Position numbers and translations under genes: made by a program
IMG/VR virus record: IMGVR_UViG_3300004457_000127
Coordinates: 1 to 27,667 of that record
Reading direction: 5' to 3' (one strand)
Origin: a virus
Length of the DNA: 27,667 nt
In this document: piece by piece, positions 1-27,667 of the stretch
Numbering within the stretch: position 1 is the stretch's first letter
How the letters are laid out: each line of letters begins with the position of its first letter
Notes under the pieces: generated by a model
Told to the model about the DNA's origin: nothing
Database searches by the model: none
What the model saw: only the letters and a program-made list of their open reading frames with translations

Positions 1-11
1 TTTGTTAATTA

Positions 12-1022
12 TTAATCTACGTCTTGGATAACACCGTGTGCACCGGGATGGTACATAAGTGAAGTTAAAGCACAGTCAACATAACCACGCTCACCACCAC
101 CTAAGTTAGGTAGACGAGTTGATCCCATAGGAATTAATTCAGCAAGACCGAAGTATTCTGGGTTAATTAAGTAACCAGAACTGTCGGAAGTATTACCACC
201 GAAGTTAGGAGTACAATCTGGATTAGCATTCACAATAGAAACCATTCCGTGATCTGATTGATACATCTCAACAGATAGTTTGATTTGCGATGAACCACCA
301 TCGTAATTTACATTACGAACATTATTAGCACCGATGACTGAATCTAAACGAGCGAAGTCAGATATGACTCGACGTAGTCCAGTGTCAGCAACTAATGTAA
401 GGTTGTTAGTAGCACCAGTTGTTCTGTAGATACTTGTGATGATATCGTTTAATGTAGTCTCAGTAAACGCATTTGCAGCAGCTTCGGTAGCAGTATAAAC
501 ACTATCAGCCGGAGTACGGAATGCAGCCGGAACATCAGCTGGTCCAGCTGAATCCAACCAGTCACCGAGTCCACGAAGGCCGTATGCAGTACCAGCACCG
601 TTTTCTACAGCACGATCTTGAGTACCACTTAGGGTAGCTTCAATATCACGTTTAAGTTCACGGATTGCTTTAGCTTCTGCTTGAGCAACTTTAGCGGGTC
701 CAACGGATTCAACAGCTTCTTGTAAATCAGAAACCATATAGTCACGACGGAATTTTTGTGTGTAGTTACCTAAGCGTGCACGTCCAGAGAATTTATCTGT
801 GAATGCAGTTACGTCAGCACCTTCAGAAACACCAACAGTTGATGGTGCAGCAAGGCTGTCTACAGTCCACTCTACGAAAGTGGCGTTAGCTTTCTGCTTA
901 GAAGCAGAGGAAAGGATCGGAGTTTCTTCGGGAGCAAGGATAGTCAAGACATCAGTCAAGTCTTCTCTGTTGGAAACACCAGATCCCGGATTAGTAATAT
1001 CGAATGTATTTGAAAATGACAT
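12..1022 (-). CDS. major capsid protein (SU10-like / DUF5309-type)
   Basis: This 336-residue protein is the likely HK97-fold head shell subunit. The N-terminal part has the pattern of the SU10-type major head protein family (DUF5309): 'TPILSSASKQKANATFVEWT' near residues 34-53, followed by 'DSLAAP', matching the family's TPxLS...K..A....EW..DSLAAP signature. A charged helical stretch follows ('REDL', 'RRDYMVSDLQEAVESVG', 'AKAIRELKRDIEATL'), typical of the long spine helix. The C-terminus holds the usual 'YFGLAELIPMGS' strand region. The start at 1022 is preceded by A/T-rich sequence with no Shine-Dalgarno. It lies 17 bases after the scaffold gene, the normal scaffold-then-capsid order, and likely shares the promoter at 2160. 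Recognition is from family memory, not a search. Confidence 0.85.
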   Translation of the reverse strand: MSFSNTFDITNPGSGVSNREDLTDVLTILAPEETPILSSASKQKANATFVEWTVDSLAAPSTVGVSEGADVTAFTDKFSGRARLGNYTQKFRRDYMVSDLQEAVESVGPAKVAQAEAKAIRELKRDIEATLSGTQDRAVENGAGTAYGLRGLGDWLDSAGPADVPAAFRTPADSVYTATEAAANAFTETTLNDIITSIYRTTGATNNLTLVADTGLRRVISDFARLDSVIGANNVRNVNYDGGSSQIKLSVEMYQSDHGMVSIVNANPDCTPNFGGNTSDSSGYLINPEYFGLAELIPMGSTRLPNLGGGERGYVDCALTSLMYHPGAHGVIQDVD

Positions 1023-1039
1023 TTTATTTTAATTTAGGA

Positions 1040-2110
1040 TTATCGTTTTTGTAATTGTAGTTTTCTCATTGCAGCGTAATCACTTGTACTTCCAGTTTGT
1101 TTGAAGCGAGCTTGAAGATCTTTAAGAGCTTTGTTAGTCTTTGAGTTAGATTGTTCTGACTTAGCAGCGGAAGTTATTCCGGTCTTAGTAGGATTAAGAG
1201 ATGGTGAACCTTTGCTTTCAATAATAGGTTTACGTCCATAGATGCTGTTAGTAGCGTGAGCAAACCAGTATTCAATTTGACTACTAATGTCCGGAGCTTC
1301 AGAATCAAGTACCTCTTTTAATTTTTTAAAACGAGGATCGTTAACTGTTGCTTCGTATTGTTTTCTAGTGTCATTGTCCTCACCGCTCATCCAATCTAAT
1401 TCTGTTTTTGCTTGCTCCTCGAACGCTGCCTTTAGCTGCTGTCCTTGCTCACGTTGTTGAACTTTATTTAGTTGATCCGGTAAGAATTGTTTCTGTGCCT
1501 TACGTGCATTTAATAACGCTTTACGCACATCTGATTTACTTAACTCATTGCCATCTATTTCTGTAACTATATCTTCTGCTGAGTATGCATCACTTTCAAA
1601 CAAAACATCTTCGGCCCACTCAATGGTAGATGTAATCTCCTCCGCCTTTGTTTGTAACTTTTCAATAGTATCTAAGTCACTAAACGGATTGTCTTTAATC
1701 TCCTTTGGTGAATCCAGAGGGTTTTGTTTTTCCTTAAGCATTGATTCCAATTGAGCAGCTTTCTCTTCAGCAGCTTTACGCTTTGCCGTCATCTCTCCGA
1801 ATCTAGCTACAGCTCTACTGCCAAGTTTGTCCGCTAACTCTTTCAGTTCATCTTCTGATAAGTTGTCTATATCTAACTGTGAAAGAACATTTTCTTCAGA
1901 AACTTCTTCTGTAACCTCAGCAACTTCTTGAGCCACCTCCTCTACTTCAGAAACCTCTTCGGTATTCTCTTGGGATTCCTCGACTTGAACCTCTTGGCTC
2001 TTGGTAAGTTCTCCCAGTCTTCTGTTCGCAAACTGCGAAACTGTCATATTAGTTGTCTCCGTCGTATTTTGGGCTGGTTCAACGTCTCCAGTTGTGATTT
2101 CGTCTGACAT
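1040..2110 (-). CDS. probable scaffolding protein
   Basis: A 356-residue, very acidic protein in the scaffold position, directly upstream of the capsid gene. Residues ~40-85 are rich in Glu and Val ('EVEEVAQEVAEVTEEVSEEN'), residues ~85-130 are predicted helical/coiled coil ('DELKELADKL', 'KRKAAEEKAAQLESMLKEK'), and the C-terminus is basic ('ARFKQTG', 'MRKLQLQKR'). An acidic coiled-coil body with a basic tail is what phage scaffolds show, the tail binding capsid subunits. No protease motif is visible. The call rests on position and composition. An alternative is a minor head protein. A 67-base gap upstream contains an extended -10 promoter, so this gene may begin a separately boosted scaffold-capsid transcript. 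Confidence 0.6.
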   Translation of the reverse strand: MSDEITTGDVEPAQNTTETTNMTVSQFANRRLGELTKSQEVQVEESQENTEEVSEVEEVAQEVAEVTEEVSEENVLSQLDIDNLSEDELKELADKLGSRAVARFGEMTAKRKAAEEKAAQLESMLKEKQNPLDSPKEIKDNPFSDLDTIEKLQTKAEEITSTIEWAEDVLFESDAYSAEDIVTEIDGNELSKSDVRKALLNARKAQKQFLPDQLNKVQQREQGQQLKAAFEEQAKTELDWMSGEDNDTRKQYEATVNDPRFKKLKEVLDSEAPDISSQIEYWFAHATNSIYGRKPIIESKGSPSLNPTKTGITSAAKSEQSNSKTNKALKDLQARFKQTGSTSDYAAMRKLQLQKR

Positions 2111-2159
2111 ATATATTTATTGTTTCCACTCCTTAACGCTGAGCGATAGCGATGAAAGT

Positions 2160-2190
2160 ATTATACCACAGTAGTCGTTAATTATTTAAT
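2160..2190 (-). promoter_or_regulatory. leftward promoter upstream of scaffold and capsid genes
   Basis: On the minus strand the sequence ACTGTGGTATAATAC gives a perfect extended -10 (TGGTATAAT; the TATAAT hexamer is at 2165-2160). No good -35 hexamer lies 16-18 bases upstream (only A/T-rich sequence), so recognition would depend on the extended -10. It overlaps the last codons of the small gene ending at 2178 and would start a transcript about 45 bases before the scaffold ATG, suiting the high output needed for capsid and scaffold. The same TGGTATAAT string is in the rightward promoter at 7532-7540. Confidence 0.6.
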
Positions 2191-2405
2191 GACTGTTGGT
2201 GACGAACTTTTAGCTGCTGCCAGTCAGCCATCTGTATGATCTGGTCATACGTAATTATCCTACCGGATAGCTGTTGTAACTTATCTACATCCGCATTATG
2301 CATCTCGGATATAGTTTCTTCCCTTAAGGAATGAATTACTTCTATGAAACGTGCAAAGGTTTCGTGATTAGCTAATGCTTTTATATCAAGCTCTAAACTG
2401 TTCAT
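2178..2405 (-). CDS. small helical protein between portal and scaffold
   Basis: This 75-residue protein is of unknown function. It appears all-helical, with a regular pattern ('ETFARFIEVIHSLREETISE', then 'VDKLQQLSGRIITYDQIIQM'). Its ATG overlaps the portal stop codon (TAATG), showing translational coupling to the portal. Small helical proteins at this site, between portal and scaffold, are common in podoviruses, where a role in head assembly is often guessed but not shown. There is no signal peptide or membrane segment. I do not recognise a family. Confidence 0.75.
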   Translation of the reverse strand: MNSLELDIKALANHETFARFIEVIHSLREETISEMHNADVDKLQQLSGRIITYDQIIQMADWQQLKVRHQQSLNN

Positions 2406-4489
2406 TACATTTGTTGAGTATTCATACCACCCATTTGTGCGGGTGCAGTACCTATCTTACCTATTTCCGCATTCTGCATTTGTTGCATTTGGAAAGTATA
2501 TTGGCCAGCGTATTTTTGCAGACGAGCAGCAAACACTTCATCTTGCTGAGCTCTTTGAGCAATATCCGGTTGAGATGTGTATTGTTGAATAACTTGCATA
2601 GCAACTTGTGCACCATTTGGGCGAGCCGGCATTTCAATACCAGCAAAGATTTTAGCAAGGTCATCAGTAACATCCTTAACAACTTGTTGTTGAGCAGCTT
2701 CTGTAGGCTGAAGAACACTATCTGCAAGAATCGGATCGATGCTATTAGCAGCCACGTCAAGCAAACTATCAATGTTAATCCTACCGCTTCTATCAAGTTG
2801 CGTAAGCGAAACAAACGCTTGTAGTTTTTTCTCTGCTGTTTCGGGATCGGAGTTAAGTACATCATAATTAATTACCATATCAAAGTTCTCGTCCGGATCT
2901 CCTTTACTAAATGTTTGTGCGTCGGGCACACCAGTTACTCTAAAGAAAATACTATCGGGTCCAAACCTTTGGAAGCATCTGAAGGCCATCTTCAACACTT
3001 CAGCAGAGTGAGTCAAGAACTTATCTACTAAAAATTGTTTTCTTATTTGGCTAATGTTAGATGTTTCGTCCAGTCCTACTAACCTATCAGCTTGTTGCGA
3101 CATAGTCACTTCCATCTCTACTGATCCTTGATTGTATGTAGGTGTAGGTGCGAAGTCCAAGTCACCCTTACGACGGTAAGGAATCATACGGCCGGGTCCC
3201 CAATCTGTAGGAGCTTGGCCTACTGGGTGAAGTATCGGAGGTAATGTTGAAATACTATTCCTATCAATACGAGAATCTCTTTCTATTTTAATTTGATTCT
3301 GTATACCTCTGAGTAAATCCGGTACAGTCTGTACATCATACAGACGTTTGCTGTCCTCTGACAACTTAGTAACAACCACCGGGTAGTCCTCGTATCCGTT
3401 CATTAACTCAAACTTAGCATAGCCGGCAGTCGTATCGTCTCCACTAAATTCTTTATGAAATATAGTTTGATAAATACCTTCGGATCCATCTTCCTCATCT
3501 ATAAGTCTTTGATACCCGTATACTATTTCTACTAACTCATCTGCTTCATAAGCATTGTCAGTAAGTGAAAAGCTTCTACGACCCTCTTGTTCACGCTCAA
3601 TGGAATCAATGTTTACTCCTCGGTAGTGTTCAATAATGTAATCAACATAGTCCTCGTCCCATCCGTCAGTAATAACTTTGTTCTGTAACTCTTGGGCTGT
3701 GTAGTAAGTTCTCCAGAAACAATACGGTGCACGTTGTGGATCAGTTACATAGCTAGGGAAAAAGAAATCTCCGTCCGGTGCTAGTGTCTTTACTTCTGGT
3801 GCATTGACTTGTCTACGCACGATAGGCAACTCTGCCTCTCCACCTTTTCTTAAATCCTTGAGTGCTTGTTTAATTCTTTTCTCGGAAGCCGTAGGGAATA
3901 CTTGGCTCATAAGAACTGTAAGTTCTTTATCCATACCTCCGGATTCAATAGCTCTATAAATATCTGGGCTTATCTGTCCTATTTGATTTATATCAAGCTT
4001 CTGTAAGAATGTTCTATCCTCTCTGTGCCAGCCTACGTATGTAATCAATAGGCCTCGTTCTAGTAAATAGTTAGCTCCTAGTTCCATTTCTCGCTTAAAA
4101 CGAGGTATATAACCGGATGTTACCATCCATTTAAGAAAGCTAGATACTACCTTAGATCTACCTATATCGGATGATTCTACTGGATATGCCCGTACATTGG
4201 ACCTATTAAGGCTGGACATAAACAAAGATACTAGTCGAGTAATACGTTCATCAATAGTATGGGCCTCTATATCTGAGGCACCCTCCCAAGGGAATGCATC
4301 GGCACCGTGCTTTCTGTGGTCACGGCTTTTACCCGGCCAGAAGTTTCTACGATCATCGTAAGATGTTCTGCACAAATCAAAGTAAGCCTCTAGCTCAATA
4401 ACCGTTTGGTCATAAGCTGTGCTTAATGTTTTAATATCGGGCTCCTTACTTGCGTAAGTTAAAGCATTAGAAGTTGAATCACTTTCCAT
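2405..4489 (-). CDS. portal protein
   Basis: At 694 residues it has the size of P22/SU10-type portals, the dodecameric ring through which DNA enters and leaves the capsid. Visible features are the N-terminal 'RNFWPGKSRDHRKHGADAFP' followed by 'WEGASDIEAHTIDERI' (about residues 48-83), a region I associate with these portals; a central α/β wing containing 'LAPDGDFFFPSYV'; 'SISTLPPILHPVGQAPTDWG' in the crown-side half; and a long Gln/Ala/Met-rich helical C-terminus (from about 600) like the portal barrel. It lies between the terminase and scaffold genes, as expected. The start at 4489 overlaps the end of the upstream small gene by 11 bases. There is no Shine-Dalgarno, only an A-rich tract upstream. 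Confidence 0.87.
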   Translation of the reverse strand: MESDSTSNALTYASKEPDIKTLSTAYDQTVIELEAYFDLCRTSYDDRRNFWPGKSRDHRKHGADAFPWEGASDIEAHTIDERITRLVSLFMSSLNRSNVRAYPVESSDIGRSKVVSSFLKWMVTSGYIPRFKREMELGANYLLERGLLITYVGWHREDRTFLQKLDINQIGQISPDIYRAIESGGMDKELTVLMSQVFPTASEKRIKQALKDLRKGGEAELPIVRRQVNAPEVKTLAPDGDFFFPSYVTDPQRAPYCFWRTYYTAQELQNKVITDGWDEDYVDYIIEHYRGVNIDSIEREQEGRRSFSLTDNAYEADELVEIVYGYQRLIDEEDGSEGIYQTIFHKEFSGDDTTAGYAKFELMNGYEDYPVVVTKLSEDSKRLYDVQTVPDLLRGIQNQIKIERDSRIDRNSISTLPPILHPVGQAPTDWGPGRMIPYRRKGDLDFAPTPTYNQGSVEMEVTMSQQADRLVGLDETSNISQIRKQFLVDKFLTHSAEVLKMAFRCFQRFGPDSIFFRVTGVPDAQTFSKGDPDENFDMVINYDVLNSDPETAEKKLQAFVSLTQLDRSGRINIDSLLDVAANSIDPILADSVLQPTEAAQQQVVKDVTDDLAKIFAGIEMPARPNGAQVAMQVIQQYTSQPDIAQRAQQDEVFAARLQKYAGQYTFQMQQMQNAEIGKIGTAPAQMGGMNTQQM

Positions 4490-4697
4490 TTATTTTTTTT
4501 CTTGCGGATTCTAGTACGTGTCGTAACAAATCTTTTGGTGTACCTATTCTATCACACATATCCGAGTGTGACATCTCTATAGTATGTTCGTGCCTTATAT
4601 ATCGGCATAACATTTCCCACGCTGACAATCTATCTATTTGTTTGTTCCGCCATTTCCTACTAGCGGTTATATCTTTACTTTCTTTTTTGGTGGACAT
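4479..4697 (-). CDS. hypothetical protein between terminase and portal
   Basis: A basic, probably helical protein of 72 residues ('STKKESKDITASRKWRNKQI', 'LSAWEMLCRYIRHE', 'LLRHVLESARKK'). The open frame has an upstream ATG at 4736, but I prefer the ATG at 4697. It shortens the overlap with the preceding gene from 62 to 23 bases and begins with a typical small-protein start (MSTKKES). The C-terminal 'RIGTPKDLLRHVLESARKK' looks like an amphipathic DNA- or protein-binding helix. No family is recognised. It sits in the late operon between the large terminase and portal, so a packaging accessory role is possible but unproven. Confidence 0.6.
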   Translation of the reverse strand: MSTKKESKDITASRKWRNKQIDRLSAWEMLCRYIRHEHTIEMSHSDMCDRIGTPKDLLRHVLESARKKINGK

Positions 4698-5055
4698 ATC
4701 TGTAGCTAGTGCCGGTGTCATCCGTAATGCATTCAACGTTTACCGTCTTGCCAATAAGTGCTCCATAGAATCTTCTTGGTATAAGTACTGGTACTTTTTT
4801 ACCTATCTCTTTACTATGACCCCAGTTATAACAACGGTTAGGACATTCGGATAGCATCTTTACCTTAATATGTTTTGGTACAATCTCCGGTATATCAAAT
4901 GCTTCGTCTAGTATTTTAACACCCTCCTCGTTTATCCAAGTACCTTTACCCTTACCAGTTATTTCTTCTCGGGGTAATTTGTCTTGTGCTATTTGTAAAG
5001 CTTCATCGAACTCCACATCGTAGTCCTCTATTAATTTAGTAAGTTTAGTTTTCAT
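4675..5055 (-). CDS. hypothetical protein downstream of terminase
   Basis: A 126-residue soluble protein of unknown function. The N-terminus is a helix with an acidic face ('KLIEDYDVEFDEALQIAQDK'), and the rest is mixed and β-rich ('VKILDEAFDIPEIVPKHIKV', 'VPVLIPRRFYGALIGKTVNV'). It has two cysteines close together ('LSECPNRCYNWG'), but no second pair to form a zinc finger. The 'PRRFYGALIGKTVNVECITD' segment resembles a small β-barrel (SH3- or OB-like) strand pattern, an inference only. Its start codon overlaps the terminase stop (TAATG), so it is translationally coupled to the terminase. Confidence 0.65.
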   Translation of the reverse strand: MKTKLTKLIEDYDVEFDEALQIAQDKLPREEITGKGKGTWINEEGVKILDEAFDIPEIVPKHIKVKMLSECPNRCYNWGHSKEIGKKVPVLIPRRFYGALIGKTVNVECITDDTGTSYRYVHQKRK

Positions 5056-6707
5056 TAGTAACCTCCTTGGGATTTTACCGTAGCCATCATTTGATAGCTG
5101 GTATAGTGATCGGGCCCTAGCCCTCCATTGCTCATACGTAAGTACCTAATAAGATCAAAGAAATCTTTTAGGGCCTCATCCATCTTTCCATTTGAATTGT
5201 AATTAATTAAAGTGTCAATCAAATTCTTACAGTCCTCGTGTATAAAACATCGTGGCCTATTGGCCTCATCGATGTCGTAGTTAGGATTATAATTAAACCA
5301 TTCGTCGACAGCAGCGATACCTATGTCCTCTGTCTTACCGTCACTGGGTACAAATATCATACCGTGATCCTCAAAGCTAGAGAATAAATCCGTATTGTTT
5401 TCATTTTCTTTAGCAAAGAATCTGGAGTCACCTATCCGTTCCATTACTTCTACGCCCATCTCTTCTTCTATTTCTCTAAATAACTCTGCGTATCCTTGTA
5501 CGTCTAGACCTATCTTCTTTGATGCTGGCCCGTATTTCCACTTAGGATCCCCGAACAGTGCCCACTCGCCATAGGTATCACGGTCCGGCCATTCCCTTCT
5601 TATATATATATCCTCGTCTTCATTAACGGCTGCCCATATAGCTGAGTAATTCCTAGCACCAGCTGGATCCACTACTTGGTATACTGTAAAGTCCTCAGTG
5701 ATTTCGGGGAACTTCATACCGTATTTGTTTTCCTCATCACTTAGTACATTGACCTCCGGGGAAAATAAAGGTAGCAGTGAGGTCATTGACTTTACTGGGA
5801 TCCCGTAGGCCCGTACCATTATATCATTTTCCGGCCGTCCCCTTAGATCCTTGGCTATACGCTCATAACCCCCGAATGGATTCTCATCGGAATGCAGATA
5901 ACATATAGCAGCGTCTCGCTCCGGGCTGTACTGAGTTATCGGTACTTTTTTATTACCTATAAGTTCTGCCTCCTTTGTTTCTAAAGTCTCAGCACCTCGT
6001 AGGTATTCTGATATGAATGGGGTAAACCCATCGATAGGAGTAAAGCCTATGAGTAACTTAGAGTCCCGTGTGGCTAATCGAAAGCGTAATGTATTTACTA
6101 ATGCCGAATCCCCTAGGTATTCATCCAGCCAAGCCCCTATGTTTAAGGTGCCCGGATTCTTGAACCCGAACTCAAAGCCCTCGAGGATAGTCTGGTTATT
6201 GCTGAACTGTGTGTAAGTCTTGAAGTCCACACGCGTTCTGGTATCCGGAAATATAAATGAACTACCAGTAAAACCATTTTGCATAGAGAAGTTAATGTAA
6301 CCGTCTATACTCTTAGTCTTCCTCCGGAACTCCTTGGGCATCATCTCCCATACCGCAGCTTGCTGTACCTTGACTGATGTATCAGCGTTCTGGCTGAAGC
6401 ATACTACGTGCCCGTCTGTGTTCTCAGTAACGGCTTGCATAACCATCTTGGCACAGCCCGTTGTTTTCCCGGATCTGTTACCACCTAGTACTAAGCATTC
6501 ATTGTAATCAGTAAGACCCCTACGCATTCTTTGCCAGCCATCTAAATCAAACCCGTGCCTAAGCGGGTCCTCTTCAGCTCCCCGGATCCGGCCCTCGTGG
6601 GCTGCGTGTAACTCCGCTAGTATCTTTGGCTCATTCTGAGCAAGGAACAGTATCTCCTCGTCAGTAGGTGGCTTTACTATCGGGTGCTGTGTGAACTTTA
6701 ATTCCAT
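5055..6707 (-). CDS. terL: terminase large subunit
   Basis: This 550-residue protein is the DNA-packaging motor ATPase and nuclease. The Walker A motif is clear at residues ~75-83 (GGNRSGKTT), preceded by 'DYNECLVL'. A Walker B-like hydrophobic strand ends in Asp-Glu at ~195-196 ('NIGAWLDE'), and 'LLIGFTPIDG' at ~218-227 matches the coupling motif. The C-terminal RNase H-like nuclease shows a first acidic residue in 'VYQVVDPAG' (Asp ~347) and a later one in 'RIGDSRFF' (Asp ~427). Length and order fit complete terminases. It overlaps the preceding small gene by 10 bases and is coupled to the next gene. It threads concatemeric DNA through the portal and cuts it. Confidence 0.93.
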   Translation of the reverse strand: MELKFTQHPIVKPPTDEEILFLAQNEPKILAELHAAHEGRIRGAEEDPLRHGFDLDGWQRMRRGLTDYNECLVLGGNRSGKTTGCAKMVMQAVTENTDGHVVCFSQNADTSVKVQQAAVWEMMPKEFRRKTKSIDGYINFSMQNGFTGSSFIFPDTRTRVDFKTYTQFSNNQTILEGFEFGFKNPGTLNIGAWLDEYLGDSALVNTLRFRLATRDSKLLIGFTPIDGFTPFISEYLRGAETLETKEAELIGNKKVPITQYSPERDAAICYLHSDENPFGGYERIAKDLRGRPENDIMVRAYGIPVKSMTSLLPLFSPEVNVLSDEENKYGMKFPEITEDFTVYQVVDPAGARNYSAIWAAVNEDEDIYIRREWPDRDTYGEWALFGDPKWKYGPASKKIGLDVQGYAELFREIEEEMGVEVMERIGDSRFFAKENENNTDLFSSFEDHGMIFVPSDGKTEDIGIAAVDEWFNYNPNYDIDEANRPRCFIHEDCKNLIDTLINYNSNGKMDEALKDFFDLIRYLRMSNGGLGPDHYTSYQMMATVKSQGGY

Positions 6708-6946
6708 AAAGAATCATCTTCAGATATATCGTCCGAGAGTTCTTCCTCGTCCCATACTATATCTAAGGTATCGCTTTCCATATCCTTGTGAGTCTCGTGT
6801 ATGAGCATCCTACCCACCCGGTGGTTACTGTAGTCATAGAACAAATCTCCCTCGTCATCCATTACAATGAACATATAGTTAGAGAAGTGCTCTCCTAAGT
6901 TACCACGTATGCGGTCAAATAGTTCGTCGTGATCTTCAGTTATCAT
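6698..6946 (-). CDS. small acidic hypothetical protein between terminase subunits
   Basis: A strongly acidic 82-residue protein with Asp/Glu runs at its C-terminus ('IVWDEEELSDDISEDDSL') and a β-like core ('SNYMFIVMDDEGDLFYDYSN'). It lies between the presumed small and large terminase genes and overlaps both (11 and 10 bases), so the three are probably one translational unit. Acidity suggests interaction with basic or DNA-binding partners, perhaps a DNA mimic or packaging cofactor, but nothing in the sequence proves that. The pattern 'DDEGDLFYDYSNHRVGRMLI' is loosely like 'SGDGYLVYDYNRMIECYVAD' in the protein at 12690-12938. I cannot say whether they are homologous. Confidence 0.65.
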   Translation of the reverse strand: MITEDHDELFDRIRGNLGEHFSNYMFIVMDDEGDLFYDYSNHRVGRMLIHETHKDMESDTLDIVWDEEELSDDISEDDSLWN

Positions 6947-7484
6947 CTATATCTATTACCTCAGCGTCTTTGATTTTCTTTATACGGTCTCGAGCAGCCT
7001 TGATTGTCTCCTCGTAGTCCTCTTGAGTATACACCCGCCTATCCTCAGTTATACTCGTAGCTTCTCCTCTAGCAGTCATAGCCTCTCTAGAGGCATTGGC
7101 CTTGGCTATTGACAGCTCCTTTAGATCCCGGAATGTGGGCTCCAGCTGGCCGGTCTCCATCCGGTTCCGGACCTCTTGGATAAGATCCTCCTCTAAGGAG
7201 GACATACTTAAATAATTCTTGGCAGCTATCTTCCCGGCCATATCCTTGAACTTGCCTAGATGGTCAGCGTAGTCAGTGAGTACACTTATAACTGTTGACC
7301 TCTCGTATCCGTATTTCCGGACTAACCTAGTTTGACTAGTACCTATACTATATAGATAAAGCATATTAGCTACCTTCTCCGGATTGTGCCGGCTTAGACT
7401 ACCTAGTTGATTAACCTCTTTATTATCAGCAACTTCCCGGATTGAGTCCGTAATCTGCTGGATTAGTAATTCTTTATCTTCCAT
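6936..7484 (-). CDS. terS: probable terminase small subunit
   Basis: This 182-residue, largely helical protein is the first gene of the leftward packaging operon, the normal place for the DNA-recognition subunit. Residues ~45-75 can form a helix-turn-helix ('LYSIGTSQTRLVRKYGYERS' followed by 'TVISVLTDYADHL'). After it comes a long helical middle ('LEEDLIQEVRNRMETG', 'DLKELSIAKANASREAMTAR'), which in small terminases makes the oligomerisation core. The C-terminus is charged ('RDRIKKIKDAEVIDIDDN'). The assignment is by position and fold pattern, not a diagnostic motif. A sequence-specific regulator is the main alternative. A leftward promoter lies almost at its start codon. Confidence 0.6.
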   Translation of the reverse strand: MEDKELLIQQITDSIREVADNKEVNQLGSLSRHNPEKVANMLYLYSIGTSQTRLVRKYGYERSTVISVLTDYADHLGKFKDMAGKIAAKNYLSMSSLEEDLIQEVRNRMETGQLEPTFRDLKELSIAKANASREAMTARGEATSITEDRRVYTQEDYEETIKAARDRIKKIKDAEVIDIDDN

Positions 7485-7493
7485 TTATTTTTA

Positions 7494-7521
7494 ATTATTT
7501 TACTTTTTTCTCGACAGTCAA
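7494..7521 (-). promoter_or_regulatory. leftward promoter for the packaging/structural operon
   Basis: Read leftward, TTGACT (7521-7516) and AATAAT (7499-7494) are separated by 16 bases, each matching five of six bases of the sigma70 consensus. Initiation about seven bases later would fall only a few bases from the terS ATG (7484), giving an almost leaderless message. The -35 hexamer shares base 7516 with the -35 of the rightward promoter, so the two are back to back. Confidence 0.5.
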
Positions 7522-7540
7522 GAAAAATCTATGGTATAAT
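7511..7540 (+). promoter_or_regulatory. rightward early promoter with extended -10
   Basis: TCGACA (7511-7516; five of six to TTGACA), an 18-base spacer and a perfect TATAAT (7535-7540) preceded by TGG, an extended -10. Transcription should begin near 7547, exactly where a repeated leader element (GTCTCCTTAAGG) begins. It drives the noncoding leader and probably the rightward early block. It is the best promoter match I found in the window. Confidence 0.75.
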
Positions 7541-7545
7541 CTATT

Positions 7546-7626
7546 GTCTCCTTAAGGGATCCAAGCCTTAACGATTGTTTGTTAAGTTCAATTCCTTATT
7601 AAGTAAATAAAAAACCTTAAGGATAC
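7546..7626 (+). repeat. CCTTAAGG leader element, copy at the early transcript 5' end
   Basis: GTCTCCTTAAGG at 7546-7557, an inverted repeat CTTAAC/GTTAAG (7567-7572 with 7581-7586, loop of eight), and CCTTAAGGATAC at 7615-7626. The same order (GTCTCCTTAAGG, a hairpin, then CCTTAAGGATAC) is at 10436-10506. A looser copy, CCTTTGAGGATAC, follows at 7645. In RNA the CCTTAAGG palindromes can pair with each other. The function is unknown: leader stabiliser, attenuator or operator. Confidence 0.55.
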
Positions 7627-7641
7627 CGTCATTATAACATA

Positions 7642-7678
7642 GGGCCTTTGAGGATACTATTTTTTTGAGGCCCGTTTT
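7642..7678 (+). terminator. possible weak attenuator in the early leader
   Basis: GGGCCT (7642-7647) pairs with AGGCCC (7668-7673) across a 20-base, T-rich loop and is followed by GTTTTA. The stem is only six pairs and the T-run is short, so this would be a leaky terminator or attenuator at best. It may simply be one more helix of the folded leader RNA. Confidence 0.25.
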
Positions 7679-7725
7679 ATGATATATATGTGTAGCTCCG
7701 CGTGTGATGCCGACCCCCGCCACCC

Positions 7726-8110
7726 CTAACGGTTTTTAGATTAGGTAAGTCTAACGATCCATAACGGTTTATTGTTTGGCAAAGGCTAACGGTTTTTAGA
7801 TTGGTAATATGAGGAGAATATTTTGCTCGCTCAGAGGTGAATCATCACGGCTACATTAGGGGGATCAATATGGGTCGGACGGGTCAGAAATCCTAACGGT
7901 TTTTTGATTAGTAATAAGGAAAACCCGAAATTGCGAGGATGGACGCTGTGAGCTGTGAATAAGATGTGAGTACTAGGAGACCAAACCGAAATCGGACGTC
8001 TTGTAGGGCATCTGAGGGGGCATAGCGTGGATTCGCCCTTTACTTAAAACCGTTATTTTTGTTGGTAATCAACGACTTACGACATTTTATAACGGTAATT
8101 AGATGAGTAA
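7726..8110. repeat. iteron-like ~22-bp direct repeats, candidate replication origin
   Basis: Five direct copies of a ~22-base motif start at 7726, 7761, 7786, 7893 and 8089. The first and third share the 17 bases CTAACGGTTTTTAGATT exactly and continue with (A)GGTAA. The fourth differs by one base in that stretch and ends in AGTAA. The second and fifth share the TAACGGT core and more divergent tails. A reverse-orientation core, ACCGTTAT at 8049-8056, is perfectly complementary to ATAACGGT at 8089-8096. Spacing is irregular (25-196 bases), unlike a CRISPR. Arrays like this in a gene-free region between divergent operons commonly mark phage origins or regulator-binding sites. A DnaA-box match lies inside. 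Because the region is probably transcribed, an RNA role is also possible. Confidence 0.65.
7954..7962 (-). promoter_or_regulatory. DnaA-box match within the repeat region
   Basis: TGTGAATAA on the plus strand reads TTATTCACA on the minus strand, fitting the bacterial DnaA box TTATNCACA. It sits between the fourth and fifth direct repeats. One nine-base match can be chance. It gains weight because this phage encodes a protein resembling the DnaA DNA-binding domain (16244-16552) and a DnaB helicase. Confidence 0.4.
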
Positions 8111-8197
8111 ATATGGGTAGGAGTAAGATATGTATCACGATTACATAAGGTGTTGATAGTCAAGGACTTATGATTATTTTCAATAAAAGTGAAAAAA

Positions 8198-8506
8198 AGA
8201 TGGTTTAGATGTTGACTTATGGTGAATAGTCCTCCATAGTCTTAGTTAGATTCATACTGAAACTACTACAATTTCGAGAGGTGAGAAGAGCTTAATGTTA
8301 GTACTACTCTCGGAGGTTAAGCAAGGAGTACCGATGGATCAGATCGCACTTAGATCCCTAGGCAATGTCGAGATGACACGCTAAGCAGAAGCTTTATATA
8401 AAAAACCATCTAGGAGGAGTCCCGATCTACCGCAATGGGATAGCAACCAAGACGAGACATTCAATAAGACTCAGTAATGAGCCGTGTACTGCACGAGACT
8501 TTAAAA
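8198..8506 (+). ncRNA. structured noncoding RNA domain upstream of the ribozyme
   Basis: There is no open frame here but dense base-pairing potential. A perfect 9-bp long-range helix, AGATGGTTT (8198-8206) with AAACCATCT (8403-8411), closes a domain containing: a hairpin GAC-TATGG/CCATA-GTC with one bulge (8214-8241); an H-type pseudoknot, stem CGAGAG/CTCTCG (8275-8280 with 8307-8312) whose loop carries GCTTAA (8290-8295) complementary to TTAAGC (8317-8322); GGATC/GATCC (8336-8340 with 8353-8357); and small hairpins at 8366-8378 and 8383-8394. Beyond the closing helix are TCCC/GGGA (8420-8440), CTCA-GTAA-TGAG with a GNRA-type loop (8470-8481) and CGTG/CACG (8483-8495), then the ribozyme. More helices lie upstream (8049-8096, 8129-8147), so the RNA may span the whole leader from ~7547. 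I recognise no known RNA family. Confidence 0.55.
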
Positions 8507-8584
8507 GGTTAACTGATGAGGGTTGCCCGAAAGGGCTATAAATATTACCCGAAACACCGACCGCCAATTGGCGGTGTCTTAACC
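8507..8584 (+). ncRNA. type I hammerhead ribozyme
   Basis: All core elements are in order. Stem I 5' strand GGTTAA (8507-8512); CTGATGA (8513-8519); stem II GGGT/ACCC (8520-8523 with 8547-8550) capped by an inner GCCC-GAAA-GGGC hairpin; GAAA (8551-8554); stem III CACCG/CGGTG (8555-8559 with 8572-8576) enclosing an A and a CC...GG hairpin; then TC (8577-8578) in the classical GTC cleavage triplet; then stem I 3' strand TTAACC (8579-8584), the exact complement of GGTTAA. Self-cleavage is expected between 8578 and 8579. The open end is stem I, hence type I. It would separate the upstream leader RNA from the early mRNA 24 bases before the first ATG. Every invariant core base of the hammerhead motif is present. 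Confidence 0.92.
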
Positions 8585-8602
8585 AATAAACCAATTATTA
8601 TT

Positions 8603-8818
8603 ATGGACAAAAACATTATAGAAAAAATACAAAATCGTTACGAAAGAAGAGATAAAGCTATTAATTTCATAAGAGTAGGACAAGAAAAAAGAGATGAACT
8701 CGACCCAATAAAGAATAAAGATGAAATAGCTCACATCAATCATATGATTGACGTTGCTACTTTTCAAATAATCTGCGAGCTAGACGAATTGCTAATGCAA
8801 GTAGAGGTTCAACTGTAA
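8603..8818 (+). CDS. small helical protein, first gene of the rightward block
   Basis: A 71-residue charged, helical protein of unknown function ('MDKNIIEKIQNRYERRDKAI', then 'RVGQEKRDELDPIKNKDE', ending 'CELDELLMQVEVQL'). The frame stays open upstream to an ATG at 8516, but that start would lie inside the hammerhead core and encode the ribozyme, so I take the ATG at 8603. It is preceded by ATTATTATT with no Shine-Dalgarno. After ribozyme cleavage its message would begin 24 bases upstream with TTAACC. As the first gene after the early promoter it may be a host-takeover protein, which is inference from position. Confidence 0.75.
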   Translation: MDKNIIEKIQNRYERRDKAINFIRVGQEKRDELDPIKNKDEIAHINHMIDVATFQIICELDELLMQVEVQL

Positions 8819-8827
8819 ATAAAATCA

Positions 8828-8853
8828 GCCCGAAAGGGCGGTGTCTTAACCAA
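8828..8853 (+). repeat. hairpin plus hammerhead-type cleavage-site element, copy 2
   Basis: Hairpin GCCC-GAAA-GGGC (8828-8839) followed directly by GGTGTCTTAACCAA (8840-8853), identical to the 3' stem III / cleavage / stem I segment of the ribozyme (8573-8586). The catalytic half (CTGATGA) is absent nearby. It lies between the stop of one small gene and the start of the next, nine bases before its ATG. The ribozyme arms (GGTTAA at 8507-8512 and ACACC at 8554-8558) are complementary to it. Confidence 0.8.
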
Positions 8854-8861
8854 TTATTATT

Positions 8862-9119
8862 ATGAAAAATTACATTTATTATAAATCAAACAAAGAATTA
8901 AATCGTTCAGCAACAATCCATTCTTTTTGCTACGATAGTGGTGAAACTTCTTACCACATCATAGCGAAAGAGGGTCAGCCTAAAACATATATTTGGGAGA
9001 AGCGTGCCGAAGATATAGTAGTGTCCACACATCGTAAGAGTTTAGATAAAGCAATCTTCTGTGTTAAACAATGTTTAGGGGATGACTGCGTAGTCGATGG
9101 TATCTACGAACAAGCATAA
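8862..9119 (+). CDS. hypothetical early protein
   Basis: An 85-residue soluble protein with mixed α/β character: an aromatic N-terminus ('MKNYIYYKSNKELNR'), β-type centre ('ETSYHIIAKEGQPKTYIWEK') and a C-terminal helix with two cysteines ('KAIFCVKQCLGDDCVVDGI', a third just after). No family is recognised. The ATG follows TTATTATT, without a Shine-Dalgarno, nine bases after the second copy of the conserved cleavage-site element. The protein shows no visible similarity to its neighbours, so the shared upstream element is not explained by duplication of the gene. Confidence 0.75.
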   Translation: MKNYIYYKSNKELNRSATIHSFCYDSGETSYHIIAKEGQPKTYIWEKRAEDIVVSTHRKSLDKAIFCVKQCLGDDCVVDGIYEQA

Positions 9120-9126
9120 ACCACGA

Positions 9127-9152
9127 CCCCAAATGGGGGGTGTCTTAACCAA
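9127..9152 (+). repeat. hairpin plus hammerhead-type cleavage-site element, copy 3
   Basis: Hairpin CCCC-AAAT-GGGG (9127-9138) followed by GGTGTCTTAACCAA (9139-9152). The stem bases differ from copies 2 and 4 while pairing is kept, compensatory variation that supports a real RNA hairpin. It sits just after a stop codon (9119) and nine bases before the ATG at 9162. There is no catalytic half. Confidence 0.8.
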
Positions 9153-9161
9153 TTATAAATT

Positions 9162-9521
9162 ATGAAAGACTTAATAAATGAAAAGATCGCACTGCGGTCA
9201 CTATTCAAGCACCTCACAGACGGGGGCTTTTCAATCAAATCAGTCGAGCCACAAGAAGTAGAGGATGATGATGACATCTTACTCGTCACAAAGATTACAG
9301 ACTTCGGTACGATTATTGACCACTACTTTGTATACGATGACGACTACATCCTTACCGTTGAGAAGGACGGCAAGACAGCCAGAATCCTTCAGACTTGGTA
9401 TGGAGGGGTCGAGGGTCTATACGCCAACGCATCCGTTCACAAAGACATATGCGATGACTTAGACAAGGTATCTGAAGATTGGTACGTCGAGATGCTAGAG
9501 AAAGAGATTCAATGGGACTAA
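9162..9521 (+). CDS. acidic hypothetical early protein
   Basis: A 119-residue acidic protein of unknown function. It opens with a helix ('MKDLINEKIALRSLFKHL'), then β-strands broken by a poly-acidic turn ('EVEDDDDILLVTKITDFG', 'DHYFVYDDDYILTVEKDG'), and ends with a helix ('DLDKVSEDWYVEMLEKEI'). Codon use is more G/C-rich than in the two upstream genes, which may mean a different origin. Its leader carries the third copy of the conserved hairpin/cleavage-site element, and its start is in the AATTATG context with no Shine-Dalgarno. Confidence 0.75.
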   Translation: MKDLINEKIALRSLFKHLTDGGFSIKSVEPQEVEDDDDILLVTKITDFGTIIDHYFVYDDDYILTVEKDGKTARILQTWYGGVEGLYANASVHKDICDDLDKVSEDWYVEMLEKEIQWD

Positions 9522-9528
9522 ACCATCA

Positions 9529-9554
9529 GCCCTAACGGGCGGTGTCTTAACCAA
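9529..9554 (+). repeat. hairpin plus hammerhead-type cleavage-site element, copy 4
   Basis: Hairpin GCCC-TAAC-GGGC (9529-9540) followed by GGTGTCTTAACCAA (9541-9554). The loop differs from copy 2 while the stem and 14-base tail are identical. It lies seven bases after the stop at 9521 and 25 bases before the ATG at 9580, farther than in copies 2 and 3. There is no catalytic half. I found no further copy downstream. Confidence 0.8.
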
Positions 9555-9579
9555 AATTATTAACAACCATTAAAATATT

Positions 9580-9795
9580 ATGAACAAAGAAACACAAACA
9601 CCTATAGAATGTATTGATTCTTATGCGGATTACTTAGAAGTATTAAAAGTTGCCAAGTTAGATGACGGAGCACTATTAGACTTAGTCATTGATGTCACTA
9701 CGCAAGAGCCTAGTCCCGAAGGACTACCGACTGACAGAGACATTCTTATGTCAATTAACAACGCACTATACCATCACTTCAACGAGGAGAATTAA
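9580..9795 (+). CDS. small acidic hypothetical protein
   Basis: A 71-residue acidic, probably helical protein of unknown function ('IDSYADYLEVLKVAKLDDGA', 'LLDLVIDV', and a C-terminal 'DILMSINNALYHHFNEEN'). It is the last gene preceded by the conserved cleavage-site element. The ATG is in the ATATTATG context without a Shine-Dalgarno. The next gene follows after six bases, so downstream genes are read on the same message without another element. Confidence 0.75.
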   Translation: MNKETQTPIECIDSYADYLEVLKVAKLDDGALLDLVIDVTTQEPSPEGLPTDRDILMSINNALYHHFNEEN

Positions 9796-9801
9796 AATAT
9801 T

Positions 9802-10041
9802 ATGAGTGAAGCACAAGAAATTATAGCTCGGAACTTCGAGCAAATCTGCAAGGACGTAGACATCTCAACTGAGGGAGAGTTCGGGCAATTAGAAAAGACA
9901 AAGTTATACACAGCGATCCGTTCATTTGTTTACGAGTGGATGTGCGACTTCGGTACTCTCAGAGATGCGGGATTAACTGCTGAAGAATTAGATCAAATGA
10001 GAAAAGAATACAAACCAAATAAATACGAATCAATAAAATAA
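9802..10041 (+). CDS. small hypothetical protein
   Basis: A 79-residue, mainly helical protein of unknown function ('SEAQEIIARNFEQICKDVDI', 'LYTAIRSFVYEWMCDFGTLR', 'LTAEELDQMRKEYKPN'). It is tightly packed with both neighbours (gaps of six and three bases). GAGGAG lies 12 or more bases upstream, but it encodes the last residues of the previous gene and is too far for a normal Shine-Dalgarno. The ATG again follows ATATT. No membrane or signal sequence and no family recognised. Confidence 0.75.
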   Translation: MSEAQEIIARNFEQICKDVDISTEGEFGQLEKTKLYTAIRSFVYEWMCDFGTLRDAGLTAEELDQMRKEYKPNKYESIK

Positions 10042-10044
10042 ATT

Positions 10045-10260
10045 ATGAAAGTATATTTAATAAATGATAGACAACTAGACTATCAAGAACCAACGATGCC
10101 CGCTTCGGGCAAGTATCTCAGCGATGAGGAGTTCATCGAGATAGCTGAACACGAGGGTACTGTGTACTCTTTGGAGGGTTTCCAAAAGCAGTGGAACTCT
10201 AATGAATTATTTAAACAATACGGAGAAGAACTAGAACAACATTGGATAAGAATATTATGA
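10045..10260 (+). CDS. small hypothetical protein
   Basis: A 71-residue protein beginning with a β-strand ('MKVYLINDRQLDY') and then helices ('LSDEEFIEIAEHEGTVYSLE', 'GFQKQWNSNELFKQYGEELE'), ending 'HWIRIL'. The fold pattern 'EEFIEIAEHEGTVYSLEGFQ' followed by 'KQWN' recalls small phage proteins I have seen without a function. The stop overlaps the next start (ATGA), showing coupling. Inside the gene, GCCCG-CTT-CGGGC (near 10097-10109) can form a hairpin like those of the upstream leaders, but without the cleavage-site tail. Confidence 0.75.
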   Translation: MKVYLINDRQLDYQEPTMPASGKYLSDEEFIEIAEHEGTVYSLEGFQKQWNSNELFKQYGEELEQHWIRIL

Positions 10261-10430
10261 CAGTACAAGAACTAATCAAAGAACTAAAAACACTCGACCC
10301 ATACGCAGAGGTACGCATCCAAGAAGAGAAACCCAACGGGTGCGGGTACGTCCACGATTTCTTCGGGGTCGAAGAGATGGAAGCCACAAGCACTGAGGAA
10401 TCCGAAGTGTTTTTATTATTCAAAGCATAA
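10257..10430 (+). CDS. small hypothetical protein (TVQELIKELKTLDP type)
   Basis: A 57-residue protein. Its N-terminus 'MTVQELIKELKTLDPYAEVR' is a widespread phage small-protein pattern (helix, then 'DP.A.V', then a β-hairpin), the rest being 'KPNGCGYVHDFFGVEEME' and a closing strand 'SEVFLLFKA'. An upstream ATG in frame (10242) exists, but the ATG at 10257 gives the classic four-base ATGA overlap and the family-like N-terminus. Function is unknown. It is followed by a 107-base gap holding a strong RNA hairpin element. Confidence 0.75.
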   Translation: MTVQELIKELKTLDPYAEVRIQEEKPNGCGYVHDFFGVEEMEATSTEESEVFLLFKA

Positions 10431-10435
10431 CCTAG

Positions 10436-10506
10436 TCTCCTTAAGGATACAGTATCGTTAAGGTCAACTCTCTCTTTGTAATAGAGAGAGAACTCCTTAA
10501 GGATAC
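10436..10506 (+). repeat. CCTTAAGGATAC element with alternative hairpins
   Basis: CCTTAAGGATAC (10439-10450), its near-perfect inverse GTATCGTTAAGG (10452-10463, 11 of 12), a perfect 8-bp hairpin CTCTCTCT/AGAGAGAG (10468-10475 with 10483-10490) and a second CCTTAAGGATAC (10495-10506). The inverse copy can pair either with the first copy (a palindrome with a one-base centre, more plausible as a DNA operator) or with the second copy, closing a long two-part RNA hairpin over 10452-10506. No T-run follows, so it is not a simple terminator. The same arrangement occurs at 7546-7626. Confidence 0.65.
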
Positions 10507-10537
10507 ACCTAACAATAACACAGTCAAGAAAAAAATT

Positions 10538-10876
10538 ATGAACCAAATACACTTACCAATACTTACCCTTACTCAAAGGGTAGAAGATATGAAACGGATG
10601 CATTCCCATCTTAAGAATGATCACATCAACAATGACCTAGACCACATCATCGAAGAACTCAGAACCATAAAGCGTGAGGTCGTAGCACACGAGACGAACA
10701 CGATTGAAGCATACACCAAGGATGAAGCTGACTTATTCTTAGGTAGGAATCTAGACAAGGATGAGTGGCAAGAACTCAGCGATGCTATGCTCGACAATTC
10801 TTACATATGGGGACAAGTCGGAGAGTACGCCAACGATTGGATACAAGATAACATTATAGATAAGGAGGAAGAATAA
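10538..10876 (+). CDS. helical hypothetical protein
   Basis: A 112-residue, strongly helical, charged protein ('RVEDMKRMHSHLKNDHINND' continuing 'LDHIIEELRTIKREVVAHE'), with an acidic C-terminal half ('DEADLFLGRNLDKDEWQELS'; tail 'DNIIDKEEE'). The first half could form a coiled coil. No family is recognised. It begins a new subset of genes after the CCTTAAGGATAC hairpin region, so its expression may depend on that element. The ATG follows AAAAAAATT, with no Shine-Dalgarno. Confidence 0.75.
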   Translation: MNQIHLPILTLTQRVEDMKRMHSHLKNDHINNDLDHIIEELRTIKREVVAHETNTIEAYTKDEADLFLGRNLDKDEWQELSDAMLDNSYIWGQVGEYANDWIQDNIIDKEEE

Positions 10877-10880
10877 AATT

Positions 10881-11273
10881 ATGATTACATTCGAACAAAT
10901 AATATTAGCAATAGCACTAGTCGAAAGTTCCTTGAATCCCCTAGCAGTAGGGGACAACGGGAACGCAGTCGGCTACCTACAAATTACACCCGCTGTAGTA
11001 CAAGATGTTAACACATTCTACGGCTCGACCTACTCACTCGATGACAGATATGATGTGGTCAAGTCAGTGAATATGTGCAAGAAGTATCTCAACTATTGGG
11101 GTGATGTATACGAACAGAAGACGGGGCTTGAACCAACTCCAGAAATTTACGCCAAGATGTGGAACGGTGGATGCTACGCTTGGAAGAAGACTGACCCCAA
11201 GGTGTTGAAGAATCTTGACATCTATTGGGATAAAGTGTTGACTGAAATACATAGACTTTATTATACAAAATGA
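10881..11273 (+). CDS. lysozyme-like / lytic transglycosylase endolysin
   Basis: This 130-residue protein has a lysozyme-superfamily (SLT-like) pattern. Glu15 in 'AIALVESSLNPLAVG' is the likely catalytic acid, followed by 'NAVGYLQITPAVVQDVN' (residues ~28-44), matching the GxxQ(x)xP signature of goose-type lysozymes and transglycosylases. 'EIYAKMWNGG' near residue 93-97 corresponds to the second conserved region (A..YNGG). Single domain, no signal peptide; the short hydrophobic N-terminus is part of the fold. It would cleave peptidoglycan at lysis or assist DNA entry. No holin is recognisable next to it. Encoding a lysin in the early-direction block rather than the late operon is a little unusual. 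Confidence 0.8.
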   Translation: MITFEQIILAIALVESSLNPLAVGDNGNAVGYLQITPAVVQDVNTFYGSTYSLDDRYDVVKSVNMCKKYLNYWGDVYEQKTGLEPTPEIYAKMWNGGCYAWKKTDPKVLKNLDIYWDKVLTEIHRLYYTK

Positions 11274-11458
11274 TATTAGATACAATAAAAAAGAAAGCAG
11301 AAGAACTAACCATCAAAGCTGAGGGCTTACAAGAAGCAATCGGTGAGGGTGGTACAGAAGTTTTTTCAGAAGAACAATTAGCTCATATGCGAGCCGATAT
11401 GGAACAAGCGTATGCAAGAGCTAGCAAGTATTACAAAATATTAAAATCAAATTTATGA
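11270..11458 (+). CDS. small coiled-coil hypothetical protein
   Basis: A 62-residue helical protein with heptad-like spacing ('MILDTIKKKAEELTIKAEGL', 'EEQLAHMRADMEQAYARASK'). Its start overlaps the lysin stop by four bases (ATGA) and its stop overlaps the next start likewise, so the three are translationally coupled. The location after a lysin suggests a lysis accessory, but it lacks a membrane segment, so it is not an evident holin or spanin. Function unknown. Confidence 0.7.
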   Translation: MILDTIKKKAEELTIKAEGLQEAIGEGGTEVFSEEQLAHMRADMEQAYARASKYYKILKSNL

Positions 11459-11616
11459 TACAAAATGAAAACGAATGGTACGCTATGCTCGATGAGATTG
11501 AGCAAGCATCAATGCCACACCACATAGACAAGATGGCAGAACTCCACGATCTAGAGGTACAGACCGAGGGTCGTGTTCAAGTAATACACATAACTAAAAC
11601 CAACCCACGAGGATAA
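11455..11616 (+). CDS. small hypothetical protein
   Basis: A 53-residue open frame coupled by ATGA overlap with the gene before it and four bases ahead of the next ATG (11621). The translation begins 'MIQNENEWYAMLDEIEQASM', runs through a helix with His and Met residues ('PHHIDKMAELHDLEVQ') and ends in a β-like 'RVQVIHITKTNPRG'. The tight fit on both sides, with no competing frame filling the space, supports a real gene. Function unknown. Confidence 0.65.
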   Translation: MIQNENEWYAMLDEIEQASMPHHIDKMAELHDLEVQTEGRVQVIHITKTNPRG

Positions 11617-11620
11617 TACA

Positions 11621-11881
11621 ATGATACTTAAAATAAATACTTACGAAGAAAAGATAGCACTGCTGTCGGCACTATGGTCACGGCAAGATGTCATCAACAA
11701 AGAGATAACCGAGGCAGTAATAGAGATGGCCACTGACGCTGACTTCGGGGGCAAAGAATATTGGGTAGATAAACTTGCTGATTTAGGTTCGGACTTAAAT
11801 AGGATTCGGCTCATCACGGATAGGGTAAAGCAGTTAAGCATTACAGCTATCGAGCCACCGGCAAGTGACGAACAATTATAA
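11621..11881 (+). CDS. small helical hypothetical protein
   Basis: An 86-residue, amphipathic helical protein ('TYEEKIALLSALWSRQDVIN', 'KEITEAVIEMATDADFGG', 'DLNRIRLITDRVKQLSI') with a short Pro/acidic tail ('EPPASDEQL'). There is no recognisable domain. It directly precedes the recombination module, separated from the exonuclease gene by 48 bases that contain the start-codon hairpin at 11908-11938. Confidence 0.7.
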   Translation: MILKINTYEEKIALLSALWSRQDVINKEITEAVIEMATDADFGGKEYWVDKLADLGSDLNRIRLITDRVKQLSITAIEPPASDEQL

Positions 11882-11907
11882 TAATAATAAATGGTTGACA
11901 GCGTAGG

Positions 11908-11938
11908 GTGAGCCGTTCATTACTTGTGAATGGCTCAC
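11908..11938 (+). promoter_or_regulatory. hairpin covering the exonuclease start codon
   Basis: GTGAGCCGTTCA (11908-11919) pairs over 12 positions (one G-U) with TGAATGGCTCAC (11927-11938), loop TTACTTG. The exonuclease ATG (11930-11932) is inside the 3' arm. With no Shine-Dalgarno, this should hide the start codon, so translation probably needs the hairpin to be opened, for instance by ribosomes, a protein or another RNA. Coding constraint alone would not create the 5' arm, which lies outside the gene. Confidence 0.65.
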
Positions 11939-12688
11939 TTCTATGACTGCACAAAAGAGGCTAGCTTTGTAGAGGATGTTACGACACCCGCTCAAGCTAG
12001 GAAACATAACCCCAAGACATACCCTTCCGTTACTACTATACTCGGAATAATAAAGGATGACTTCTTGGATTCAATTTACAAACCGAGGATGATGGTAGAC
12101 CTCGCACGCAAGCACCCGAACCTAATGTGGCGGGACATCGAGACACTAGTCTACGGCACGCGTGAGCATCCTACTACCGGGAACACGATCGGGTCATCCG
12201 AGTTCGGTACTGCCGTACACAAATGCATAGAGGAAATGGTAGGCGAATTAATCTATGACATACAGCCGGATCCAAACCCTTACGATGAGTGGGCTGAACC
12301 TTTCCTTGAATGGATAGAAGAGAGTGGCACCAAGCCACTGTGCTGTGAGTACATAGTAAGTTCTCACACAATCAAGACGGCCGGATCTATAGACTTTATG
12401 GGATACGACGAGGACGATAAGTTATTCCTCGCTGACTACAAATGCAGAACTAATACCAAAGGCAAGGCTAAGACTTACCCGAAGGACTGCGAACAGTTAG
12501 CTATTGAATCCTATATGGTAATGAAGGAGGCCGGACTAGATTACTTACCTCGGTGCATTACAGTATGCATTGACTGCGATACCAAGAAGCACTATCACAA
12601 GGAGTGGAGCGAGGCTGAGATGAAGATAGGTATACAAAATTTTAAACACGCCAGTAAATTATTCTGGAACAAACGAATGAAAAAATAA
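11930..12688 (+). CDS. PD-(D/E)XK exonuclease (RecB/Cas4-like), partner of ERF
   Basis: This 252-residue nuclease carries the full core of the PD-(D/E)XK superfamily. 'YPSVTTILG' near residue 31 and 'EFGTAVHKCIEEMV' (~91-104) form the N-terminal helix motif. Glu140 lies in 'PLCCEYIV', Asp155 in 'AGSIDFMG', 'FLADYKCR' gives the D-x-K pair (Asp169, Lys171), and 'CEQLAIESYMV' (Gln189, Tyr195) is the QxxxY motif of RecB-type enzymes. It likely resects double-stranded ends to 3' overhangs for the ERF protein encoded at 13643, a two-component recombination system. The start codon is buried in a hairpin. GC content is higher than in the small early genes. Confidence 0.85.
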   Translation: MAHFYDCTKEASFVEDVTTPAQARKHNPKTYPSVTTILGIIKDDFLDSIYKPRMMVDLARKHPNLMWRDIETLVYGTREHPTTGNTIGSSEFGTAVHKCIEEMVGELIYDIQPDPNPYDEWAEPFLEWIEESGTKPLCCEYIVSSHTIKTAGSIDFMGYDEDDKLFLADYKCRTNTKGKAKTYPKDCEQLAIESYMVMKEAGLDYLPRCITVCIDCDTKKHYHKEWSEAEMKIGIQNFKHASKLFWNKRMKK

Positions 12689-12689
12689 T

Positions 12690-12938
12690 ATGGAGAATAT
12701 AAATATAGATGAATACTTAGAGGGAGCTCACGCTGACGATGCTATACAATTAGAGGAGTTAGACTACGCTGTAGTAGGTACAAGTGGGGACGGATACTTA
12801 GTCTATGACTACAACAGAATGATTGAATGCTATGTAGCTGATGACGATATGACTGTCGATGAAGCTATCGATTGGATTGATTACAATGTCGCAAGCCTCA
12901 AGGGATTCGTAATGCTATACAGTTATGAATCAATATGA
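12690..12938 (+). CDS. acidic hypothetical protein
   Basis: An 82-residue, very acidic protein ('MENINIDEYLEGAHADDAIQ', 'TSGDGYLVYDYNRMIECYVA', 'DDDMTVDEAIDWIDYNVASL'). The pattern of a β-hairpin followed by 'MT.DEAIDWIDYNV' is one I know from uncharacterised marine phage proteins. No function is established. It starts two bases after the exonuclease stop, and its end overlaps the next gene by 14 bases. Being acidic and inside the recombination module, it could bind the nuclease or mimic DNA, but that is speculation. Confidence 0.7.
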   Translation: MENINIDEYLEGAHADDAIQLEELDYAVVGTSGDGYLVYDYNRMIECYVADDDMTVDEAIDWIDYNVASLKGFVMLYSYESI

Positions 12939-13113
12939 GATATTATATAGACACTTTGATATGCCTACTGATTATCGTGGCTATACTCACAAGTGGGGCA
13001 ATACAAAGGCTGATGCGATCAGTAAGCTGTCAGTTATTAAGCCGGACAAACAAGGGAGGGGCCGGACTAAGAAGGGTGCGGTCATACAAATACTAGGAGT
13101 AAAAGAATTATAA
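12925..13113 (+). CDS. small basic hypothetical protein
   Basis: A 62-residue basic protein ('MNQYEILYRHFDMPTDYRGY', 'HKWGNTKADAISKLSVIKPD', 'RGRTKKGAVIQILGVKEL'). It reads like a small α/β domain: a β-strand, an Arg/Tyr-rich loop, a helix ('TKADAISKL') and a final strand. The form 'YEI.YR......T.......AK.DAI..L' resembles small phage proteins of unknown role. It overlaps the preceding gene by 14 bases and shares one base with the next ATG (TAATG). Confidence 0.65.
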   Translation: MNQYEILYRHFDMPTDYRGYTHKWGNTKADAISKLSVIKPDKQGRGRTKKGAVIQILGVKEL

Positions 13114-13250
13114 TGGGAAAAGGAATGCAACCGAAGAAAGGCTACAATCAAAAAGCTTATGATGAAAATTATGATGAGATAGATTGGAGCAAAACAAGAA
13201 AACAAAATGTACGTACCTCAAAACAAACTAGCAAAGTGGAGAAAAAATAA
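13113..13250 (+). CDS. 45-residue basic phage protein
   Basis: An open frame of 45 codons whose ATG overlaps the previous stop (TAATG). Translation 'MGKGMQPKKGYNQKAYDENY' followed by 'DEIDWSKTRK' has the look of a short protein type frequent in podoviruses (a basic 'MSKGd.Pr.vNkk.YdeNYd.I' pattern), although it has no known function. The C-terminal 'SKQTSKVEKK' is lysine-rich. Its 3' end overlaps the start of the endonuclease VII-like gene by 44 bases in another frame. Confidence 0.65.
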   Translation: MGKGMQPKKGYNQKAYDENYDEIDWSKTRKQNVRTSKQTSKVEKK

Positions 13251-13791
13251 TACCCCAAAGGAATGCCCCGTGTTAAACAGAGAGACGGAAGATTGGGTGG
13301 TTGACCACGACCACAAGAGCGGAGAGATCCGCGGTGTGATAAGCCGGCAAGCTAACACACTGATAGGTAAGATCGAGAATATATTTACGACGATGTGCAA
13401 GGGTGATCCCCAACAATTACCTACTGTACTCGAGAACATAGCTACTTATTTGAGACAGCCCGGATCTGATTTACTTCACCCGGTTGGACTTAATCAATTG
13501 ACAAGTCGGTTCAAAAATAATTTACTAAAGGATGATCAATGTTTTTTATTGGTTGCCTTGGGGTCAACTAACAGTGAAGTTAATGCTTGCATTAATGTTA
13601 AGGCTCGGGTAAAACTATTCAAACAATTGGTAAAAGATTTTTATGACAACAGAAACACAACCACAAAAACTAATGTCGATTCAGACGGAACTAAAAGCTC
13701 CAAAGGGTCAGACAAACAAATTCGGAGGGTACTCTTATCGCTCCGCAGAGGATATACTCGAAGCAGTAAAGCCTCTCCTACAGAAATATAA
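13207..13791 (+). CDS. endonuclease VII-like (His-Me finger) protein
   Basis: A 194-residue protein whose N-terminal third holds the recombination endonuclease VII motif: 'VVDHDHKSGEIRGVISRQAN' (residues ~31-50), matching DHDH.TG..RG......N with the catalytic His/Asp and Asn in place, then 'TLIGKIENI'. The zinc-binding CxxC pairs of the T4 enzyme are missing: only one Cys ('PKECPVL') precedes the motif, and Ser/Ala replace the later ones. The C-terminus from residue ~146 is read from bases that also encode the ERF N-terminus, giving a low-complexity Ser/Thr/Lys/Arg tail. It would resolve branched DNA during recombination and packaging. The long overlaps at both ends are odd; a frameshift or shorter form cannot be excluded. 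Confidence 0.7.
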   Translation: MYVPQNKLAKWRKNNTPKECPVLNRETEDWVVDHDHKSGEIRGVISRQANTLIGKIENIFTTMCKGDPQQLPTVLENIATYLRQPGSDLLHPVGLNQLTSRFKNNLLKDDQCFLLVALGSTNSEVNACINVKARVKLFKQLVKDFYDNRNTTTKTNVDSDGTKSSKGSDKQIRRVLLSLRRGYTRSSKASPTEI

Positions 13792-14113
13792 ATGCGACCT
13801 AACACTCAGCGATGACATCGTCGCTGTAGGTGGTAGAGTCTACGTCAAAGCAACCGCGATGCTGTGCGACACCGATGTGATAGCAGAGGTAAGTGCATTC
13901 GCTAGAGAAGCTGAGACAAAGAAAGGTATGGACGATGCACAGATCACCGGATCCGCTAGCTCATACGCACGTAAGTACGCACTCAACGGCCTCTTCTGTA
14001 TCGATGATACGAAGGACGCTGATGCTACCAACACTCACGGCCAAACAGAAAAGATAAAATCCTACAAGGATATACAAATGACTAAACCAAAAACCAAGGA
14101 AGACTTGTTTTAA
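13643..14113 (+). CDS. erf: ERF-family single-strand annealing protein
   Basis: A 156-residue recombinase of the ERF family. The diagnostic region is near the N-terminus: 'IQTELKAPKGQTNKFGGYSY' then 'RSAEDILEAVKPLL' (residues ~13-46), followed by a β-rich core ('SDDIVAVGGRVYVKATAMLC') and 'DAQITGSASSYARKYALNGL' followed by 'FCIDD' (~100-125), both hallmarks of ERF. The C-terminal part is short and charged. It anneals complementary single strands made by the exonuclease at 11930. The start overlaps the endonuclease VII-like frame by 149 bases; a second ATG ten codons in (13673) would reduce this to 119. The conserved block needs at least that second start, so the overlap is real. Confidence 0.88.
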   Translation: MTTETQPQKLMSIQTELKAPKGQTNKFGGYSYRSAEDILEAVKPLLQKYKCDLTLSDDIVAVGGRVYVKATAMLCDTDVIAEVSAFAREAETKKGMDDAQITGSASSYARKYALNGLFCIDDTKDADATNTHGQTEKIKSYKDIQMTKPKTKEDLF

Positions 14114-14115
14114 TT

Positions 14116-14355
14116 ATGAACCAATACGATAATAATAACCGCGGAGTTCTATTCAAGAATGACCGCAAGGAAAAAGAAACTCACCCGGACTTCCGTGGAA
14201 ACATAGAAGTAGACGGCAAGGAGTACTACATCAAGGGATGGAAGAAGGTATCCTCAAAGGACGTACCATTCATCTCTTTAGCAGTTGATCTAAAGGAAGC
14301 CACGAAGCCTAAAGCTCCGGCCCCGGTTGACGTTAACGACAACGATCCGTTCTAA
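14116..14355 (+). CDS. small SSB-like protein with acidic C-terminal tip
   Basis: A 79-residue protein directly after the ERF gene. The body is β-rich ('GVLFKNDRKEKETHPDFRGN', then 'IEVDGKEYYIKGWKKVSSKD', 'VPFISLAVDLKEA'), consistent with a small OB-like barrel. A Pro/Ala/Lys linker ('TKPKAPAPVD') leads to the acidic tip 'DVNDNDPF'. That ending closely resembles the DDxPF tip by which bacterial single-stranded DNA-binding proteins recruit partners. I infer it binds single-stranded DNA or an SSB-like partner in the recombination module. It is shorter than normal SSBs (about 110 residues for the OB fold alone), so the fold is uncertain. Confidence 0.55.
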   Translation: MNQYDNNNRGVLFKNDRKEKETHPDFRGNIEVDGKEYYIKGWKKVSSKDVPFISLAVDLKEATKPKAPAPVDVNDNDPF

Positions 14356-14688
14356 ATGACGGAGTTCGACAAAGAGTGGTGGGATAAATTCCGATACAAA
14401 GAAGTAAAGGAAATCCTTGAACTCACTGGCAATAAGAACTCGGACTACACGGGTGGAGACAAGTGCTCCAACCCGTTCGAGAACTTCGACGGCAGTACTG
14501 AGTTCGGGATTGATCCACTCGTCGGCCTATCCCTCCGGATGCAAGATAAGTTCCAAAGACTTAAGGCATTCACCCGAGACGGACGGCTGTCAGTAAATTC
14601 TGATGGCGATAAACCTCGTGATATATTTCGAGATCTAATTGGTTACTCGTTGATAGCCATAGGGATGCTCGAACGCTCGAAAAAATAA
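14356..14688 (+). CDS. DUF1599-type (nucleotide modification associated domain 1) protein
   Basis: A 110-residue protein matching the pattern of the DUF1599 / nucleotide-modification-associated domain 1 family: 'ILELTGNKNSDYTGGDKCSN' then 'PFENF' (residues ~20-45), 'FGIDPLVGLSLRMQDKFQRL' (~51-70) and 'DIFRDLIGYSLIAIGML' (~89-105). The family is predicted to act on nucleotides and is common in phages, but its reaction is not established. It starts one base after the preceding stop and is thus coupled to the SSB-like gene. It may adjust nucleotide pools or modified bases for replication. No partner base-modification enzyme is visible in this window. Confidence 0.65.
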   Translation: MTEFDKEWWDKFRYKEVKEILELTGNKNSDYTGGDKCSNPFENFDGSTEFGIDPLVGLSLRMQDKFQRLKAFTRDGRLSVNSDGDKPRDIFRDLIGYSLIAIGMLERSKK

Positions 14689-14699
14689 CAGTAGGGTGT

Positions 14700-14741
14700 G
14701 GTAGAATCTTCCCTCCACAATGATGTGGCGGGGAGTCTATC
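14700..14741 (+). promoter_or_regulatory. long intergenic hairpin upstream of the helicase genes
   Basis: A near-continuous 18-pair hairpin. Outer stem GGTAGA/TCTATC (14700-14705 with 14736-14741, one G-U), a two-base bulge, then CTTCCC/GGGGAG and CCACA/TGTGG (14708-14719 with 14724-14735, one mismatch and one G-U), loop ATGA. It fills most of the 76-base gap between two genes. No T-run follows, so it is not a standard terminator. It may be an RNA-processing, stability or protein-binding site. The 5' arm includes TGGTAGAAT, which resembles an extended -10; promoter and RNA-hairpin roles are hard to combine. Confidence 0.55.
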
Positions 14742-14764
14742 ATCCTATATAAATTAAAACCATT

Positions 14765-14938
14765 ATGTTAAACACAATACACGAAGCAACTGAAGTATCA
14801 CTCAATGCATACAATGCAATAGAAACAAAGGAGATCGGCAGAGAAAACCGAGATCGTTTTAGATTCCTCGGGCAGTGCTTAAGAAGTTTGACTAAGCAAC
14901 TCGAAGAAGAGAATGATAGACTTAGCCGAACCGAATAA
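14765..14938 (+). CDS. small helical protein before the helicase
   Basis: A 57-residue open frame starting at CATTATG after the intergenic hairpin and overlapping the helicase start by 26 bases. The translation is helical: 'MLNTIHEATEVSLNAYNAIE', 'TKEIGRENRDRFRFLGQCLR' and 'SLTKQLEEENDRLSRTE'. The charged helical C-terminus could pair with a coiled coil. Position suggests a helicase accessory or loader, but there is no motif for that, and the protein is far smaller than known helicase loaders. The overlap implies translational coupling to the helicase. Confidence 0.6.
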   Translation: MLNTIHEATEVSLNAYNAIETKEIGRENRDRFRFLGQCLRSLTKQLEEENDRLSRTE

Positions 14939-16238
14939 CAAAGAAGCCGAAGAGAAATTAATATCGTGCCTATGTATCGAAGGGGATTCCCAAGCATATG
15001 ATGGCATTGCCTCCCGGATAAACGGAGAGGATTTTTACTACTTAAGTAATAGGTTATTGTTTCAATCAATAGCTCACTTAAGCGAAACACAATCACCGAT
15101 AGATGAGGTATCCATTATGGAGCATCTCAAGTCCATCGAGTGCCTTGAAGAAGTTAACGGGGTCAGTGGTATTCTCGAAGTGATAGGACGTTCAGCGTCC
15201 GTGCTTCAAATGAAATACTATACTGACTTAGTACTAGAGAAGTCAAAGCTACGAACACTAAGAAGAACATACCTAATGGGTGCAGAAAATGCATCGACCG
15301 AAACTGCCAAGTCCGACGCAATCAAAGCGGATGTGGACGATCAGCTCGGCAAGGTGATGGAAGTCATAGACCAAAGCCAATCCATTAAGGATTCGGCCAA
15401 TGAATTAAAAGAGGACTTCACTCAGATGCTCAACGGTGAGTTCACTAATGACGTAGTCCGGACTCATCTACCTCAGCTCGACAGTATGTTGGGTAGTGGT
15501 GGTATCGGGGCCGGAGAAGTACTAACGCTGTCAGCTCCAACGTCTTGTGGTAAGTCAGCACTAGCATTATTCATAGCATTGAAGGCTGTCCGTAATGACG
15601 CTGTACCTACCCTTATATTCTCTTTGGAGATGCCACAGAAGCAGATCACCAAACGTATGGTGCAATGCGTTTCTGGACGCAACGTGAGGCAGATACAAGA
15701 GCGTGTGATAACTGATGCTAATATGCAGAAGGTTAATGATGCGATAGATGAGGTAAGTAACTTACCCATATACACCGCACACACAGCCAACAGCCCACAA
15801 GATATCGTCAGCCAAACAAGAACCTTCGTTAAGAAGCACGGGGTAAAGCTAGTACTCATTGATTACTTGCAGTTAATACCGTGGTCACGTAAGGCTAACA
15901 GTAAGGCCGAGGGTATAGCTGATATATCTCACAAGATAAAACAGATGGCACTTGAACTAAACATAAGTGTAATACTTCTATCACAAGTAAACAGAGAGGG
16001 AGCTAAGAGAGAGACCGGCCTTAGCTTATATGACCTCAAGGATTCCGGTGACATCGAGAACGATGCAGACATTGTTCTTTTACTATGGCCCAAGAACGGG
16101 GACATCGAGGGTGCTAAATCCTCTGACTCCAAGGGCCCTTACACAGATCTCCAATACACCATAGCTAAGAACCGTGAAGGTGAGCGTGGTGTAGGCGGGT
16201 ATCTTAAATTCTATCACTGCCTAGGCAGATTCCAATAA
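14913..16238 (+). CDS. dnaB: replicative DNA helicase, DnaB family
   Basis: This 441-residue helicase unwinds DNA at the fork. The N-terminal DnaB domain is at ~5-105 ('NNKEAEEKLISCLCIEGDSQ', 'YYLSNRLLFQSIAHLSE'). The RecA-like ATPase follows: Walker A 'APTSCGKSA' (~208-216), 'LIFSLEMPQKQITKRMVQCV' (~234-252), Walker B 'VLIDYLQLI' (~314-322), 'VILLSQVNRE' (~353-362) and 'DLKDSGDIENDADIVLLLW' (~374-392). All motifs are intact and length is close to host DnaB. With no phage polymerase in the window, it probably works with host polymerase III. The ATG lies inside the end of the preceding small gene, with GAAGAAGAG upstream that is coding and only weakly Shine-Dalgarno-like. Confidence 0.92.
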   Translation: MIDLAEPNNKEAEEKLISCLCIEGDSQAYDGIASRINGEDFYYLSNRLLFQSIAHLSETQSPIDEVSIMEHLKSIECLEEVNGVSGILEVIGRSASVLQMKYYTDLVLEKSKLRTLRRTYLMGAENASTETAKSDAIKADVDDQLGKVMEVIDQSQSIKDSANELKEDFTQMLNGEFTNDVVRTHLPQLDSMLGSGGIGAGEVLTLSAPTSCGKSALALFIALKAVRNDAVPTLIFSLEMPQKQITKRMVQCVSGRNVRQIQERVITDANMQKVNDAIDEVSNLPIYTAHTANSPQDIVSQTRTFVKKHGVKLVLIDYLQLIPWSRKANSKAEGIADISHKIKQMALELNISVILLSQVNREGAKRETGLSLYDLKDSGDIENDADIVLLLWPKNGDIEGAKSSDSKGPYTDLQYTIAKNREGERGVGGYLKFYHCLGRFQ

Positions 16239-16243
16239 CAATT

Positions 16244-16552
16244 ATGAACTCAAGATATATATTAAATTACGTTGCTCAAATGTTTGAGGTAGATCCTACC
16301 CACGTACAGCAACAAGGCAGAGGCAGACGATCAGTAGCAAAAGCTAGGGACGTTTACTTCTACTTACTAGAAGAAACCGGCAAGAGCCACCACGAGATAG
16401 CAAAGATAGGAGGCCGGGAACGGTCAAGTGTCACATGTGCTATCAAAAGAACTAAGGAAGCTATGAAGAAAGAAAAGCTACTCAACAAGAGAGTTAAATC
16501 ATTGCTAGATATAGTTTTGACTACAACAATTAACGAGCCCGCATACAGATGA
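16244..16552 (+). CDS. stand-alone DnaA domain IV-like DNA-binding protein
   Basis: A 102-residue protein resembling only the C-terminal DNA-binding domain (domain IV) of the bacterial initiator DnaA. 'ILNYVAQMFEVDPTHVQQQG' and 'RGRRSVAKARDVYFYLLEET' match 'I...Va.yf.v....l.....R....ARqia.YL', and 'KSHHEIAKIGGRERSSVTCA' then 'IKRTKE' matches 'S..eIG..fggRDHsTV..A.rk'. The AAA+ ATPase and domains I-II are absent. It probably binds DnaA-box-like or iteron sequences, acting as a phage initiator, a helicase recruiter or an inhibitor of host DnaA. It sits just after the DnaB helicase, and its stop overlaps the next ATG (ATGA). Confidence 0.8.
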   Translation: MNSRYILNYVAQMFEVDPTHVQQQGRGRRSVAKARDVYFYLLEETGKSHHEIAKIGGRERSSVTCAIKRTKEAMKKEKLLNKRVKSLLDIVLTTTINEPAYR

Positions 16553-16971
16553 CGGAGCCGGAAATTGCAGAAGGTCTTATGAAGGCTTACCCGAAGATGG
16601 GTAAGCTTATTAAGGCTGACGATGAACACTCACCATATGACTACGAGAACAACAGCTACTTGTTTGAATTCAAATCAAGGAAGGATAGTTGGAATCCTTG
16701 GATCATAGAGCAATTAAAGGTTGACACCAATATAAATATAGCCGAGAGTCTAAAGAAAGATTTCCTTTTCCTTATAGAAAACAATGGGACAGCATACGTC
16801 TGGAACATATCTCACTTAGTAAGAAACCAATATGACTTTCAATTCCATCAGAAAAAAGTTCCTAGTGCTACGGAACTTACTGATAACCCTCACCGAAACG
16901 GAGTGATGATTACTAAACCAGTAGGATTCGTGTACGTCGAGGACGCAGAGGTAGTAGATTTAACTGGTTAG
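16549..16971 (+). CDS. putative PD-(D/E)XK-like nuclease
   Basis: A 140-residue protein coupled by ATGA overlap to the DnaA-domain gene and the last gene of the rightward block. Residues ~29-46 ('PYDYENNSYLFEFKSRKD') look like a compact PD-(D/E)XK active site: Asp31, then Glu40-x-Lys42, on a β-hairpin. 'WIIEQLKVDTNINIAESLKK' may form the following helix, and 'DFLFLIENNGTAYVWNIS' continues as β-strands, as in Holliday-junction or VRR-type nucleases. The rest ('SATELTDNPHRNGVMITKPV') ends in a β-rich tail. The nuclease reading is inferred from one short motif. It could instead be a non-catalytic relative. The length suits a small junction resolvase. Confidence 0.5.
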   Translation: MTEPEIAEGLMKAYPKMGKLIKADDEHSPYDYENNSYLFEFKSRKDSWNPWIIEQLKVDTNINIAESLKKDFLFLIENNGTAYVWNISHLVRNQYDFQFHQKKVPSATELTDNPHRNGVMITKPVGFVYVEDAEVVDLTG

Positions 16972-17021
16972 GTTCAGTTATGTTATAGTTATGTACTGTG
17001 TGTTGTACGTATGAATGGTTA

Positions 17022-17066
17022 AAGCCCAGTCCTTTTTTTCTGAATTTTTAAAGGGCTGGGTTTTTT
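17022..17066 (+). terminator. intrinsic terminator at the end of the rightward block
   Basis: A 14-pair stem, AAGCCCAGTCCTTT (17022-17035) with AAAGGGCTGGGTTT (17050-17063, two G-U pairs), loop of 14 bases, followed by a T-run (17061-17066). It lies between the convergent ends at 16971 and 17065. The T-tract favours rightward termination. Its 3' end reaches the last bases of the leftward giant gene. Confidence 0.85.
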
Positions 17067-20000
17067 ATTGCTTAATTAAATCCATAATGGATTGCAATGC
17101 TGGGTCATAGATGGCCTCCTTCATAGGAGTAATCACTGCGTCACCCAACGGGTCATCCCTATATATAGGAAGCTCACCGGCTCTACGTTTGTAGAATCGT
17201 TTCTTTCCTTCCTTGAATACTCCGGGGCCGTAACGGTAGTACCACACATTTGAGTAAGGAGATAATTTAAGGAAAGGATCCATAAAGGATTGCTCTCCAT
17301 CCCTTACCTTTATGAAATCATTACTCATTTGATATCCTTGAGAAAAAGCTACCGGTGCAAAGTAAGATGCAACAGTACCAAACGGATCATCAGCAAATTT
17401 ACCTACAGTAAATGAAGATATACCGGCTATTCTAAACAGACCGTCTGTAGCAATATCGTTTTGATATATGTCACGTCCGGAAACCAATGCCTTAAGTATA
17501 TCAATAGGGAATCCTACTAATTGGAACAAGAATGCTAAGTACATAAGCCCTAGTATCGCATCCTTCTTTTCACCTAAGCTAGATTTAGTGCTAAAGATTA
17601 CAGCAAGATATCTATTGCCTACTAAGTTTGCTTGTTTAATAACAAACGATTTCATTGTGTAAAGCATACGGGTATTCGGGTTGTCGCTTACAACTAACGG
17701 CATCTCCAATCGATTGATAGGTTGTGTCTCTAATAATTTTCTTACGACTGCCTCACGTACTCGGGGTGAGTCGTGTATGCCTTGCCTTAAATCACCTAGT
17801 GTAAGATCAGCATCGGTCTCACCTTGCATATAAATTAATTCATTACGAAGATTTTTATACGCACGACTATTAGGAGACAACTTACTTACTCGTTTCATTC
17901 TGTTATAGTTAGTAGTAAGATTAGTTTCCTTAAGCAACTGATCCATACGAGTAAATCCACCGGCCTTAAGCATTGTCCTTACGGCATCGTTCATAAATTT
18001 TTTGACACCTTTACCTTTGGGGTCAGTTACAAACTCAGCACTTACAGTAGATGTATTGATGCCGGCCATACGTAAAGTAAAGTCCTTCTTGGTAAACAAT
18101 GTAGCCATTACCCGGGCTATGTTATTGTCCATACTCATAAAAGCTATGTCATATAACTGAGACAGTGTAGTAGTAGGCTGAACCAGAAGGGAACCATAAC
18201 TAAATGTTCTAGACATTTCAGCTAACATATTTTCTGAACTCTTATTCGGGCCAAACAATTGAGTCAACCCGTACTGAAGATCAATAAACTTAGTTTCATC
18301 AATCTCGCCACGTTGCATTAGCTCAACAATCTTCAATGACAATGATCCGCTAGAATCCTTGAGGTCAATAACATCGTGGTTCTTTCCGTCAATAGTTAAC
18401 GGTGCAGTAGTAGCGTTCCTCGCCTTACCTAATAGTTCTTGCTCCGCATTTGCTACTATGACTGATGACACGTACTGCCCGAGTGCTTTAGATGAATCCT
18501 CGTAGAACTCAAGCTCCGCCTCGGTTAACATATTGCTAGTCCTTGTTTTAAAATTAGCCGGTATCTTAGATGAGTTAACAAAACTTTTCTTACGCAAATA
18601 TTTTTGTAACTCCACCGCCTTCTGCTCCACTGTTACTATCTGTATTTCTCCGGCCTTTCCTCTGCGTACGTTTTCTATTTTAAGGTACTCAACAAAATCT
18701 TCTGACACAGCTTGACCGTAGTAATTCATTAACCCTTCGAGATCCTTTACTCGACGTGGGTAGTACTCAAACAAATAGTTTACGTCTTGACCACTAGCGA
18801 TAGCTTGTTGGTGAAGCTTATCTAACAACGGCCTTACTAGTAGATTAAAATCATTCAACAAATTATACTTACGTAGCAATGCGTTACGCTCATTGATTAG
18901 AGTATCTCTCTCGGAGTTGTTAACACTGTCAGTTTTAGGACTGTATGTTAATAATACTTGTAACCGCTTCTTATCCTTTTTGTTTTTGATACCTATCAAC
19001 CCTAGCTGAAAACTTCTTAGTACTCTAGTAGCCTCAGTCTGAGCTGTATCTATTTTATTAAAATGCCTTACTAGTTCTGTTTGTATCTCAACGTGTATAT
19101 CTCTAAAGAACATACTGGCTGTTTGTAAAAATCTTTTTGCTTGTCTTCCGGCTTGGCTCAAGAGCTTTGCAATCTGCCGTTTCTGATAAGAAGGTAGCTT
19201 GCCTTCGGGCACATTGGCCGGGTTGGTAATCCTTGAAGAATCTAAACTATTCGTCCCCTCAAGTACTGAGTTGGCCTTGTCTACAATCTTCTGGTTCACT
19301 GGCCTAGCATTCGGATCCACTGACTGTAGTAACTTGATTGAGTCAGCTATGATAAACGCTGCCTCCTTGTTGGACTCAAGCTCGGGCCCCATAATTCTAG
19401 TAAGGTAGGACTGAACGGATTTTATAAGGGACTTAACCTTATCCATTGCTTTGCCTTCGAACATAGTACCCTCAGTAGTTTTACCGTCCAGTATTTGTTG
19501 GATAGCAAACCTAGAATACTCAGCACCGAAGTCAGTATCAGTATCTAACTCACCGTATACTTCTTGTAATAAAAGTTTCTGCTCAGTGGTAAGATCCTTA
19601 CCGATGTTGGCCATTGCTTTTTCAAACGCAGCCCGAGCTGAAAGCTTAGGGTAACGTTTCATAATTACCTTGTGCATAGCCGCGTGAATAGCTTCCTCAC
19701 GTAGTGCGGCCTTGGATCCCTCGCTACCACGTTTAGCTAATAGCTCCGGGTTGTACTCAATAGTTTGGGTCTCGTAGTTATACTGAGCATCCCTAGTTAT
19801 ATCAGTACGTGCTACAACCTTTATCCCTAGCTTATCAGCTAGCTTCTGTAGGTTAGCTACAGCCTCAGCAATTATTCCTTGCTGTTGGGACTGCTGTTGT
19901 TTCTGAGAAGCAGCTACAGCGAACGGTAACTTTCTTCCAACCATTGACTGAATAACATCTTGTGATTCTGAAACCATTGCTTGGACAGCCGGATCCGCTT

Positions 20001-23000
20001 TGTTTGATTCTAACTGAAGTAAATCTTTAATGTTTACAACGTCAGTAAATCCACCAATGCCCTTGCCTTTTATAAGATTAGGATATGCTGAGTGCTCAGA
20101 AACACCCAAGTTACTTGCGTCAGTAAAGCCTTCTTGTCCTTGTTCAAAATCAACAGCGGCCACGACATCACCAAACTTAGAATCCTTAAACTTAGGATCA
20201 ACAAACATATCAACCATCTTTGATATATCCGGGAACCCTTCTTTCAATAATCCTTTAGCACCTAACTTTGCGTCAACTTTTATAAACTGATTACCTCTGA
20301 TTGCAAATGTAGTTGTCTCAAGAGCTTTATTGAAATCCTCTACACTTTTAAATTCTTTTGAAAACAAAGGACGAGCGTCTGACTTTTCTCCTATCTTATT
20401 TAAAGCCCTAAGACGCATATCATTGACTACCTCCAAGAATCTTTTCTTGGTAATCTTCTTTGTTTTAATAGCGTACTTAACTTCTGCCACATACGCCTTA
20501 AGGAAAGTTGCATTAGCCCTTAAGTTGTCATAAGCGAATAAAGAAATAACACCAATCCCCGACGAAGTGTTAATTCTGTTATTGAAATTATTAAAATTCA
20601 TATTTGCAGAGAATGCCCAGCCAGCGTTACGCTTTCTATTTGCGGGAATAAAAGCATAGCCCGGGCCACCAAGTAACTCTATCTTTATACCACTGTTCTT
20701 ATTTAATCCAGTGTATGTTCCGACCTTCATACGGTCAGCAAAGAATGTAAATACCTTAACACCTTTCAAGGAGCTCCGAGTAATTGGCTTTACGTTCCCG
20801 AACTTAATAGCTTTAGAAGCACCTACTACCGGTGCATTATCGAGGACATCACCATCAACGATAGTGTCAGCAACAGAACCGTGTTCCCCTTCGACATCAC
20901 TCTCAATCTGGGAGTCAGTAAAAGTAGAAGCACCTACAATTGGTTGTTCACCTCTTATCAAAGGATCAATACCAAATTCTGTATCTGGTAAAAATACAAA
21001 TCCACTAGAATCCCTTAGGTTTCTTATAATAGCTTTGTCGTTATTGTCGTAATCCTTTATTTCTCTTACCTTAGATGTAGCTCTTTGCGATAATTGATCT
21101 TGAACATTGCTAGGATAATTAGCACGTGAATCTTTTTTCTGTTCATCAATAGCCGGATCCGGGGTATCTTTATATTTTTGACTAGCTTCCTTAGCACTCT
21201 TAGCTGTAACATACCTTACTACTGGTTGGAACTCAGCACTAGGTTTACCTACTTCTTTTGTAGAACCACGGACAGATGTTGTTACTCTAGTTTTTATTTC
21301 ATACAATTTCTCTCCATCCGGAACTAACTTAGTTACCTTTCCATCTTCTTCTACGACCCTACCGTCACTTCTATTTGTAGTAGCATTTGAAATTTGTATA
21401 GGAGAAGCACCAGCAATAGGAGAACGAACTCCGGCCGAGGAAACTTGAGGAACTGTTTCCATATAAGCAGCATCCTCTAGTCTCATATCTATTTCGCTAT
21501 CATAGTCTTGTTCAGATGTAGGTGTGTACCCACGCTTCCTTACATAAGGATTAACAGCAGCTAGTGCATCGAACGCACGCTTGTCTAACTCTCTTAGCTT
21601 AGCGTATAGTTCTTTACGACGCTTAGGTTTGTAGGGAGCATCCTTCGTTGCTTGCTCTTGAGCTCTCCTTACTTTAAATTCATTTAACGGATCTAACTGA
21701 GAAGCACCAGCAGTCGTATCTTCAGTGGTATCATCTAGTGCAGTCAGAATTTCTTTAGCTTCAGCCCTTACTTGTTCTCTTATTGCTAAAATATTAGCCC
21801 TTTGTTCCGGGGTGAGATCCAAGGAATCTAAGTCAACGTCCTCTCCAAATATTCCGGAATCCTCAAACCTTGGTTTACCTTGGTTTGCTAGTTTAGCTTG
21901 GTCCTCTAGTAATTTAGCATTAGATTTTTTAGTATCAGCATCTTCTAGCTCTTTAATTTTAGCTTCTGCCTCTTCTATTTTTTTACTTCTAGCTTTATTT
22001 TGTTTTCTTAATTCAGCCGCTTTAGATCTTCTTTGTTCAAAGGTAAGTGAATCGTCATCCAATATAGCATTAAGGGTATCAAAACTATTTTCAATTTCTT
22101 CTTCTAACTGTAATACATTTTCCTCAAGAGATTCTACTTCACTCTTGGGCTCTGCCTCAGTCTCTACCTCCGGCTCAACAATGGGATCAACCTCGGGCTC
22201 TACTTTAATTTCACTTACTATAATACTTTCCTTAGGTACACCGTCTAGTTTACCTACTGATTCTTCTATAATCTTTTGTGCATCCTCTAGTGAGTCAGCT
22301 TCGATAGGATCACTGATAATATCTTGGCCATCCTTGGTATATTTTACAGAGAATTGTTTCTTGTTTCCTAATTCGGTTTCACTAACGGCTGGAGTTTCAC
22401 CTACTGGTACTTCAATATTACCTATCTTGGCCATTAACTTTCCGCCACCTCCGACAACAGTAGTGGTACCACCGGCTGAAAAAGCACCTATCATCGCTTG
22501 GTACATATTGTCCTTAACATTTTCTATAGAAAATATGTCCCTTTGCGAATCCAAGCCACTATACTTGCTTAAAAAATCTAACGCAAAACCTTGTGAACCC
22601 TCGGTAACAAATTCAGTACCCGAAGATATAGCAATGTCTTTCCTTAAAGAATTAATAACTTCTGTAAATTCTTTTTTCTTAAGCACACCTTTACCTATTA
22701 AGAACTTGCTGACCTTTGATTTAAGTGCAGTAGGAACTATCTTTGATAAACCAATTTTTTCTAGAGCACTACCTATTATCTGATAACCTAATCTAGTAAA
22801 GTTAGTTGATACTTGTTGCTCTTTGGACATCTCATCAAACTTTTTACCAGTAGTAGATTCTGCTTCTTTTAAAGCTTCACTATCCATTGCTCCGGTTAAG
22901 TATGTTAGAGCACCGGCTGGACCACCAATAATCCTAGAAAGAAGATAAACTGGAAACTGACCAATGCCCTTAGCTGTATCTACTAAAACTCGATTAGCAT

Positions 23001-23418
23001 CTTGGTCAACCCCAAGGGTTTCTTCCATACCAGAAGCAGTATCCCGAAGGTCAGCTGCAAATTGCAAAAAAGATTTCCTCGCTAAATCTGTCTCCGGTTC
23101 TTCTATAGGTTTGCCGGCTTCTATGCCTTCTTCCTCTAACTGTCTAGCTGACATAGTAGGCATACCCATCATAGGCACTGGAGTGTAATAAGTAGGGGAA
23201 GCCATATCCTTTACCTTTACTATATTCTCTGTGGTACCAGCAGCAGCATCAAGAGCAGATGATGCTCCTCCCGCAACAAAAGATCTTACAGCAGTACCTA
23301 TCGGCCCTTCTTGTTTAACACTTTTTAAGTAAGCATCGGGGTCAAACTCGCTATCTAAATCCGTAGGAGTAGGGACAGATGAAACACTTTTGAGATAAGC
23401 ATCGGGATCAAAAGCCAT
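17065..23418 (-). CDS. giant internal virion-type protein
   Basis: A 2117-residue protein, by far the largest gene and last in the leftward operon, as for ejected internal virion proteins of podoviruses. The N-terminus has a tandem repeat of 'FDPDAYLKSV' (residues ~3-12 and ~26-35), then hydrophobic patches ('GQFPVYLLSRIIGGPAGALT'; 'GAFSAGGTTTVVGG'). Residues ~425-515 form a Glu/Lys-rich coiled coil. Around 1242-1250 is 'EAIHAAMHK', with His1245/His1249 spaced as in zinc metallopeptidases and a Glu in 'FGAEYSRF' downstream. This is suggestive only, since the classic HExxH is not exact. A late segment ('LGLMYLAFLFQLVGFPIDIL', ~1955) could cross a membrane. Likely role: DNA delivery across the cell envelope. 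Start coupled by TAATG to the preceding gene. Confidence 0.72.
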   Translation of the reverse strand: MAFDPDAYLKSVSSVPTPTDLDSEFDPDAYLKSVKQEGPIGTAVRSFVAGGASSALDAAAGTTENIVKVKDMASPTYYTPVPMMGMPTMSARQLEEEGIEAGKPIEEPETDLARKSFLQFAADLRDTASGMEETLGVDQDANRVLVDTAKGIGQFPVYLLSRIIGGPAGALTYLTGAMDSEALKEAESTTGKKFDEMSKEQQVSTNFTRLGYQIIGSALEKIGLSKIVPTALKSKVSKFLIGKGVLKKKEFTEVINSLRKDIAISSGTEFVTEGSQGFALDFLSKYSGLDSQRDIFSIENVKDNMYQAMIGAFSAGGTTTVVGGGGKLMAKIGNIEVPVGETPAVSETELGNKKQFSVKYTKDGQDIISDPIEADSLEDAQKIIEESVGKLDGVPKESIIVSEIKVEPEVDPIVEPEVETEAEPKSEVESLEENVLQLEEEIENSFDTLNAILDDDSLTFEQRRSKAAELRKQNKARSKKIEEAEAKIKELEDADTKKSNAKLLEDQAKLANQGKPRFEDSGIFGEDVDLDSLDLTPEQRANILAIREQVRAEAKEILTALDDTTEDTTAGASQLDPLNEFKVRRAQEQATKDAPYKPKRRKELYAKLRELDKRAFDALAAVNPYVRKRGYTPTSEQDYDSEIDMRLEDAAYMETVPQVSSAGVRSPIAGASPIQISNATTNRSDGRVVEEDGKVTKLVPDGEKLYEIKTRVTTSVRGSTKEVGKPSAEFQPVVRYVTAKSAKEASQKYKDTPDPAIDEQKKDSRANYPSNVQDQLSQRATSKVREIKDYDNNDKAIIRNLRDSSGFVFLPDTEFGIDPLIRGEQPIVGASTFTDSQIESDVEGEHGSVADTIVDGDVLDNAPVVGASKAIKFGNVKPITRSSLKGVKVFTFFADRMKVGTYTGLNKNSGIKIELLGGPGYAFIPANRKRNAGWAFSANMNFNNFNNRINTSSGIGVISLFAYDNLRANATFLKAYVAEVKYAIKTKKITKKRFLEVVNDMRLRALNKIGEKSDARPLFSKEFKSVEDFNKALETTTFAIRGNQFIKVDAKLGAKGLLKEGFPDISKMVDMFVDPKFKDSKFGDVVAAVDFEQGQEGFTDASNLGVSEHSAYPNLIKGKGIGGFTDVVNIKDLLQLESNKADPAVQAMVSESQDVIQSMVGRKLPFAVAASQKQQQSQQQGIIAEAVANLQKLADKLGIKVVARTDITRDAQYNYETQTIEYNPELLAKRGSEGSKAALREEAIHAAMHKVIMKRYPKLSARAAFEKAMANIGKDLTTEQKLLLQEVYGELDTDTDFGAEYSRFAIQQILDGKTTEGTMFEGKAMDKVKSLIKSVQSYLTRIMGPELESNKEAAFIIADSIKLLQSVDPNARPVNQKIVDKANSVLEGTNSLDSSRITNPANVPEGKLPSYQKRQIAKLLSQAGRQAKRFLQTASMFFRDIHVEIQTELVRHFNKIDTAQTEATRVLRSFQLGLIGIKNKKDKKRLQVLLTYSPKTDSVNNSERDTLINERNALLRKYNLLNDFNLLVRPLLDKLHQQAIASGQDVNYLFEYYPRRVKDLEGLMNYYGQAVSEDFVEYLKIENVRRGKAGEIQIVTVEQKAVELQKYLRKKSFVNSSKIPANFKTRTSNMLTEAELEFYEDSSKALGQYVSSVIVANAEQELLGKARNATTAPLTIDGKNHDVIDLKDSSGSLSLKIVELMQRGEIDETKFIDLQYGLTQLFGPNKSSENMLAEMSRTFSYGSLLVQPTTTLSQLYDIAFMSMDNNIARVMATLFTKKDFTLRMAGINTSTVSAEFVTDPKGKGVKKFMNDAVRTMLKAGGFTRMDQLLKETNLTTNYNRMKRVSKLSPNSRAYKNLRNELIYMQGETDADLTLGDLRQGIHDSPRVREAVVRKLLETQPINRLEMPLVVSDNPNTRMLYTMKSFVIKQANLVGNRYLAVIFSTKSSLGEKKDAILGLMYLAFLFQLVGFPIDILKALVSGRDIYQNDIATDGLFRIAGISSFTVGKFADDPFGTVASYFAPVAFSQGYQMSNDFIKVRDGEQSFMDPFLKLSPYSNVWYYRYGPGVFKEGKKRFYKRRAGELPIYRDDPLGDAVITPMKEAIYDPALQSIMDLIKQ

Positions 23419-24179
23419 TATTTATACAGATCTCTGTCGGTTAAAGACTTCAGTAATTCTGCTGACTTCGGGTCGTTTGGATTAGCTAAAGCATAATCTA
23501 GTGCTTCTTGGTCGTTGTCTGTTCCACCCGTTAGTACAACGGCTGCTGGTGCAAGCCCCGGAGCAAGTTGAGGAAACGCACTGTCGAACGCATCGGGATT
23601 AGTATCACGAATAGTCATTAAAGTAGGATCTTTCCTTGCTTCCTCGAAGCTTATTGGTTTGTAGCTAGCAAAGAATCCTTTATCGTTTCTTTTAGAAGCT
23701 CTTTCTATAGTACCGTTTGGCATAATCATATAGCCTAATTTTTCAAATGAAGACGCTAATGAATTAAATGCTGTAGTGCTACCTAGTTTTCTTCGACGTT
23801 CTGCCTCATCTGCTTCCGCTTTTATTTCTGCTCCGACAACAGCGATGTTAACTTTATCCAAGAATTGCATAGCCTCCTTTGGCCCTCCCCTTGAATTTAT
23901 GTAAGATTTTAAAGCACCCTTTTGATCCGCTTCACTAGCCTCCCCGTACTCTGGGCCTAAAAATCTTTGAATCATTTTAGCAGTCCGGCCGTCACCTTGG
24001 CTTGAATTCCAAAGACTATCGATACCAGCATTTAACTGCCTAGTTTCTTTCTTCTTTTTAACGTACCCAGTTACAGCGTTTTGAATACCAGCACCTATTG
24101 CTGCACCTCCGGCAGCGAATCCGCTAACGTCAGCCCTAGCTAGTTCTGGTCTAATTTGTGATCCGGTTGTAAAAGCCAT
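23418..24179 (-). CDS. probable virion (internal) protein
   Basis: A 253-residue protein directly upstream of, and coupled (TAATG) to, the giant gene. The N-terminus contains a glycine/alanine-rich segment ('FAAGGAAIGAGIQNAVTGYV') followed by a lysine cluster ('KKKKETRQLN'). This Gly/Ala-helix-then-basic start is common in podoviral internal core and ejection proteins. The middle is helical ('EAMQFLDKVNIAVVGAEIKA', 'EADEAERRRKL'), and the C-terminus is Ala/Pro-rich then charged ('LAPGLAPAAVVLTGGTDNDQ'). No enzymatic motif. By position it is most likely a second ejection protein, an inference from gene order. Confidence 0.6.
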   Translation of the reverse strand: MAFTTGSQIRPELARADVSGFAAGGAAIGAGIQNAVTGYVKKKKETRQLNAGIDSLWNSSQGDGRTAKMIQRFLGPEYGEASEADQKGALKSYINSRGGPKEAMQFLDKVNIAVVGAEIKAEADEAERRRKLGSTTAFNSLASSFEKLGYMIMPNGTIERASKRNDKGFFASYKPISFEEARKDPTLMTIRDTNPDAFDSAFPQLAPGLAPAAVVLTGGTDNDQEALDYALANPNDPKSAELLKSLTDRDLYK

Positions 24180-24215
24180 AATATTATTTAATTAATAATT
24201 TTTCCAAAAGATGTA

Positions 24216-25064
24216 TCAATCAAAAAATCCCCCACCGGCCGCTGTGCCCAATGCACCTAGAGCTCCACCAATCATAGCACCTCGTCCTTGTGCTTGAGCT
24301 CCCATCAGTGACATATCTTGACCGCGTTGTTGTAAAGCCATATTGATACCAGCATTTGGATCAAACAGTTGAGGACCCATTGGCCCGGACGCTAGCCCTT
24401 GTGCTTGTCCAAACATCTGTCCACCTAATTGAATTGACTGAGAAGGCCTACCAAGAATGGTTGAGCCCAAGTCACCGGCTATCTGTCGGTTCATAGCAAA
24501 TGCCGGCTGTGCAAACTGAGCTGTATACGTATCCCTTCCGAGTACTTCACTAGCCACAGATGATTCATCACCGATTCTACCCCGTGCTAAACTTCCGGCC
24601 CGAGCTTGTTGCTGTACGTTTCTTTCTTCTTCTGGTGTCAGTTGACCTAAAGCTCTTCGAGACATTCTGTCAGCAATAGCAGTAGAAAAAGGATCAGCCG
24701 CTCTGTATGCTTCCACTACTTGTGGAGAAAATTCTTGTAAAGCAGATACATCATCAGCCCTTTGTTGAGCCAGTTGTTCTCTTTGTAAATCACCGGCACG
24801 TCTAGATGAGTCAGCTAGTAAATCAAATACCCCGCCACTTCTTTCTCCGGTCTCTGGGTCAACGACTCCTTGTGCAAATGTATTGATATCAGCTAACTCC
24901 AGTGCAGCGTAACGAGGACGGAACTGCTCTTCAGCACCGATGATTCGTTCTTGCAAGCGTGGGTCAGTAATGCCACTGAATGAACTGAAGTCTTGTCCGA
25001 ATAAATATTTTCCGGATGCATCTCCCGGATCTATTGGTGGTGGTGTTTTTCCTTTTCCTCCCAT
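24216..25064 (-). CDS. probable virion protein with Gly-rich C-terminus
   Basis: A 282-residue protein rich in Gln, Ala and Arg. It begins 'MGGKGKTPPPIDPGDASGKY', continues as long helices ('RRAGDLQREQLAQQRADDVS', 'LTPEEERNVQQQARAGSLAR') and ends in a hydrophobic glycine-rich tail ('GRGAMIGGALGALGTAAGGG' then FFD). Helical Gln/Ala bodies with a glycine-zipper tail are typical of podoviral internal virion proteins that insert in membranes on infection. It starts one base after the stop of the gene before it and is 36 bases from the next. Function not proven. Confidence 0.6.
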   Translation of the reverse strand: MGGKGKTPPPIDPGDASGKYLFGQDFSSFSGITDPRLQERIIGAEEQFRPRYAALELADINTFAQGVVDPETGERSGGVFDLLADSSRRAGDLQREQLAQQRADDVSALQEFSPQVVEAYRAADPFSTAIADRMSRRALGQLTPEEERNVQQQARAGSLARGRIGDESSVASEVLGRDTYTAQFAQPAFAMNRQIAGDLGSTILGRPSQSIQLGGQMFGQAQGLASGPMGPQLFDPNAGINMALQQRGQDMSLMGAQAQGRGAMIGGALGALGTAAGGGFFD

Positions 25065-25065
25065 A

Positions 25066-25587
25066 TCAATCTTTTAGTTTAAGTAATTTAGTAAATATAT
25101 TTTGTTTATAAGAAATCTTAGTAGGCTCACCGTGTCTGTGCCGGCTACCGACCAATGACTTATGTAAGCAATCCGGTTCTTTTTCTATAAATTTTAATAC
25201 AAGTTTCTTGAGTGCTTGAGTAGTTGATGAAAATAAGAAGGCCATAAATATTGTATCACCCCTAGGTTTATCTTCCTCCCAGTTATAAACAAAACTCCAG
25301 CCGTCTTCTTTATCACAATTATACCACATATAGACCCCAGCTATATTTCTTTCTGAATCATTGAGTACAATCAAGGTTCCTTTTACTTGATGGTAAGCTA
25401 TCAACTGACGTAAAGTCTTACGATCCCACTGGTCAAATACTTTTCCGTTCTCGTTCTCTACGCAGTAATCAGTGACCTTGTCTACAAAATTTATGAAATC
25501 AAGGTTAGTAGTATCCTCGAGTGCAGCTACTGCTAGGTTAAGTAACTCATTGTCCGTAGTAATAGACACACGTTCCTCTGCAATCAT
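25066..25587 (-). CDS. possible GNAT-like acetyltransferase-fold protein
   Basis: A 173-residue protein with α/β pattern: 'RKTLRQLIAYHQVKGTLIVL' then 'NDSERNIAGVYMWYNCD', a β-hairpin as in the central sheet of GNAT folds, 'DGWSFVYNWEEDKPRGDTIF', then a helix ('MAFLFSSTTQALKKLVLKFI') and a basic C-terminus with a possible zinc- or nucleic-acid-binding His/Arg cluster ('GSRHRHGEPTKISYKQN'). Similar proteins sit among podoviral tail genes, and the T7 internal core protein gp13 region has been compared with acetyltransferases; I use that only as an analogy. No acetyl-CoA loop (Q/RxxGxG/A) is visible, so activity is doubtful. It lies between the tail fibre and the internal proteins. Confidence 0.4.
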   Translation of the reverse strand: MIAEERVSITTDNELLNLAVAALEDTTNLDFINFVDKVTDYCVENENGKVFDQWDRKTLRQLIAYHQVKGTLIVLNDSERNIAGVYMWYNCDKEDGWSFVYNWEEDKPRGDTIFMAFLFSSTTQALKKLVLKFIEKEPDCLHKSLVGSRHRHGEPTKISYKQNIFTKLLKLKD

Positions 25588-25588
25588 A

Positions 25589-26482
25589 TTATGCTATCTT
25601 AGTAATTTCAATAACCGCTGCACCCTCCCAGTCAGAATTTGCAGCAGCAGAAAAGGGTTCTGCATAAATAGCTAACCTATCATTGGTTGTATTGCTTACC
25701 ACATAAGCAAAGGTAAAGGTTGCACAAACTCCGATATTAGCAATCTCCTCCCCCGGGTATTGCCTCATAGCAGCTCCACCAAAAGTAATTGCAGTTGTGC
25801 TACCGTGTGTAGGTACTAGAACTGCATTATATGTACGACCAGTTGCACTAGCATTGTCATCAATGTTAACTCCGGCTTTTACTAAATATGTTCCGGTGCT
25901 TGCAAATTGTATTTCTTGCCCAGAGTTTATACTAATTATAGAATTAGGGTCATTCACTTCGGATAAGTTTTTAAAATACCTTTGAGACTCACTGTTTCTT
26001 GCAGTAAAAGTTGTTACGATAGCTGGGGTTGGCACAAGGTTACACTGAGCATCTACATAAGCGGTTGTAGCTATGCGAGTTGAGTTATTACTAGCTGACT
26101 GTGTAGTGGTAGTTGGGTTACCTCCAAGTGCTACATCGTCTGCTATCTTTGCGGTAGTTACAGCATCGGCTGCTATCTTTGCAGTAGTCACATTAGAGTC
26201 CGCTATTTTCGCAGTAGTTACATTAGCGTCTAAAATCTTAGCAGTTGTAACGTTACTGTCTTTAATCTTAGCTGTTTCAACAGCATCAGTAGCTAGTTTA
26301 ACAGCTGATATACCACCGTTCTTAACGATGATAGCCGGGATAGCTGAGTCATTCAATGCGGTTGACCCATTGTCTACTGCGTTGGATGAAAACTTTGCAT
26401 CGTCTACGAGAGCGTTAAGATTAGAGGAAGTTATCTGACTTCCGTTATCGTATTCTGTTCCTTTTGTTACTACTCCAGCCAT
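25589..26482 (-). CDS. tail fibre protein with TTAKI repeats
   Basis: A 297-residue trimeric-fibre type protein. Residues ~1-60 are a short adaptor ('EYDNGSQITSSNLNALVDDA'). Residues ~60-120 are five to six near-tandem 10-residue repeats, such as 'SNVTTAKILDANVTTAKIAD', typical of triple-stranded β-helix shafts. 'TTTTQSASNNSTRIATTAYV' then 'DAQ' (~125-147) is a motif found in many fibres. The C-terminal ~150 residues look like a β-sandwich (C1q/TNF-like) head ('TGTYLVKAGVNIDDNA', 'TNDRLAIYAEPFSAAANS') that would bind the host receptor. No chaperone domain follows. It lies between the nozzle-like protein and the acetyltransferase-like gene. Confidence 0.8.
   Translation of the reverse strand: MAGVVTKGTEYDNGSQITSSNLNALVDDAKFSSNAVDNGSTALNDSAIPAIIVKNGGISAVKLATDAVETAKIKDSNVTTAKILDANVTTAKIADSNVTTAKIAADAVTTAKIADDVALGGNPTTTTQSASNNSTRIATTAYVDAQCNLVPTPAIVTTFTARNSESQRYFKNLSEVNDPNSIISINSGQEIQFASTGTYLVKAGVNIDDNASATGRTYNAVLVPTHGSTTAITFGGAAMRQYPGEEIANIGVCATFTFAYVVSNTTNDRLAIYAEPFSAAANSDWEGAAVIEITKIA
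26131..26310 (-). repeat. degenerate 30-bp tandem repeats in the tail fibre gene
   Basis: Five to six copies of a 30-base unit, read on the minus strand as codons for (A/S)(D/N)xVTTAKIx. Third-base positions differ between copies, so selection acts on the peptide. Such arrays can gain or lose units by recombination, changing shaft length. They also keep a long antisense frame open (26073-26438), which is not a gene. Confidence 0.75.
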
Positions 26483-26483
26483 A

Positions 26484-27667
26484 TTATTCTGCCTTATCTA
26501 CTGATCTAAATGATTCTATTCCGTCAACCTTTATTGCCCGTAGAATAGGACGGCCGACTGTATTGTTAATTGTTAATTGTAAACCATATGCTCGTGGATT
26601 TCCTAATCTTCCACGTATTGAAACGTCAGACCCGGGATCCAGAGTTGTTCCATTGAATCCACTTAATGTACCTACCGGTACAGTTCTGTCAAGGTTTTCT
26701 AACTCAGCCGATATATCAAAGTCCGATTGACTCTGGCTGGATGACTCAACGTGCATATCAAATGACCTCCACTTTTTTCTATCAAGTGTATTAAAAGTAA
26801 ATTGTCGAGTACTAGCGGACCCTTGTATCTGTGGTTGCTGAGTAGCTCCACCTACTACCGTGACAACTTGGTCAATATTATCAACACGTGCTTCTAGTTT
26901 GTTGATTCCTCCTAATACATTGGTAGTATAAACCCCTATGTTATTCCCAGTTCCGGCAATAAACATATTGTCTATAGAATAATTAGAAACGTTAACGGTA
27001 TCGACTGACTCCCATTGTTGATTTAAAAAGTTATATACAATGATAGCGTTATTAGATGAAGAGTTATCCAATGGTACAGCTAAGTAATACTTGTTATCAA
27101 AGTAAACACTTAGTGCTTTTGACCTATGCTCTTTGTTAATCCTATCAACGGTTGCTTGTATTGATTCACTTAACGGGACTTGTATACCACGTAGCTGGTA
27201 TCCCTCAATGAACCCAATACCGTATACTCCATTGTCGGATAGGAATAAAATCTGATTACCGATCTGTTGGATTGACTTACGTGCTAAACATCCAATCTCG
27301 TCAGTCAATAGTTTGCTCGTAGCTTGGTTGAGTACCGTACTGTTTTGTATTAAGTGAATACTATTTCTGTTAAATACAATAAGTGTATCGTCTGAGAAAG
27401 AATGTAAACCGTTGATAAAGTCAGCTGTTCCGGCATTGAATCGGAAGTTAGCATATATCTGATCATAGGTATCTGAGTCCAGTATGTCAGATGCTATCAC
27501 TTGGTCCGATGTTCCGTTAGCTGTAAAACTATTTGCCGCATCATTAACGGTATAATTAAAAGGCATTACCAATCTACGTTGGTGGTATGTAGCAAACGGT
27601 GGTGCCGGCATATGTGAAAATCCAAGTCCTACTGAAACTCTTCTTTGAAATGAACACCCAGAAGCCC
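26484..27667 (-). CDS. tail nozzle / stabilisation-type protein, 5' end missing
   Basis: The frame has an ATG at 27611 but stays open to the window edge, and upstream residues ('GCSFQRRVSVGLGFSHMPAP') continue smoothly into 'PFATYHQRRLVMPFNY', so the gene is truncated here and the true start lies outside. The visible ~394 residues resemble β-propeller or nozzle proteins that plug podoviral tails (P22 gp10-like): 'FSDDTLIVFNRNSIHLIQNS', 'DEIGCLARKSIQQIGNQILF' then 'LSDNGVYGI', 'ESIQATVDRINKEHRSKALS', and 'IIVYNFLNQQWESVDTV'. The 'LSD.GVYG' and 'YN...QQWES.D' strands are repeating propeller-type blades. It would keep packaged DNA in the head and form the tail channel. Confidence 0.65.
   Translation of the reverse strand, partial: ASGCSFQRRVSVGLGFSHMPAPPFATYHQRRLVMPFNYTVNDAANSFTANGTSDQVIASDILDSDTYDQIYANFRFNAGTADFINGLHSFSDDTLIVFNRNSIHLIQNSTVLNQATSKLLTDEIGCLARKSIQQIGNQILFLSDNGVYGIGFIEGYQLRGIQVPLSESIQATVDRINKEHRSKALSVYFDNKYYLAVPLDNSSSNNAIIVYNFLNQQWESVDTVNVSNYSIDNMFIAGTGNNIGVYTTNVLGGINKLEARVDNIDQVVTVVGGATQQPQIQGSASTRQFTFNTLDRKKWRSFDMHVESSSQSQSDFDISAELENLDRTVPVGTLSGFNGTTLDPGSDVSIRGRLGNPRAYGLQLTINNTVGRPILRAIKVDGIESFRSVDKAE

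Follow-up and report, generated by a model that had tools for sequence, protein, structure and literature searches.

Hammerhead ribozyme and repeated substrate halves in a phage operon

The window, by which we mean the whole 27,667-nt stretch of viral DNA analyzed here, carries an operon headed by a type I hammerhead ribozyme, and the cleavage strand of this ribozyme recurs in front of three later genes (Table 1). The leader RNA carrying the ribozyme probably starts near the promoter-like sequence listed there. The small genes behind the ribozyme and the sites gave no PHROG family match. The gene at 9162..9521 has homologues that follow a site in other phages and a leader without GGTGTC in the relative L017. 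Elsewhere in the window, a gene at 10881-11273 resembles a transglycosylase (weak PHROG match, E 8e-4). Positions 7490-8500, a gene-free stretch of about 1 kb, separate divergent operons; conserved stretches within it, e.g., ~7990-8035 and 8058-8090, are kept in relatives, including L017 and L215, and the region may hold an origin, promoters, or structured RNA.

The 14-mer GGTGTCTTAACCAA occurs in four exact copies in the whole window (8573, 8840, 9139, and 9541), on the + strand only, and the sense strand of the window holds no further copy of it and no copy of the 12-base core with one or two mismatches. By our own arithmetic, about 2e-4 exact occurrences of the 14-mer would be expected in 27.7 kb on both strands, so the four copies are not due to chance. 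A sequence-only reading of the window had pointed out the three downstream copies, none of them with a CTGATGA half and each just before a gene start, and had named GGTTAA (8507-8512) and ACACC (8554-8558) as the ribozyme arms. Our scan bears out all of these points, with the genes starting at 8862, 9162, and 9580.

The type I core CUGANGA ... GAA-A15.1 ... U16.1-H17 is complete (8513-8519, 8551-8554, and 8577-8578), as it is in 12 of 12 ribozymes of the group described below, and stems I, II, and III, with the flanks entering via stem I, are possible in all 11 aligned sequences. In stem II, two of the four pairs covary in a compensated manner, with a covariation score reached by none of 500 shuffles; stems I and III are frozen, which is expected if their pairing partners sit at several places. 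Stem III contains a bulge of 4 nt and faces competition from an alternative hairpin. An AA 3' of stem I, a candidate for the contact between the stem I flank and loop II, is present in 215 of 304 members of the phage hammerhead family. The complete core suggests self-cleavage after C8578. In Rfam, the window ribozyme weakly matches the RAGATH-1 hammerhead (25.7 bits, E 0.19), as does that of L360 (28.3 bits, E 0.02), both under the curated threshold of 56.3 bits. Loop II of the window ribozyme and of that in L002 contains an inserted hairpin (8525-8536, GCCCGAAAGGGC), which is the same as the hairpin 5' of orphan site 1 and is absent from other relatives.

Table 1. Features of the operon head and of the three orphan substrate sites.
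Feature	Position	Strand	Remark
Promoter-like sequence TTGACT-17-CATAGT	8212..8240	+	consensus match and alignment with TTGACA in relatives
Type I hammerhead ribozyme	8507..8584	+	complete core, stem II covariation, weak Rfam match
Ribozyme stem I	8507-8512/8579-8584	+	
Ribozyme CTGATGA	8513-8519	+	
Ribozyme stem II	8520-8523/8547-8550	+	
Ribozyme GAA	8551-8553	+	
Ribozyme stem III	8554-8558/8573-8577 plus 8563-8565/8570-8572	+	
GACC linker, part of ACCG-ACCGCC duplication	8559..8562	+	invariant in 12/12 group ribozymes
Alternative hairpin ACCGCC-AATT-GGCGGT	8560..8575	+	predicted -11.2 vs -8.3 kcal/mol for hammerhead stem III
Cleavage-strand 14-mer of the cis ribozyme, GGTGTCTTAACCAA	8573..8586	+	
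Expected ribozyme cleavage position	3' of C8578	+	predicted from core
Small gene behind ribozyme, 71 aa	8603..8818	+	no family match
Hairpin GCCC-GAAA-GGGC	8828..8839	+	
Orphan substrate site 1, predicted cut between 8845 and 8846	8840..8853	+	predicted dimer is a full trans hammerhead
Small gene behind site 1, 85 aa	8862..9119	+	no family match
Hairpin CCCC-AAAT-GGGG	9127..9138	+	
Orphan substrate site 2, predicted cut between 9144 and 9145	9139..9152	+	
Gene behind site 2, 119 aa	9162..9521	+	
Hairpin GCCC-TAAC-GGGC	9529..9540	+	
Orphan substrate site 3, predicted cut between 9546 and 9547	9541..9554	+	predicted dimer favors other pairing
Small gene behind site 3, 71 aa	9580..9795	+	no family match

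Orphan sites in related phages

Relatives were gathered via terminase and exonuclease similarity and by DNA pattern scans of viral contigs. The group with the ribozyme comprises 12 distinct ribozymes including that of the window (11 further contigs), plus one contig that begins inside the operon; these phages are described as aquatic and carry up to five exact site copies before later genes. Altogether 33 sites without a catalytic half are found in 11 contigs, all on the operon strand and 22-57 nt upstream of an ATG. For 31 of the 33 a ribozyme is in view; it is single and always upstream, the sites lying 214-1810 nt behind it. The 12-mer that pairs with the ribozyme, i.e., the helix III half, the cleavage-site C17, and the helix I half, is identical at all 33 sites. 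In an analysis that took in 23 sites, conservation drops immediately on either side of the 12-mer, and the sense strand of the group operons contains no near-miss orphan. The 4-bp G/C hairpin that the sequence-only reading placed 5' of the copies is present at all three in the window, where it indeed varies (GCCC/GGGC, CCCC/GGGG) next to an unchanged target; it is not obligatory in the group, in which 9 of 33 sites are without a stable one.

The orthologous genes behind the sites are ~78% identical (~22% of bases differ), and the stretch from the promoter-like sequence to the ribozyme has been swapped wholesale between phages. A gene preceded by the ribozyme in L215 is preceded by an orphan site in L002, indicating that the ribozyme belongs to the operon head and not to a gene. 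Ribozyme arms and sites show no variation within the group, so covariation between arms and sites cannot be scored. The ribozyme was found neither in cellular genome contigs nor in a named phage; the nearest isolate by terminase is Phage C75C1, at 74% identity.

Two ribozyme-free relatives, L003 and L015, are also without the site, and in L017 related genes come in a similar order, with repeated leaders ATTAACCACAACTATATAAAAACATTATG. A survey of 133 loci from relatives that do not belong to the group turned up 45 gene starts with a TTAACCA leader, in no case preceded by GGTGTC; among relatives, GGTGTC stands before TTAACCA at gene starts only together with the ribozyme. Relatives that keep the 14-mer without any ribozyme, which the sequence-only reading had named as counter-evidence, did not turn up, and the ribozyme is present on every site-bearing contig that extends to the operon head. 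Since among these relatives the TTAACCAA leader exists without the ribozyme and GGTGTC never does, TTAACCAA is an older leader that stem I builds on, and GGTGTC tracks the ribozyme. That GGTGTC is tied to ribozyme carriers matches the need of a substrate, not that of a leader.

According to the pattern scans, hammerheads form a large family in phages, many of which carry several; nearly all lie directly upstream of a gene, with an ATG within 60 nt in 286 of 304. Across 324 distinct phage hammerheads, exact orphan substrate sites accompany 10 of the 12 group ribozymes versus 0 of 312 others; the two group ribozymes without them are on contigs that end ~125 nt or less from the ribozyme. L137, L175, L113, L128, and many other loci contain operons in which a gene follows each of as many as about nine complete hammerheads, and in such phages stem I is often shared among the ribozymes. 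The three multi-hammerhead loci scanned (L113, L104, and L128) gave no Rfam match at gathering thresholds. Elsewhere among the hammerhead phages, a search for orphan sites matching different arms returned only one convincing candidate, a lone site GATGTCTTAACC at 982 of L113, before a gene without a ribozyme, whose pairing with the arms of three ribozymes on the same contig includes a G-U; it is possibly an independent orphan site. Stem III of the L113 ribozymes is tightly closed.

Duplicated stem III and the predicted trans complex

Stem III of the group, CACC-GACC-GCC-loop-GGC-GGTG with an ACCG-ACCGCC duplication, is confined to this group among the 324 phage hammerheads, and variants of the duplication with other bases were sought and yielded no additional system. 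Because ACCG is doubled, GGCGGT has two possible partners: pairing with the first copy gives the hammerhead stem III, and pairing with the second gives a perfect 6-bp hairpin. The latter is predicted to be better than the hammerhead stem III by 2.9 kcal/mol, to hide the ribozyme's own 3' strand, and to free CACC.

As controls for the refolding and dimer predictions we used the natural ribozymes of other phages. After cleavage, the predicted mean probability of the ribozyme's own stem III is 0.22 in the group versus 0.95 in other phage hammerheads. Pairing each cut ribozyme with its own site on a separate strand gives a complete trans hammerhead as the minimum-energy dimer for 12 of 12 group ribozymes and for none of 304 others. 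For the actual orphan sites, a full trans hammerhead dimer is predicted at 28 of 31, including 8840 and 9139 and excluding 9541. Separate strands complementary to both arms are present at 33 sites, with 12 of 12 bases kept. By prediction only, the arms would be free to bind substrate after self-cleavage, and the duplicated stem III makes trans action structurally plausible.

Binding between ribozyme and site is predicted to be weak: secondary structure, without tertiary contacts, gives a median of -6.8 kcal/mol at 37 °C and a Kd of ~4-18 uM, so transcript proximity or loop contacts would need to help. The sites are no more accessible than their surroundings, and the alternative hairpin is predicted to compete also with cis folding before cleavage. 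The duplication and the orphan sites coincide in one lineage, so their correlation amounts to one evolutionary event.

Proposed operon processing, its alternatives, and known systems

We favor, with moderate confidence, a model in which one ribozyme processes the whole operon in trans, cutting itself, refolding, and then cutting the other sites. The sequence-only reading had already suggested that the upstream RNA could cut the message at the other sites, and the sequence evidence supports this idea. Briefly, the early operon would be transcribed from a promoter near 8212-8240, and the hammerhead at 8507-8584 would cut itself after C8578. The freed 5' leader RNA is predicted to refold, the second ACCGCC copy pairing with GGCGGT, whereby the arms GGTTAA and ACACC are released; these are predicted to bind GGTG-TC-TTAACC before the later genes and to re-form the hammerhead in trans. 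Cleavage between C and U at each site would then produce mRNAs beginning with 5'-OH-UUAACCAA, in most cases 16-17 nt ahead of the AUG, and an upstream piece often terminated by a G/C hairpin. A single ribozyme would presumably thereby do the job of the arrays of complete ribozymes in other phages, with some benefit to the phage. On the more specific proposal of a natural trans-acting hammerhead, whose arms are freed through the duplicated stem III strand after self-cleavage and which then acts as a processing enzyme for genes of the same operon, our judgment is evenly balanced.

The sequence-only reading had itself offered a shared leader as the alternative, and this stands in so far as TTAACCAA is a leader that exists without ribozymes (45 cases, repeated in L017), to which the four gene starts in the group with the TTAACCAA leader and without GGTGTC can be added. 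If the 14-mer served translation or stability as a leader and nothing else, the ribozyme would have arisen at one copy by way of the catalytic half and the other copies would never be cut. However, the ribozyme-pairing half GGTGTC is found in 0 of 45 ribozyme-free leaders and is invariant in 33 of 33 orphan sites, and the stem III duplication and its limitation to the same phages are left unexplained; we regard this explanation as unlikely. The orphan sites could instead be decayed ribozymes, or spacers carried along by cassette recombination, without present function, as related phages have arrays of complete ribozymes, genes shuffle between slots, and phages swap the whole stretch upstream of the ribozyme. 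Decay, however, should leave partial cores and mismatched arms, whereas the operons show no near-miss orphan on the sense strand and the 12-mer is exact in 33 of 33; flanks and genes have diverged, and we find this explanation quite unlikely.

It is also conceivable that the sites are competitors or sensors that bind the released ribozyme without productive cutting, thereby tuning self-cleavage or downstream translation. The arms are predicted to be able to bind each site and the two stem III forms are close in energy, but the cleavage surface is retained in full at the sites, C17 and the flanking A included, which exceeds what binding needs, and such a role seems very unlikely to us. We give hardly any credence to a further explanation, that the site is kept because it complements the D arm and anticodon stem of a host tRNA-Glu (GGTTAAGACACC), which the ribozyme arms would mimic. 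The match of site plus hairpin to antisense tRNA-Glu does extend over 16-17 nt, compared with at most 13 for other phage hammerheads, and the only other matches of the extended 17-mer are antisense tRNA-Glu genes; however, the match was found post hoc, TTAACC is a common stem I in the hammerhead family, the hairpin part is missing at nine sites, and these phages are without a tRNA gene. The match is probably a coincidence or possibly reflects origin from a tRNA gene. The sequence GGGCGGTGTCTTAACCA, i.e., the hairpin plus site 1 (8828-8853), is identical to part of the tRNA-Glu antisense strand in L396 (at 14616) and ~40 other contigs, and the ribozyme's alternative hairpin is identical to the tRNA-Glu anticodon stem.

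If processing in trans by the single ribozyme is true, it would show a route from a self-cutting RNA to a true enzyme, give phages protein-free operon processing, and make the function of phage hammerheads directly testable with short synthetic RNAs.

Clustered hammerheads in prophages flank small genes in phage operons and have been proposed to process long transcripts into shorter mRNAs, and the arrays that were tested self-cleaved (Perreault et al. 2011, PMC3088659). Each site in those clusters has its own complete cis ribozyme, whereas here the single complete ribozyme has behind it only substrate halves that lack a catalytic counterpart. RAGATH-1 (Rfam RF03152) is similar in type I topology, core flanks, and stem III; the scores, however, are 25.7-28.3 bits versus the threshold of 56.3, and orphan sites are outside the Rfam model. 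The SAS/ESAS elements of cluster K mycobacteriophages, as presented in the sections of the paper drawn on here (PMC3203893), are short repeats before many small genes, some with an upstream inverted repeat, and are linked to translation initiation. Those sections mention no ribozyme, while among our relatives the GGTGTC-bearing leader occurs only with the ribozyme; our sites thus depart from the SAS/ESAS pattern, as given there, of a gene-start repeat that may have an inverted repeat and lacks a ribozyme. Natural hammerheads are described as exclusively cis-acting (review PMC6155905), and in the open-access literature we found no case of a natural trans-acting hammerhead, including multi-substrate action by so small a ribozyme. 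The closest design is that of engineered trans hammerheads, in which GUC likewise lies between two arms and the substrate is a strand of its own; here, in contrast, the split would be natural, one ribozyme would serve several substrates, and stem III could refold to free an arm.
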